Shown here: positions 1-64,000 of the stretch, in pieces | Numbering within the stretch: position 1 is the first letter of the stretch | Layout of the letters: the number at the start of each line of letters is the position of its first letter | Assembly (NCBI GenBank): GCA_021299635.1 | Contig: JAJTFA010000001.1 | Coordinates: 471,842 to 535,841 of the forward strand | DNA: 64,000 bases | Direction of reading: 5' to 3' | Source: Sphingobacteriales bacterium | GTDB lineage: Bacteria > Bacteroidota > Bacteroidia > UKL13-3 | Made by a program: the position numbers and the translations under genes | The notes under the pieces: generated by a model | Databases searched by the model: none | The model's input: only the letters and a program-made list of their open reading frames with translations | Told to the model about the DNA's origin: nothing

Positions 1-2
1 AA

Positions 3-41
3 AAAACTGAGATGGAGGCGCTATTCTTGCAGTACGATTAA
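3..41 (+). CDS. Possible 3' end of an upstream gene (partial, ...KTEMEALFLQYD*)
   Basis: Frame 3 is open from the window edge to a TAA at 39-41; too short to identify. Confidence 0.25.
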   Translation, partial: KTEMEALFLQYD

Positions 42-147
42 AATCAATGTTAATCGCAGGAGGCCTTATTTGAATTCAGCTGTGATTACCTGTGTTTAAA
101 ATCAACAGCAATTTTGCCAATTCATAAACAATTTTACTTCTATTTGC

Positions 148-960
148 ATGGTGCAAAAAAACAAGACCAAAAATAAGGTTGCGCCCAAAAAACACCTGGG
201 GCAGCATTTTCTGAATGATGAAGCCATTGCTGATAACATTGCAAGAGCACTGATTGAAAAGAATTCCTGTAAACATGTACTGGAGATTGGTCCGGGTATG
301 GGCGTGTTAACAAAGTACCTGCTAAAGGAAAATAGTTTTATAACACATGCTATTGATATTGACCATGAATCAGTATTATGGCTTCAGGAGCATTTCCCTC
401 AGCTAACACCTAATTTAATTGAGGGCGATTTTTTGAAACTTGATTTAAAACAAGTCATAAACGAACCCTTCTCTCTTATTGGTAATTTCCCTTATAATAT
501 TTCCTCTCAGATTGTTTTTAAAATGCTGGATAACCGTAAACAGATTCCATTCATGGTAGGAATGTTTCAAAAAGAAGTAGCAGAGCGTTTTTGTGCTGCT
601 CCGCGGCATAAAGAGTATGGGATTTTAAGTGTTTTAACGCAGGCTTATTATGAGGCCGAATATTTATTTACTGTGGATGAGCATGTTTTTACACCTCCAC
701 CAAAGGTAAAATCCGGAGTAATAAGGTTAAAGTTGCGCAATGAAGAGCCTGATATCGAACAATCACTTCTCTTTAGAACTGTTAAGGTTGCATTTAATCA
801 GCGTAGAAAAAAATTAAGAAATGCTTTACAACAATTTCAGTTAAATGACTCAATATTGCAGCAAGTCGGGTTTATTGATAAAAGAGCGGAAGAATTAAGC
901 ATTTCCGATTTTATTCACTTAAGTAAACTGATTGAGCAACATGGAAAAACGCACGATTGA
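148..960 (+). CDS. rsmA: 16S rRNA (adenine1518/1519-N6) dimethyltransferase
   Basis: KKHLGQHFLND N-terminus, EIGPGMGVLT SAM motif, GNFPYNISSQI catalytic motif. Confidence 0.96.
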   Translation: MVQKNKTKNKVAPKKHLGQHFLNDEAIADNIARALIEKNSCKHVLEIGPGMGVLTKYLLKENSFITHAIDIDHESVLWLQEHFPQLTPNLIEGDFLKLDLKQVINEPFSLIGNFPYNISSQIVFKMLDNRKQIPFMVGMFQKEVAERFCAAPRHKEYGILSVLTQAYYEAEYLFTVDEHVFTPPPKVKSGVIRLKLRNEEPDIEQSLLFRTVKVAFNQRRKKLRNALQQFQLNDSILQQVGFIDKRAEELSISDFIHLSKLIEQHGKTHD

Positions 961-2302
961 TCAGTCATATGTAAAGTATGTAAAGCAACTACTGGAGCAG
1001 CAGAGTAATGAAAATATTACTTCACTGTTGCATAGCATGTATGCACAGGATATTGCAGAACTGCTGGATAAAGTGCAGTCAGATGAGGCGCGCTTGCTTA
1101 TGAGCATGGTAGAGAAAGACAAAATTATAAAAGTGCTGGTTGAGATGGAGGAGAATGTTCGTGAGTCCTTTCTCTCGGCTTACTCGCCTAAAGATATTGC
1201 GGATGAGTTCATTCAGAATATGGATTCAGATGATGCTGCTTATATTCTAAATCAATTACCTGTTAAAGAAAAAGAGGATGTAATTGCCAGTTTAACCGAT
1301 ATAGCCTATGCATCAAGCCTTCTTTCCTTACTCAGTTATGAGGAGCATACGGCAGGTAGTTTAATGGCTGTTGAATTGGTAAAAGCCAACGTAGAGTGGA
1401 CAGTTGGACAATGCGTTGAAGAAATACGCAGGCAGGCCGAAAATGTAGATCCCATTTACGTGGTTTATGTGGTAGATTATTACGAACGTTTGCTGGGTAT
1501 TATTACTTTAAAAAACCTCATTCTTGCTAATCCTGATTTGCCTTTAGCAAATGTTTATAACAAAGAGGTTATCTCTGTTTCTACATCAACAGATTCTGAA
1601 GAAATAGCAAACTTATTTAAGAAATATGATCTGGTAGTTTTGCCTGTTGTAAACGCTCTTGGACAATTGGCGGGGCGCATCACAGTAGATGACGTAGTTG
1701 AGGTGATTAAGGAAGAAGCCAAAGAAGACTACCAATTAATGTCAGGTATCACCGAAGATGTTGATGCAACCGATAAAGTATGGGTGCTTTCCAGAGCCCG
1801 TCTTCCCTGGCTGCTTATCGGTTTGCTTGGTGGCATAGCTTCATCACGTTTTATTGAAGTTTATGAAAATGAAATTCAGATTCATCCTGAAATGGCGTTC
1901 TTTATGCCACTAATTGCGGCTATGGGAGGAAATGCTGGCGTGCAATCTTCTGCCATAGTGGTGCAGGGGCTTGCCAATAATACCTTGGGAACAAAAAATA
2001 TAGTTCCTAAAATACTTAAAGAATTGCGAGTAGCCTTTCTCAATGGCATCATCTGTTCGGTGTTGTTGTTTGGCTATAACTTACTTTTTTCAGACTCATA
2101 CGACCTCAGCATTACGGTAAGCACAGCCTTGTTCAGTGTTATTATTTTTGCATCGGTTTTGGGAACTTTTATTCCTTTATTGCTGGATAAAATGAAAATT
2201 GACCCCGCCATAGCAACCGGTCCTTTTATTACCACCATCAATGATTTGCTTGGCCTAGCCATTTACTTTACCGTTGGGCATTTGCTCTACAATGTTATTT
2301 AG
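941..2302 (+). CDS. mgtE: Magnesium transporter MgtE
   Basis: MgtE N domain, CBS pair, and C-terminal TM region (MPLIAAMGGNAGVQSSAI). ATG at 941 preferred over the TTG at 932. Confidence 0.95.
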   Translation: MEKRTIDQSYVKYVKQLLEQQSNENITSLLHSMYAQDIAELLDKVQSDEARLLMSMVEKDKIIKVLVEMEENVRESFLSAYSPKDIADEFIQNMDSDDAAYILNQLPVKEKEDVIASLTDIAYASSLLSLLSYEEHTAGSLMAVELVKANVEWTVGQCVEEIRRQAENVDPIYVVYVVDYYERLLGIITLKNLILANPDLPLANVYNKEVISVSTSTDSEEIANLFKKYDLVVLPVVNALGQLAGRITVDDVVEVIKEEAKEDYQLMSGITEDVDATDKVWVLSRARLPWLLIGLLGGIASSRFIEVYENEIQIHPEMAFFMPLIAAMGGNAGVQSSAIVVQGLANNTLGTKNIVPKILKELRVAFLNGIICSVLLFGYNLLFSDSYDLSITVSTALFSVIIFASVLGTFIPLLLDKMKIDPAIATGPFITTINDLLGLAIYFTVGHLLYNVI

Positions 2303-2373
2303 TTGCATAAATGGTGCAACCAATTCTTATATTTTGTTAACTATTACTTAAAATCGCACACAAATAGTTTTTG

Positions 2374-3315
2374 ATGAGCGGTTCAAAACAAGTGTTGATT
2401 ATTGATGATGTGCATGAGCTTTTAATAAAAGGCTTAACGCATAAAGGATGGTTAGTTCATTATCGGCCAGAATGGGGCAGGGATGATTTGATAAGTCAAA
2501 TAGAGCAAATGGAAGGACTGGTAGTAAGAACCAAAACAGATATAGACCATCACGTTCTTTCCCATGCAAAAAAATTAAAGTGGATTGCCCGTGCAGGTGC
2601 CGGCTTAGATAATATAGATACAGCATACTGCAATCAACATCAAATAGCCTTTTTTAATGCAGGTGAGGCAAATGCCGATGCAGTTGGCGAGCAAACAATG
2701 GCTATGTTGCTTTCATTGTTGGCTAATGTTGTAAAGGCAGATGCCGAAGTAAGGCAGGGTATTTGGGATCGTTTAGGTAACACAGGAGAGGAGCTTTCCG
2801 GTAAAACAGTTGGTATTATTGGATACGGTAATACCGGCAAAGCAGTGGCTCGCAGGTTGGCCTGTTTTAATGTTAAAGTGTTAGCCTACGACAAGTATTT
2901 GCAGCACTACACGGATGCATTTGCCACCGAATCAACCATGAAAGATATTTTTGAGAATGCCGATGTGCTTAGTTTACACATACCACTTACCGCGGAAACC
3001 AAGCATATGGTCAATGATGGATTCATTTGCCAATTTAAAAAACCAATCATTTTGCTCAATCTTTCCCGAGGTAAAATTGTGCATTTACAGCATTTGTGCA
3101 AGGCAATGGAGTCGGGTCATGTAAAAAAGGCGGCTCTTGATGTGCTGGAAAATGAAAATTTAAATGCTTTGATATCCGAAGAAAAGGATTGGTATAACAA
3201 ACTAATTGGGAGCAATAAAGTCATTCTTACCCCCCATATCGGAGGTTGGACGGTAGAATCATACCGCAAGATTTCTGAGGTTTTACTGCAAAAAATCAAA
3301 GAGTTAACAGGTTAG
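2374..3315 (+). CDS. D-isomer-specific 2-hydroxyacid dehydrogenase (phosphoglycerate dehydrogenase-like)
   Basis: ARAGAGLDNID, GIIGYGNTGKAVARRL Rossmann motif, LNLSRGKIV, TPHIGGWT. ATG at 2374 follows a TTG at 2371. Confidence 0.9.
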   Translation: MSGSKQVLIIDDVHELLIKGLTHKGWLVHYRPEWGRDDLISQIEQMEGLVVRTKTDIDHHVLSHAKKLKWIARAGAGLDNIDTAYCNQHQIAFFNAGEANADAVGEQTMAMLLSLLANVVKADAEVRQGIWDRLGNTGEELSGKTVGIIGYGNTGKAVARRLACFNVKVLAYDKYLQHYTDAFATESTMKDIFENADVLSLHIPLTAETKHMVNDGFICQFKKPIILLNLSRGKIVHLQHLCKAMESGHVKKAALDVLENENLNALISEEKDWYNKLIGSNKVILTPHIGGWTVESYRKISEVLLQKIKELTG

Positions 3316-3435
3316 TGGAAAAATCAATTTGATACAGGATTGGTCAAGTTTTGATTTATTAAATCAAATTCCTTTAATTTACCGATTCATATAAAAACCG
3401 TTTCAAATAGATATCGAAGAAATAATTACTGTTGA

Positions 3436-6400
3436 ATGAAAAAAGTATATAGTTTAATTTTAGCATTGTTTGCATTTGTGGTATTTGCGAATGCACAATC
3501 ACAGCTTGGAGAAATCAGGGGTAAGGTTATTGATTCAAAAACCAAAAAACCTCTTGACTATGCCAGTGTAACCATTGAACTGAATGGGGTGGTTAAGGCC
3601 ACAACCCTTACAGACGATGAGGGGGGCTACATTGTTAAAACCCTTCAGCCGGGTGAATATACCGTGAAAGTTACCACCATCGGCTATCGCAATGCGATAA
3701 TCAGACAAGTTGATGTAATAAGCGATCAGATCACATTTGTTAATGTTCCAATGGAGCCATCAGACGGCAAAATGCTTGATGATGTAGTGATTGTGCAAAA
3801 ACGTCCTTTGGTTGACCCTGAAGGAAAAGGTGGTGCAACCAAAACAGCAAAGGAAATCATGGCTTTGCCGCAACGTAACGCAAACATGGTGGCCAACACC
3901 GTTGCCGGTGTAGATGCCCGTGCCGGTGGTACACCAAACTTTCGTGGCGCACGCGCAGACGGAACAGCTTATTATATAGATGGCGTACGTGTACAGGCAG
4001 GAAGCATTAATATCCCGCAAAACGCAGTAGATCAAATTCAAATTATTACAGGTGGTGTACCCGCCCAGTATGGTGACTTTATCGGAGGGGCCATTGCCAT
4101 TAATACCAAAGCACCATCAAAAAATTGGATGCGTGGCTTTGAGTTCATCAGTTCTTCCCCTTTTAACAGATATCTGGATAATTCTCATTACAATGAACTG
4201 CAAGGTTTTGTATCAGGGCCACTCTTATTAAAGGACAAAGGTAAAGGTGACAAAGAGCGTGTTCTTGTAGGATTTTCTTTTGCGGGCAGCGGTGTTTACG
4301 CTCGTGATGGGCGTTTACCTGCAACAGATATGTTTAAAGTGAAAGATGCAAAATTACGTGAGATTGAAGAAACACCACTTGTTCCTCAGCAAGGCGGAGG
4401 TTTCATACCAGCCGGTGAATACCTTACCCGTGCAGATCTTGAGCCGGTTGATTACAGGTTAAATGCATCCACGTACAACTTCAATATTCAGGGCAACTTC
4501 TCATATCAGCCCACTAACAATATTTCCGTTCGTATGGGCTATCAGGGTGCTTTTGCCAGAGGCAGAAACTTCAGTTATGTACACTCCTTAACCAATTATA
4601 ACAATAATTCTATAACCCAGGATATAACCGGGCGTGTTTACCTGCAGTTTACCCAAACATTTGCCAAGCAAGATGCAGAAAAAGATAAAACCAAAGAACA
4701 AAAATCAGTTATCAGTAATGCATTTTACACCGTACGTGTTTCTTATGAAAATAGGTTTGCTGAAGGCATGGATGCTGAGCATGAGCGTAATTTGTTTAAT
4801 TATGGCTATGTTGGCACGTTCACGCGTTACACGGCTCCTGCATTTCAATCTGTAAGAAAAGGCTTTGGAGATTCGGCTGATGTTTATACATTGGTTGATG
4901 ACCAGGGAAATAAAAGGGAATTACGTTTAACATCCTATGCCCGCCAGGTGGGTTTTATAGATACTGCACTAACCTTCGAACAAGCTTCTGTTAATCGCAT
5001 CAGGGGAAATTATACCCGAACTATTTATGATTATTACAGAGATAGGGGACAAACCATAAGAAGCATTAGCAACCTTCGTGGCTTGGGTGGTTCAGCTAAT
5101 GGAGATGGACCATTAGGTATATATTCTAATTTATGGACAAGTCCTGGCGCTGTTCAAGCTTCCTACTCAAAGAGCATGAATGAAACTTACACATTGTTTG
5201 TAATGACGGAAGCTACCGCAGCACCAAAAAGTAACCCAAAGGCAAAACATGATTTACAATTTGGTTTCACCTATGAGCAGCAATTCAGAAGGGGCTATAG
5301 TGTAAACTCAAATGGATTATGGACATTGATGCGCCAACTGGTAAATCAGCAGTTTTCCGGAATGGATTATGCCAACCCAATTGTTGATGCAAGAACGTTT
5401 GATGCAAATGGTGTTTTTAATGATACCCTGCGCTTCAGAGATTCCTTGGTGTCTCAGAATCAAAGTACTTTCGACAGAAACTTGCGTAATAAATTGATAC
5501 AATCCGGAAGAACGGATGTTTATGGAAATCCAATAGATCAGTATACTCGTTTAAATTCAGATGGATTCGATCCAAGCATGTATTCAATTGATATGTTTTC
5601 TGCTGATGAATTATTAAACAATGGTAATTCATACGTAAGTTACTTTGGATATGATTATAAAGGGAATAGAGTAGGCGGTAAACCTGGATTAAGAGACTTC
5701 CTTGCAGATCCAACCAATCGCACCCTTGGCGCTTTTCAACCCGTTTACATGGCTGCCTGGGCCCAAGATAAGTTTGTATTTAAGGATTTAATTGTGCGTT
5801 TAGGTGTGCGCATGGAACGTTTTGATGCAAATCAGGTTGTCCTTAAAGATCCATATACTATGGCCCCTGCATACACTGCTGGCGATGTAAGGGGAGGTAA
5901 ACTTGCAATTTCACCTGAAAAAATTCCAGGTTCAGTTGGGAATGACTACACGGTATATGTTAATGATGAAAATCAAGCCAACAGCAACCTGCAAGTTACT
6001 GGTTTCAGAAGCGGGAATGACTGGTTTGACAAGAATGGAAATCCTGTAACTGACCCATCTGCTTTGTGGAGAAATGCGTCTGCTGCAAGAGTGCCGCTTT
6101 CAAGAAATCAAAATATTCCATTCTTAATTAATCCTGGACAGATTATCCCTGATGAGGCCTCATTTGTTGATTATACTCCGGATTTTAAATTATTGCCTCG
6201 AATCTGGTTTTCGTTTCCTATTTCAACCACTTCGCAATTTTTTGGAACATATGATGTGCTGGCACAGCGTCCAACTGAAGGCAATGTTGCGCAAATTGAT
6301 GATTATTTTTTCCTTAATAATCGTTTAACAGGTACAATTGCCAATCCAGATTTGAAAATGACCCAGGTAACTGATTATGAAATTGGCTTCCGTCAGCAAA

Positions 6401-7248
6401 TCGGAGATGATGCCAGTTTGGGTATTATTGCTTCTTACCGTGAGTTCAGAAACCTCATTCAACTTTATAGATATGTTCAGGCATGGCCCAATGACTATAC
6501 CACATTTGGTAATCTGGATTTTTCTACTGTTAAATCAATTCGCTTAGAGTACGAATTGAGAGACCTGGGCAATATCAATATCTCTGCCAACTATATGCTT
6601 CAGTTTGCTGAAGGTACCGGTTCTAACTCTCAGTCAAGCGCTGCATTGGTGCAAGTTGGTTTACCTACACTGCGTACCATATTCCCGCTCAACTTTGATA
6701 CACGTCATACTTTAAAAGGGGTATTTGATTACCATTACAAATCAGGTAAAGAATATAATGGTCCTGTTGTAGGCGGAAAGAAAATTTTCGAAAATGCCGG
6801 CTTCAATGTGATATTTAATGCTACTTCGGGTAGGCCTTATACACAAACCACCATTCCGGTACCTGAGGTTCAATCAGGGGTGGTTGCGCGTACTCAGGTT
6901 AAAAGTACGATTAATGGAGCCAACCTGCCTTCACAATTCTACACCGACATAAATATCGACAAAAACTTTGAAATCAGAAGTGAAGGAATTGATAAAAACC
7001 GTGTATACAGATTGCGCGTATTCCTTTGGGTGCAAAATATTTTTAATAACGTGAATGTATTAGGGGTTTATCGTTATACAGGAAGCGCCTACGATGATGG
7101 TTTTATTACCTCCACACAAGCTGATGCCCAGTTGAGAGCTGCAACCAATGCACAATCATTGGTTGACTTGTACAATGTGCGCATGGTTAATCCTGCAAAT
7201 TTTGCTTTGCCACGCTTAACCAGATTAGGCTTAGCCTTGTATTTCTAA
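3436..7248 (+). CDS. TonB-dependent receptor with N-terminal carboxypeptidase-regulatory-like domain
   Basis: Signal peptide, GEIRGKVIDSKTKKPLDYASVTI, plug domain (ADGTAYYIDGVRV...QIQIITGGVPAQYGDFIGGAI), long beta-barrel ending LGLALYF. Confidence 0.93.
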   Translation: MKKVYSLILALFAFVVFANAQSQLGEIRGKVIDSKTKKPLDYASVTIELNGVVKATTLTDDEGGYIVKTLQPGEYTVKVTTIGYRNAIIRQVDVISDQITFVNVPMEPSDGKMLDDVVIVQKRPLVDPEGKGGATKTAKEIMALPQRNANMVANTVAGVDARAGGTPNFRGARADGTAYYIDGVRVQAGSINIPQNAVDQIQIITGGVPAQYGDFIGGAIAINTKAPSKNWMRGFEFISSSPFNRYLDNSHYNELQGFVSGPLLLKDKGKGDKERVLVGFSFAGSGVYARDGRLPATDMFKVKDAKLREIEETPLVPQQGGGFIPAGEYLTRADLEPVDYRLNASTYNFNIQGNFSYQPTNNISVRMGYQGAFARGRNFSYVHSLTNYNNNSITQDITGRVYLQFTQTFAKQDAEKDKTKEQKSVISNAFYTVRVSYENRFAEGMDAEHERNLFNYGYVGTFTRYTAPAFQSVRKGFGDSADVYTLVDDQGNKRELRLTSYARQVGFIDTALTFEQASVNRIRGNYTRTIYDYYRDRGQTIRSISNLRGLGGSANGDGPLGIYSNLWTSPGAVQASYSKSMNETYTLFVMTEATAAPKSNPKAKHDLQFGFTYEQQFRRGYSVNSNGLWTLMRQLVNQQFSGMDYANPIVDARTFDANGVFNDTLRFRDSLVSQNQSTFDRNLRNKLIQSGRTDVYGNPIDQYTRLNSDGFDPSMYSIDMFSADELLNNGNSYVSYFGYDYKGNRVGGKPGLRDFLADPTNRTLGAFQPVYMAAWAQDKFVFKDLIVRLGVRMERFDANQVVLKDPYTMAPAYTAGDVRGGKLAISPEKIPGSVGNDYTVYVNDENQANSNLQVTGFRSGNDWFDKNGNPVTDPSALWRNASAARVPLSRNQNIPFLINPGQIIPDEASFVDYTPDFKLLPRIWFSFPISTTSQFFGTYDVLAQRPTEGNVAQIDDYFFLNNRLTGTIANPDLKMTQVTDYEIGFRQQIGDDASLGIIASYREFRNLIQLYRYVQAWPNDYTTFGNLDFSTVKSIRLEYELRDLGNINISANYMLQFAEGTGSNSQSSAALVQVGLPTLRTIFPLNFDTRHTLKGVFDYHYKSGKEYNGPVVGGKKIFENAGFNVIFNATSGRPYTQTTIPVPEVQSGVVARTQVKSTINGANLPSQFYTDINIDKNFEIRSEGIDKNRVYRLRVFLWVQNIFNNVNVLGVYRYTGSAYDDGFITSTQADAQLRAATNAQSLVDLYNVRMVNPANFALPRLTRLGLALYF

Positions 7249-7265
7249 TTATTTTTAAAAACAGT

Positions 7266-10200
7266 ATGGACATGAACAATAGATTTTTTTCAAAAACAAG
7301 CAAATTACTACTGGCAATTGGTTTTATGCTATTTACTGCTAATCTTTTTGCTAAAGAAAACATAAAGTCATTCAAACCAGATGACCAGCCAACAACGATC
7401 CTGGCTAAAGGTGCCGGTTGCGCTGCTGCAACTGCTCAGAGAGATTTAGATATCAATAATGTGAGAACCACAATTTTAAATGGTGGCGATATGTGGTGGA
7501 ATTTAAGCAACGCCCGATATGAAGTTCCTAAAGTACAAACCGGTCAGGTTGCCAAACATTCTCTTTTCTCCGGAGCATTATGGATTGGTGGCGTAACCAA
7601 TAATAACCTGCGCATTGCAGCGCAAACTTACAGGCAAAGTGGAAATGACTTTTACCCCGGCCCTTTAACCATTGGAACAGCATCTATAACCCAGGATAAG
7701 TGTAAAGCTTATGACCGTATCTGGAAAATTACCCTGAGTGAAATTAATGACTTCAGAACAAATCCTAATAATTGGTTTAATCCGTCAGAAGAAATTAATA
7801 CCTGGCCGGTGCATGTTGCAAGCAATGTTGGTGAGGCTGATAAATTGGCTCCATTCTTTGATAATGATAATGATGGAAGGTATGACCCTTCAGCTGGAGA
7901 TTATCCTTCATTTGATCAGAATGTGAAAGAAAATATCCCGGATATGATGATGTTTATTCTTTATAATGATAAAGGAAATATACACAGTGAGAGTGAAGGT
8001 ATTCCGATTGGTTTGGAATTGCATACACAGGCTTTTGGTTATGCAACAAATGACGAGGTAAATAACATGACATTCTATCGCACTACTATATTTAACAGAA
8101 GCAATGAAATTATAGATAGTTGCGTTTTTGGAGAATGGGTTGATCCTGATTTAGGTAATTATGCAGATGATTATGTTGAGTGTGATGTGAAGAGAAATTT
8201 GGGTATTTGTTATAATGGTGATGACAATGATGAAGGTCAACTGGGCTACGGTCTAAATCCTCCAAGCGTTGGTGTAACCTTTTTTGAAGGACCAAGAAGG
8301 CCGGACAGCAGTGAAATTGGCCTAACTAAATTTGTATATTACAATAATGACTTCTCACCAACCGGAAACCCAAGCAGACCCGAACATTACTGGGGATATC
8401 TAAACGGACGCTGGAAAGATGGTTCTCCTATTACTTATGGAGGAAACGGTAAAGGTGGTTCAGATACTGCAAGTTTCATGTTTCCCGGTGATACAGACCC
8501 TGCAGGCCGTGCTACTTGGAACGAAAGAAACTCTCAAAATACGCCAAGCGACAGACGTTTCTTGCAAACAGCTGGTTCTTTTAGTCTATTACCGGGTGCT
8601 GTTAATAGGGTTACCATAGGTGTGGTTTGGGCCCGTGCATCGTCCGGTGGAGCAACAGGCTCATTCAACCTGCTTAAACAGGCCAGTGATAAGGCTTTCG
8701 TATTGTTTAAAAATAATTTTAAACTCATATCAGGTCCAGAAGCACCAAAATTGGAAATTGTAGAGTTAAAAAATAAGCTTGTTTTTAAAATGGTTGGTAC
8801 AGAAAGTATTGAAAACTTTACTGACTCTTTCCAAGGAAATTGTGGAGCAAAAACCATTTATAAATTTCAGGGATATTTAATTTATCAAGTTAAGATACCA
8901 AGTATTCCTAATGATTTCTACGATACTGAAGAAGCTAAACTCATTGCTCAATTTGATGTAACGGATGGTAATGCCAAAATTGTGAATGCCATTTTTGATC
9001 CTGAACTTGAAGAAGATGTTAAGAAAATAATGGTTGATGGGGCAGATAAAGGTATTCAGCACACTTTTGAAATCACAAAAGATTTCTTTGAAACCGGAAC
9101 CAATCAAACCCTGGTAAACTTTAAAAATTATCATTACCTAATTGTATCATACGCAGCAGCTACAAACTGTGCAACCGATCGTTTGCAGTTTTTGCCTGGC
9201 CGAAAAACCATAGGTGAAGAAGCCTTGGCGGTTTATAGTGCTACACCTCACGACCCTTCCCCACGCAATGGTGGCACAAAGTTGAATGCCGACTACGGAA
9301 CGGGTTTACCTATAACCGCAGTTGAAGGTATCGGCAATGGAGGAACTTTCCTCGAACTTTCTGAAGAAACCATTGATGAAGCACTGCGCTCTGATTCAGG
9401 TAATGTGAAGCAAAGAGTATATAAACCGGGTGCAGGTCCAATACAGGTTAAAGTGGTCGATCCGTTTAAGGTGCCCGGCAATACCCAGTTTACCGTTTGG
9501 TTAAGGGAAGATACAGCAGGGAATTACAAGAATGCAGCCCGTTTTGATTCACTAAGTGCCAAGCGAACTTTCTGGTATATTAGAAACAACAATACCGGTG
9601 AGGTTAGAAAGAGCGCAAAAACAATTGAATCTCCTTATGAGCAATTGTTTAATGATTGGGGTATTTCTGTTAATATTACCCAGTCTATTATTCCTGGTGA
9701 CGTTAATAACATCACCGATCAAAGCAATGGCTACTTAAATGCACAAATTATTGAGGCAAATGCAAACCAAAAATGGCTTGATAATATCATTGATGAAGAT
9801 CCAATTTTTACTCAACTGGGGTATTCAAATCAGTTTAATTGGATAAGATCTGGTAGCAACGGAAGAGGAAGCGGATCAGAGTCTTTCAGTAATCCTCAGA
9901 TTCATGACTTTGCGTTGAGTGGAAATGCTTTGGATCCAAGAAGAAATTATTCTAAAATAATCGATGGAACATGGTCACCGTATGCCTTGGCATCAAGATG
10001 GAGAACCAATTCATCTGCCACATTGCCAACTTTTGGTCCGGCATGGGACGCGGGAGCAGGCATTCCGGGATTATTTGGTGGTGCACCATTATTAGGACCA
10101 ACCGGTGGTGCTTCGGCTGATAATCCGTTAAAGGATTTGAACGGTGTAGATTTGGTTATTACACCTGATCGATCTAAATGGACTCGTTGTGTGGTTGTTG

Positions 10201-11237
10201 AAACAGGAGAAGATTATCGTTTTAACCAAAACAATGTAGATAAGCTTGATGCAAGAAGTGCTCCTTCGGTAGATAAATTTGGCCGTACAGTTTTTAACGG
10301 AGGGAAAAATAATCCAAACGATCCTGAAGCAGCTAATTATAAAGCAGAGAATGGCTTAGGCTGGTTCCCTGGCTATGCAATAGATGTTGAAACCGGTGAG
10401 CGCTTGAATATCATGTTTGGTGAAGATTCATCCTTGCCTACTGAGAACGGCACTGATATGCGCTGGAATCCAACTTCAAACTTGTTTGATAGAAACGGAA
10501 GGCCTGTATTCGGTGGTAAGCATTATATCTATATAATGAAAGCCAAGCGTTTTGCGTTAGGCTCAGGCTCAAGTGCAATCGTATTCAATGGTCCTTCATA
10601 CGATTGTGGTGTGAGTTATTTGAATAGAATAACCAGAGACAATTCTGCTGATTTTATTTTAAAGAAGCGTTTGGTTTATTCACAGGCTATCTGGACTACA
10701 ATGCCTGTTTTGGTTAGAGGAGCTAAGCTGGGAGATCCTTTATACTCAGATGTTATTCCATCTCAAATTACTTATAAGTTACGTGTGAAGAAGCCTTATG
10801 CAAAATATCTAAAAGGAACATCTCCTTCCTTAAATGACAGTATGCCTTATTATACTTTCTCAACCGAAGGATTTGCTCCGATTATGGGAAGCGATGCAGA
10901 AGGTAAAAAGGCACTTGATAACATTGCTGTGGTTCCTAATCCTTATTATGCTTATTCGTCTTACGAGGATCCTGGTAATCAGTTAGACAATAGAATTCGT
11001 ATTGTTAACCTGCCACCAAAATGTACCATAAGAATCTATACCAGTGATGGTGTATTGGTCAGAACCATTAAGAAAGATGATAACAGCACAACATATCTGG
11101 AATGGAATCTTAAAAATGATGCACAGGTGCCTGTTACCAGCGGAATCTATTTGTTCCATTTTGATGCGGGCGTGTTAGGGGAAAAAATGGTTAAGTGGTT
11201 TGGCATCATGAGGCCTGCAGATTACGATTCATTCTAA
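7266..11237 (+). CDS. Very large secreted protein with T9SS/FlgD-like C-terminal module
   Basis: N-terminal signal-like segment; C-terminus NIAVVPNPYYAYSSYEDPGNQ...RIYTSDGVLVRTI...SGIYLFHFDAGVLGEKMVKWFGI; 17 nt after the TBDR gene. Confidence 0.75.
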   Translation: MDMNNRFFSKTSKLLLAIGFMLFTANLFAKENIKSFKPDDQPTTILAKGAGCAAATAQRDLDINNVRTTILNGGDMWWNLSNARYEVPKVQTGQVAKHSLFSGALWIGGVTNNNLRIAAQTYRQSGNDFYPGPLTIGTASITQDKCKAYDRIWKITLSEINDFRTNPNNWFNPSEEINTWPVHVASNVGEADKLAPFFDNDNDGRYDPSAGDYPSFDQNVKENIPDMMMFILYNDKGNIHSESEGIPIGLELHTQAFGYATNDEVNNMTFYRTTIFNRSNEIIDSCVFGEWVDPDLGNYADDYVECDVKRNLGICYNGDDNDEGQLGYGLNPPSVGVTFFEGPRRPDSSEIGLTKFVYYNNDFSPTGNPSRPEHYWGYLNGRWKDGSPITYGGNGKGGSDTASFMFPGDTDPAGRATWNERNSQNTPSDRRFLQTAGSFSLLPGAVNRVTIGVVWARASSGGATGSFNLLKQASDKAFVLFKNNFKLISGPEAPKLEIVELKNKLVFKMVGTESIENFTDSFQGNCGAKTIYKFQGYLIYQVKIPSIPNDFYDTEEAKLIAQFDVTDGNAKIVNAIFDPELEEDVKKIMVDGADKGIQHTFEITKDFFETGTNQTLVNFKNYHYLIVSYAAATNCATDRLQFLPGRKTIGEEALAVYSATPHDPSPRNGGTKLNADYGTGLPITAVEGIGNGGTFLELSEETIDEALRSDSGNVKQRVYKPGAGPIQVKVVDPFKVPGNTQFTVWLREDTAGNYKNAARFDSLSAKRTFWYIRNNNTGEVRKSAKTIESPYEQLFNDWGISVNITQSIIPGDVNNITDQSNGYLNAQIIEANANQKWLDNIIDEDPIFTQLGYSNQFNWIRSGSNGRGSGSESFSNPQIHDFALSGNALDPRRNYSKIIDGTWSPYALASRWRTNSSATLPTFGPAWDAGAGIPGLFGGAPLLGPTGGASADNPLKDLNGVDLVITPDRSKWTRCVVVETGEDYRFNQNNVDKLDARSAPSVDKFGRTVFNGGKNNPNDPEAANYKAENGLGWFPGYAIDVETGERLNIMFGEDSSLPTENGTDMRWNPTSNLFDRNGRPVFGGKHYIYIMKAKRFALGSGSSAIVFNGPSYDCGVSYLNRITRDNSADFILKKRLVYSQAIWTTMPVLVRGAKLGDPLYSDVIPSQITYKLRVKKPYAKYLKGTSPSLNDSMPYYTFSTEGFAPIMGSDAEGKKALDNIAVVPNPYYAYSSYEDPGNQLDNRIRIVNLPPKCTIRIYTSDGVLVRTIKKDDNSTTYLEWNLKNDAQVPVTSGIYLFHFDAGVLGEKMVKWFGIMRPADYDSF

Positions 11238-11249
11238 TATTTTAAAAAG

Positions 11250-11275
11250 CCGGCAAGCATTAAAATGCTTGCCGG
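11250..11275. other. Perfect 11-bp inverted repeat with 4-nt loop (possible transcript-end hairpin)
   Basis: CCGGCAAGCAT-TAAA-ATGCTTGCCGG; no + strand T-tract follows, while the minus strand reads into CTTTTTAAAA. Confidence 0.5.
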
Positions 11276-11299
11276 ATAAAAAACAGAAAAAGAATATTT

Positions 11300-12394
11300 A
11301 TGAAAAAATATATACTACATATAGCAGCAATCGCAGGTATATTTTATACCGGTTCGCTTCAGGCTGGTAACCCCGACCGTGCAGGTGGTGCAGGTGGAAC
11401 GCAACTGTTACTAAATCCATACGCACGTTCTGCAGGCATGATGGGTGCAAACTCAGCTTACTTGCGTGGGGTTGAAGCCATGCATTTTAATGTTGGTGGA
11501 TTGGCTTACGTAGATCGTACTGAATTGCAGTTATCGAGAGTAGTTTACTTGCAGGGAACGGATATTTTTTATAACAATTTCTCTTTTGGTCAAAATTTTG
11601 GCAATGGCAATGTTATGGGCCTTTCATTTACAGCAATGGATTTTGGCGACATCAGAATTAGAACAGAATCTCAGCCCGATGGAACACTGGGTACATTCTC
11701 CCCTCAGGTGATTAATATTGGTCTTGCATATTCAAAAAAATTCTCAAATAGTATTTCAGGAGGTTTATTGGTAAGATACGTTTATGAAGGAATTAATAAT
11801 GCATCAGCCACTGGTATAGGTTTAGATGCAGGTGTTCAGTATCAAACCTCTCTTAATCCTAAGAAAAAAATTAAAAAAGAAGACTTTAAGTTTGGCATTG
11901 GCGCAAGAAATATTGGTCCGAACATGGTTTATGGAGGCTCAGGTTTAACCTTTCGTTCTGTAAATCCGGCTACAGGTGCAGATAGACGTGTTGCTATGGG
12001 GTCAGAGCAATTTAATTTGCCGGCTTTAGTAAATATTGGCGCTTCTTATGACATGCGTTTAGATCGCTCAGAAGACACTTACTTCCATCGTTTAACTGCA
12101 TCAGGCACATTTAACTATAATGCATTTTCATCTAATGTGGTGGCAATAGGCGCTGAGTATGCATTTAAAGAGACCTTTATGTTACGAGGTGGTTATGGCT
12201 GGCAGGAAAATTTACAAACTACAGATGATTTCAGGCATCAGACTTATGGGTTATCCGGTGGTTGTTCCTTGCAGATGCCTGTTAGCAAAAGTGGAACTAC
12301 TTTCGCTGTGGATTATGCCTATCAACCAACACGCATATTTAATGGCGTTCACAATCTAACTTTGCGCTTTATTCTCGGAAATAAGAAAAGTTAA
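11300..12394 (+). CDS. PorV/PorQ-family outer-membrane protein
   Basis: Signal peptide, GGTQLLLNPYARSAGMMGANSAYLRGVEAMHFNVGGLAYVDRTEL motif typical of PorV-type proteins, beta-barrel pattern. Confidence 0.85.
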   Translation: MKKYILHIAAIAGIFYTGSLQAGNPDRAGGAGGTQLLLNPYARSAGMMGANSAYLRGVEAMHFNVGGLAYVDRTELQLSRVVYLQGTDIFYNNFSFGQNFGNGNVMGLSFTAMDFGDIRIRTESQPDGTLGTFSPQVINIGLAYSKKFSNSISGGLLVRYVYEGINNASATGIGLDAGVQYQTSLNPKKKIKKEDFKFGIGARNIGPNMVYGGSGLTFRSVNPATGADRRVAMGSEQFNLPALVNIGASYDMRLDRSEDTYFHRLTASGTFNYNAFSSNVVAIGAEYAFKETFMLRGGYGWQENLQTTDDFRHQTYGLSGGCSLQMPVSKSGTTFAVDYAYQPTRIFNGVHNLTLRFILGNKKS

Positions 12395-12419
12395 TCTATA
12401 TTCGTATATAAATCTTAAA

Positions 12420-12455
12420 GAAACGCTCTGTATACCCAGGGCGTTTCTTTATTTT
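12420..12455 (+). terminator. Rho-independent terminator
   Basis: GAAACGCTCTG-TATACC-CAGGGCGTTTC stem (one G-U pair) followed by TTTATTTT. Confidence 0.85.
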
Positions 12456-12481
12456 AAATCAATGACTAAAATTTAATAGGT

Positions 12482-12955
12482 ATGGCAGAGATTAATTATT
12501 TGTCTAAAGAAGGTTTTGAGAACTTACAAAAAGAACTGCATGAGCTTAAGTATGTTCAACGCCCCTTTATATCTAAACAAATAGCTGATGCGAGAGATAA
12601 GGGTGACTTAAGTGAAAATGCTGAATACCATGCAGCAAAAGAAGATCAGGGATTATTAGAAACAAAAATTGCACAACTCGAAGATTTAATTAGCCGCTCT
12701 CGTATTATTGATGAATCTAAACTTGATACCAGCAAAGTAATGATGCTAAGCAAGGTTAAGGTTAAAAATATGGGAAGCAAACAGGAGATGGTTTATATTA
12801 TGGTTTCTGAGAAAGAAGCCGATTTTAAATCAGGTAAAATTTCAATAAAGTCGCCAATAGGTATTGGACTAATGGGAAAGAAAGTGGGGGATTTGGCTGA
12901 AATTAGTGCACCTGCTGGCAAAATACAATTACAGATACTTGAAATAAAATTATAA
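12482..12955 (+). CDS. greA: Transcription elongation factor GreA
   Basis: INYLSKEGFENLQKELHELK, DARDKGDLSENAEYHAAKEDQ, LGKKVGD-like C-terminus. Confidence 0.95.
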   Translation: MAEINYLSKEGFENLQKELHELKYVQRPFISKQIADARDKGDLSENAEYHAAKEDQGLLETKIAQLEDLISRSRIIDESKLDTSKVMMLSKVKVKNMGSKQEMVYIMVSEKEADFKSGKISIKSPIGIGLMGKKVGDLAEISAPAGKIQLQILEIKL

Positions 12956-12956
12956 G

Positions 12957-13355
12957 ATGGCCACTATCTTTAGTAAAATAGTAACCGGTGAAATCCCTTG
13001 TTATAAAATAGCCGAAACCAACGAGTATCTTGCTTTCCTGGATGTGAGGCCACTGGCCGCAGGCCATACCCTAATAATTCCCAAACGGGAAACGGATTAT
13101 ATTTTTGAATTGGAAGACGAAAATTATGCAGGATTGTGGCTATTTGCCAAAATTGTTGCAGGTGCAGTAAAACAAGCCATACCTTGTTTAAAGGTAGGAG
13201 TAGCTGTTGTGGGTTTGGAAGTTCCGCATGCACATATTCATTTGGTACCACTGCAAAACATTGGTGATCTTAATTTTACTAATCAACGCAAAGAATTTAG
13301 TGCTGAAGAATATAAAGCCATTGCAGCAGATATCAGGCAATATCTCAATAGCTGA
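12957..13355 (+). CDS. HIT family protein
   Basis: IFSKIVTGEIPCYKI..LAFLDVRPLAAGHTLIIPK and HAHIHLVPL histidine triad. Confidence 0.94.
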   Translation: MATIFSKIVTGEIPCYKIAETNEYLAFLDVRPLAAGHTLIIPKRETDYIFELEDENYAGLWLFAKIVAGAVKQAIPCLKVGVAVVGLEVPHAHIHLVPLQNIGDLNFTNQRKEFSAEEYKAIAADIRQYLNS

Positions 13356-13357
13356 TT

Positions 13358-13939
13358 TTATTTTTTCTTTATTTTATCCGGGTTGTCTGAAATAAAACTT
13401 TTCCAGCTGCTATAAGTCTTTCCCTCGGTAGTTGCTCTGTTGTTTTGCAAATAATGACAATATGCAGCGGCAAGCCCATCGGTAGCATCTAAAAATGCTG
13501 GTGCTTCCTCAAATTTAAGTAAACGCTGAAGCATAGCGGCAACCTGCTCTTTTGTTGCATTGCCATTGCCAGTAATAGATTGTTTTATTTTTTTTGGCGA
13601 ATACTCATTTATTACGAGTTCTCTGTTTAGTGCAGCAGCCATTGCTACACCCTGAGCCCTGCCTAATTTTAACATAGATTGCACATTCTTGCCAAAAAAA
13701 GGAGCTTCAATGGCAAGCTCGTCCGGTTTATATTGATCTATGAGAGCAGTTGTGCGCTCAAAAATACGTTTAAGTCTAAGGCTGTGTTCATCCAGCTTAT
13801 CCAGTTTAATAATGCCAAGACTAATGATTTCAACCTGTTTTTTCTGAATGCCTATAAGCCCGTAACCCATTACAATAGTCCCAGGATCTATTCCTAAAAT
13901 GATGCGTTCGTAATTTTTTATGTGTTCTAATTTACTCAA
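13358..13939 (-). CDS. ruvC: Crossover junction endodeoxyribonuclease RuvC
   Basis: [53 protein letters not shown]; only a TTG start is available. Confidence 0.95.
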
Positions 13940-14941
13940 ATGTGTTTATTTTCGGCTATTCATTCATCTACAGATTCTGCATTGGCATCCGAAAATAAGC
14001 ATATATCGTCACTAATCAATTTTTTCAAGCTGCTGTTATTGTTTGCCACATTTGGTTTTATATTCTACAAGCTGTTTTATGCGTATCATTTAAATGACCT
14101 CCTGAGTAGCAGTTCCAGTTTTAACCCCAAAAGGCATGAGTTCCTGTTTTTTGTGCCTGCCGTATTGCTATCAACAGGTAACTGGATGCTTGAGGCTTCC
14201 AAATGGCGATTACTTATCAATAAATATGAATATATCTCCTTTCCTAATGCAATAAAGGCAGTTCTGTCCGGTGTTTCTCTGAGTATTATTACACCAAATC
14301 AGATTGGTGATTTTGCCGGACGCATTATTCATCTCAAAAAGTTCAATAAAATTAAGGGAACCCTCGTAACCATAATCGGCCATGCGGCTCAGATGTTTAT
14401 GACTGCTGCATTTGGTTTTTATGCACTTGTTTGGCTGCTCGATGACCAACAACAATTAAAGGAATTACCTGCTAATTATATCTACTTTCTCTTATTCGTA
14501 CTCATTGTATTATCGGTATGGGCATTTTTAAATATTAAGTATCTCTCACGTTTATCTTTCAATCAAAAAATAGTAGATTATCTGTCTGTGTTTAGCCATT
14601 ATAAGCGCTCTGAACTCATGCAGGTACTGATGCTTTCTTTTCTCCGATACAGCATTTTTGTGTGTCAGTACTATCTATTGCTTTATTTTTATGGAGTAGC
14701 TGTAAAACCAGATCAGGCTTTTGTATGTATCATAGCCACCTTATGTGTGCAGTCTTTTGTGCCTTCATTCATTCTCGTTGAGCTGGGTATGCGTGGAGCA
14801 AGTGCTTTGTGGTTTTTTGGCATGTATACCGGTAATGTTACAGGGATATTACTTTCGGCTTATACCTTATGGATTATTAATTTAATGATACCCGGTTTGC
14901 TAGGTCTTGGAATAATAATGCGCTGGAGGTTTCTGAAATGA
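13940..14941 (+). CDS. Lysylphosphatidylglycerol synthase TM-region-like / UPF0104-type membrane protein
   Basis: Multi-TM protein, [20 protein letters not shown] motif and [13 protein letters not shown]. Confidence 0.78.
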
Positions 14942-16053
14942 TTATCACGGCAGGCATTTTGTTTACTGTTTTTTATGTGTTACTCATTGGTATCTACGCC
15001 ATTGGTTGGATGATGATACCGGCTAGAGTATCAATGAAATGTGCAGCGCAACAAAATACTTTTACTATTCTTATTGCAGCCAGAAATGAAGCCAAAGTGA
15101 TTGAGAAGTGTTTAGCCGATATTTTTCATCAGCATTTTTCGTCTGCAAATTTCGAGGTAATTGTTATAAATGATCATTCAACAGATGAAACAGCTTTGCG
15201 TGTGTCAAATTTTATTAGAGATCATAACTTGGCAAACCTTCGTTTGCTTCATATGGCAGATTTGCCAGCACAGCAACAGATGAAGAAGGCTGCCATTACG
15301 CATGGAGTTTCAATGGCAAAAGGCAGTTATATTATTTTAACGGATGCCGATTGTGAGAGAGGCCGCAATTGGCTTAGTGCAATTGATGCGATGGTAACTG
15401 ATACACATGCAAAAATGATTTATGCCCCTGTTGTATTTAAATCAGCCAATATATTTGAACATATACAGGCAATGGAATTTGCAGGTCTTGTGGGTATAGG
15501 TGCAGCAGCCATAAGGCTTAATAACCCGAATATGTGCAGTGCAGCCAATCTTATTTTTGAAAAGCAGATATTTTTTGAAGTTGATGGTTATAAAGGAAAT
15601 GAAAATGTGGCTAGCGGTGATGATGAGTATTTGCTACATAAGGTTTGCAAACGCTCCCCGGGGCATGTTCATTTCCTTAAGAGTAAAGATGCAATCGTTT
15701 CTACATCGGCCAATGCCTCGCTTGCTCAGCTAGCAGAGCAAAGGAAAAGATGGGTTTCTAAAAGTACCAAATATGAGAATAGATTTATTACCGCAATTCT
15801 GGTAGCAGCTTATTTATTTAATGCAAGCATTGTTGCAGCATTATTTATTTCACCTGTTTATGGAATTGCAATGCTCATTGCCAAAATGGGTATTGAAGGT
15901 ATATTTTTGTTCCTTGTGTTGGGGTTTTTCTCAAAGAGACATTACTTGCTTTTATTGCCCTTTGCCGAATTGTTTCATATTTTATATGTACTCATTATTG
16001 GAGTTTTAGCAAACACTTCTACATATAACTGGAAAGGCCGAAAAATCAATTAG
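14938..16053 (+). CDS. Glycosyltransferase family 2
   Basis: FTILIAARNEAKVIEKCL, VINDHSTDETA, LTDADCERG, Q(R)KRW-type motif; overlaps the upstream gene by ATGA. Confidence 0.92.
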   Translation: MIITAGILFTVFYVLLIGIYAIGWMMIPARVSMKCAAQQNTFTILIAARNEAKVIEKCLADIFHQHFSSANFEVIVINDHSTDETALRVSNFIRDHNLANLRLLHMADLPAQQQMKKAAITHGVSMAKGSYIILTDADCERGRNWLSAIDAMVTDTHAKMIYAPVVFKSANIFEHIQAMEFAGLVGIGAAAIRLNNPNMCSAANLIFEKQIFFEVDGYKGNENVASGDDEYLLHKVCKRSPGHVHFLKSKDAIVSTSANASLAQLAEQRKRWVSKSTKYENRFITAILVAAYLFNASIVAALFISPVYGIAMLIAKMGIEGIFLFLVLGFFSKRHYLLLLPFAELFHILYVLIIGVLANTSTYNWKGRKIN

Positions 16054-16080
16054 TTTTAATTATTAAACTGAAGATATAAC

Positions 16081-16353
16081 ATGGATAATCAACTTACCGA
16101 TATTGAATATGATGTTTTAAACGCTATTTATTTTGTGGAATCATTTGAACATATTGTTGCCGAATGTGCTAAACCGCCAGCAATTGTAGGTGATGTATTG
16201 AAACAACTAATTCATAAAAAGTATGTAGTGCCTATGCGCTGGGATGAGGAAAAAACCGAATTTGTTCGGAGTTTTATTTATGATACAGATAATATGAATG
16301 CCTATTCTTATCTTGCTACTAAGGAAGGGTTGATGGCACATAATAGCAGATAA
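16081..16353 (+). CDS. Hypothetical small protein, possibly winged-helix-like
   Basis: 90 aa ORF between same-strand genes with a clear ATG; no recognised family. Confidence 0.6.
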   Translation: MDNQLTDIEYDVLNAIYFVESFEHIVAECAKPPAIVGDVLKQLIHKKYVVPMRWDEEKTEFVRSFIYDTDNMNAYSYLATKEGLMAHNSR

Positions 16354-16377
16354 ATTATTAAATTAAACAATACTTAA

Positions 16378-17376
16378 ATGAAAGCCATTATTCTGGAAGG
16401 AGTTAATCAGCCACTTAAGTTGGCTGATGTTGAAAAGCCTGAACTTAGAGCGGGTGAGGTATTGGTTAAAATGAAAGCTGCTGCATTTAATCATCGAGAT
16501 TACTGGATTCAAAAAGGGCAGTACGGTGGCTTGCGTTTTCCCAGTATACAAGGTAGTGATGGCTGCGGTGTGGTTGATATGGTTGCTGATTCTGAAAATA
16601 ACCACTGGATTGGAAAAGACGTTGTAATTAATCCATCATTGAACTGGGGTAATAATCCCCATACACAAGCGAAGGACTATATAATCCTTGGTATGGCACA
16701 GGATGGCACATTTGCTGAATATGTAAAGGTGCAGGCAAGATTACTATATGAAAAACCTGCACATTTAACTGCAGCCCAGGCTGCTGCCATACCCCTTGCA
16801 GGGTTAACTGGTTACAGAGCACTGATGACGCGCGCTGCTGCCAAACCTGGCAATAAGGTATTAATTACTGGTATAGGTGGTGGTGTAGCTTTGCTTTGCA
16901 TGCAGTTTGCTATTGCACTTGGTTGTGATGTATATGTTACTTCAGGTAGCGATGAAAAAATTGCCAAAGCTACTTCCATGGGTGCCAAGGGAGGAGTAAA
17001 CTATAAAACTGAAAACTGGCACAAAGAAATTCAGAAAATGAGTGGAGGTTTTGATGCTATAATAGACAGCGCTTGCGGTGAGCAGTTTGAAAAGTTGGTT
17101 GATTTATGTAAACCTGCCGGTCGTATAGCCTTTTATGGAGCAACCCTCGGTGCATTTAACAGCGGTGTTCCTGCAAAAATATTCTGGAAACAGCTAACCA
17201 TCTGTGGCAGTACGATGGGCAATGATGATGAGTTTGCAGCAATGATTAATTTGATTTCAACACATAAAATTATTCCAGTTGTAGATGCGGTCTATCCAAT
17301 GGGCGAGGCGCAACTTGCTATGGAGAAGATGGCAAGAGGTGAGCAGTTTGGTAAGATAGTGCTTAGTATGTATTGA
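16378..17376 (+). CDS. Zinc-containing-type alcohol dehydrogenase / quinone oxidoreductase (MDR superfamily)
   Basis: VKMKAAAFNHRDYWIQKGQYGG, GSDGCGVV, LITGIGGGVALLCMQFA nucleotide-binding region. Confidence 0.9.
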   Translation: MKAIILEGVNQPLKLADVEKPELRAGEVLVKMKAAAFNHRDYWIQKGQYGGLRFPSIQGSDGCGVVDMVADSENNHWIGKDVVINPSLNWGNNPHTQAKDYIILGMAQDGTFAEYVKVQARLLYEKPAHLTAAQAAAIPLAGLTGYRALMTRAAAKPGNKVLITGIGGGVALLCMQFAIALGCDVYVTSGSDEKIAKATSMGAKGGVNYKTENWHKEIQKMSGGFDAIIDSACGEQFEKLVDLCKPAGRIAFYGATLGAFNSGVPAKIFWKQLTICGSTMGNDDEFAAMINLISTHKIIPVVDAVYPMGEAQLAMEKMARGEQFGKIVLSMY

Positions 17377-17991
17377 TTACTTTTTATAAATATTAGGCAT
17401 TTGCCAGTTCAAATATTTGGCTCCAACCCTAATAACAATAATAAGGCTGCCAGCCAAAATACTGGCCAAGTTATAATCATCCATCACCTGCCTTAGTAAA
17501 AAATAGATGATGCCACCTGCAATACAGGCACTGGCATATACATCTTTTCTGAATACATAAGGAATTTCATTTAACAGCACATCTCGAATAATACCACCAA
17601 AACTACCTGTAATGGTTCCCAGTGCTATGCAAATGGCAGGATTTAATTGAAATATAATACCTTTATCAATGGCAATCATACAAAAAAATGCAAGGCCAAT
17701 TGTATCCAGCCAGAAGAGGGTGTGCGTAAGTGTTTTTAAGTGTTTACTAAAGAATAAAACAATTAGATAAGCAATAAACATGGCTGTGATGAGTTCCATT
17801 TCCTTGAGCCATGCTACCGGCAAACTTCCGATAATTAAATCCCTTATGGTACCGCCTCCAACGGCAGTGGCAAAGGTGAGCACCAGTACACCAAAAACAT
17901 CCAGCTTTTTTTGCATGGCAGAAAGTGCCCCCGACATGGCAAATGCCATAATCCCTGCCAGCTCTACTGTGTTATGAAACGTAAAAACCAT
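17377..17991 (-). CDS. Trimeric intracellular cation channel family protein (UPF0126/YicG-like)
   Basis: Two repeats AMSGALSAMQKKLDVFGVLVLTFATAVGGGTIRDL and ALGTITGSFGGIIRDVLLNEIP. Confidence 0.92.
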   Translation of the reverse strand: MVFTFHNTVELAGIMAFAMSGALSAMQKKLDVFGVLVLTFATAVGGGTIRDLIIGSLPVAWLKEMELITAMFIAYLIVLFFSKHLKTLTHTLFWLDTIGLAFFCMIAIDKGIIFQLNPAICIALGTITGSFGGIIRDVLLNEIPYVFRKDVYASACIAGGIIYFLLRQVMDDYNLASILAGSLIIVIRVGAKYLNWQMPNIYKK

Positions 17992-18593
17992 TATAGTTCC
18001 AAAGAAAGTTGTTCGTTGAGCAAGGTAAACGATAAACGATGATAAGAAGTAACGCCATAATTTTTTATGGCTTCACGATGAGATGCTGTTGGGTAGCCCA
18101 TATTTTGTTTCCAGCCATATTGCGGATATTGTTCATGGAGTTTACTCATATATTCATCTCTATATGTTTTGGCTAGTATAGATGCCGCTGCAATGCATTG
18201 ATATTTGCCATCCCCTTTAACAATACATTCATGTTTAATTTTCCTATACGGAATAAAACGGTTGCCATCAATAAGAAGGAGGGAGGGCTCTGTTTTTAAT
18301 TTATCCAGTGCCGCATGCATTGCCATAAAGGATGCCTTAAGGATATTGTGTTTATCAATATCTTGGTTGTTTAGCATAGCTACTCCAAAACTTAAAGCGT
18401 TTTTTTCAATTTCTAAACGCAATTCATTCCGTTTTTTTTCATTGAGTTTTTTAGAATCATCCAAACCTTTGATTGGTCTTTTTTCATCCAAAATTACAGC
18501 TGCAGCAAATACGGGTCCCGCGAGGCAACCTCTGCCGGCTTCATCACAACCAGCTTCAATCTGGCCCTTGCTGTAGTAACGCTTTAAGCTCAT
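17991..18593 (-). CDS. rnhB: Ribonuclease HII
   Basis: EAGCDEAGRGCLAGPVFAAAVIL, DDSKKLNEKKR, KGDGKYQCIAAASILAKTYRD. Confidence 0.95.
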   Translation of the reverse strand: MSLKRYYSKGQIEAGCDEAGRGCLAGPVFAAAVILDEKRPIKGLDDSKKLNEKKRNELRLEIEKNALSFGVAMLNNQDIDKHNILKASFMAMHAALDKLKTEPSLLLIDGNRFIPYRKIKHECIVKGDGKYQCIAAASILAKTYRDEYMSKLHEQYPQYGWKQNMGYPTASHREAIKNYGVTSYHRLSFTLLNEQLSLEL

Positions 18594-18595
18594 GC

Positions 18596-20263
18596 TTAGC
18601 TTAACCCTTCAATAATTCCGTTGTTAAAAGTCATTCCGTTGGCAGCAGGTTCTTTAGGCAAACCCGGCATGCGCATTATATCTCCGCAAACCGCTACAAT
18701 AAAACCTGCACCGGTATTTATAACCAGATCTTGCACGTGTAGTATGTGCCCTGTTGGCGCTCCATATATATCTGCATTATCGGTAAAACTATATTGTGTC
18801 TTTGCAATACAAACCGGTAAATTTCCTAAATTATACTTCTTAATACGTGATAACACAGTTTTGCATTTGCTGCTAAACTCTACTTTCTCAGCACGATATA
18901 TTTTGGTGGCAATTTGTTCTATCTTTCGTTCAATACTATCATTCAGCTCATAAGTAAATTGTATGGGTTTGGATGGATTTCGTTCTACTGTATCAACTAT
19001 TTTGTTAGCCAGTTCTATTGCTCCTTCACCGCCTTTTGCAAAGGCTTCATTTACGGCAAAAGCAGCTCCTTTGCTTTCGCACCAGCTTCTCAGGTAATCA
19101 ATTTCATCTTGTACATCAAAATGAAATTTATTTAATGAAACTATAATGCTCTGTCCAAATCCTTGTAGGTTCTCAATATGTCTTTGCAAATTAGGAATAC
19201 CATTTTTTATCCCATCCATATTTGGTTTCTTGGTATCATCACCTTCTAAACCGGCATGCATTTTAAGCGCTTGAGTAGTGGCCACCAATACGGTTGCTTT
19301 TGGCTGTAGGCCTGCCACACGACATTTAATATCCAAAAACTTTTCAGCACCAAGGTCGCTGCCAAAACCGGCTTCTGTTACTACATATTCTGCTGTGCTT
19401 AATGCCATTTTGGTAGCTATTACACTGTTGCAACCATGTGCAATATTGGCAAAGGGTCCGCCATGAATAATGGCAGGCGTGTTTTCTGTGGTTTGGACCA
19501 GATTGGGCATGATGGCATCTTTTAACAAAATAGTTATGGCACCGCCTACACCTAAATCTTTTACGGTAAAAGGAGTATTATCCAGTTTATAGCCTAAAAT
19601 AATGCGTTCAATGCGTTGCTGCAGGTCATCAAAGTTCTCACTAAGACATAATGCAGCCATGATTTCACTTGCTGGTGTAATATCAAATCCGGTTTCTTGA
19701 GGTTGGCCATTTGTTCGGCCACCCAAGCCAGTTGTAACAAATCGTAAACTTCTATCGTTTACATCCAGCACCCGTTTCCAGGTAATCTGTTTCAAAGCTT
19801 TATCTGAGTTGATATGGTTATACTGATAATTATCGAGCAATGCAGCAATGGTGTTGTTTGCAGTGGTTATGGCATGAAAGTCTCCGGTAAAATGGAGGTT
19901 AATGTCTTCCATAGGCAATACTTGTGCATATCCACCACCGGCAGCTCCACCTTTCATTCCAAACACGGGTCCTAAAGAGGGCTCTCTGAGTGCGGCAATA
20001 CATGTTCTCCCAATTTTATTTAAACCCAAGCTTGCACTAACTGTTGTAACGGTTTTTCCAACACCGGCTTTTGTAGGTGATAATGCAGTAATCAATATCA
20101 GATTATTCTTTTTGATGTTGGCTTCTTTTAGCACATTTAAACTTATTTTAGCTTTGGTATTGCCATAAGGTATGATATGCTCTGCTGAGATATGCAGTAC
20201 GTTTGCAATTTCCTGTATATGTTTTAACTTGGCTTCGCGTGAAATTTCAATATCTGTTTTCAT
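18596..20263 (-). CDS. fhs: Formate--tetrahydrofolate ligase
   Basis: LITALSPTKAGVGKTVTTVSASLGLNKIG, LREPSLGPVFGMKGGAAGGGYAQV, NLHFTGDFHAITTANN. Confidence 0.97.
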   Translation of the reverse strand: MKTDIEISREAKLKHIQEIANVLHISAEHIIPYGNTKAKISLNVLKEANIKKNNLILITALSPTKAGVGKTVTTVSASLGLNKIGRTCIAALREPSLGPVFGMKGGAAGGGYAQVLPMEDINLHFTGDFHAITTANNTIAALLDNYQYNHINSDKALKQITWKRVLDVNDRSLRFVTTGLGGRTNGQPQETGFDITPASEIMAALCLSENFDDLQQRIERIILGYKLDNTPFTVKDLGVGGAITILLKDAIMPNLVQTTENTPAIIHGGPFANIAHGCNSVIATKMALSTAEYVVTEAGFGSDLGAEKFLDIKCRVAGLQPKATVLVATTQALKMHAGLEGDDTKKPNMDGIKNGIPNLQRHIENLQGFGQSIIVSLNKFHFDVQDEIDYLRSWCESKGAAFAVNEAFAKGGEGAIELANKIVDTVERNPSKPIQFTYELNDSIERKIEQIATKIYRAEKVEFSSKCKTVLSRIKKYNLGNLPVCIAKTQYSFTDNADIYGAPTGHILHVQDLVINTGAGFIVAVCGDIMRMPGLPKEPAANGMTFNNGIIEGLS

Positions 20264-20274
20264 GTGATTTGCGT

Positions 20275-21285
20275 TTAGTGGCGATTAAGCAGTTCGTCAA
20301 TTTTAATCATTACTTCATTAAGTTGTATCATCTTAATGCATGGGTTTTGTGGTTGTATGCATTTATTCTGGTTACATGGGTTACAAGGTAAAACATAATG
20401 AAGATAAGCAGTGTGCTTTCCATAGGGATAAAACACGTCAGGTTCACCGGGACCAAACAAACCAAGGCTTGGAGTTCCGCATAAGGATGCAATGTGCAGC
20501 GGTCCGCTTTCGTTTCCAATATATACTTTTGCCTGACTGCACAATGCTGCGAGTTCCGCCAGATTAAATACTCCAGCAATACTGTGCGTCTCAAAGGATA
20601 GTTGTTGTTGAATATCTTTAATCAACTCTCTTTCATAATGGTCGCCAGTAAATATGATTTCCAGATTCTTCTCCTGATGCAGCCATTGAGCCAATGATGC
20701 GAACTTATCCCATCTGCGCAATTTTTTTCTGGCTCCGGGATGTAAAATAGCAAATTGCTGCACACCAATATCTGCAAGGTAATTATCTACTTTTTTTCTT
20801 TCATATTCGCCTGCGTAAAGTTGAGGTAAACGGGTCAGTAAGGATTTATCCGTTATCAGAGGCTCAATAATTTCTTTATTGGTAATCACTTCATGTGGTT
20901 GCTTACCTTTCATTTTGTTTTTAAGCCTGATGGTTCCTCTGTCAACTCTGATTTTTGGCCAATGCCATAATGCGTAAAATAAGCTTCTGCTGCTAATCCT
21001 TAAGTCCGCAATCAAATCATAATTGCCTGTAAGGTCTTTCCAGTTGCTTGTAATATGTTTAAGGTTTGGATTGTTATGTGCCAGTGTAATGGCAAATGGT
21101 TTACAAATAAGGGTAATCTCTGCTTCCTTATATTGTAATTTTAGTATATCAATTACATGTTGTGCATAGCATAGGTCACCAATTTCATCTGTTTTGATGA
21201 TGAGTATGCGCTGAACGTTTATATCTTTCAGATTCTTTTGGCCGTTAATTAATTTGGTAAGCAATACCGAGCAGGCATTGTTCAT
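20275..21285 (-). CDS. Glycosyltransferase family 9 (heptosyltransferase-like)
   Basis: RILIIKTDEIGDLCYAQHVIDIL, FAILHPGARKKLRRWD, YIGNESGPLHIASLCGTPSLGLFGP. Internal ATG (MNNACSV) preferred because the longer ORF overlaps the divergent gene. Confidence 0.87.
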   Translation of the reverse strand: MNNACSVLLTKLINGQKNLKDINVQRILIIKTDEIGDLCYAQHVIDILKLQYKEAEITLICKPFAITLAHNNPNLKHITSNWKDLTGNYDLIADLRISSRSLFYALWHWPKIRVDRGTIRLKNKMKGKQPHEVITNKEIIEPLITDKSLLTRLPQLYAGEYERKKVDNYLADIGVQQFAILHPGARKKLRRWDKFASLAQWLHQEKNLEIIFTGDHYERELIKDIQQQLSFETHSIAGVFNLAELAALCSQAKVYIGNESGPLHIASLCGTPSLGLFGPGEPDVFYPYGKHTAYLHYVLPCNPCNQNKCIQPQNPCIKMIQLNEVMIKIDELLNRH

Positions 21286-21381
21286 TTTTTCGGGCAACGT
21301 ATATTTAAGAAGTTTATACCTCTTCACCTTACAATGATACAAAGTGTTTCGGAATGTTTTACATTGCAGCCATAATAGCAT

Positions 21382-22827
21382 ATGCAAAGAAAATTTTTTT
21401 CAAATCTTATTTTGCTACTATTGCTCAATCTGTTGGTTAAGCCGGCTTGGGTGCTGGGTATTGATCGCAGTTTTCAGAATCATTTGGGGTTTGCCAACTA
21501 TGGGGATTATGCCAACATTTTTAGCTTTTCATTGATTTTGTCGGTTATACTGGATTTGGGTATTAATAATTTTGTAAGTTCTGCCATTGCCAAGCAGCCG
21601 GAGCGGATTAATGAATTGTATTTGCCTTTGTTATTTGTTAAAATCTTCTTTGGACTCATTTATATCATTATTACGCTGGTGGCAGGCTGGTTGTACGGAT
21701 ATAATGCGTATTTTCTGGCGCTCCTGTTATGGCTTTGCATCAATCAGCTCATTGCATACATAGCCACTTTTAACCGAAGTTTTGTAAGTGGTTTACAGTT
21801 GTATCAAACAGATGCCTGGCTATCAGTAATTGATCGTTTTACTATGCTGTTACTGGGTGTTTTTATGGTCTGGATACCCTTGTTACCGGTTAATCTAAAA
21901 ACATTTATCGGTATCCAAACAGCAGGTTACCTAATGGTGCTTCTGGCAAGTTTGTTAGTACTGATGGGCCATTTGAGATATGGAGGCTCTGCCCACATCA
22001 GGCAACAAGTTTATCCAGTATTTAGACAGGCGCTTCCTTATGCATTGCTTGCATTGCTTATGATGTGCTATGCTAAAGTTGACAGTCTAGTGCTTAAAAA
22101 ACTTCATTTAAACGGTAGTCTCGAAAATGGAATATATGCAGCCGGAGGGCGTTTGTTTGATGCTGCCAATATGTTTGCAGTATTGATTGGATTTATGCTG
22201 CTACCTGCATTCTCTGCCAATTTATACAAGCCGGATGAGCTGAAGAAGCTTGTTCGTTCAGCTGTAATCATTCTACCCAGTTTTGGTTTGTTTGTTTCCG
22301 TTTTTTGTTATGTGTATCGTTTAGAGATTATGCAGGCCATGTACCATGAAGCAAATGCTTATACCGCATCGGTTTTTGGCACGCAAATGTTTAGTTATAC
22401 CATGATGTGCGGGATGTATGTTTTTGGTACGCTATTAACTGCCGGCAAGGAATTAAACCTACTCAATGGTTTGGCATTTGTTGCATTGATATTGAATGTG
22501 GCAGGAAACATCCTGTTGGTGCCTGAGCTAGGTGCACTTGCTTGTGCACGGGTAGGACTTGCTACACATACCTTTATTTTTATAACCAACCTGGTTTTTG
22601 CTCTAAAAAAATCCCCCGGTTTGTTTCCGGTTTCTTATCTGGCAAAATATGTTTTGCTTTCTTTAGGCTCGGTATGCATCATCACGTTGTTCGGATACCT
22701 TCAGTTTTCATTTGTTTTGGCAGGTATAGTAGGCTGCGCAATATGGATTATTCTTGTTTTTGTGTTGCAATTGGTGAATGTTCAAAGTATACGTGGCATT
22801 TTTATGTCAACGCAGGCAATCAATTAG
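21382..22827 (+). CDS. Polysaccharide biosynthesis / oligosaccharide flippase (Wzx-like)
   Basis: About a dozen TM segments; DRSFQNHLGFANYGDYANIFSFSLILSVILDLGINNF is typical of MATE/Wzx flippases. Confidence 0.85.
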   Translation: MQRKFFSNLILLLLLNLLVKPAWVLGIDRSFQNHLGFANYGDYANIFSFSLILSVILDLGINNFVSSAIAKQPERINELYLPLLFVKIFFGLIYIIITLVAGWLYGYNAYFLALLLWLCINQLIAYIATFNRSFVSGLQLYQTDAWLSVIDRFTMLLLGVFMVWIPLLPVNLKTFIGIQTAGYLMVLLASLLVLMGHLRYGGSAHIRQQVYPVFRQALPYALLALLMMCYAKVDSLVLKKLHLNGSLENGIYAAGGRLFDAANMFAVLIGFMLLPAFSANLYKPDELKKLVRSAVIILPSFGLFVSVFCYVYRLEIMQAMYHEANAYTASVFGTQMFSYTMMCGMYVFGTLLTAGKELNLLNGLAFVALILNVAGNILLVPELGALACARVGLATHTFIFITNLVFALKKSPGLFPVSYLAKYVLLSLGSVCIITLFGYLQFSFVLAGIVGCAIWIILVFVLQLVNVQSIRGIFMSTQAIN

Positions 22828-22893
22828 TGGTGCGCACGTTATTTTTTATATTTTTGTCGGTATACAATCCTTATTACTGCAAAACATCAGCAC

Positions 22894-23892
22894 ATGAATA
22901 AAAAACGAACATCATATTCTTTCGAATTTGTAGATACCTTAAGGTTTCTTATCAAATGGAAAAAACAACTTTCAATTATAGTGGTAGTTGCCGTAGTTGC
23001 GTCTGTTGTGGGCTCGGGAACTTGGTTTATAACACCTAAGTATAAAGCAACGGCTGTGTTTTATCCGGGCACGGTGAGTTCTATTTCTTCAGCTTTGTTT
23101 TTTAAATCGCGTGAGCGTGCCAAAGAGGCGCTGGCTTTTGGGGAACAGGAAGAAACCGAACAATACTTGCAGATTTTGGAATCGGCCGATTTACAATGGC
23201 GCATCATTAATAAATACAACCTCATTAATCATTATAAAATTTCTCAAGACCGCAAGGATAAATACGACCAGGTTAGCCGCACCTATGCAAAAAATGTAAG
23301 TATAAAACGAACAGATTATAATTCAATTTCTATTACGGTTATGGATGAAGATCCTAAGACCTCAGCAGAATTGGCCAATGCTATTATGGGTATGGTTGAT
23401 ACCATTAAGCATGAAATTGTAGGACGGGTTGCCAAACAAGCACATGAGGTGGTGGCAAAGGCATATTTTGAAAAATTGAATTATATCGATTCGCTTAAGA
23501 ATGCTATGAAACTGCTTGGAGAAAAGGGTGTATACAATGCACCTGAACAGGCAAAGGGGCTTGCCGAAGTTGCAGTTGTGAGCAGGGGAGGTAGTGAAAA
23601 GGAAAAGCAGGCATTAGCGGAATATTCAGGAGAATTTACTGTACTGGATGAATTGCTGCAAAACGAATCTGAAATGTTAGCCGATTTACGCATGCGTTAT
23701 GAACAAACTAAAATTGATATGGCGGGTGGGTTAAGTAATGTGTTTGTGGTAGGATATGCTTACCCTCCGGAAAACAAAGCTTATCCTGTGAGGTCTATTA
23801 TTGTTGTAATGTCTGCTTTATCTGCATTTGTATTCGGCTGTATTCTCATAGTTTTTATCGAACGCTATAAGGAAATCAAAGAGCGTTTTTAA
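22894..23892 (+). CDS. Wzz/GNVR-type polysaccharide chain-length determinant
   Basis: Two terminal TM helices flanking a long coiled domain; PPENKAYPVRSIIVVMSALSAFVFGCILIVFIERYK. Confidence 0.82.
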   Translation: MNKKRTSYSFEFVDTLRFLIKWKKQLSIIVVVAVVASVVGSGTWFITPKYKATAVFYPGTVSSISSALFFKSRERAKEALAFGEQEETEQYLQILESADLQWRIINKYNLINHYKISQDRKDKYDQVSRTYAKNVSIKRTDYNSISITVMDEDPKTSAELANAIMGMVDTIKHEIVGRVAKQAHEVVAKAYFEKLNYIDSLKNAMKLLGEKGVYNAPEQAKGLAEVAVVSRGGSEKEKQALAEYSGEFTVLDELLQNESEMLADLRMRYEQTKIDMAGGLSNVFVVGYAYPPENKAYPVRSIIVVMSALSAFVFGCILIVFIERYKEIKERF

Positions 23893-23903
23893 TGGCCTGA
23901 GGC

Positions 23904-25349
23904 TTGGAGCAAGCACTTAAAAATAAATTGTTTTACCTGCTTTGTGTAGGTTTTATTGGCCTTAATATCACAGCCATTGTATTCGATTTTGTGTGGCTTA
24001 GCCTTTTACCTTTTGCTTTACTTTTTGCGCTTCTCATTCTATTTAGCCTAGATACATTATTATTCATACTATGTTTTTTGGTGCCACTTTCCATTAATGT
24101 AGATAATATTGGTGGAGGTTTGGGGCTCAGCCTACCTGATGAGCCACTTGTTATGCTCATCATGTGTTTGGCAATATTTAAATTTATCATCAACAGTGAG
24201 TATGACTACCGCGTTTTCCGACATCCGCTAACCATTGTTATCATACTCAATATGCTTTGGACCTTGTTCACCGTTTTCACCAGTGAGCACCCGTTTGTAT
24301 CGGCAAAGTTTTTCCTTTCCAGATTCTGGTTTGTGGTTGTATTTTACTTTTTAGGGGTGGTTTTATTTAAAAAGTTCTCAAACATCATCAGATATCTCTG
24401 GCTTTATCTCATACCATTGACTTTTGCTGTTTTATGGACTCTATACCAGCACAGTGCCTATAATTTCGAAATGAAATATTCATTTGAAATCACAAGACCC
24501 TTCTATGTTGCACATGGTGTGTATGGTGCGGCTATAGCGTTTTTTATACCCATCACACTGATATTTATTTTATTTCCGGAACGCCTTCATATTAATAAAA
24601 CAGCTTGGTTTGGTGCCATTGGTTTATTGTTGATTTTGATTGTTGGTCTGATTTATTCTTACACACGTGCCTCATGGATTAGCATTGCTGCAGCTGTAGC
24701 AGCACTCATACCCCTGCTGCTGCGTATTAAGTTTAATACCATACTCATTGTGCTGTTTAGTGCCATCATGTTATTTATAGTGTTTCAGAGTGAAATTACT
24801 TACATGATGTCTAAAACGGATGACAAATCTTCCAAAGATTTCAGTGAGCATTTTCGTTCCATCTCTAATATCAATACCGATGCATCCAATGCTGAGCGCA
24901 TAAACCGATGGGTTTGTGCATGGAAAATGTTTGAAGAAAGACCGGTTTTGGGATTTGGGCCTGGTACTTATTCTTTTGTTTATGCACCATTTCAGTTAAG
25001 TCAGTATAAAACGGTAATCAGTACCAATTTTGGTGATGGCGGAAATGCCCATAGTGAATACCTTGGCCCACTTTGCGAAACCGGACTCCCAGGACTAATT
25101 ACCATTTTGATGATGGTTTATTTTTCTCTGGCTACTGCTTTTCGCTTGTTTTATACCGCACAAAAAGCAAGAGTTAGGTATTTGGCGCTTGCGCTGCTGC
25201 TTGCCTTTATAACGTATTTTGTGCATGGTTTAATGAACAACTACAGTGAGACCGATAAAATAGCCATCTTATGGTGGGGCGGATTTGCCATGCTAACGGC
25301 ACTGGATTTATACCATAATCCGCAAGAAGTAAAGTCTGAGAAAAGCTAA
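23904..25349 (+). CDS. O-antigen ligase family protein
   Basis: Polytopic; YSYTRASWISIAAAVAALIPLL and ERPVLGFGPGTYSFVYAPF..GGNAHSEYLGPLCETGLPGL. TTG start inferred. Confidence 0.87.
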   Translation: MEQALKNKLFYLLCVGFIGLNITAIVFDFVWLSLLPFALLFALLILFSLDTLLFILCFLVPLSINVDNIGGGLGLSLPDEPLVMLIMCLAIFKFIINSEYDYRVFRHPLTIVIILNMLWTLFTVFTSEHPFVSAKFFLSRFWFVVVFYFLGVVLFKKFSNIIRYLWLYLIPLTFAVLWTLYQHSAYNFEMKYSFEITRPFYVAHGVYGAAIAFFIPITLIFILFPERLHINKTAWFGAIGLLLILIVGLIYSYTRASWISIAAAVAALIPLLLRIKFNTILIVLFSAIMLFIVFQSEITYMMSKTDDKSSKDFSEHFRSISNINTDASNAERINRWVCAWKMFEERPVLGFGPGTYSFVYAPFQLSQYKTVISTNFGDGGNAHSEYLGPLCETGLPGLITILMMVYFSLATAFRLFYTAQKARVRYLALALLLAFITYFVHGLMNNYSETDKIAILWWGGFAMLTALDLYHNPQEVKSEKS

Positions 25350-25350
25350 A

Positions 25351-26577
25351 TCAGGCGTGAGCAGCTATTAATAAATCAATGTCTTTGTGATAAATATTGA
25401 GGCGCTTTCCAATATGTTTATTGGTTAAATTACCTTTGTATATATAAACACCATTTCTGGCAGCTGCATGTTCCCAGATATAATTGGTAATTGAACCAGC
25501 TTCTGCAATATCTGATATTATTGGTGTAAGAATATTGCTTAGCGCATAACTGGCAGTTCTGCTAACGCGAGAGGAAATATTGGGCACACAATAATGTATT
25601 ACATCATGCTTTATAAAAATAGGCTTATCATGGGTGGTAATTTCTGAAGTTTCAAAACAGCCACCTTGGTCAATGCAGATATCAACAATCACTGAGCGTG
25701 GTTTCATCTTACTCACCATTTCTTCAGTAACCACAGTAGGGCTTCTTCCTTCTTCGCTCCATAAACTCCCAATTGCCACATCAGCTGTGGTAAGTGCTTT
25801 GCTCAATATTTTAGGATTCAGCAGGGAGGTGTTTATTTTAACACCAAGATTATTTTGCAACATTCTAAGTTTTTCTAGAGAGTTGTCAAACACTTTCACG
25901 GTAGCACCAACACCCAGGGCTGCTCTTGTGGCATACTCGCCAACGGTGCCTGCGCCAATTACCACAATTTCGGTAGGGGGTATACCGGTAACACCACCCA
26001 ACATTTCACCTTTACCACCTCGGGTTGAGCATAGATATTCAGCTGCAACAGCTATGGCAGAAGTTCCAGATATTTCAGCCATACTGCGTACAATTGGATA
26101 AATTTCATCACTTGATTTCAGGTACTCAAAGGCAATGGCTGTAATCTTTTTATCCATCAATGAGCGGATATATTTTTCTGATTTGTTACTCAGCTGTATG
26201 GCGGAAATAAGCAATTGCTGTGGTTTAAGCATTTTTATCTCCTCATCGGTAGGGGGTTCAACTTTTACAATAATATCCGCCTTAAATAAGTCCTCTTTGC
26301 TGTAACAAATTTTTGCACCTGCTTCGCTGTAATCTTTATCGGAAAAATGCGCCTCACTGCCTGCACCATTTTCTATCCAAACCTCATTGCCAGTATTAAC
26401 AAGCAGGTTTACAGAGGAAGGAGTTAAAGCCACCCGGTGTTCCTGCAAGGTGGTTTCTTTTGGCACTGCTATAAATAATGTTTGTCCGGGTTTTTTAATT
26501 TCCAGTAAGGCTTCCTTGGGTTGTAATGATGCTTGACGGGCCAGCTCACTGAAGCCTAACTTCGATACGTCTTCCAT
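25351..26577 (-). CDS. ald: Alanine dehydrogenase
   Basis: AVPKETTLQEHRVALTPSSVNLL, VVIGAGTVGEYATRAALGVGATVKVFDNSLEKLR, VDICIDQGGCFETSEITTH, HYCVPNISSRVSRTAS. Confidence 0.92.
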   Translation of the reverse strand: MEDVSKLGFSELARQASLQPKEALLEIKKPGQTLFIAVPKETTLQEHRVALTPSSVNLLVNTGNEVWIENGAGSEAHFSDKDYSEAGAKICYSKEDLFKADIIVKVEPPTDEEIKMLKPQQLLISAIQLSNKSEKYIRSLMDKKITAIAFEYLKSSDEIYPIVRSMAEISGTSAIAVAAEYLCSTRGGKGEMLGGVTGIPPTEIVVIGAGTVGEYATRAALGVGATVKVFDNSLEKLRMLQNNLGVKINTSLLNPKILSKALTTADVAIGSLWSEEGRSPTVVTEEMVSKMKPRSVIVDICIDQGGCFETSEITTHDKPIFIKHDVIHYCVPNISSRVSRTASYALSNILTPIISDIAEAGSITNYIWEHAAARNGVYIYKGNLTNKHIGKRLNIYHKDIDLLIAAHA

Positions 26578-26768
26578 AGTGCTTTTTAAAAGGTTCTCAA
26601 ATATAAGCAGTTATTATGTATTGAGGAAATTTTGATTCAGTTAACAATATGGTCAATCCTCCATAGGTAATTCTGATGTTTATTATTTATTATCAATAAG
26701 TTACAGCATTTAAGGTAGCAACGTTTCTTCTTTTTTGAGTTTGTGATGTAAGTTTAGCTGAAAATCTT

Positions 26769-26776
26769 ATCTTTGC
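26769..26776 (+). promoter_or_regulatory. Candidate Bacteroidetes -7 element (TATCTTTG) upstream of the DUF177-rpmF-plsX-fabH run
   Basis: Exact TAnnTTTG match 14 nt before the ATG at 26791; the -33 element is not clear-cut. Confidence 0.6.
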
Positions 26777-26790
26777 CCCCTTTCCGTAGC

Positions 26791-27306
26791 ATGCTGAGGC
26801 TGAAAGATTATATCGTTGAGTTCAATAAACTACGCTCCGGCAACAATACATTTGCCTTTGTTCTGAATACAGAATTTATACATTCTGTTGATGATCAGTC
26901 AAATATAGAAGCCGAAGTTTTTGCTCATCTGGATTTGTTTAAAACAGACACCATGTATGAACTTAAGTTTAAGCTGAGCGGAAAAATAAAAACAACGTGC
27001 GATACCTGTTTAGATGAGTTTGAATTGCCTGTAGACAGTCATTTTAACCTCATTTTAAAAATCAGTGAAACTGAGCAGTATGACGATGATGAAATCGTGT
27101 ATATCACTCCTCAAACCATTGATTACGACCTGAGGCAGTATTTGTATGAATGTTTGGTGCTTGCCCTTCCAATTAAAAAAATCTGCTCTCTTGCGGGTAA
27201 AATATGTAATGAAGAGGTGGTAAGTAAACTCAATGATATTCAAACAAATAAAGATGAAGATGGCGATGATCCACGTTGGGATAAACTAAAAGGAATATTT
27301 AAATAA
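26791..27306 (+). CDS. DUF177 (YceD-like) protein
   Basis: KTTCDTCLDEFELPVD motif and position directly upstream of rpmF. ATG 26791 preferred over TTG 26773, which lies in the putative promoter. Confidence 0.88.
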   Translation: MLRLKDYIVEFNKLRSGNNTFAFVLNTEFIHSVDDQSNIEAEVFAHLDLFKTDTMYELKFKLSGKIKTTCDTCLDEFELPVDSHFNLILKISETEQYDDDEIVYITPQTIDYDLRQYLYECLVLALPIKKICSLAGKICNEEVVSKLNDIQTNKDEDGDDPRWDKLKGIFK

Positions 27307-27323
27307 ATTAAATTTATACTACT

Positions 27324-27509
27324 ATGCCTAATCCAAAACGAAAAATGTCAAACTCTCGCAGAGACAAGAGAAGGACACACTACAAAGGTGAAGCCCCTAC
27401 CATTACTGTAGATGCTACATCTGGCGAAACCCATCTTAGACATAGAGTAACCGCTGATGGTTACTACAAGGGAAAACATGTTTTTCCTGATATGAAAAAA
27501 GATGTATAA
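27324..27509 (+). CDS. rpmF: 50S ribosomal protein L32
   Basis: [21 protein letters not shown]. Confidence 0.97.
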
Positions 27510-27533
27510 TTGTTTTGCCAAACAATTGAATGA

Positions 27534-28493
27534 ATGAGAATCGGATTCGACATTATGGGGGGAGATTATGCCCCCAAAGAAGCCATAGCAGGGGCCATAC
27601 AGGCCAAAAATGAATTAACAAATGGTGAGCGAATTGTGCTCATTGGAGATAAGGAGCAGGCCGAAAGCATGCTTCAATCTCTAGGAGGAAGTGTTGATGA
27701 CTTTGATTTTATCCACACGACTGAAGTTATTGGTATGGGTGAGCATCCAACAAAAGCTATATCCTCTAAAAAAGATTCAAGTATTGCAGTAGGCTTCAGG
27801 AGTTTAGCAACCAAAAAACTCGATTCATTTGTTAGTGCAGGCAATACCGGTGCTATGCTGGTGGGCGCCATGTTTTCCATCAAACCTATTGAAGGAGTTA
27901 TTAGGCCTTGTGTTACTGCCCTTTTACCTAAACCCAACGGAAAATTAGGTGTTTTGCTTGATGCCGGTGCCAATGCCGACTGCAAGCCGGACGTTTTATA
28001 TCAGTTTGCTGTTTTGGGGGCGCTTATGATGAAACATGTGCTGAAAGTAGATGATCCCAGGGTTGGTTTATTAAGCATCGGTGAGGAAAAAGAAAAAGGC
28101 AATTTGGTAACTATTGCTGCGCATCAGTTGATGGAAGATTCCAATCAATTCCATTTTATAGGTAATGTAGAAGGTCGCGATTTTTTAAGTGATAAAGCCG
28201 ATGTATATGTATGCGAAGGATTTGTTGGCAACGTGGTTCTTAAGGCTTTCGAATCTGTTTACTATGTGATGAAAAAACGTGGTATTTCAGATGAATATTT
28301 TGATAAGATGAATTATGAGAATTATGGCGGAACGCCTATTCTCGGTGTGAATGCTCCTGTAATAATTGGTCACGGTATTTCAAATGCCAAGGCTTTTCAG
28401 AATATGATTCTTTCTGCCAAAGACGTAACCAATTCCAATTTGTGTGAGATTATCAGAGAAGCATTTAGAAATTTGGTTTTACCTCTTCCATAA
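27534..28493 (+). CDS. plsX: Phosphate acyltransferase PlsX
   Basis: [48 protein letters not shown]. Confidence 0.96.
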
Positions 28494-29503
28494 TGAATAA
28501 AATAACTGCTGCTATAACCTGCTTGCACGGATATGTGCCACCTGATATATTAACCAATGCCGATTTGGAAAAAATGGTTGATACTTCTGATGAGTGGATA
28601 ATGACCAGGACAGGTATAAAGGAAAGAAGGATTCAGAAAGAGCCGGGCAAAGCAACCAGTGATATGGCTGTTGAGGCTGTAAACGGATTGCTAAAAAAGC
28701 GCGGTATCTCTGCTGAAGAAATCGACCTCATTATATTTGCAACAATTACAGGGGATATGATTTTCCCTTCTTCTGCTTGCGTACTGGCCGATAAAATCGG
28801 AGCAAAAAATGCATGGGGTTATGACTTATCTGCTGCATGTTCCGGTTTTCTTTTTGCCTTAGAAACCGGAGCCACTTTTATTCAATCAGGTAAATACAAA
28901 AAAGTAGTGGTAATTGGTGGTGATAAAATGTCGTCCATCATTGACTATACCGATCGAAATACCTGCATAATTTTCGGTGATGGTTTAGGATGTGTTTTAT
29001 TGGAACCAAATGAAGAAGGATATGGTGTACGCGATTCTATTTTGAAAATAGATGGTTCAGGAAGACACTATCTGTATCAAAAAGCCGGTGGATCTCTTAA
29101 ACCTCCAACGCATGAAACCATAGATGCCCGCGAGCATTATGTGTTTCAGGATGGTAAAACCGTATTTAAATTTGCTGTTACCAATATGGCCGAAGTTTCT
29201 GCCAATATCATGGAAAGGAATAACCTTACGTCTGAAGATGTAACCTGGCTGGTTCCTCATCAGGCAAATCTTCGCATTATTGATGCTACAGCAGAAAGAA
29301 TGGGGCTTGGACGCGATAAAGTTATGATTAACATAGATCATTTTGGCAACACCACCAATGGAACGCTGCCCTTGTTGCTGTGGGAGTGGGAAAGTAAACT
29401 TAAAAAAGGTGATAACCTCATTCTCTCCGCATTTGGTGGAGGTTTTACCTGGGGCGCCATGTATATAAAATGGGCTTATGATGCAAGTGCATCCGCTTAT
29501 TAA
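28493..29503 (+). CDS. fabH: 3-oxoacyl-ACP synthase III
   Basis: [33 protein letters not shown] active-site Cys, [24 protein letters not shown]. Confidence 0.96.
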
Positions 29504-29534
29504 AAATTTAACTTTTCAATTTTTAAAAATTCAA

Positions 29535-29542
29535 TACATTTG
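29535..29542 (+). promoter_or_regulatory. Candidate -7 element (TACATTTG) upstream of accB
   Basis: Exact TAnnTTTG match 21 nt before the accB ATG. Confidence 0.5.
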
Positions 29543-29563
29543 ATTTAAGTAATAATTATCCCT

Positions 29564-30046
29564 ATGGAATTAAAGGAAATTAAAGAACTAATAAAACTGG
29601 TAGCTGAAGCTGGTGTTTCTGCTGTTGAACTGGAAAAAGGTGATTTCAAACTCTCTATCAAAAAAACTGAAGAGAAGACAACCATTGTGCAGTCTTCAGC
29701 CCCTCTTATGCATGCTCCTGTAGCTATAACCGCAGCACCTGCTGCTGTTTCCACAGAAAAAATGGAAGCTCCTGCCAGTAAAACAGAAACGGTTAGCGGA
29801 TCTAACCTGATTACCATAAAATCTCCAATGATTGGTACTTATTACAAGTCTAGTTCACCGGATAAACCTGCTTTTGTTCAGGTGGGCGATGAAATAAAGC
29901 CCGGAAAGGTGCTGTGCATTGTAGAAGCAATGAAGTTATTTAACGAAATTGAATCTGAGGTAACAGGCAGAATAGTAAAGATACTGGTTGATAATGCTTC
30001 TCCGGTTGAATATGATCAGCCTTTGTTTTTAGTTGAACCTGCCTAA
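29564..30046 (+). CDS. accB: Acetyl-CoA carboxylase biotin carboxyl carrier protein
   Basis: C-terminal CIVEAMKLFNEIESEVTG biotinylation motif with Ala/Pro-rich linker. Confidence 0.97.
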   Translation: MELKEIKELIKLVAEAGVSAVELEKGDFKLSIKKTEEKTTIVQSSAPLMHAPVAITAAPAAVSTEKMEAPASKTETVSGSNLITIKSPMIGTYYKSSSPDKPAFVQVGDEIKPGKVLCIVEAMKLFNEIESEVTGRIVKILVDNASPVEYDQPLFLVEPA

Positions 30047-30063
30047 TAAAATGAATTAAAAAT

Positions 30064-30106
30064 AAAGTTGTCAGTCGCTAACAAGTCTGGCAACTTTTGT
30101 TTTTTA
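30064..30106 (+). terminator. Terminator-like hairpin between accB and accC
   Basis: AAAGTTGTCAG / CTGGCAACTTT stem (one wobble pair), 12-nt loop, then TGTTTTTTA. Confidence 0.75.
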
Positions 30107-30127
30107 TACTATTGAATTTTAACTCAT

Positions 30128-31474
30128 ATGTTTAAAAAAATACTGATTGCAAACCGTGGTGAAATTGCCTTGCGTGTTATACGCACGGCACGCGAAATGG
30201 GCATTAAAACAGTTGCTGTTTACTCTACGGCAGATAAAGACAGTTTGCATGTGCGTTTTGCCGATGAGGCAGTTTGTATTGGACCTGCGCCTTCAGCTCA
30301 ATCTTATCTTAATATTCCAAATATTATTGCTGCAGCAGAAATTACCAATGCCGATGCAATACATCCGGGCTATGGCTTCTTATCTGAAAATGCAAAATTT
30401 TCGCAAATATGCCGTGATCATGGAATTAAGTTTATCGGAGCTTCACCTGAAATGATCAATTCAATGGGTGATAAAGCCAGTGCTAAAGACACCATGAAAA
30501 AGGCCGGAGTACCTGTAATTCCGGGTTCTGACGGATTACTGGAAAATGCGGCCGAGGGAATTAAATTGGCTAAAGATATTGGTTATCCTGTAATTATAAA
30601 GGCAACTGCCGGAGGTGGCGGTCGCGGTATGCGTATTATTTGGGCTGAAGAAGAATTTGAAAGACACTGGGATAGCGCTAAGCAGGAAGCTGCTGCCGCT
30701 TTTGGTAATGATGGCATTTATATGGAAAAATATGTAGAAGAACCTCGCCATATAGAAATACAGCTTGCCGGAGATCAATATGGAAATGTTTGCCATCTTT
30801 CCGAACGTGATTGCTCGATTCAGCGCAGGCACCAAAAACTAATTGAAGAATCTCCTTCGCCATTTATTACACCAGAATTACGCGAGAAAATGGGTGATGC
30901 AGCTATTGCCGGTGCAAAGGCAATTAACTATGAAGGATTAGGAACCATTGAGTTTTTGGTTGACAAGCACCGTAACTTTTACTTTATGGAGATGAACACC
31001 CGCATTCAGGTGGAACACCCCGTAACTGAGGAAGTAATCAATTATGATTTGGTTAAAGAGCAAATTTTAATTGCAGCGGGAGTGCCAATCAGCGGTAAAA
31101 ATTATTATCCTATTCGTCATGCCATTGAATGTCGTATCAATGCAGAAGATCCACTAAATAACTTTAGGCCAACCCCGGGTAAAATTGAGTACCTGCATAA
31201 GCCTGGTGGTAATGGTGTGCGCGTGGATACGCATGTATATGCCGGTTATACCATTCCATCCAACTATGATTCTATGATCGCTAAGCTTATTGTTTTTGCA
31301 CAAACACGTGAGGAAGCAATTATAAAAATGGAAAGAGCCTTGGGAGAGTTTATCATAGAAGGACCCGGATTAAAAACAACCATACCGCTTCATATTAAGC
31401 TAATGCAGAATGAAGATTTTAAAGCAGGTAATTTTACTACTGCATTTATGAATACGTTCGATATGAATAAATAA
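30128..31474 (+). CDS. accC: Acetyl-CoA carboxylase biotin carboxylase subunit
   Basis: [53 protein letters not shown]. Confidence 0.97.
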
Positions 31475-31500
31475 TACTGATTATACTCCTCTTAGCTATG

Positions 31501-31537
31501 AAGCCGCTTCTAATTAATTTTAGGAGTGGCTTTTTTA
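31501..31537 (+). terminator. Rho-independent terminator downstream of accC
   Basis: AAGCCGCTTCTAA / TTAGGAGTGGCTT stem (two wobble pairs) running into TTTTTT. Confidence 0.85.
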
Positions 31538-31559
31538 TTAGAGAATTTGGTTGGGCTGC

Positions 31560-32579
31560 TTATTTTCTCTTTTCAATCTTATCATAAAAGCCACCAAAGG
31601 TTACCATTTTCACGCCTTCTTCGTTTAAGAAATCACCTGGGAACCCCAGTTCTATTTTGCTAACATCATTCAGCTTTTCGATATGTTCTTTTGTTAGATT
31701 TACATCCAGGCATTTCATGTTTTCTTCCATCTGAGTAACTTTGGTTGCACCTACAATGGGTATAGAAGCAAACTCTTGCATCATGGTCCATTTGAGCGCA
31801 ACATGCGCAGCTGCAACGCCCAGCTGATTAGCAATATCAATAACTGTTTGGGTTATGCTTACTGCACGTTCGTTTAAACGTTTGCTATTATCGGGCAACC
31901 TGCCTTTGTCACCTCGCAAATATTTTCCGGTTAATGCCCCCCCGGCAAGTGGAGCCCATGGGGTTACCGTCATACCAAAATGTTTGGCCATTGGAATCAG
32001 ATCTCTTTCCGGTGTGCGTTGAAGCAAACTGTACTCTACTTGTAATGCAATAAATTTACTCCAGCCCATCAACTCTGCCAGGGTTTGTCCTTTGCTTATA
32101 ATCCAGGCCGGTGTATCACTGATGCCAATATAGTTTACTTTGCCTTGTCTCACCAAATCATCCAAGCCACGCATTACCTCATCAATGGGGGTGAGGTTAT
32201 CCCAGATATGCAGATACAGCAAGTCAATAAAATCAGTATTGAGGCGTTTTAAACTTAGTTCCACACTACGCATCATGTTTTTGCGATTATTTCCCGATGC
32301 GTTCACATTGGTCAGGTTATCGTGCAACGAATATTTGGTTGCCACTACAAAATGATCTCTGTTGGCCTGCATAAATTCACCAATGTATTTTTCACTTGTG
32401 CCATCTGTATAACGGTTGGCCGTATCAATAAAGTTACCGCCTGCATTGGTAAAACTTTCCATTACTGCAAAACTCGTCTCTTTGTCGGCACCCCAGTTCC
32501 ATTCTTTACCAAATCCCATGGTGCCCAAACAAAGTTCTGATACTTTTAAACCGCTATTGCCTAATAATTTGTATTTCAT
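31560..32579 (-). CDS. Aldo/keto reductase
   Basis: LGNSGLKVSELCLGTMGFG, NFIDTANRYTDGTSEKYIGE, DLLYLHIWDNLTPIDEVM. Confidence 0.93.
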   Translation of the reverse strand: MKYKLLGNSGLKVSELCLGTMGFGKEWNWGADKETSFAVMESFTNAGGNFIDTANRYTDGTSEKYIGEFMQANRDHFVVATKYSLHDNLTNVNASGNNRKNMMRSVELSLKRLNTDFIDLLYLHIWDNLTPIDEVMRGLDDLVRQGKVNYIGISDTPAWIISKGQTLAELMGWSKFIALQVEYSLLQRTPERDLIPMAKHFGMTVTPWAPLAGGALTGKYLRGDKGRLPDNSKRLNERAVSITQTVIDIANQLGVAAAHVALKWTMMQEFASIPIVGATKVTQMEENMKCLDVNLTKEHIEKLNDVSKIELGFPGDFLNEEGVKMVTFGGFYDKIEKRK

Positions 32580-32653
32580 TATTTCTGATTTTAATTGAGT
32601 TAATATTCATAGAGCAGCACTATAGCTAAATTATTAATGCCACTCCTTTTATT

Positions 32654-33373
32654 TTAGAATTGCATTGGGATGTCCATGACCAAAATTCTGCTATTTTCTT
32701 TGGCAATTATTTCTGTTGTTTCGAAATCTGTTATTCCTATTGCATCTCGTTTTTGTAAAATCTCTCCGGTTGTTTCTATGCATCCGTCAATAAGAAAGAT
32801 ATAACTGCCATTACCTGCTTTTTTTGATGTGTAGGTAATATTATTTCCTGCTTCTAAATCGCAAAGATTAAACCAGGCTTGCTGATGAATAAATATCGCA
32901 TTACCCTCCGTTTGTGTATCCGGCTTAATAATTTCCTGCCATTTATTTTTCCTGTCTTCCGGAGCAAAAGTCTTCTGATCGTAACGCGGTGTAACATTGC
33001 CCTTATCCGGGAAAACCCAGATCTGAAATAATTTTACCGAATCGGTTTTAGAATGATTCATTTCTGAGTGAAATACACCTGATCCGGCACTCATTACCTG
33101 AACATCATTAGGGTTCATCACAGAGCCATTGCCCATACTATCTTTATGCTCCAATGCGCCTTCCTGAACCAATGTAATAATTTCCATATTGTCATGCGGA
33201 TGCTTGCCAAAGCCCATCCCGGGAGCTACTTCGTCATCATTTAATACTCGCAGTGCGCCAAAATGTATTTTTTCAGGATCATACCATTGAGCAAAGCTAA
33301 ATGAGTGTTTTGCTTTAAGCCACCCATGGTTGGCCTGACCTCTATTTTCTGCGCGATGTATAACTGTCTTCAT
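32654..33373 (-). CDS. Pirin family protein
   Basis: HSFSFAQWYDPEKIHFGALRVLNDDEVAPGMGFGKHPHDNMEIITLVQEGALEHKDSMGN. Confidence 0.95.
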   Translation of the reverse strand: MKTVIHRAENRGQANHGWLKAKHSFSFAQWYDPEKIHFGALRVLNDDEVAPGMGFGKHPHDNMEIITLVQEGALEHKDSMGNGSVMNPNDVQVMSAGSGVFHSEMNHSKTDSVKLFQIWVFPDKGNVTPRYDQKTFAPEDRKNKWQEIIKPDTQTEGNAIFIHQQAWFNLCDLEAGNNITYTSKKAGNGSYIFLIDGCIETTGEILQKRDAIGITDFETTEIIAKENSRILVMDIPMQF

Positions 33374-33424
33374 ATTTTCAGTTGAAATTATTATTTCTCA
33401 ATCTTTTTTGGCAATGCCCGTATT

Positions 33425-34198
33425 TTAATCGTTAATAAATTCCAATACTTGTTTAGAAAATAATTGTGGTTGTTCTGCGTGCAGCCAATGGCCTGCTTGC
33501 TCTACGGTACATATCCGGGCGGAAGGAAACAATTGATGGATCATTGGTTCATCTGTCTCTCTGATATATTGTGAGAGGCTACCTTTAAGAAATAAAACAG
33601 CACCTCCATAGCTATTTGCAGAAGTGGTTTCTTCCAGAATGTTTTCGTAATCGTGGTAAAGGGTTTCAAAGTTAAATTTCCAGCGGTATTGACCATTTTC
33701 TGCACGTTCCAGATTTTTTAAAATGAACTGGCGTGTACCAAAATCGCCCAGATAGGTTTTCATGGCATCTTCTGCTTCCTTACGCGATTGTATGGTGTTG
33801 AGATCAATACTTTTTATCGCCTTAAAAACTTCATCATGTCCGTGTTTATATGCCCGTGGCGACATATCTGCAACAATCAGTTTTTGTGTATGCATTGGAT
33901 ATGAAAGTGCAAATTGCATAGCTACCTTGCCACCCATGGAATGGCCAATTATAATGGCCTTTTCAATATGTAATTGCTGCATAAAATGGTATAAATCATC
34001 TACCATATCGGCAATGGTATGTGTAGCCGTATGAGGTGATTTCCCATGGTTGCGCTGATCCAGTGCATAAACGGTACATCCGCTTTTGCCCCACTCGGTA
34101 GCAAGAGTATGCCAGTTATCCAGTGATCCCAAAAATCCATGAAGAATAATAAGCTTTGTGGAACCACTCCCGTATTGTTTATAATGAAGCTGAACCAT
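33425..34198 (-). CDS. Alpha/beta fold hydrolase
   Basis: LHGFLGSLDNWHTLA, DQRNHGKSPH, GHSMGGKVAMQFAL nucleophile elbow, AGHWLHAEQP. Confidence 0.93.
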   Translation of the reverse strand: MVQLHYKQYGSGSTKLIILHGFLGSLDNWHTLATEWGKSGCTVYALDQRNHGKSPHTATHTIADMVDDLYHFMQQLHIEKAIIIGHSMGGKVAMQFALSYPMHTQKLIVADMSPRAYKHGHDEVFKAIKSIDLNTIQSRKEAEDAMKTYLGDFGTRQFILKNLERAENGQYRWKFNFETLYHDYENILEETTSANSYGGAVLFLKGSLSQYIRETDEPMIHQLFPSARICTVEQAGHWLHAEQPQLFSKQVLEFIND

Positions 34199-34204
34199 CT
34201 GAAC

Positions 34205-34759
34205 TTACATGCGGGGTTTCCACGGTATTTCTGTGGCTCCGGCCTCATAAACCACGTATCTGGCAAAGGTGAATAGATAATCGCTCAGGCGATTCAGGTA
34301 TCTGATTACAATTTCATGTACCAATGTTTCAGATGATAAGTGCACTACGATTCTCTCTGACCTTCGGCAGATGCATCTGGCCACATGGCAATGCGAGGCA
34401 ACAATGGTGCCTCCGGGAAGTATAAAACTTTTTAATGGAGGCAAAATATCATCCATGCGGTCTATTTCTTTCTCCAGCAATTCAATATCCGATTCAAGTA
34501 AATCGGGAATTTTCATCTTGGATTTTTCCGGGTCGCTGGCAAGGTCTGAGCCTATAGTAAATAAGCGGTCCTGAATTTCGTAAAGAATATGGCTTTTGTC
34601 CTTTTGCTGGTAAGAGTCAATTATAAGGCCTAAATAGGAATTAAGCTCATCAACGGTGCCATAGGCTTCTATCCTGAGGTGATGCTTGGGTACACGGATA
34701 CCTCCAATTAATGAGGTCTCTCCTTTATCTCCCGTTTTTGTATATATTCTGAAAGTCAT
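34205..34759 (-). CDS. Cob(I)yrinic acid a,c-diamide adenosyltransferase (PduO type)
   Basis: IYTKTGDKGETSLIGGIRVPK, FILPGGTIVASHCHVARCICRRSER, YLNRLSDYLFTFAR. Confidence 0.95.
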   Translation of the reverse strand: MTFRIYTKTGDKGETSLIGGIRVPKHHLRIEAYGTVDELNSYLGLIIDSYQQKDKSHILYEIQDRLFTIGSDLASDPEKSKMKIPDLLESDIELLEKEIDRMDDILPPLKSFILPGGTIVASHCHVARCICRRSERIVVHLSSETLVHEIVIRYLNRLSDYLFTFARYVVYEAGATEIPWKPRM

Positions 34760-35002
34760 TTCTAAAATTGTTGTTTTAATTGGTTACTGAATGCAGTGTC
34801 TATAATTACTTTAAACCCAAATCAGTTAAACTTGTTTGCAAGTTAAGACTGATTATTAAAAAACATAGCCAGTTGTTATCTATTATGTTGTTTATCCGTA
34901 TCATATACAGGTTTAACCAGCATTGCTTATGGTGGCCTGTTTTTATATTTATCCCTACTAATAGGAGAAAAACCTGCAGCAGCAGCTTTGTTATCAATAA
35001 AT

Positions 35003-36166
35003 TTAATAAAATAGTTTAGGTATACGCTTATTGATGAAAGAAATATTACCTATGCTGATAAGTGAATTGATGAGCCAGATTCTTTTACCCAAAAATTGCT
35101 GCAGGATGTAATGGTTTCGGAAATTGGGCCACATCTTTTTATATACACGCTTGTCATATGCTTTAAGAATGTTACCGGTGAAGTTTTGTTCCTTAAAACA
35201 TTGAATAGCTTGCTCTGCAGCAAATTTGCCACTCTCCATTGCTGTTTCAATACCTTCACCGCTAAATGGGTCTATTAATGAAGCCGCATCTCCGCAAAGC
35301 ATAAATCCATTGCCCGACAGGCGATATTTTTTTGACCCAAGCGGTAAGCCAAATCCTTTTATATCTTCTAATGCTTCGGCATCAGCAAATCGCTCAGCAA
35401 CTTCAGGAATGCGGGTGATAATTTCATTAAGGCTCTGTTTTAAATCAATCTTTTGTTTGGCAATGGTATCGCTCAACATACCAAAGCCAACGTTGGCTTC
35501 ATTGTTACTTAATGGGAAAATCCAGAAATACCCGGGTAGGTAGCCTTTTAAAAAGTAAACTTCTAATGCATTTCCTTCTAAGCCTTTTATGTTTCTGTAA
35601 TATTGCCGAACCGCTCCGGAATAGTGTTTTCGGTCAACCTTAATTTTACCAAGTTTTTTTGCAGCTACGGAGTGCGCACCATCACATGCAATGATTAAAG
35701 GGGCTGTTAATATCTCACCATTTTGAAGCTTAACATGGTTCATTCCCTTGTCCTGATAAACATCCTTAACGGCATGATTGGTTTTAAGTGTTAAATTTGG
35801 ATGTTGGTGGCAAGCATGTTGAAACAACCAGTTATCAAAATCAATTCGCTTGATGCAATGACCGACTTTACTGAATCCTATTTCCAAACTTTTAAAAACG
35901 GGACTGTAAAGTTTGGCCTTGGTAATATTTGTTTTAGGTGCAAACTCAAGCAAGTTTAATTCAAGTTCCGGATCAATTTGTCTAAGTATTCTTTTTGCAA
36001 TAGAGCTTACCGCATCACCACATATCTTATCCCTTGGAAATGATTCTTTATCAACCAACGCGATTCGCAATCCGCTTTTTTTAAGAGTCAAGGCACAGGT
36101 TGCACCTGAAGGACCTGCACCTGTTATAATTATATCAAACTGATTCGTTGAAGTCACAGGTGGCAA
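35003..36166 (-). CDS. NAD(P)/FAD-dependent oxidoreductase, geranylgeranyl-reductase-like
   Basis: DIIITGAGPSGATCALTLKKSGLRIALVDKESFPRDKICGD and LCGDAASLIDPFSGEGIETAMESGK. Confidence 0.9.
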   Translation of the reverse strand: MPPVTSTNQFDIIITGAGPSGATCALTLKKSGLRIALVDKESFPRDKICGDAVSSIAKRILRQIDPELELNLLEFAPKTNITKAKLYSPVFKSLEIGFSKVGHCIKRIDFDNWLFQHACHQHPNLTLKTNHAVKDVYQDKGMNHVKLQNGEILTAPLIIACDGAHSVAAKKLGKIKVDRKHYSGAVRQYYRNIKGLEGNALEVYFLKGYLPGYFWIFPLSNNEANVGFGMLSDTIAKQKIDLKQSLNEIITRIPEVAERFADAEALEDIKGFGLPLGSKKYRLSGNGFMLCGDAASLIDPFSGEGIETAMESGKFAAEQAIQCFKEQNFTGNILKAYDKRVYKKMWPNFRNHYILQQFLGKRIWLINSLISIGNISFINKRIPKLFY

Positions 36167-36320
36167 AAATGAAGTAATTCCATAAAGTCGCCAAATGATT
36201 TTTGTGCTTAAAGCACTGAATTATCTCATGTGTGCTTCAAGTTATCCGATTATGGGAGAAAATTTATATAGAAATTAAACCCTTTCTTGATAAAACACTC
36301 TGAAATATTATTTTTAAACC

Positions 36321-37634
36321 ATGAAATCAATTGTTATAAGTATTTTACTGGCATTAGGTATTCAGGCCTCAGCTCAGTTGTATTTTCCCCCATTAATTGG
36401 CAACAATTGGGATACAATAAGTCCGCAGACGCTGGGATGGTGCACCAACAGGCTCGATTCCTTGTATAAAATGCTGGATGATAAAAATACCAAAGCCTTC
36501 ATTGTACTCAAGGATGGTAAAATAGTGATAGAAAAATATTTTGATACTTTTACGCGTGATTCTTCCTGGTATTGGGCTTCTGCCGGAAAAACCATTACCT
36601 CAGTGTTGATTGGTATAGCCCAACAGGAGGGAAAACTCAAGATTACAGATTCAACATCAAAATACCTGGGTGCAGGCTGGACATCATGCCCACCCGATAA
36701 GGAAGGTAAAATTACCATCCGACACCAACTAACCATGACTACAGGAGTGGATTATGCCGTGCCCGACTGGAATTGCACCACTCCGGCTTGCCTGAAATAT
36801 AAAGCCGATGCCGGAACGCAATGGTTTTATCATAACGCCACTTATTTGTTGTTGCAAGATGTTATCGAAGCTGCTACTGGCCTTACTTTTCAGCAATACA
36901 CCCAGCAAAAACTAATATCCAGAATAGGTATGGCGGGTATTTGGTTTGATGGTGTTTATTATTCAAAGCCTCGTTCAATGGCTCGTTTTGGCCTCATGGT
37001 ATTAAATAAGGGAATATGGAACAATGATACCATCATCAGGGATACAACCTATTATCATCAAATGCTTAATACCTCACAAAATTTAAATGAGTCTTATGGT
37101 TATTTATGGTGGTTAAATGGTAAACCAAGTTATCGCATGCCGGCTTCCATTCAGGTATTTAACGGGCCGCTATTTAAACCAGCACCTGCCGAATTGCTAT
37201 GTGGTTTGGGTAAGGATGATCAAAAACTATATGTATGGCCTTCAGAGAAAATGGTTATTGTAAGAATGGGAGAATCTGCTGATGCAAACAGTTTGGTCCC
37301 GCTTTCTGTCGATACATTGATTTGGCAAGAGCTGAATAAACTCATGTGTAAAAATAATGTATCTGTGCCTGAGGAAATAAAGGAAGAGGAAGATGAATTC
37401 AGAATTTATCCTAATCCTGCATCAGGGCAATTATTCTATCGCATACCACTGCAAATTGGTTCAGCCTCACTCAATTTGTACGACATACGTGGCAGATTGG
37501 TTCGGTCTGCAATTAAGGATGAGCAAGTAGTTGAAGGTGTTATTACACTTGATGACCTGGAGAGCGGAATTTATACTGCAAAATTACAGGCAACGAATCA
37601 AGTTTGGTATAAAAAGATTGTTATTACAAAGTAG
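36321..37634 (+). CDS. Serine hydrolase (beta-lactamase/class C-like) with T9SS-type C-terminal sorting domain
   Basis: Signal peptide, WYWASAGKTITSVLIGIA (SxxK), MTTGVDY, C-terminal FRIYPNPASGQLFYRI...LYDIRGRLV...LESGIYTAKL...KKIVITK. Confidence 0.9.
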   Translation: MKSIVISILLALGIQASAQLYFPPLIGNNWDTISPQTLGWCTNRLDSLYKMLDDKNTKAFIVLKDGKIVIEKYFDTFTRDSSWYWASAGKTITSVLIGIAQQEGKLKITDSTSKYLGAGWTSCPPDKEGKITIRHQLTMTTGVDYAVPDWNCTTPACLKYKADAGTQWFYHNATYLLLQDVIEAATGLTFQQYTQQKLISRIGMAGIWFDGVYYSKPRSMARFGLMVLNKGIWNNDTIIRDTTYYHQMLNTSQNLNESYGYLWWLNGKPSYRMPASIQVFNGPLFKPAPAELLCGLGKDDQKLYVWPSEKMVIVRMGESADANSLVPLSVDTLIWQELNKLMCKNNVSVPEEIKEEEDEFRIYPNPASGQLFYRIPLQIGSASLNLYDIRGRLVRSAIKDEQVVEGVITLDDLESGIYTAKLQATNQVWYKKIVITK

Positions 37635-37641
37635 CAAGCTA

Positions 37642-37872
37642 ATGAAGAAAGGTATTTACAAGCACTATAAAGGCAAACTTTATAAAGTTACCGGATTTGC
37701 CCGCCATAGCGAGACCTTGGAGGAGATGGTAATTTACGAAGCTTTATACGATTCGGAGGAATTTGGTTATGGAGCAACCTGGGTTAGGCCTAGAAAGATG
37801 TTTGAAGAGGAAGTAATTGTGAAGGGCGCAGCCTATTCAAGATTTATGTTTGTTGGTGATAAATTGAATTGA
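37642..37872 (+). CDS. DUF1653 domain protein
   Basis: GIYKHYKGKLYKVTGFARHSETLEEMVIYEALYDSEEFGYGATWVRPRKMFEEEV. ATG 37642 preferred over the overlapping 37531 start. Confidence 0.88.
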   Translation: MKKGIYKHYKGKLYKVTGFARHSETLEEMVIYEALYDSEEFGYGATWVRPRKMFEEEVIVKGAAYSRFMFVGDKLN

Positions 37873-38019
37873 TTCGAACAGTCTTTCAATTTAATTAATA
37901 CCTCATTTAAGTTTATCCTTTGCTGTATTTATCGTTTTCTTTATGTATGTTTCGCCAACATACGATGATTGAGTAGTGCACACCATTTATCTCATACATC
38001 AACTTATTTTTAGTAATAC

Positions 38020-39234
38020 ATGAAACTTCACAAAAACCTCATTGATGCAGTAGTAAAATCACTTCAGCTTATATTTAATGAAGGAAAGTATGCAGACAAG
38101 GTAATAGAGAAAGTGCTGCAATCCGATAAACGCTGGGGTGCAAGAGATCGTGCCTTTATAGCAGAAAACACCTATGAAATGGTTCGTTGGTGGCGCTTAA
38201 TACGATTTATTGCCGGTTATAATCAAGTGAAAGAAGAGGAATTAACCTACGAATCAGGCTGGCATTTATTTGGTGTGTGGCTGTTACTTAGTGGTGAGCA
38301 ATTACCTTCGTGGAAAGAATTTGAGGAAATTGATAAAGAGCAGGTCAAACACTTGAGCGCACATGCATTGCATGTTAGGAAAATTAAAGAATCTATTCCT
38401 GATTGGTTGGATGAGTTGGGCGAAAGGGAATTAGGTAAAGATTGGGATAAGGAAATATTGGCGCTTAATCATGCTGCTCCTGTTGTAATAAGGGCAAACA
38501 CCTTAAAGACTACGCGTGGACGTTTAGCTAAGCAGTTGGCTGAAATTGATATTGAAACTTTTCCGGTTTCGGGCGCAGATGATGCCCTGGTTTTAAAAAA
38601 GCGTACCAATTTATTTACGCTTCCTTTTTTTAAAGAAGGGCTATTTGAAGTGCAGGATGCATCCTCTCAACTGGTGGCAGCTTTTCTGCAAGTTAAGCCC
38701 GGTATGCGCGTGATTGATGCCTGTGCAGGTGCAGGAGGTAAAACTTTACATCTGGCTGCATTGATGCAAAACAAGGGCCGAATTATTTCTATGGATACTG
38801 AACAATGGAAGTTGGATGAATTGAAACGAAGAGGGAGAAGGGCAGGAGTAAATATAATTGAAACTAAAATAATTGAAAGCAGCAAAACAATAAAGCGCTT
38901 GCATGATTCAGCAGATAGGCTACTTCTAGATGTGCCCTGCTCAGGTTTAGGTGTGCTGCGAAGAAATCCGGATGCCAAATGGAAACTGGATATGGCATTT
39001 ATTGATAAAGTGAAAAAGATGCAGGCTGACATTTTAAATGCTTACAGTTTACTATTAAAACCCGGAGGATTGATGGTTTATGCTACCTGCAGTATTCTGC
39101 CTAGCGAGGATGAAGAGCAGGTAAAATCTTTTTTGGATAAACACCCGCATTTTGAAAAATTAGAAGAGCGCAGGGTTTCAGCCACTGAAGGTTTTGATGG
39201 ATTTTACATGGCATTAATGAAACGAAATAGCTGA
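38020..39234 (+). CDS. RsmB/NOP-family RNA methyltransferase
   Basis: GLFEVQDASSQLVAAFLQVKPGMRVIDACAGAGGKTLHLA, LLDVPCSGLGVLRRNPDAKW, YATCSILPSED. Confidence 0.93.
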   Translation: MKLHKNLIDAVVKSLQLIFNEGKYADKVIEKVLQSDKRWGARDRAFIAENTYEMVRWWRLIRFIAGYNQVKEEELTYESGWHLFGVWLLLSGEQLPSWKEFEEIDKEQVKHLSAHALHVRKIKESIPDWLDELGERELGKDWDKEILALNHAAPVVIRANTLKTTRGRLAKQLAEIDIETFPVSGADDALVLKKRTNLFTLPFFKEGLFEVQDASSQLVAAFLQVKPGMRVIDACAGAGGKTLHLAALMQNKGRIISMDTEQWKLDELKRRGRRAGVNIIETKIIESSKTIKRLHDSADRLLLDVPCSGLGVLRRNPDAKWKLDMAFIDKVKKMQADILNAYSLLLKPGGLMVYATCSILPSEDEEQVKSFLDKHPHFEKLEERRVSATEGFDGFYMALMKRNS

Positions 39235-39282
39235 AAAATATCTTGAGTCTTTAATTGCTTCAACAATAAAATAGGACTGTTT

Positions 39283-40545
39283 TTATTTTGCCCTAATGGC
39301 ATCCACCGGATCAAGCCTGGCAGCTTGCCATGCCGGTATAAAGCCTGATATAATGCCAATGCACACAGATACAATAATTCCTGTAAAAATATTTCCTACA
39401 GTGAGCATCATGTCAAAATCAATAAGCGCACTTACCGCATAAGTAATTGCACCAACGCATGCAATACCAATACCTCCTCCGGTAATACATAAAACAATTG
39501 CTTCTACCAAAAATTCGATTAGAATAAAATAATTCTTAGCCCCAAGCGACTTCTGAATGCCAATTTGGTTGGTTCGCTCTTTAACAGAAACAAACATGAT
39601 GTTGGCAATTCCAAAGCCACCAACCAGCATGGCAAATCCGCCTATAATCCAGCCTGCAAAGGTTATTACGGAGAATAAATCTTTTAATGGCTCTGCAATG
39701 AGGGTGGTCTTGTTCAATGCGAAATTTTCTTCTTCACCGGGTTTAAGTTTACGTTGCGCACGCATAATTCCTCTTAATTCCTCCTCCAGTTGCTCAAGCG
39801 GAACCCCAGGAGCCGCCTTAACTTGTATTTGTGCATTCGCCCGATCAGAATCTATACGAACATAATTGGCCAGTGTTTTTGCAGGAATAAGTAGTACATT
39901 ATCGAGGCTGTTGCCCATTAGGCTTTCGCCTTCTTTTTCTACTACACCTACTACCTTGAATTTTCTCCCTCTGATTGAAATTAAACGATCTGAACCTCTT
40001 CTGTTGCCAAATAGATTTTGCGCAATGGCATATCCGAGTACAACAACATCTGTTCCGTTTACTGTTTCTGCTTCCGTAAAAAATCTACCTTCTTTTAATT
40101 CAAAGCTGCGTACCTTATTATAATCATGGCTTACACCAGTTACCTGAGCCCCTTCTGCTGTGGTACTTTCATATTTAACCGTTACACCACCAAGCTGTAT
40201 ATTTATGGTACTGGCACCTGCAAATTGTGATTGCAACTCAACCTTTTTTAATTCACTCAAGCGTGGATTTGGTCTGTTCATATATTTCCACCACTTGTAA
40301 TCTCCGGAAAAAGTCCAGGGCCATTTATCTATAAAAATAACATCCTTGCCAAGCGACTCAACACTATTCTGAACATTTCGCTCCAATGAGTCAACAATGG
40401 TTAATACTGCAATAATGCAAAATATGCCTATGGTAACTCCTAATGTTGAAAGAAAAGTACGAATTTTATTTTGCCTGAGTGCCTCAAAAGCAAAAAGTGT
40501 ACTCTCAATGATTTGTGTAAGTAAAATTTTAGCATCCGCCAGCAT
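39283..40545 (-). CDS. ABC transporter permease, MacB/FtsX family
   Basis: ALRQNKIRTFLSTLGVTIGIFCIIAVLTI, C-terminal KERTNQIGIQKSLGAKN...GFIPAWQAARLDPVDAIRAK. Confidence 0.92.
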   Translation of the reverse strand: MLADAKILLTQIIESTLFAFEALRQNKIRTFLSTLGVTIGIFCIIAVLTIVDSLERNVQNSVESLGKDVIFIDKWPWTFSGDYKWWKYMNRPNPRLSELKKVELQSQFAGASTINIQLGGVTVKYESTTAEGAQVTGVSHDYNKVRSFELKEGRFFTEAETVNGTDVVVLGYAIAQNLFGNRRGSDRLISIRGRKFKVVGVVEKEGESLMGNSLDNVLLIPAKTLANYVRIDSDRANAQIQVKAAPGVPLEQLEEELRGIMRAQRKLKPGEEENFALNKTTLIAEPLKDLFSVITFAGWIIGGFAMLVGGFGIANIMFVSVKERTNQIGIQKSLGAKNYFILIEFLVEAIVLCITGGGIGIACVGAITYAVSALIDFDMMLTVGNIFTGIIVSVCIGIISGFIPAWQAARLDPVDAIRAK

Positions 40546-40652
40546 AAGGCAAAGATATATCTTACTCTTGTGAAATGATAGGTATATTCTAATTCACTAT
40601 ATTTACTGCACGAATGATTACTCTTTTGACATTCGGCTGTTTTTACAACCAA

Positions 40653-41261
40653 TTATTTAATAAGTGATAGACCTTCAAGCGCTGATTTATCTGAAGGGGA
40701 TGCAAGCAGTACTTTATAAAAAAGTAGCCTAGCTTCTTTCAACTTCCCCAATCGGTAATTGGTCCATGCAAACATTAGGAGCGCATCATAGTCGAATGGG
40801 TATAGATTTACTGATTTTTCAAAGCATTTGTAGGCTAAAGTATATTGTTTTCGTGTATAATAAATATATCCTAGTTTATAATTAACAGACGAGTTTTTGG
40901 GATCTATTTTCAATATTGCAACATACAATGCAAGTATATCATCCCATTTACCTAGTGCTGCCAATGGCAATACCTTGCCTAATTTTGGCTCAATTGCATA
41001 TGGCATCAAATCTATTGCCTTCTGGTAATACCCTCCGGACTCTGAGTATACGCCAGACATATACTTTAAGTATCCCAGCCTCAGGTTGCATTCATAACTC
41101 TGCGCATTGTAAACATTATTGATAGCCTGCGCAGCACCGATATAATTGCCTGCTTTCTCAAGCGAGTAGCTGTTTGCAAATGCCTGTTGCATGGGCTGAT
41201 CTTGGGCAGACAATTCGCCTATCCATAGCATGTAAAGTAAAAGAATAGAGATTTTTTTCAT
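40653..41261 (-). CDS. Secreted tetratricopeptide repeat protein
   Basis: Signal peptide (ending GELSAQ) and several TPR-like units (NYKLGYIYYTRKQYTLAYKCFEKSVNLYP). Confidence 0.78.
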   Translation of the reverse strand: MKKISILLLYMLWIGELSAQDQPMQQAFANSYSLEKAGNYIGAAQAINNVYNAQSYECNLRLGYLKYMSGVYSESGGYYQKAIDLMPYAIEPKLGKVLPLAALGKWDDILALYVAILKIDPKNSSVNYKLGYIYYTRKQYTLAYKCFEKSVNLYPFDYDALLMFAWTNYRLGKLKEARLLFYKVLLASPSDKSALEGLSLIK

Positions 41262-41272
41262 GGTTGTTTTAT

Positions 41273-42445
41273 TTATCTGATTAGTTTTATGCCGATGAGT
41301 GCCATATGCAGGTTATAATTTGTTTTACTCACAGATTCCTGACGCGTTTCGTATTGCCATAATCCATATAGCGAAAGATTATCGTATAGCAAATACTCTA
41401 TACCTGCCTGAACCCTGTAATTTGTTTTATCAAATGCATTGGTGGCAAGCCAGCCGTTTTGTTCATTAAAATTATTGGTATTGGCCAGTAAATAGTTGCT
41501 GCTTATGGAAAGTCTCTTTAATGCCCAGTATCTTAACTGGGCGCCATATAACAGATAACTGATGTTGTTATTATAAAGATGTGTTAGCTGAATACCGGTT
41601 TCTAATTTGTTATTGAAGAAGGGATAATAACTAATGCCCACTTGTTGCTGCCATTGCGTGGTTTTATTAAAGTCAGAAAAGGCAATACCTAGCGATGTTC
41701 GCCAATTATGCAATCTTTTAGACACTGCAAGGCTGGCTACTATCGGATTGGCACTAAATTCATTTTCCGAAAGTCCGTTCTGCATATTAGAATGATAATA
41801 GCTGATAAAATGAAACGAGGGCATGATACTCCATTGTTTGCGTAATGGAATATTGCCGGTAACATATACCTGTTGCTGATTTAACCTACCATAATATGCT
41901 TCCTGATTCAGATGTGAAGCGGAAACGAAAACAGTTGCCTTGTTAAAAACCCTGAAGCCTAATCCTACCTGGCTGTAGTATAATGTTTTATATAATGCTT
42001 CATCACTCGATAACTTGATGCCAAATTCTGTATTTGCCAGATGCAGCAGCTTAGGTGCCGGAGCCACATTTTTATTTTTTGAATCTCGAATCTTTACATC
42101 ATATACTTTAATGGCATGCACATAATCTCCGATGTAGACATAGTTCCAGTATAGATAATACCTAATGGCGTCTTTCATAGCTGCATCCGTGCAGTGTTCC
42201 AACGCTTTTTCATAATACGTTGCCGATTTCATATATCGTTGCAGTTGGAAACTTGCATACCCTGCGCGCATATACAGGTAATCAAGTGTGTAACCTTCGC
42301 ATATAGCTTTCTCAGAAACTTCTAGCAATTCTTCCCATTGCTTGGTCATCAGCAACTCGTAACTCACTTCATCATAAGGTGAATATTGCGCACGGGTATT
42401 TTGATTCAGTACCAGCATAAATACAATAATCAGGAGTTTACGCAT
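41273..42445 (-). CDS. TPR-containing putative outer-membrane beta-barrel protein
   Basis: Signal peptide, TPR-like N-terminal third, alternating aromatic beta-strand-like C-terminal two thirds. Confidence 0.65.
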   Translation of the reverse strand: MRKLLIIVFMLVLNQNTRAQYSPYDEVSYELLMTKQWEELLEVSEKAICEGYTLDYLYMRAGYASFQLQRYMKSATYYEKALEHCTDAAMKDAIRYYLYWNYVYIGDYVHAIKVYDVKIRDSKNKNVAPAPKLLHLANTEFGIKLSSDEALYKTLYYSQVGLGFRVFNKATVFVSASHLNQEAYYGRLNQQQVYVTGNIPLRKQWSIMPSFHFISYYHSNMQNGLSENEFSANPIVASLAVSKRLHNWRTSLGIAFSDFNKTTQWQQQVGISYYPFFNNKLETGIQLTHLYNNNISYLLYGAQLRYWALKRLSISSNYLLANTNNFNEQNGWLATNAFDKTNYRVQAGIEYLLYDNLSLYGLWQYETRQESVSKTNYNLHMALIGIKLIR

Positions 42446-44610
42446 TTCACCTCCTTTTGCAGATCAATAACAAACCTTTCAAGCATTCCTTCTTTAAATA
42501 TTAGCTGATAGGTATGTTTAGTAGCTACTCCTGTTAATCCATGCAGGGTTACTTTGCTTTCAATGTTTATTTCTCTGGGGTTATAAAAATCATCAATTCC
42601 GGTAAATGAAGATTCAAATCCCACTTTCATAAATATGCGGAACGGGGCAATTAAATCTTGTAGGTATCTTAGTGGACCTGTAAAAAATTCATCGGCAGGC
42701 AAATGGTCGATTATTTTCATATGATGATAATAACCCAATAAAATCTTTTGAGTAGCCAGATAAAAATGATACAGGATGCTCTTTTTCTCACCGTAAAATG
42801 CTGTTGCATAAAATAGTGTTCCGTTGTTTACAAAAAACAAACTCGACTGACTTTGCTCGCAGTATATATAAGTTTGGTTCCATGCATTTACCTTAAACTC
42901 CCAATGCAGGTTGATGTATTTACCATTCTCCTTGTAGGTTAATTCCATTTTATTACCCGGAATAAAGCGCAAGGCATCCTGCAGTAAAGGTGTGGAAATG
43001 GGTTTAGATACAGATGCGCCTGCCTGTGGAACAGTAAATGAGTGAAATTGATAGTTAGTGCCTTCTCTTGTAATAAAGTAGCTGAGTGGATATTTTAACG
43101 TAGCTGAACCGATATAAGGAGTGCTTTGCAACTGAAAATGTAAATGTGGTTCCGGTGATCTTCCGGAACTTCCACAGGTAGCTATTAACTGGCCACGATG
43201 CACAAAATCGCCTGGCTTCACCACAATAGTTCCTGCTTTCAGATGGCTTAGTTTACTGTATAATGCTTCGGTATGTTTAATGATGATGGTATTGCCCCAG
43301 TTTTGTTGCACATTGATATCTTTTATCGCATTGTCCTCTATGCCATCTACCACTGAGGATATATATCCATCTGCAGGTGCCAGTACGGGCAAGTTGTAGC
43401 AATAGTAATCGGCAAGTGCCGTTCCAGGAAGTTTAAAAGTGTGCTTGGTCTCATCCACCACTACAAAATCCAGTGCATATTTCCAGTCTTCTTTGTGCGT
43501 AATATTTCCTTCATATCCCTGCGAAACATGCCACTCACCGAAAAAGGGTAAATGTAAATGGATAAGCGTATCGTTTTTAAATCGCTCAATGCTGTTCAGG
43601 TAATGGTATAAATTTTTTTCAGGTGAATAAAATTGCTGAGGCACCAAAACCAGGCGTTTAAAATGAACACGGCTGTTCAGCAGCATCATAAACAAAATTA
43701 CCAGTAAATTAAATGGCAATGAAAATAAGGGTAGCTGATAAATATATAAGAATCCGGATAGTCCGCTAATCAATACAGCTATGAGTGGTGAGGCTAGTAT
43801 CACTAAAAAATAAGATGCCCGTGAAGGTACCAGAAAAAAGCCCCCAAGGGTAATGGCGGTAAGAATAAAATTAAATCCGATGTAGGAATACTGCAACTGA
43901 CTGAATTCGCCCGCTACCAGATAATAAAACATATATCCGATGGAGAAACCAAGTATGGAGAGCGAGAAGGCAATTCTTGACCAGATAATGATACCTGCCG
44001 TCATAATTAATCCAACCAACACATTGTATTGAAAAAATATAGCAGATACCGACCGAAGGTAAACATCTGCAAAATGAGGTATGCTTAATTCGTTTATTTT
44101 TTCTGCCAGACTTACCAGCGAGTTGCCGCCTAATTGGAATAACATATTGGCACGGTAAAGGCCTTCTGTGCTTAGATGTATGGAGCCGAATGAGCGTATG
44201 CCAATCATGGTAATCCATAATGTTAATAAAAAGGAAAGGCTCATGGCTGGTACTTTATATTTATACAGCAGGTTATAAAACAATACTGTAAGCAAAACAC
44301 TCAAAAGTGCTGCACTCATGACAATGCAAACGAAGGCTATACTCAAATCGTAATAACTTCCCAATACCATCCCTGCCATAAGCGCATTGAAGCTATAACT
44401 TCCCTGAGTCAAAGCTTGTCGGTCTAATCCGGCCCAATGTGCAAATAGCAATGCAGTTGCCACTGCTATCGCACCGCTTGTTCCTGTGTTGGGATCAATA
44501 AATGACGATGCAAGTAATAGCCATGCAAATATTTTATTATCTGCAAAAAATAGCTGCGAGTAGCTATTGATAAAGCCTTTAAAGAAGCTATGCTTTATAA
44601 ATTTTGTCAT
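42430..44610 (-). CDS. Urea transporter-like membrane domain fused to M23 (LytM) peptidase domain and a novel C-terminal domain
   Basis: N-terminal LLLASSFIDPNTGTSGAIAVATALLFAHWAGL..GSYSFNALMAGMVLG; M23 region H..ALDFVVVD and SSGRSPEPHLHFQL. Confidence 0.85.
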   Translation of the reverse strand: MTKFIKHSFFKGFINSYSQLFFADNKIFAWLLLASSFIDPNTGTSGAIAVATALLFAHWAGLDRQALTQGSYSFNALMAGMVLGSYYDLSIAFVCIVMSAALLSVLLTVLFYNLLYKYKVPAMSLSFLLTLWITMIGIRSFGSIHLSTEGLYRANMLFQLGGNSLVSLAEKINELSIPHFADVYLRSVSAIFFQYNVLVGLIMTAGIIIWSRIAFSLSILGFSIGYMFYYLVAGEFSQLQYSYIGFNFILTAITLGGFFLVPSRASYFLVILASPLIAVLISGLSGFLYIYQLPLFSLPFNLLVILFMMLLNSRVHFKRLVLVPQQFYSPEKNLYHYLNSIERFKNDTLIHLHLPFFGEWHVSQGYEGNITHKEDWKYALDFVVVDETKHTFKLPGTALADYYCYNLPVLAPADGYISSVVDGIEDNAIKDINVQQNWGNTIIIKHTEALYSKLSHLKAGTIVVKPGDFVHRGQLIATCGSSGRSPEPHLHFQLQSTPYIGSATLKYPLSYFITREGTNYQFHSFTVPQAGASVSKPISTPLLQDALRFIPGNKMELTYKENGKYINLHWEFKVNAWNQTYIYCEQSQSSLFFVNNGTLFYATAFYGEKKSILYHFYLATQKILLGYYHHMKIIDHLPADEFFTGPLRYLQDLIAPFRIFMKVGFESSFTGIDDFYNPREINIESKVTLHGLTGVATKHTYQLIFKEGMLERFVIDLQKEVKCVNS

Positions 44611-44684
44611 TCTATCTGAATATGCCTATTGGCGATTCCAAAATTACGTCCAATACGATATTGCATAATTGCATAAAAGTAACT

Positions 44685-46052
44685 TCAGGAAATCTTAAAG
44701 TCTTTTAAAAACTCCGGCATAACCTCATTCATCTCAATATTCTCAAGTGTTTCACGTTTGCGAATCAGGTGGGTTTTACCATCTATGCCCAACAGCACCA
44801 CAGCCGGTCGCATGGCAATAAACTGCATCCATTGCGTCATATTATAAGCCCCAACGGTATGCACTACTACATGGTCGTCTTTTTTAAGTGGTGGCAATGT
44901 AGCATGATCTCGGATCACATCAATATTCATACAGAGCGGACCATACATTACCGTATCTTCCGTGTAGGAACTAAACTCCTGTGCCGGACTAATTTTATGG
45001 TTATACCAAAAAGAAGTAAACATGATATTTACACCAAAATCCAGTATAGTTGCTCTGCGTCCGTCAGCCAGGCGTTTATTGGCTATTACGCTTCCAAGCA
45101 GGTATCCGGCTTCGTCAATCAGTGCTCTTCCGGTTTCCAAAATAAGTAATGGCAAATCTTTATCAGTAAATCCGGCATTAAGAAGAGCTGTGCAAATCGC
45201 TTCGGCAAACTGATCAAAACTTGGCGAAGTATCTTCTCCCGGTAAAAAAGAACCTTTAAGGGTATTCTTGGATGCAAAGCCACCTCCCATATCAATGTAC
45301 TGAATGTGCTTATTGAATTTTTGTTTAATGCCCAATGCAAGGTCTGATAATTTATAGGCAGCAGTAGCATAGGCACTTGGTGAAAGCATAAATGTTCCAA
45401 TATGGCAATGCAATCCAATCAACTCCAGCTTATCGCCTAAAATAATTTTATTAATGGCGTCCCATGCCTGTCCGTTTTCGTAATTAAAGCCAAATCTGTC
45501 CCACATCGGATAAATGCCTGTATCCATATTCACACGGATGGCAACATTGGGGCGTTTATTCATTTCAACAGCAAGTTCGGTTAAGCGGTATAATTCATCC
45601 AGATGATCTATGTGTATGGGTGAATTGTTACTGATTGCCGAGCGCAAATCTTCATCTGTTTTATCAGGTCCGTTAAATATGATGCGATTACCCGGAACCC
45701 CATTTTTTAATGCTTTGGCATATTCAAATCCGGATACCACTTCCGCCCATGAGCCTTCCTGATGAAAAATATTGCAAATGGCATTGATGTAATTTGTTTT
45801 ATAACTCCAAGCAAATTGCACCTTAAGATACCTTGTTTTAAAGGCTCTGTTTGCTTCCTTGTATGTATTGCGTATGGTTCGTTCACTCAATACAAATACG
45901 GGTGATCCGTATTGGGTAATTAAATCTTTAACCGAAAAAGTATCAATATGCGTTACAGGTGCATATTCTGTTTTGGTGCCAAATTTATTCATGAGGCCTG
46001 TATTGATTCGCTGAATCAGTGGGCGCTCATATAGTGCTTTCTTGTTACTCAT
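44685..46052 (-). CDS. Fold-type III PLP-dependent decarboxylase-like enzyme (diaminopimelate/ornithine decarboxylase superfamily)
   Basis: FAWSYKTN (PLP-lysine motif), HCHIGT, IDMGGGFAS, ETGRALIDEAGYLLG, YGPLCMNIDVI. ATG 46052 preferred. Confidence 0.87.
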   Translation of the reverse strand: MSNKKALYERPLIQRINTGLMNKFGTKTEYAPVTHIDTFSVKDLITQYGSPVFVLSERTIRNTYKEANRAFKTRYLKVQFAWSYKTNYINAICNIFHQEGSWAEVVSGFEYAKALKNGVPGNRIIFNGPDKTDEDLRSAISNNSPIHIDHLDELYRLTELAVEMNKRPNVAIRVNMDTGIYPMWDRFGFNYENGQAWDAINKIILGDKLELIGLHCHIGTFMLSPSAYATAAYKLSDLALGIKQKFNKHIQYIDMGGGFASKNTLKGSFLPGEDTSPSFDQFAEAICTALLNAGFTDKDLPLLILETGRALIDEAGYLLGSVIANKRLADGRRATILDFGVNIMFTSFWYNHKISPAQEFSSYTEDTVMYGPLCMNIDVIRDHATLPPLKKDDHVVVHTVGAYNMTQWMQFIAMRPAVVLLGIDGKTHLIRKRETLENIEMNEVMPEFLKDFKIS

Positions 46053-46071
46053 CTTTATTGTATTAGTTGTT

Positions 46072-47118
46072 TTATAGTTCTCCAAAGGTTGAAATGTTTT
46101 CAAACTCTTTCAGGTCCACAATCTGATCCCACGAGTAGCGCACAAACATTTTACCTACTTCATACCTTTTATAAGGATTTACGTCTTCCCCAAGAGCCAT
46201 TCTAACCAGTGCTTCCGGATGATTTTGGCCTGATCCAGTTGCCAGATGCACCCACGCAGGGAACCGTGGATTGATTTCAATCAGGTAGTACTCGTTTCTA
46301 TCGGTTCTGATCATTTCCAGTTCAAAACCGCCCCTCCATTTATTTCCTGCTACCATCTTTTCAGCAATCTTCATCAGTTCTTTATCTTCCAGTGTTACAC
46401 CTGCCCAGGCCTTGCCCTTATCGGTGATATAGGTTTTGCGCATGGGTACCGCTCCGGTAAGTTTGCCTTTGCCGTCACCCAGCCCGGTTAGGTTTACTTC
46501 GGTACCCGGAGTGTATTGTTGAATGATGATGGGCAAGCCCCATTTACCACTTATTTTATTAAAATAAGCCATGGCCTGATCCGGTGAGTAAGCAATTGAA
46601 GCATCATAAAATTTTCCTTTTACCACCAAAGGATAGCCAAATTCATAGGCAAGGTTGTGAATTTCGGCCATGCTATTTATCATTCTACTTTTCGGGACTT
46701 TGATACCGTATTTTTCTCCGAATGCAGGTAAAGCAGATTTATGACGCTCTTCAAATTGTTCAAGTGTGGGCAAAAATGTGGCAATACCCATGCTTTTCAG
46801 GGTATCCTGTAGTTTAATAAAGTTGTATAGTTCAGCATCAAAATTGGGGATGATCACATCTAGTTTTTCCTGCTGATGTATATACTCTAATCGGGTAAGC
46901 AAACTTTGCTGACCTGCTGAGGGTAATGGAATCTGGTAAGTTTTATCAACTACCTCATGCATATAAATACCCGGCTCCATGGCATCATAGGAAAGGCCAA
47001 TGATGCGGCAGTTAAAATGCTTACTTTCCTTTAGTCCGCGTATTACAGGTATACCTGGTCCCGGACTATCAATATTGTTTAGCCCCGTTACAGCTATGGT
47101 TAGTTTGCTCTTAGTCAT
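46072..47118 (-). CDS. ATP-grasp domain protein (carboxylate-amine ligase-like)
   Basis: FGYPLVVKGKFYDASIAYS, IIQQYTPGTEVNLTGLGD, GGFELEMIRTDRNEYYLIEINPRFPAWVHLAT. Confidence 0.88.
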   Translation of the reverse strand: MTKSKLTIAVTGLNNIDSPGPGIPVIRGLKESKHFNCRIIGLSYDAMEPGIYMHEVVDKTYQIPLPSAGQQSLLTRLEYIHQQEKLDVIIPNFDAELYNFIKLQDTLKSMGIATFLPTLEQFEERHKSALPAFGEKYGIKVPKSRMINSMAEIHNLAYEFGYPLVVKGKFYDASIAYSPDQAMAYFNKISGKWGLPIIIQQYTPGTEVNLTGLGDGKGKLTGAVPMRKTYITDKGKAWAGVTLEDKELMKIAEKMVAGNKWRGGFELEMIRTDRNEYYLIEINPRFPAWVHLATGSGQNHPEALVRMALGEDVNPYKRYEVGKMFVRYSWDQIVDLKEFENISTFGEL

Positions 47119-47356
47119 GTTCGGTGAGTCTTAGCTGATCCAGCATTTTAAAAAAATCATAAAGGTCTTTTTCTACTGTTTCCTTATCGGTTTGGTAAGA
47201 TTCAAGCAGGTGTTTTCTAATTTCATTTTCAGATTTTCCATCTTTCAGATGTTTCAAGATATCAAGCCCAATGGGGTTTACAGAGAATGAGTCACCGGTT
47301 GCAGGATTAAAAACAAATCCTGTATCGCTAATAGCGAGATTTTTTAAAAGGTTCAT
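47111..47356 (-). CDS. PqqD-like protein
   Basis: GFVFNPATGDSFSVNPIGLDILKHLKDGKSENEIRKHLLESYQTDKETVEKDLYDFFKMLDQLRLTEHD matches the PqqD-like winged-helix pattern. Confidence 0.78.
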   Translation of the reverse strand: MNLLKNLAISDTGFVFNPATGDSFSVNPIGLDILKHLKDGKSENEIRKHLLESYQTDKETVEKDLYDFFKMLDQLRLTEHD

Positions 47357-47395
47357 GTGTTGACGTTTAGAAAGTTTTTAATAGGGAACCAAATA

Positions 47396-47902
47396 TTAAG
47401 GCAGTGGTGGGGCTTCCGGTTGCCTTTTAATTTCATGTGGCGGGTGAGGAGCATTTACACCAACCATCTTTATAATCTGATTGATGATGGCATCAAAATG
47501 TTGTTTTTGTTCTTCATCACATAAATCTCTTACCTGCCTGAAATGTTCAAATGTTATTTTTTCAGATTGTTCTTCATAGGCAATCACCTTTGCCAGTTGG
47601 GCATAAGCCGTTTCCTCATTGCCTTTTTGCTTAAGACCGGCATACATCTCTTCTTTTTCTGTTCTGATTTGATATCGTAATTTTTGTATGGTATCAAAGT
47701 GTGATTTACGAAGCAATTCAAATGCAGCAACTTGTTCGTCTGTAAATTCTAATTTAGTAATAATGTATTCTTTAGGACTTTGCGCCACATAACCATGAGG
47801 AGGTGCAGGACGAATTATCCAAACACTTGCAATTGTTGCGAGGTTAATGCAGATGAGCAATACCACCAGTATACTCAATATTTTTATTTTATCTATTTTC
47901 AT
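47396..47902 (-). CDS. Membrane-anchored Spy/CpxP/CnrX-like periplasmic sensor protein
   Basis: Single N-terminal TM followed by LEFTDEQVAAFELLRKSHFDTIQKLRYQIRTEKEEMY and LCDEEQKQHFDAIINQI helical pattern. Confidence 0.75.
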   Translation of the reverse strand: MKIDKIKILSILVVLLICINLATIASVWIIRPAPPHGYVAQSPKEYIITKLEFTDEQVAAFELLRKSHFDTIQKLRYQIRTEKEEMYAGLKQKGNEETAYAQLAKVIAYEEQSEKITFEHFRQVRDLCDEEQKQHFDAIINQIIKMVGVNAPHPPHEIKRQPEAPPLP

Positions 47903-47903
47903 T

Positions 47904-48212
47904 TTAGTAGATATAAAGATTATCAGATTCGAAATACTCCTGTGCTACTTGTGAAATGGCTGATTCATCCGTTATCTCCGGTTGCTTTATTTGTTTATGG
48001 CTTTTTAGGGTTATGAAATTCAAGGAAATAATCAACGCAATCATCATTGCAAATTGCAGAATTATCTTACCACTGTAATAAACAGGCTCCGGCACTTGTG
48101 TGCTAAGTTTATGCAAAATCTTACCGAATAGAAAAGGAGAGGCTTCGGCTCTCTTCATTCCGTTTAGGCTTTGCAAAGCTTTCTCAATGTTTTGGTCTGA
48201 AAAATGTTTCAT
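47904..48212 (-). CDS. Probable anti-sigma factor (small single-TM protein)
   Basis: 102 aa, one TM segment, 3 nt downstream of an ECF sigma gene. Confidence 0.6.
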   Translation of the reverse strand: MKHFSDQNIEKALQSLNGMKRAEASPFLFGKILHKLSTQVPEPVYYSGKIILQFAMMIALIISLNFITLKSHKQIKQPEITDESAISQVAQEYFESDNLYIY

Positions 48213-48215
48213 GGA

Positions 48216-48830
48216 TTACAGTATTAGAAGAAAAGCTTGTAAAGAACTTGCGCCCCCTGAAATATTATCTTTGTAATATTCAGATAATGAGTGCCTTAAA
48301 TTTTCATTGGCTCTAAATATAAGTGATTCAACTGCTGCTGTTGTGGTTTGCATTACATCTGCTGTTTCAGAGTAGCTAAGTCCTTCCAGTTTGTTTAGTG
48401 TAAATGCTGCTTGTTGTTTTTCCGGCAGCTGTTTAATGGCAGCAAATAGCACTTTTGCATGCTCTTTATTCTCAAGCAGTACACCGGGATGGTCAAAATG
48501 TGGCTGATCTACTTGCAGGTCTTCTTCTGCCCCCCAGATTGATTTAATGAATGCGAAACGTTTGGATGCTTTTTTCTTTTTCTGAATATCGAGACACTTG
48601 TTCACTGCAATTCGGTATAGCCATGTTTGCAAGCTTGATAAACCTTTGAATGTTGAAGCCGACCTGAAGACCTCTATAAATACTTCCTGTGTGGCATCTT
48701 CTGCTTCCTCTGTTTGTTGCAGCATACCCAGGCAGGTATTGTAAACTTTATCGGCAAATACACGGTAAAGTTCCCTGAAAGCTTGTTCCTCTCCTGAAAT
48801 GATTTTCGCTATCAGTTCTTTTTCATCCAT
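48216..48830 (-). CDS. RNA polymerase sigma factor, ECF subfamily
   Basis: AFRELYRVFADKVYNTCLGMLQQTEEAEDATQEVFIEVF (sigma2) and LPEKQQAAFTLNKLEGLSYSETADVMQTTTAAVESLIFRANENLR (sigma4). Confidence 0.94.
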   Translation of the reverse strand: MDEKELIAKIISGEEQAFRELYRVFADKVYNTCLGMLQQTEEAEDATQEVFIEVFRSASTFKGLSSLQTWLYRIAVNKCLDIQKKKKASKRFAFIKSIWGAEEDLQVDQPHFDHPGVLLENKEHAKVLFAAIKQLPEKQQAAFTLNKLEGLSYSETADVMQTTTAAVESLIFRANENLRHSLSEYYKDNISGGASSLQAFLLIL

Positions 48831-48947
48831 GGTATAAAAAGCAATATGGGACTTAGTTTCAATAAATGCAATGTTGGTAGGAACTGAGTACTATTTTAAG
48901 TGTTCAATTCAGTTAATAACATTCATACGGATGGCGTTATATCAATC

Positions 48948-48985
48948 AAAAAGCGGTATTGCCTGATCAGGCAATACCGCTTTTT
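48948..48985. terminator. Bidirectional rho-independent terminator, perfect 38-nt palindrome
   Basis: AAAAAGCGGTATTGCCTGATCAGGCAATACCGCTTTTT. Confidence 0.88.
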
Positions 48986-49006
48986 CTTACGATAGGAATG
49001 TAATGG

Positions 49007-49438
49007 TTAATCGTTCAAAAACAATCCATCCTCTTGCAATTCTTCTTTCTCTTTTCGTCTTTCTTCTGCTTTTTTCTTCATCTCCTTTTTACGTTCTTGT
49101 TTGTATGCAGCATATTTTTGCTTCTGCTCATCGGTTAATAAAGCATTAATGCTGGCATCGGTACTTTTCAGGATATTTTTCATGGCTGCCTTTCTGGATT
49201 CTGGTGTATGATCCGTTTTCTTTCTTTCCTTATGCAATTGTTCCTGTTGTTCTTTCAACAAGTGTTTTATTTTTTCTTTCTGAACTTCTTGTACTCCTAC
49301 CTTTTCACAGAACTCAGTAAACTTTTTCTCTCTCATTTCTTGTTTCTGCGCTCCCTTTTCGCTCTTGACCTTTTGGCCCATTGCAGTTGTGGTAATGATT
49401 AAAGCCAGCAATGCGGCTATACATTTCATGGTTTTCAT
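49007..49438 (-). CDS. Secreted highly charged Spy/LTXXQ-like helical protein
   Basis: Signal peptide, EKIKHLLKEQQEQLHKERKK, LTDEQKQKYAAYKQERKKEMKKK. Confidence 0.65.
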   Translation of the reverse strand: MKTMKCIAALLALIITTTAMGQKVKSEKGAQKQEMREKKFTEFCEKVGVQEVQKEKIKHLLKEQQEQLHKERKKTDHTPESRKAAMKNILKSTDASINALLTDEQKQKYAAYKQERKKEMKKKAEERRKEKEELQEDGLFLND

Positions 49439-49635
49439 CGGTTTTAATGATTTAGCATTGTTATGATGTTTTTATAAAGCAATGGTTTAATTACAATTCA
49501 TTTTTTTACAAATATGCCAAACTTAGCCACAAGGACTATGCTTTTAGTAATACATGAACTTTACTGCTTGATTTAATTACAGGACCAGATTGCGGCTGTT
49601 GTTAGGATACTTTTCGCCAAACAACTTTTCTGCAT

Positions 49636-49643
49636 TACATTTG
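49636..49643 (+). promoter_or_regulatory. Candidate -7 element (TACATTTG) upstream of mnmA
   Basis: Exact TAnnTTTG match ending 10 nt before the ATG at 49654. Confidence 0.55.
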
Positions 49644-49653
49644 TTTGCTTTTT

Positions 49654-50763
49654 ATGAGTAAAAACGGAAAAATACTGGTAGCCATGAGTGGCGGTCTGGA
49701 TAGCACTGTTACAGCTGTAATGCTTGCTGAGCAGGGCTATGAAGTAGTGGGCATTACCATGAAAACCTGGGATTACAGCTCATCCGGAGGCAGTAAAAAA
49801 GAAACCGGTTGCTGCAGTCTTGATTCTATTAATGATGCACGGTCTATTGCAGTTAAGCATGGTATACATCACATGATATTGGATATAAGGGACGAGTTTG
49901 GTGATTTTGTTATTGATAATTTTGTGGATGAATACCTTGCCGGTCGCACACCCAATCCTTGTGTATTGTGCAATACGCACATTAAATGGGAAGCACTGCT
50001 TAAGAGGGCAAACCAGCTTGATTGCGAGTTTATAGCTACCGGGCACTATGCTCAGGTGCGCGAGGAAAATAATCGATATGTTGTGTCTAAAGGGTTGGAT
50101 GACAATAAAGATCAATCTTACGTTTTGTGGGGTTTAACCCAAACCAGTTTAGCTAAAACACGCTTTCCGCTTGGAAAATTCAGGAAAACGGAAATAAGGC
50201 AAATGGCATTGGATATGGGATATGAGGAGTTGGCTAAAAAAAGCGAGAGTTATGAGATTTGTTTTGTGCCTGATAACGATTATCGTGGTTTTTTGAAAAG
50301 AAGGGTGTCTGGCTTAGAGCAAAGGGTTGATGGTGGTGATTTTGTTACCACAGATGGTAAAGTGTTGGGCAAGCACAGGGGCTACCCGTTTTATACAGTA
50401 GGTCAACGAAAAGGGTTAGAGATTGCTTTAGGCGAGCCAATGTATGTGGTGGAAATAGATCCTGAACACAATAAGGTGGTGCTCGGAAGAGAAGAAGAAC
50501 TGCAGCGTAAAGGCATGTGGGTGCAAGGCCTGAATATGGGTAAGTATGCAACTTTAACTGAGCCAATGGAGGTTGTAGCAAAAATACGCTATAAAGATTC
50601 CGGTCAGATGGCAACCATCAGGCAGCATGGCAACCGCATGGAAGTGATTTTTAATTCAACCGTTAAAGCTATTGCACCAGGCCAGTCGGCTGTATTTTAT
50701 GAAGGGAATGATGTAGTGGCCGGTGGATGGATACAATCCGCATTCGATGTGATCCATGCGTAA
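49654..50763 (+). CDS. mnmA: tRNA 2-thiouridine synthase
   Basis: VAMSGGLDSTVTAVML, TPNPCVLCNTHIKWE, ATGHYAQVREENNRY, KDQSYVLWGL. ATG at 49654. Confidence 0.96.
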   Translation: MSKNGKILVAMSGGLDSTVTAVMLAEQGYEVVGITMKTWDYSSSGGSKKETGCCSLDSINDARSIAVKHGIHHMILDIRDEFGDFVIDNFVDEYLAGRTPNPCVLCNTHIKWEALLKRANQLDCEFIATGHYAQVREENNRYVVSKGLDDNKDQSYVLWGLTQTSLAKTRFPLGKFRKTEIRQMALDMGYEELAKKSESYEICFVPDNDYRGFLKRRVSGLEQRVDGGDFVTTDGKVLGKHRGYPFYTVGQRKGLEIALGEPMYVVEIDPEHNKVVLGREEELQRKGMWVQGLNMGKYATLTEPMEVVAKIRYKDSGQMATIRQHGNRMEVIFNSTVKAIAPGQSAVFYEGNDVVAGGWIQSAFDVIHA

Positions 50764-50777
50764 AACAATTCAAAAGC

Positions 50778-50785
50778 TATATTTG
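50778..50785 (+). promoter_or_regulatory. Candidate -7 element (TATATTTG)
   Basis: Exact TAnnTTTG match 29 nt before the ATG at 50815. Confidence 0.5.
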
Positions 50786-50814
50786 CGTTACCTTTATTTG
50801 TAAAGGTGTTTTGA

Positions 50815-51483
50815 ATGAAACAACTAAACGTTTTGCTTCTTTTTTGCTCACTAGCCCTGATTGCATGCTCGGATGATGATGCCGCGCAGGGAACCATCGA
50901 TCTGGGTTTAAGCTACACGCCTGTGGGCGTTGGAGCAGAGTGGATTTATAAGGTCGACTCATTTTCTTATGACGATAATACCGGATCAACCAATATTGAT
51001 ACCTTTAACTATTGGTATAAAGAAGTTGTTGCCCAGAAACTGAGTGGCAGTGCCGATGAAACAGAAAGCTCCTTCCTAATTAACCGCTTTTTTAGGTATT
51101 CAGATTCGGCTGATTGGAAACAGGCCAACAGCTGGAGGTTGCTAAAAAGTAATATGCGTGTAGAAAAAATTGAGGAAAATATTTCATTCATTAAATTATT
51201 GTTCCCGCTTGCCTCCGGTAAAAGATGGAATGGTAATATGGCCAATAGTCGCGAGCGGGAAAATTATACCATTATTTGGTTAGATGCACCCTACTCATCT
51301 TATCAGCAAACCTGCAAGGTTGAGCAGTTTAAAGAGAAGAACTTGGTAGAAGAAATAACGCGTGAGGAAGTATTTGCCCGCAACGTAGGTTTGGTATTTA
51401 AAGTGTCAGACTCTCTTAACACGCAGGTAAAAGGCACCCGTGGATACCGACTTCGCTATATCCTTCAAACATTTAAGCCCTGA
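50815..51483 (+). CDS. Putative lipoprotein of unknown function
   Basis: N-terminal LLLFCSLALIACSDDD lipobox. Confidence 0.75.
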   Translation: MKQLNVLLLFCSLALIACSDDDAAQGTIDLGLSYTPVGVGAEWIYKVDSFSYDDNTGSTNIDTFNYWYKEVVAQKLSGSADETESSFLINRFFRYSDSADWKQANSWRLLKSNMRVEKIEENISFIKLLFPLASGKRWNGNMANSRERENYTIIWLDAPYSSYQQTCKVEQFKEKNLVEEITREEVFARNVGLVFKVSDSLNTQVKGTRGYRLRYILQTFKP

Positions 51484-53162
51484 TGCGTTTTTTAGTATTA
51501 CTATTTATTATAATTTCTTCTGCAGCACTTTTTGCGCAAACTTCTGCCCCAAATGAATTGTATGCCTATTGGATTACGTTTAAGGATAAAGACAGCAATT
51601 TACATATGCTGCATAAACCTCAGCTTTTTTTAGGTAATCGTGCAATCAGCAGGCGAAATAAATATGATATAGCAGTGGATGCAACTGACCTGCCTGTCGA
51701 TCAGCATCACAGAAAATATTTTTTAGATAGAGACTATGCTATTTACAGCATGAGCAGATGGCTAAACGCCATTACCATTTTGTCAAAGTATAAAAATTTG
51801 CCTGATTCTATTGGCAAACTGCCATTTATAAAGGAGTGCATCTATCTAGGTAAGATAAATGAAGCTTCTATTTTCAGAAAAGAGCAGGATATAAAGGATT
51901 TACTCAGCAATCTGGAGATGAGAACGGAAAGTCTCCGTAAAAAAAGCATCGATACTTCATACTACGGTAAAGCCTTCTTGCAAAATGAAATCTTAAATAT
52001 ATCACCTCTCCATCAATTAGGTTATAAAGGCAAAGGCATACATATAGCTGTAATTGATGCCGGTTTTAAAAATATACCTGCAGTTTCGTTTTTTCGACAT
52101 ATTATGGATAGCGGACAACTCCTAGGTAGCTATGATTTTGTAGACAAACAATTCAATGTCTTTGATGATGATGATCATGGCGGTGCTGTTTTTTCATGCA
52201 TGGCTGCACAAAAACCCTATGAGTATGTCGGTATTTCACCTCATGCTTCTTATTGGCTGCTTCGCAGCGAAAATCCCACAACTGAGCAGCTACTGGAGGA
52301 GGCTCTATGGACAGAGGCTGCAGAGTTTGCCGATAGTGTGGGAGTAGATGTGATTAACTCATCTCTGGGCTATTATGCTTTTGATGAAAAGCAGATGAAT
52401 CATAAATCAAAACAACTGGATGGTAAAAGTACCATTATTAGCAGGGCTGCTTCCATTGCTTCAAGTAAAGGTATTCTCATCATAAATAGTGCAGGCAATG
52501 AAGGTGATACCAAATGGAAACAGATTGCTTTCCCTGCTGATGCTAACGGAGTGCTAACTGTTGGTTCGGTTGATAGGAATAAAAATCATTCTTCGTTTAG
52601 CTCTATCGGCCCAAGTGCCGATAATAGAATAAAACCTGATGTTGTGGCAATGGGGCAGGAGGCTTATCTGGTTTCATCAAGTGGTAATTTATATCAAGGA
52701 AATGGCACCTCTTATGCCAGTCCTATGGTTGCGGCAGGCGCAGCTTGCTTATTGCAGGCAAGCAAGGAATCAAATCCGGCATCTATTATTTCTGCTATTC
52801 GTTTATCTGCGCATCAATATTTTCGCCCTGATAAATTATTGGGTTATGGCATTCCTGATTTTTTTCTTGCCTACCGCATGCTTTTGGCTCAACAAATAAA
52901 AGCGGATGATTGCATAGACATGCGTTGGTTGGATGACAAGCAATTACATCTAACGATTTATGCTGCTCAGCCACAAAAAATTATTATTGCGTTTTATGAT
53001 GAGGTAGGCAACCAAATTATGACGCTAACTGAGAAAATTAAGCAAACCGGAATTAGTCGCTTTTCTTTAAGGAAGGCGCAACAACTGCCAAAAGGAGTTT
53101 ATGAGGCAAGGATTAACTTACTGAATGGAGGCCAAAGGTTTAGGATTAGCAAAACATTCTAA
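51483..53162 (+). CDS. Secreted S8 (subtilisin-like) serine peptidase
   Basis: HIAVIDAGF (Asp), DDDDHGGAVFSCMAA (His), NSAGNEG, GNGTSYASPMVAAGAACLL (Ser); T9SS-like C-terminal strand pattern. Confidence 0.9.
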   Translation: MRFLVLLFIIISSAALFAQTSAPNELYAYWITFKDKDSNLHMLHKPQLFLGNRAISRRNKYDIAVDATDLPVDQHHRKYFLDRDYAIYSMSRWLNAITILSKYKNLPDSIGKLPFIKECIYLGKINEASIFRKEQDIKDLLSNLEMRTESLRKKSIDTSYYGKAFLQNEILNISPLHQLGYKGKGIHIAVIDAGFKNIPAVSFFRHIMDSGQLLGSYDFVDKQFNVFDDDDHGGAVFSCMAAQKPYEYVGISPHASYWLLRSENPTTEQLLEEALWTEAAEFADSVGVDVINSSLGYYAFDEKQMNHKSKQLDGKSTIISRAASIASSKGILIINSAGNEGDTKWKQIAFPADANGVLTVGSVDRNKNHSSFSSIGPSADNRIKPDVVAMGQEAYLVSSSGNLYQGNGTSYASPMVAAGAACLLQASKESNPASIISAIRLSAHQYFRPDKLLGYGIPDFFLAYRMLLAQQIKADDCIDMRWLDDKQLHLTIYAAQPQKIIIAFYDEVGNQIMTLTEKIKQTGISRFSLRKAQQLPKGVYEARINLLNGGQRFRISKTF

Positions 53163-53163
53163 A

Positions 53164-53538
53164 TCACTTATGAAATTCAGCTAGAGGATTATCATACATA
53201 TCACTCTGATCCTCGTTGGTATTATCCAAACACTTAAAATCTTTTTCTATTAGCAGATAAAGCTTTTCCCCGCCAGGCAGTATCATGTTATTTTCATAAC
53301 CTACTCGCTCTGTTTGCACCCAATTAGTTGCATCATGCTCCGGCATCAACATTACAACCGTTTGTTTGGATAAGTCTGCACTGAGTTCATTTACCGTAGC
53401 ATCTTTTTTTACTACGTAACTTAATTTGCCATTTGGCAGCAAGGTGTGTTCTTCAATATATCCGTCTTTCGCAAATTGATTTACCTCTGATTTGGTAAGG
53501 CGGATACGTATGCTATTTCCTTTTATTCTCAGTTTCAT
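53164..53538 (-). CDS. DUF7009-like hypothetical protein
   Basis: MKLRIKGNSIRIRLTKSEVNQFAKDGYIEE; overlaps fdhD start by 4 nt. Confidence 0.7.
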   Translation of the reverse strand: MKLRIKGNSIRIRLTKSEVNQFAKDGYIEEHTLLPNGKLSYVVKKDATVNELSADLSKQTVVMLMPEHDATNWVQTERVGYENNMILPGGEKLYLLIEKDFKCLDNTNEDQSDMYDNPLAEFHK

Positions 53539-54395
53539 AGGTCAGAAATAATTTCGCTATTGCAATATATATTAAAACGATTAGGACGCAAGAAGCCAAT
53601 CAACGTGATGCCAGATTCTTTAGCCATTTCAACAGCCAGGCTGCTGGGTGCGCCTACAGCACAAACCAATCCAATTCCGCACATCACTGCTTTTTGCATG
53701 AGTTCAAAACTGGCCCTTCCGCTTAAAAGTAAAATGAAGTTGCGCAAAGGCATTTCAATAAAGGTATTGCCACTCAACACGGCACCGGCAATTTTATCTA
53801 CTGCATTATGTCGGCCTACATCTTCCCTAAGCAAGAGCAGCTCACCTTGTGCATTGAATAATGCAGCAGCATGTATACCTCCCGTATATTCAAAAACCGA
53901 TTGCTGTTTTCGCAATATTTCCGGTAATTGAATAATGGTATTTTTTTGGATTTTTAATTCATGCTTTTGCAGTGGAAACGGGCAAACCGTTTTAACGGCA
54001 TCAATACTTTCTTTCCCGCAAACACCGCAACTGCTTGTGGTATAAAAATTGCGTTGAAGTTTAGTAAAATCTAGATTGACGTTTTCATTTAACTCAACCC
54101 TAACGATGTTTTCTTTATTTTCTATCGTATTGGCTTCTGTGCAATACTTAATCGTATTAATGTCTGATGCATGTTGAATAATCCCTTCGGTATAGAGGAA
54201 TCCCGCAGCCAGCTCAAAATCATTGCCCGGTGTGCGCATGGTTACTGATATGCTTTTTTGCATTCTGTTATGAGCAGAGCCAAATCCCAATCTTATTTCC
54301 AGCGGTTCTTCACATGCTACCAAATCTGCTTTATACGACTTCTCTTCGCCCTCTATTTTTTCGATATAAACATGCTGTACGCTTGCCTTGGTCAT
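53535..54395 (-). CDS. fdhD: Formate dehydrogenase accessory sulfurtransferase FdhD
   Basis: TTSSCGVCGKESID active-site CxxC, LLREDVGRHNAVDKIAGAVL, LSGRASFELMQKA. Confidence 0.95.
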   Translation of the reverse strand: MTKASVQHVYIEKIEGEEKSYKADLVACEEPLEIRLGFGSAHNRMQKSISVTMRTPGNDFELAAGFLYTEGIIQHASDINTIKYCTEANTIENKENIVRVELNENVNLDFTKLQRNFYTTSSCGVCGKESIDAVKTVCPFPLQKHELKIQKNTIIQLPEILRKQQSVFEYTGGIHAAALFNAQGELLLLREDVGRHNAVDKIAGAVLSGNTFIEMPLRNFILLLSGRASFELMQKAVMCGIGLVCAVGAPSSLAVEMAKESGITLIGFLRPNRFNIYCNSEIISDL

Positions 54396-54453
54396 CTAGC
54401 GAAGTTATATTTTTATAATAAATGTTCTACGGTTTTTAGCGTGGCGCTATTAT

Positions 54454-55860
54454 TTATAACAGCGAATAGCTGTCTCCATATTCCGGGATCTCTATTCCCG
54501 CTTTTATTTCACTTTTTTCCAAACTTTCTTTCATAGCAAGCAGGTTGGGCATATCTCCATGAACCAGAAATACCTTTTTTAAATGAGGCTGGTTGCAGGC
54601 AATAATGTAATTGTAAATTTCATCTTTATCCGGATGTGAACTGAATACATCTGTGCGGCATATTTTTGAATACACCCGATAATCACGACCCTTTATGCTA
54701 ATTTCCTGCTGGCCCAGCAAAAGTCGGTGTCCTAATGTGCCTTCAGCGCAAAAGCCTGCAATTAAAATTGTGCTAAACGGATTTTGAATATTATTTTTTA
54801 CGTGTTCCTGTATTCTACCTCCCTCTACCATTCCGGCAGCTGATATAATGATGCACGAATCGGTATAACCCATTAATTTCTCATGGTCATCATAGTCTTT
54901 TATCCAGTATAATTCTTCGAAATCAAAGAGGTTGCCATATTCTTTTAAAAATGCGGCTGCCTCGTTATTGAGCAGTTCCGGATATTTCTCATATGTGTGT
55001 GTTGATTTAACTGCAAGCGGGCTATCTACAAAAACTTTAACCGGAGGTAATAATCCTTTCTTATTCAATTTGTTCAGCACATGCACAATGGATTGTGTTC
55101 TTCCAACGCTAAATGCCGGAATAATTAGCCTGCCTTTGATTCTGATGGTTTCATCAATATATTGAAGCAAATCATTTTCAGCGCGCTCAGAGCTGGTATG
55201 GTTGCGTCCGCCATAGGTTGTTTCCGTTATAAGGTAATCCAAATTATTCATAGGACTTGGCGTTCGTATGAGTTCAGCATGGCTTCTGCCCAGGTCTCCG
55301 GTAAATCCGATTCTAACTGGTTTGCCATCTTTTTTGGTTTCTATAACAACGCTTGCTGCACCCAGCAGATGACCTGCCTCTATCAATTCAATAGAAGTGT
55401 CTTCATTTACCTGCAACTTTTTATTAAAAGGTAGGGTAAGTATTTGCTCCATTGCTTTGGCAACACTTTTATCCGTATAAATCGGTTTAGGTACCAGATG
55501 TCTTTTTGTTTTTGATGCCCTGCCTAATTTACTCTTATATTCATCCAGCTGAATATTGGCACTGTCAAAAAGCAAATGTGCTGCAAGATCTGCAGTAGCC
55601 GGTGTACAGATGATATGACCTTTATATCCTTCCTGTGCAAGTGTAGGAATATTTCCTGAGTGATCAATATGAGCATGAGTAAGAATCACAAGGTCAATTT
55701 CAACCGGATTAAACGGAAAGGAGAAAGCACGTTCATTTAACTCGCGTTTCTGCTCATAATTCATTCCGCAATCCAGAAGTATCTGATAGCCGTTATCTAA
55801 CGTAATCAGGTGCATACTTCCTGTAACTTGTCCTGCTGCACCCCAAAATGTAACTTTCAA
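54454..55860 (-). CDS. MBL-fold/beta-CASP metallo-hydrolase (CPSF/RNase-like)
   Basis: FWGAAGQVTGSMHLI, LTHAHIDHSGNIPTLAQEGYKG, AGHLLGAASV, IPAFSVGRTQ. Confidence 0.93.
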   Translation of the reverse strand: MKVTFWGAAGQVTGSMHLITLDNGYQILLDCGMNYEQKRELNERAFSFPFNPVEIDLVILTHAHIDHSGNIPTLAQEGYKGHIICTPATADLAAHLLFDSANIQLDEYKSKLGRASKTKRHLVPKPIYTDKSVAKAMEQILTLPFNKKLQVNEDTSIELIEAGHLLGAASVVIETKKDGKPVRIGFTGDLGRSHAELIRTPSPMNNLDYLITETTYGGRNHTSSERAENDLLQYIDETIRIKGRLIIPAFSVGRTQSIVHVLNKLNKKGLLPPVKVFVDSPLAVKSTHTYEKYPELLNNEAAAFLKEYGNLFDFEELYWIKDYDDHEKLMGYTDSCIIISAAGMVEGGRIQEHVKNNIQNPFSTILIAGFCAEGTLGHRLLLGQQEISIKGRDYRVYSKICRTDVFSSHPDKDEIYNYIIACNQPHLKKVFLVHGDMPNLLAMKESLEKSEIKAGIEIPEYGDSYSLL

Positions 55861-55936
55861 TGTGTATTGCTATTTGTTGCAATTAACTAAATAAACACAA
55901 GAGTTGGTTAACAGTTTTAATGATTCAGGCATTCTA

Positions 55937-58342
55937 TCAGAAACCTGCTCTTAATGTTAGGGTAAGATTTCTGCCGGGAGCGCTAATGCCTGATGCAAAA
56001 ACACGGTAATTTGTATCCAGGATATTATCGAGTGCCCCCATTACTTGAATATGTTTATTTATGGCAAATGCACATCTGATATTTAATGTATACCATGCGG
56101 GTGTTCCGTCTACAGTCGCATATTGAGGATTATCTTCTCCGGTAATATTATAGTCAGATATACTTTTCCAGCCGTTATACATCGCATAGAACTCGCCTTT
56201 AAATTTTCTTATTTTTAATTGAATTCCGGTTTTGCCAAACATCGGTGGTATATGATCAAGCGGGTAGTCTGTTGAATCCGTTTTGATTCGGCCGTAAGTA
56301 TAAGTAAGGGAAGAGTAGATGGCACATGCCGGTGTAATATCCGCCTGTATGCCTGCAAAGCCACCGTATATATAGGCTTCACCTTTGTTTACAATGGTAA
56401 ATACTGCGCTTTGCTGGCCTAAATAAGATATTGAATCTGCTCCGTTAAAAGTACTCTTGCCTGTCGTTAGCGCATCAACATAGCGAGTGTAAAATACTTG
56501 ACCTTCCAGCTTAATTTGTTGCTTAATGATTTTGCTGATGCCCAGTTCCGCATTGCAGGTGTATTCAGGATTAAGTTGAGGGTTAGGTACAATTAGCATC
56601 CCCGCTCTCGAGTCGAATACTTTGGTCATGTCATCTATGTTTGGCGCACGGAAACCACTGGCTGCATTTGCGGTAAAGCGCCAATCTTTACCCGGCATAT
56701 ATGCTAAACCGAAATTACCATTGAACGCTTCGTATTGTTGATTCAAATGATTAAAAGGGAATGGGAAAAATGTTTTATCAATAAATTTTGATACGAGTGT
56801 TATATGGCTAAACCTAATTCCATCAGAAAGAATCAGTTTGGGATTTATTTCCCAACTATGTGTAAGATATGCAGCAATGCTTTGCATTACTGAACCTCCG
56901 TCTGGATATCGGGTATGAACAGGCAGAGTTACCTGGTTTAAAATATTTTCTTTTTGGGCTTTCGACTGCACATCATTATATGCCAGTTCAGTTCCGTATC
57001 TGATTTCGTGTTTACCCAAGTCTTTTTCAAAATCGGCATTTAATGCTGTTATCTTAACAGATTCTGCTCTTCTGTTAATGGTATCGCTTCTGAAACGCCT
57101 GTCGTGTCGGCTTTCTTCTATCTGCTGACTTGATAGGATAATATTGGCTTTGTCGTAAAACCAATTCTGATTGGTTAGGTTAATGGTAAATGCTCCCATC
57201 AGCCTCTTCTGCGGACCATAATACCATTCAGCAAATCTGGGTGCTGCGCCAGATGTTTCGGTTAGCCTGTCGTACCGGTCTATATTGGAAGAGTTTGATA
57301 ATTGTAGATTCAACCCAAGTATTACTTTCTTGCTCGCCTTATATGATAATTTTTCAATTAAATCATATTGCATATAACCCGATTGCTTTTGCAGGTTTAC
57401 ATTGGGATTATTAATGGCGCTGTCTTGCCCATTTATGCGTTCAACATAAAATAACCGTTTGCCCCAGTTGCCATAAAACGGATTTCTTTTATTGCCTTGC
57501 ATTAAATCTTCAAAGCGGCTAATGGTAAAACTACCGGCATACGCCCATTTCTTTTCACCGTATTTTAAATCAATATGGGCTGTTCTTTCACCGCTTGCAG
57601 TGGCTTGTCGCACAAATGCATTTGCTGTTAAAACATCCTGGTTTCCTTGAGCAAATTGTGGCTGAATGGTGGTTAAATGCATCACACCGCCCAGTGCATC
57701 GCTGCCATAAACTGCAGATCCCGGTCCAAACAAAATTTCAGCCCTTTCTAACGAAGCGTTATCCAGCGTAATAATATTTTGTAAATGCCCTCCTCGGTAA
57801 ATGGCATTGTTCATGCGCACACCATCAACTACAATTAGTACCTTGTTGGCTTCAAATCCTCTTAGTACAGGACTTCCGCCACCCAACTGACTTTTTTGCA
57901 CGAATACGATTCCGGAGTTTTGTAATAAATCTGCACTGGTTGATTGATTCATGAATCCGATATCCTTGCTCCGCAGTATCAATATCTGTCTGGGTACATC
58001 CTTTTGGTTTTCTTCAAAGCGGGAAGCAGAAATAACCACATCATTCATAAGCATTTCTCTTTCCTGTAGCTCTGCTGTATAATTTATTTTTATTAAATCG
58101 AGCCAAGACAATTTCACGTCTTGATAACCCATAGCACGAATTACAACAGAATCGGGAAGGGGTGTGCTTAAAATATTGGCTTTCCCGTTTATGCCGGTTG
58201 TGAATAACGCATCGCCCGCCACTATTTCTGCCTTGGGTATGGGTTTTAGTGTTGTTTTATCTCTTACCAGAACTTGCTGCGCTATCGCTCCGCTTGCATT
58301 TAAAAGAAAAATAAAAAGGGCAAAAAGCACTTTTATATTCAT
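55937..58342 (-). CDS. TonB-dependent receptor (heme/siderophore-like)
   Basis: Plug motif NSGIVFVQKSQLGGGSPVLRGFEANKVLIVVDGVRMNNAIYRGGHLQ and GPGSAVYGSDALGGVMHL. Internal ATG (MNIKVLFALFIFLL) gives a standard signal peptide. Confidence 0.92.
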   Translation of the reverse strand: MNIKVLFALFIFLLNASGAIAQQVLVRDKTTLKPIPKAEIVAGDALFTTGINGKANILSTPLPDSVVIRAMGYQDVKLSWLDLIKINYTAELQEREMLMNDVVISASRFEENQKDVPRQILILRSKDIGFMNQSTSADLLQNSGIVFVQKSQLGGGSPVLRGFEANKVLIVVDGVRMNNAIYRGGHLQNIITLDNASLERAEILFGPGSAVYGSDALGGVMHLTTIQPQFAQGNQDVLTANAFVRQATASGERTAHIDLKYGEKKWAYAGSFTISRFEDLMQGNKRNPFYGNWGKRLFYVERINGQDSAINNPNVNLQKQSGYMQYDLIEKLSYKASKKVILGLNLQLSNSSNIDRYDRLTETSGAAPRFAEWYYGPQKRLMGAFTINLTNQNWFYDKANIILSSQQIEESRHDRRFRSDTINRRAESVKITALNADFEKDLGKHEIRYGTELAYNDVQSKAQKENILNQVTLPVHTRYPDGGSVMQSIAAYLTHSWEINPKLILSDGIRFSHITLVSKFIDKTFFPFPFNHLNQQYEAFNGNFGLAYMPGKDWRFTANAASGFRAPNIDDMTKVFDSRAGMLIVPNPQLNPEYTCNAELGISKIIKQQIKLEGQVFYTRYVDALTTGKSTFNGADSISYLGQQSAVFTIVNKGEAYIYGGFAGIQADITPACAIYSSLTYTYGRIKTDSTDYPLDHIPPMFGKTGIQLKIRKFKGEFYAMYNGWKSISDYNITGEDNPQYATVDGTPAWYTLNIRCAFAINKHIQVMGALDNILDTNYRVFASGISAPGRNLTLTLRAGF

Positions 58343-58461
58343 ATTTTTTTTAATGCATATTGAAAGCTGTACAGGCCTATTTAAGCTATCCATTTACAGA
58401 AGCAATATGTTAAAAATATTTATTTTTTTATCCCCATAGCATTTCTTAGTATCTTCGGCAG

Positions 58462-59109
58462 ATGCAAATAAATCTCCTCTCTAATCAGAACTCATTGTTG
58501 CATCAGTTTATAGCTGAGCTTCGTGATATTGAAGTACAAAAAGACCGTATGCGTTTTAGAAAAAACATTGAACGCATAGGTCAATTGATGGCCTATGAAG
58601 TGAGCAAAGTGTTAGCATGGGAAGAGCAGTCTATTCAAACACCGCTGGGTAGGCATCAATCAAAAGTGCTGGCCGAGCAGCCCGTGCTTGCTACTATTTT
58701 GAGAGCTGGCCTTAGTATGCATCAAGGTGTATTAGATTGTTTTGATAAAGCAGATTGTGCATTTATTTCTGCCTACAGAAAACATCATGATAATCATACA
58801 TTTGATATTGTGGTTGAGTACTTGGCTTGTCCTGTTATTCAAGATCGTATTGTATTGCTTATTGATCCTATGTTGGCCACTGGACAATCTATTGAGTTAA
58901 CCTATCAGGCTTTACTAAAGAGAGGCAATCCAAAGCAGTTGCATATATTAAGTTTGATAGCCTCAAAAGCAGGTGTTTCCTATCTACAGGAAAAGCTACC
59001 ACAAGCCACACTTTGGATTGCAGATATGGATGACAGCTTAAATGAAGATGGATATATTATTCCGGGATTAGGAGATGCTGGCGATTTGAGTTATGGTGAG
59101 AAACTCTAG
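58462..59109 (+). CDS. upp: Uracil phosphoribosyltransferase
   Basis: ATILRAGLSMHQGVLDCFDKAD, VLLIDPMLATGQSIELT, GLGDAGDLSYGE. Confidence 0.93.
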   Translation: MQINLLSNQNSLLHQFIAELRDIEVQKDRMRFRKNIERIGQLMAYEVSKVLAWEEQSIQTPLGRHQSKVLAEQPVLATILRAGLSMHQGVLDCFDKADCAFISAYRKHHDNHTFDIVVEYLACPVIQDRIVLLIDPMLATGQSIELTYQALLKRGNPKQLHILSLIASKAGVSYLQEKLPQATLWIADMDDSLNEDGYIIPGLGDAGDLSYGEKL

Positions 59110-59115
59110 ATAAAC

Positions 59116-59145
59116 AAAAAAGGCTTCCTGAGAGAAGCCTTTTTT
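59116..59145. terminator. Bidirectional rho-independent terminator between convergent genes
   Basis: AAAAAAGGCTTC-CTGAGA-GAAGCCTTTTTT. Confidence 0.88.
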
Positions 59146-59161
59146 GCGAAATATTTTATGA

Positions 59162-60202
59162 TTATTTCGGCACATTATTATCAGCATTGCTGGCATTCAT
59201 ATCAGTCCTTTTGCTGTTAAACTCGTCATCGACTGATATTTCAAAATTCATAAAGCTGTTTTGGCCACATACCCATCCTTGGCCTTCACCGGTAAATAAC
59301 ACTTTGGTAAGTATATTACTTGTGAATTTATTGTTATTACAACTACTCCAATTTTTCCCTTCAAAACAAAACATAGTTCCTTTGTCACCTACAGCCCATG
59401 CCTTTTTATCATTTAACGCATACACACTTCTTAGTCTTAAACCTTCTGCACCTCCGACTTGCATTTTACTCCAGATGCCGTTATCATAAACCAGGAAAGT
59501 ACCATTTTCGCCAACAGCAAACCCATAGTTTTCATCTACCATAGAAACAGATCTAAGTTTACTAATAGTTGGTGTTCCCATTTTATTCCAAACGCCATTT
59601 TCATACTTGATAATTATGCCATTTTCGCCAACGGCAAACCCGATATTATTTACAAATTGAATACTGTATAACTGTTCATTCACGCCTTCGCAGGTTGTTT
59701 TACGCCATTTTTTACCATCAAAATTATAAATATGTTGTCCATCAGCTACCGCCCACGCGCTTGTTTTAGAAATGGTAAATACCCCTTTCAGGTCAATTAA
59801 TACTTTATTGTCTTTGCTGATGTCCTTTTTGTCTATTTCTACATTTTTGAAGAACGTCCAAGAGTTGTTGCTTTTATTGTATTGATAGAAAGTGGCATTT
59901 TCTCCAATAATCCATCCGTTTGTATCTGCTGAGAAGCTAATGCCATAGAATGCTGAGGCGGCATTACTTAGTGCTTGTTGCTTTTTCCATGATACACCGT
60001 CAAACAATAAAATGGTTGAGCGGTCACCTACTGCAAATCCGTAATTTGGATTGAAGAAAAATAAATCATTGAAGTAAGTATTTTGGGCATGGGCATCATC
60101 AATATTCCCTATGGCGTCTCTCCATTGTGCTTGAACTTGCAAGCCATTTAAAAAAAGAGTTAACACAACTAAAGGCTTTATTAATTTCATAACTGATTTC
60201 AT
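59162..60202 (-). CDS. Secreted YCF48/beta-propeller-like repeat protein
   Basis: Repeated units GFAVGENGIIIKYENGVWNKM / GFAVGENGTFLVYDNGIWSKM / AWAVGDKGTMFCFEGKNW; signal peptide from the internal ATG. Confidence 0.78.
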   Translation of the reverse strand: MKSVMKLIKPLVVLTLFLNGLQVQAQWRDAIGNIDDAHAQNTYFNDLFFFNPNYGFAVGDRSTILLFDGVSWKKQQALSNAASAFYGISFSADTNGWIIGENATFYQYNKSNNSWTFFKNVEIDKKDISKDNKVLIDLKGVFTISKTSAWAVADGQHIYNFDGKKWRKTTCEGVNEQLYSIQFVNNIGFAVGENGIIIKYENGVWNKMGTPTISKLRSVSMVDENYGFAVGENGTFLVYDNGIWSKMQVGGAEGLRLRSVYALNDKKAWAVGDKGTMFCFEGKNWSSCNNNKFTSNILTKVLFTGEGQGWVCGQNSFMNFEISVDDEFNSKRTDMNASNADNNVPK

Positions 60203-60511
60203 AAAGCCAAAATTAAAATACGTCATCAGCTATTATAAAATTACTTATCACATTAATGTGAATAACTATACGCTAAAATGTAACTCACTAAACAATTATA
60301 GTTAACTTCTCTGTTTGTCAATCCCTTGTTATTCTTGAAAACGCAGTTCTGGGTTGGTATTTTGGATAAGGTTAGGCAGCAAACGGGTATATAATTTTTT
60401 AGACATTTTATTTGTAACTAAGCCATATTTCTTAGTCAATATTAAAATATCGTTAATAAGCCTTTAGAATTTTTACACGTTTCGTTTTTATGAATTGAAA
60501 AGAAGGCAATA

Positions 60512-60570
60512 AAGATGTCACGAGGCAACTAGGTAGTTTAATGATTTAAAATCTTTCCACGTGGCGTCTT
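60512..60570 (+). other. Long imperfect inverted repeat in intergenic region
   Basis: AAGATGTCACGAGG (60512-60525) pairs with CCACGTGGCGTCTT (60557-60570): 13 of 14 pairs allowing two G-U. Confidence 0.6.
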
Positions 60571-60613
60571 GTCTTATATTGCAAATCAAACGCTAATATG
60601 GTAATATTGACAC

Positions 60614-61192
60614 ATGGAAAAAGAATACTATGCGCACGAAACCGCCATAATTGATGAAGGCTGTACCATTGGAAAAGGCTCAAAAATTTGGCATTTCTCC
60701 CATATTATGCCCAATTGTGTCTTGGGCGAAAATTGCAATATCGGACAGAATGTTGTGGTATCGCCTGAAGTGGTTCTAGGTAACAATGTTAAGGTGCAAA
60801 ACAATGTCTCAATCTATACTGGTGTAACTTGTGCCGATGATGTTTTTTTAGGTCCTTCTTGCGTGTTTACCAACGTTACCAATCCGCGAAGCGGTGTTAA
60901 CCGCAGGGGTCAATATTCCAGAACGCATGTGGGTAAAGGTGCATCCATTGGTGCAAATGCCACTATTGTATGCGGACATGATATTGGTGATTTTGCCTTT
61001 ATTGGTGCTGGTGCTGTTGTTACCAAAAATGTACCTGCCTATGCATTACTGGTAGGTAATCCTGCAAGGCAAATGGGCTGGATGAGTGAATTTGGTCATC
61101 GACTTGTTTTTGATGAAACAGGAAAGGCTGTATGCCCCGAAAGTGATCAGGTTTATCAATTGTCTAATGGGTTGGTTAATCGCATCAGTTAA
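60614..61192 (+). CDS. Left-handed beta-helix acyltransferase (WbpD/WlbB-like N-acetyltransferase)
   Basis: IWHFSHIMPNCVLGENCNIGQNVVVSPEVVLGNNVKVQNNVSIYTGV hexapeptide repeats. Confidence 0.9.
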   Translation: MEKEYYAHETAIIDEGCTIGKGSKIWHFSHIMPNCVLGENCNIGQNVVVSPEVVLGNNVKVQNNVSIYTGVTCADDVFLGPSCVFTNVTNPRSGVNRRGQYSRTHVGKGASIGANATIVCGHDIGDFAFIGAGAVVTKNVPAYALLVGNPARQMGWMSEFGHRLVFDETGKAVCPESDQVYQLSNGLVNRIS

Positions 61193-61554
61193 TGGCAGCA
61201 AAGTATATTATACAAAAAAATCCATTTGTGGTGCCAACCACAGATGGTAAACTAATAGAAGAACATTATGGTCGCGTAGCAACCTCTGATTCCGGTTTTT
61301 CCGTGGCTCATATGGTTGCACCTCCGGGTTGGTCAGAGCCATTTCAAACTCCGCTGTTTGATGAAGTAACCATTATAATTAAAGGAAAGAAACAAATTGA
61401 GGTAGATGAGGAAAAGATTGTATTGAATGCAGGCGAGACCATACTTATTAAAAAAGGCACTCGTGTGCGATATGCCAATCCGTTTGAAGAGCCAACCGAA
61501 TACTGGAGTTTGTGTGTGCCTGCATTTTCAATTGAAGCTGTAAACCGTGAATAG
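61192..61554 (+). CDS. Cupin domain protein
   Basis: DEVTIIIKGKKQIEVDEEKIVLNAGETILIKKGTRVRYANPFEEPTEYWSL; start overlaps the upstream stop (TAATG). Confidence 0.85.
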   Translation: MAAKYIIQKNPFVVPTTDGKLIEEHYGRVATSDSGFSVAHMVAPPGWSEPFQTPLFDEVTIIIKGKKQIEVDEEKIVLNAGETILIKKGTRVRYANPFEEPTEYWSLCVPAFSIEAVNRE

Positions 61555-61557
61555 GAT

Positions 61558-62529
61558 ATGAGAACCGGCTTTCTCTTTATTGCTATGCTCTTATGCGTAT
61601 GGGCCGGCAAGGGCTGGGGGTTTTACGGTCACCGAATGATTAACCGATTAGCGGTTTTTACCTTACCCGAGCAATTACTGGGTTTTTATAAAAAGCATAT
61701 TGAGTATGTTACCGAACATGCTCCCGATGCCGACCGCAGGCGCTATCGTGACCCTGAAGAGGCCTGCCGGCATTATATTGATCTGGATGTTTATGAGAAA
61801 TGCGCTCCTGTTGATACGGTTCCAAAGTTTTGGAAAGAAGCCGTAGCGAAATTCACAGAAGATACTTTAAAAGCATATGGCATTGTGCCTTGGCATATAC
61901 AGGTGATGAAATTCAGATTAACACAGGCTTTTAAAGAGAAAGATGTGAATCGCATTTTGCATGCATCTGCAGATATCGGTCATTATATTGCTGATGCGCA
62001 TGTGCCTTTACATGCTACACAAAACTATAATGGTCAGTTAACAAATCAGCATGGCATACATGCTTTTTGGGAATCTCGTTTACCAGAAGTTTTTGCCGGT
62101 GATTATGATTTTTTTGTTGGCCGTGCAACTTATATTGATGATGTGTTGGCCGCTGCATGGCAAGCCAGTGAAAGCAGTTTTGCGGCAAAGGATTCTGTTC
62201 TTGATTTTGAACGAAAACTTAGCCTAAACTTTTCTCCTGACAACAAATACAGCTATGAGCAAAAAGGACAAACCCAAATTAGAAATTATTCCAGAGACTA
62301 TGCTTCCGCTTTTCATAATATGCTAACCGGACAGGTTGAGCGAAGAATGCGCGCTTCTGTATGGATGGTTGGCTCAGTATGGTATTCAGCATGGGTTGAT
62401 GCGGGTCAGCCTGACCTCAGCGATTTAGCCGATAAAAATAAACCCATGTCAGACGAGGAAAGAAAACAGTTGATTGAGGAAAATCAAAAACTCAATGAAC
62501 AAAAAATGATTGGTAGGCAGGAAGAGTGA
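61558..62529 (+). CDS. S1/P1-nuclease / zinc-dependent phospholipase C-like secreted protein
   Basis: Signal peptide then WGFYGHRMINRLAV, HASADIGHYIADAHVPLHATQNYNG, HGIHAFWESRLPE. Confidence 0.85.
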   Translation: MRTGFLFIAMLLCVWAGKGWGFYGHRMINRLAVFTLPEQLLGFYKKHIEYVTEHAPDADRRRYRDPEEACRHYIDLDVYEKCAPVDTVPKFWKEAVAKFTEDTLKAYGIVPWHIQVMKFRLTQAFKEKDVNRILHASADIGHYIADAHVPLHATQNYNGQLTNQHGIHAFWESRLPEVFAGDYDFFVGRATYIDDVLAAAWQASESSFAAKDSVLDFERKLSLNFSPDNKYSYEQKGQTQIRNYSRDYASAFHNMLTGQVERRMRASVWMVGSVWYSAWVDAGQPDLSDLADKNKPMSDEERKQLIEENQKLNEQKMIGRQEE

Positions 62530-64000
62530 CTATTTTACCTCATTTAACTTTTCCTGCAAGGCATAAAGTTCATCTCGCAGTCGTGCAGCTTCCATAAATT
62601 CCATTTCTTTTGCAGCTCTTATCATTCTTTTTTGGGTTTCATCAATTGCCTTCTGCAGTTGTTCCTTATTCATATACTGCACTATCGGGTCAGCAGCCAT
62701 TGTTGCCTCTTCCGGTTCCACATAATAATTTGCTTCATTGCCTTGCTTGGCATCAGCCACACTCGTTTGTTTCATGATTTCATCCTTGCTCTTGATAACA
62801 GTTCGAGGCGTGATGCCATGTGCCAGGTTATACGCAAGTTGCTTCTCGCGCTTACGTTCATTATCCTCTAATGTTTTTCTTATACTCTCTGTGATGTGAT
62901 CGGCATATAAAATTACCTTTCCTCTTTCATTTCTAGCAGCACGGCCAATAGTTTGTATGAGCGAACTTTCACTGCGTAAAAATCCTTCCTTATCAGCATC
63001 CATAATAGCCACAAATGAAACTTCTGGTAAGTCAAGTCCCTCACGCAATAAGTTAACACCAATAAGTACATCAAACTTGCCTAATCGCAGGTCACGCAGA
63101 ATTTCAACACGGTCAAGTGTTTTTACTTCACTGTGTATATACCTGCATTTAATATTGAGCCTTGCAAGATATTTGGTTAATTCTTCAGCCATGCGCTTGG
63201 TAAGGGTGGTAACCAAAACACGATCGCCCATCTTTATTCGCTCATCAATTTCATCCATCAAATCATCTACCTGATTAATGCATGGCCTGATTTCAATAAC
63301 CGGGTCAAGTAAGCCCGTAGGACGAATAATTTGTTCAACCACCACACCTTCTGATTCTCTTATTTCATAATCGGCCGGTGTAGCGCTCACATAAATAGTT
63401 TGTCCAACCAATGCTTCGAATTCATTAAAGGTGAGCGGGCGATTATCCAATGCAGAAGGAAGGCGAAAACCATACTCAACCAGATTCTCTTTTCTTGAGC
63501 GGTCGCCTCCATACATGCCCCGCACTTGCGGAATCGTAACATGACTTTCATCAACCACCAAAAGAAAATCTTTTGGGAAATAATCCAGCAGGCAGAAAGG
63601 CCTTTCACCGGGTTTTCTTCTGTCCATGTAGCGGCTATAGTTTTCAATACCGCTGCAATAGCCAAGTTCACGCATCATTTCCAGATCAAAATTGGTGCGT
63701 TCTTCCAAACGTTTGGCTTCCAAAAATTTCCCAAGCGATTTGAAATAGGCAATCTGTGCCACCAAGTCATCCTGTATATCTCTAATACTTTGTTGTAGTT
63801 GCTCCTTGGGTGTAACATAGATATTGGCAGGGAAGATGGCCACATCTTGCAAGGTTTCCATTTTCATTCCGCTCACCGGATCAATCATTTGAACATCCTC
63901 AATTTCGTTTCCAAAAAACAGGATGCGAAAAGCAAAATCTGCATAGGCAGGATACACATCCACGGCATCACCCTTCACCCTAAATGTGGCACGTTTAAAA
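62530..64000 (-). CDS. uvrB: Excinuclease ABC subunit B (5' end beyond the window)
   Basis: LLDYFPKDFLLVVDESHVTIPQVRGMYGGDRSRKENLVEYGFRLPSALDNRPL, GVNLLREGLDLPEVSFVAIMDADKEGFLRSE, C-terminal UVR motif. Confidence 0.97.
   Translation of the reverse strand, partial: FKRATFRVKGDAVDVYPAYADFAFRILFFGNEIEDVQMIDPVSGMKMETLQDVAIFPANIYVTPKEQLQQSIRDIQDDLVAQIAYFKSLGKFLEAKRLEERTNFDLEMMRELGYCSGIENYSRYMDRRKPGERPFCLLDYFPKDFLLVVDESHVTIPQVRGMYGGDRSRKENLVEYGFRLPSALDNRPLTFNEFEALVGQTIYVSATPADYEIRESEGVVVEQIIRPTGLLDPVIEIRPCINQVDDLMDEIDERIKMGDRVLVTTLTKRMAEELTKYLARLNIKCRYIHSEVKTLDRVEILRDLRLGKFDVLIGVNLLREGLDLPEVSFVAIMDADKEGFLRSESSLIQTIGRAARNERGKVILYADHITESIRKTLEDNERKREKQLAYNLAHGITPRTVIKSKDEIMKQTSVADAKQGNEANYYVEPEEATMAADPIVQYMNKEQLQKAIDETQKRMIRAAKEMEFMEAARLRDELYALQEKLNEVK

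Follow-up and report, generated by a model that had tools for sequence, protein, structure and literature searches.

What does an RRE bind when its gene stands beside those of an ATP-grasp ligase, a PLP-dependent decarboxylase, and a group of envelope proteins, and what might such proteins make together? The known role of RREs is that of adaptors which bind small precursors in RiPP pathways. The locus that raises this question lies in the window (the whole stretch of 64,000 nucleotides analyzed here), which belongs to a genome of 2.31 Mb in 13 contigs with Bacteroidota MAGs as its named relatives, and it comprises six minus-strand ORFs in tight order. The first encodes a discrete PqqD-like RRE of 81 residues (47111-47356; PF05402 at 44.3 bits, cut-off 23.4 bits), so that the 8-kDa protein does match PqqD profiles; its ORF overlaps by 8 nt that of a 348-residue ATP-grasp protein, a predicted carboxylate-amine ligase that is CPSase-like by profile (46072-47118; ATPgrasp_Ter, PF15632, at 40.3 bits, cut-off 29.1 bits). 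The fold-III PLP decarboxylase follows (44685-46052; Orn_Arg_deC_N at 101 bits and Orn_DAP_Arg_deC at 43 bits); its longest ORF opens at TTG 46103, and when it is started at ATG 46052, the protein has 455 residues and lies 19 nt from the ATP-grasp ORF. After a gap of 74 nt comes a 726-residue fusion of a UT-like channel with an M23 peptidase (42430-44610; UT at 178 bits, Peptidase_M23 at 58 bits), which overlaps by 16 nt (42430-42445) the ORF of an exported protein with a TPR-like N-terminal part and a predicted outer-membrane beta barrel (41273-42445). An exported TPR protein of 202 residues (40653-41261; TPR families over cut-off) closes the row after a gap of 11 nt. The ORF coordinates reproduce the strand, order, and overlaps given in the initial annotation, and its family names for the PqqD, ATP-grasp, PLP decarboxylase, UT-M23, and TPR proteins are borne out by profile matches above the cut-offs. 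Its label of a "TPR-barrel" gene stands in part: like the TPR protein, the product has a signal peptide (read by eye), along with one weak TPR and a C-terminal part that is beta-rich by eye, but no family exceeds its cut-off.

The six genes are a real unit, with an order conserved far above chance. In a sample of 64 genomes of the order, all from one family, the UT-M23 fusion was present in 41 (two of these at contig ends), and gene order and strand were constant in nearly all of the 41 loci (∼40), with flanking genes common to no more than eight. A barrel orthologue, fast-evolving at 20-30% identity, occupies the same position in 39 of the 41, and the TPR gene is present in 37. A second set of 102 loci (80 named GTDB records and 22 phylum loci), which partly overlaps the first and in which many contigs end early, contained the ATP-grasp gene in 102, the decarboxylase in 97, the fusion in 91, PqqD in 87, the TPR gene in 77, and the barrel gene in 67. 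The commonest non-core neighbor family was found in 15 of these 102 loci, and six families alone were retained across the 41 and 102 loci. In a phylum-wide sample, the PqqD, ATP-grasp, decarboxylase, and UT-M23 profiles picked out the identical 23 of 248 genomes (20 genera), where the four genes are adjacent in each; five more of the 248 gave weak PqqD matches alone (E 3e-8 to 7e-6). Within the window's class, 75 of 395 genomes sampled carry the decarboxylase. The proposal of one conserved system is thus upheld by the all-or-none co-occurrence of four proteins and by the exclusive retention of six families, and the cluster is conserved far beyond close relatives, in loci across the phylum.

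Individual loci vary in their content. L114 and L149 have PqqD and ATP-grasp alone, and L134 and L219 have PqqD, ATP-grasp, and the decarboxylase without UT-M23 in the stretch read; in the latter two, the cytosolic half may be able to stand alone. In L157 (9443-11695), UT and M23 are two ORFs overlapping by ∼1 nt, possibly through natural fission or a frameshift. The interval between the decarboxylase and UT-M23 genes holds inserted genes, named from their translations, in three loci: multicopper-oxidase-like and thioredoxin-like genes in L082, an eIF-2B-like gene in L117, and a toxin-antitoxin-like pair in L150. On contig C1 of genome G187, the cluster was matched at both ends, which is probably the redundant end of an unclosed circle.

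Upstream of PqqD, also on the minus strand, the ORF list and profiles place a trio of genes for an ECF sigma factor (48216-48830), an anti-sigma-like protein (47904-48212), and a CpxP/LTXXQ-like protein (47396-47902), the last of which is separated from PqqD by 39 nt. The trio precedes PqqD in the window's close relatives; since it accompanies the cluster in only 7 of the 41 loci, with other neighbors there elsewhere, we place it outside the core, and it hints at envelope-stress control in the window's clade only. No RNA elements were found in the window, nor any tRNA association of the cluster, and PADLOC returned no match to known anti-phage defense for any of the six proteins.

To return to the RRE, the PqqD-like protein is not the true PqqD of PQQ biosynthesis (TIGR03859 at 19.2 bits, equivalog cut-off 46), and it is the single PqqD above cut-off in the window's genome. 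A LysW-like C-terminal carrier role was also rejected, its C terminus being variable in both length and sequence. The nearest solved structures to this family are the lasso-peptide RREs TbiB1 (5v1u, E 6.7e-11) and TfuB1, and the predicted leader-binding cleft is formed by F24, N27, I29, I33, Y54, D64, and F68. Discrete lasso RREs bind the motif [Y/W]xxPx[L/V/I/F/A]; in LppB, Asn33 fixes a kink at the Pro and is needed for binding, and Asp70 bonds the leader Tyr, while in PbaB1 the conserved Phe83 (equivalent to LppB Phe74) separates two pockets (PMC13381572). Our test of the cleft used LppB residues N33, Y60, D70, and F74, among which N33 is equivalent to Asn27 and D70 to Asp64 of the PqqD-like protein. 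At the LppB/PbaB1 spacing, N27 was present in 145 of 145 sequences, and Y54, D64, and F68 were present in most. The lasso RREs TbiB1, TfuB1/FusB1, and PbaB1, together with the LppB-LppA system, likewise have a discrete PqqD fold with the same cleft residues.

Which peptide would occupy this cleft? An ordinary RiPP pathway, in which PqqD binds an unseen precursor encoded elsewhere while the ATP-grasp enzyme and the decarboxylase modify it, is suggested by the RiPP-like pairing of PqqD with ATP-grasp and by the normal binding of RREs to precursor peptides (PMC7470986). However, when ORFs were clustered across the 41 and 102 loci, no conserved small ORF of at least 45 residues was found in the cluster or its flanks beyond the six families, and the gaps of 19, 74, and 11 nt and the overlaps between the core genes of the window leave no room for one. 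Unlike lasso systems, the cluster has no lasso protease or cyclase nearby (neither a B2 leader protease nor an asparagine-synthetase-like cyclase is among the families conserved around it in the 41 and 102 loci), and no cleavable core was identified. The peptide that does match is a leader-like motif in the N-terminal tail of the decarboxylase itself (residues 8-25, YERPLIQRINTGLMNKFG; 45978-46031, minus strand), which is conserved in every readable homologue and, within the window's genome, occurs on no other protein. As this tail already accounts for PqqD, we regard an ordinary RiPP pathway with an external precursor as quite improbable, and the view of the initial annotation that PqqD presents a peptide substrate gives way, with no precursor gene found in the cluster, to the decarboxylase tail as the likelier target.

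Nearly all of the decarboxylases share the tail consensus [YF]-E-[RKS]-P-x-[ILV]-x(9)-K-[FY]-G, which matches the YxxP motif bound by lasso RREs. The tail is present in 186 of the 189 decarboxylases read; ORFs that are split or have a wrong start account for the three exceptions. Among 92 unique tails, the [YF]xxPx[ILV] motif and the Lys at tail position 15 are found in all 92, as is the Pro, and Gly17 is found in 91; the background rate at which the six-residue motif turns up within the N-terminal 40 residues of other ORFs is 2.9%. Alignments with solved relatives do not reach the tail (BtrK residue 8 corresponds to residue 58 of the long ORF), and the tail is missing from BtrK and from the LysA of the same genome. 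It is disordered in a predicted model (pLDDT 23-31) whose C-terminal half is poor, and we draw on this model only for the disorder of the first ∼31 residues, which we count as weak support. The target motif is the same as in lasso and LPP leaders, near the N terminus, but it is carried here by a 450-residue metabolic enzyme and not by a small precursor.

The two sides of the putative interface also vary together. In systems with a Tyr tail, PqqD has Asp64 in 135 of 137 cases and Asn in the other two; in those with a Phe tail, Asp64 occurs in 0 of 8, its place being taken by Ser, Tyr, or His. This association has a Fisher p of 1e-11, but the tree has just 2-3 changes with two independent pairs, and we therefore treat the covariation as suggestive and not as phylogenetically independent proof. 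From motif, cleft, and covariation, the decarboxylase's own tail is most likely the PqqD target, and we expect with good confidence that the two would bind. To our knowledge, such a link between an RRE and the tail of a decarboxylase has not been described before.

What, then, would the decarboxylase act on? Its K85 (PLP), C374-M375, and T346 are invariant among the aligned homologues. It is distinct from LysA, as TIGR01048 matches it at 216.5 bits (cut-off 297.9), and the genome's own LysA, encoded elsewhere, scores 387.6. A third PLP-decarboxylase homologue is present in the same genome (G000:C11:120725-121906; 75 bits to lysA). In the decarboxylase of the cluster, the acidic residue after the catalytic Cys is replaced by Met375 and the Arg that reads the DAP carboxylate by Thr346, and both replacements are invariant in the alignment. 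The nearest solved relative is FigC, an N-citrylornithine decarboxylase (7kh2), where Met likewise takes the place of the Asp that reads the side-chain amine in ornithine-, arginine-, and DAP-decarboxylases, and Thr that of the DAP-reading Arg (PMC7857480). With these replacements and a separate LysA, decarboxylation of basic amino acids or DAP, as initially proposed, is unlikely. The substrates of FigC, SbnH, AcsE, MccE, and BtrK are amino acids joined to another group (PMC7857480). Membership in the FslC/FigC family itself was rejected (NF041039 at 232 bits, cut-off 500), and the citrate-contacting His357 of FigC is Ile377 here, so a citryl conjugate is improbable. The siderophore enzymes FigC/FslC and SbnH, the first of which shares the Met that follows the catalytic Cys and the exchange of the DAPDC Arg for Thr, have an NIS synthetase as partner, whereas the enzyme studied here has an ATP-grasp ligase and carries the additional leader-like tail. 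The ATP/Mg residues of this ligase (E281, N283, and R285) are invariant in the alignment. Given the FigC-like pocket, the conjugated substrates of the relatives, and a ligase with intact catalytic residues, the substrate of the decarboxylase would most likely be a conjugate supplied by the neighboring ATP-grasp ligase.

BtrJ is the ATP-grasp enzyme of the butirosin BtrJ/BtrK/BtrI set. There, too, an ATP-grasp enzyme and a fold-III decarboxylase work on a tethered amino acid (BtrK, PMC7857480), but the tether is an acyl-carrier protein, in place of which the present cluster has PqqD and the decarboxylase tail, with envelope genes attached. The parallel with BtrK, which acts on the carrier-tethered residue of glutamyl-BtrI, suggests that the decarboxylase could be its own carrier: PqqD would present the tail, the ATP-grasp enzyme would load Lys23, and the same enzyme would decarboxylate the tethered residue on a swinging arm. 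The strictly kept Lys and nearly strictly kept Gly, which lie downstream of the recognition motif like a core residue, and the predicted disorder of the tail agree with such a scheme; the Lys may nevertheless contact the ligase only, and an additional step would be required to release the product. We know of no precedent for a self-carrier decarboxylase, and an enzyme that holds both its own RiPP-type leader and an acceptor lysine, tied to a channel-peptidase export arm, seems to us rather unlikely.

The remaining proteins point to the envelope. In the fusion, the UT domain spans residues 13-310, M23 residues ∼372-495, and a conserved C-terminal beta-rich domain residues ∼510-726; in its model (m4fd065a827dc, pLDDT 86), the UT part resembles dvUT (3k3g/3me1) and the M23 part resembles DipM/StM23, and none of the 50 fold matches listed maps clearly to the C-terminal domain alone. 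The UT fold superimposes on dvUT with a TM-score of 0.84-0.89 by target length and retains the LPxxSLPF two-fold repeat motifs. However, Ala, Ser, or Tyr stands at the position of dvUT Glu187 in 16 of 16 aligned members, although that of Gln24 is mostly kept, and in contrast to dvUT an M23 and a further domain are fused. The name of urea transporter thus holds for family and fold, while literal urea transport is doubtful, as the Glu187 position is lost and no urease over cut-off was found in the window's genome. A nitrogen-scavenging role, with UT importing urea and the other enzymes serving its use, could draw on this clear fold and family match; it would leave the linkage to PqqD, ATP-grasp, and the decarboxylase unexplained, and we consider it highly improbable.

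The M23 zinc and catalytic residues H372, D381, H456, H489, and H491 are invariant. They would suit a decoration of the cell wall, in which free cadaverine or putrescine, made by a member of the Orn/DAP/Arg decarboxylase family, is attached to peptidoglycan by the ligase and M23 while PqqD acts as a regulator. This is distinctly improbable: in every aligned homologue, Met stands where a free side-chain amine would be bound, the RRE cleft is conserved for peptide binding, and the FigC/BtrK clade, to which the present enzyme may belong by its likeness, is reported not to be one for polyamine synthesis (PMC7857480).

We therefore return to the docking of PqqD on the decarboxylase tail, around which the cluster may be read as an obligate module. 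The PqqD-like RRE would be a docking adaptor that grips the tail by the YxxP rule of lasso-peptide leaders and brings the decarboxylase and the ATP-grasp ligase together; the ligase would join an amino acid to another group via an amide; and the decarboxylase would then strip the carboxylate from the conjugated amino acid in a FigC/BtrK-like manner, giving an amine-ended amide. The product, or a fragment of it, would cross the UT-like channel into the periplasm, where the fused M23 and beta-rich domains and the exported TPR and barrel proteins may use, process, or hand on the product. Read from the sequences, we lean slightly toward this module as a whole, in which the RRE docks the tail, the ligase conjugates, the decarboxylase trims, and envelope parts use the product. 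As to the nature of the two reactions and which of them comes first, our confidence is about even. Passage through the channel and use in the envelope are put forward tentatively, and with similarly low confidence we infer a small product that reaches the periplasm and acts at the wall or outer membrane; gene neighborhood is the sole basis on which the cytosolic and envelope proteins may be linked. The best reading is still that of the initial annotation, a compound derived from an amino acid and coupled to an envelope arm.

We found no description of the six-gene combination in the literature searched, although it may be listed in the 2009 survey of amidoligase neighborhoods. That survey, by Iyer et al., reportedly catalogues ATP-grasp gene contexts that include those of Bacteroidetes. 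If our reading is true, the recognition code of RREs would have moved onto a metabolic enzyme, an RRE beside an ATP-grasp gene would gain a wider meaning in genome mining, and some of the RREs that lack a precursor would be accounted for.
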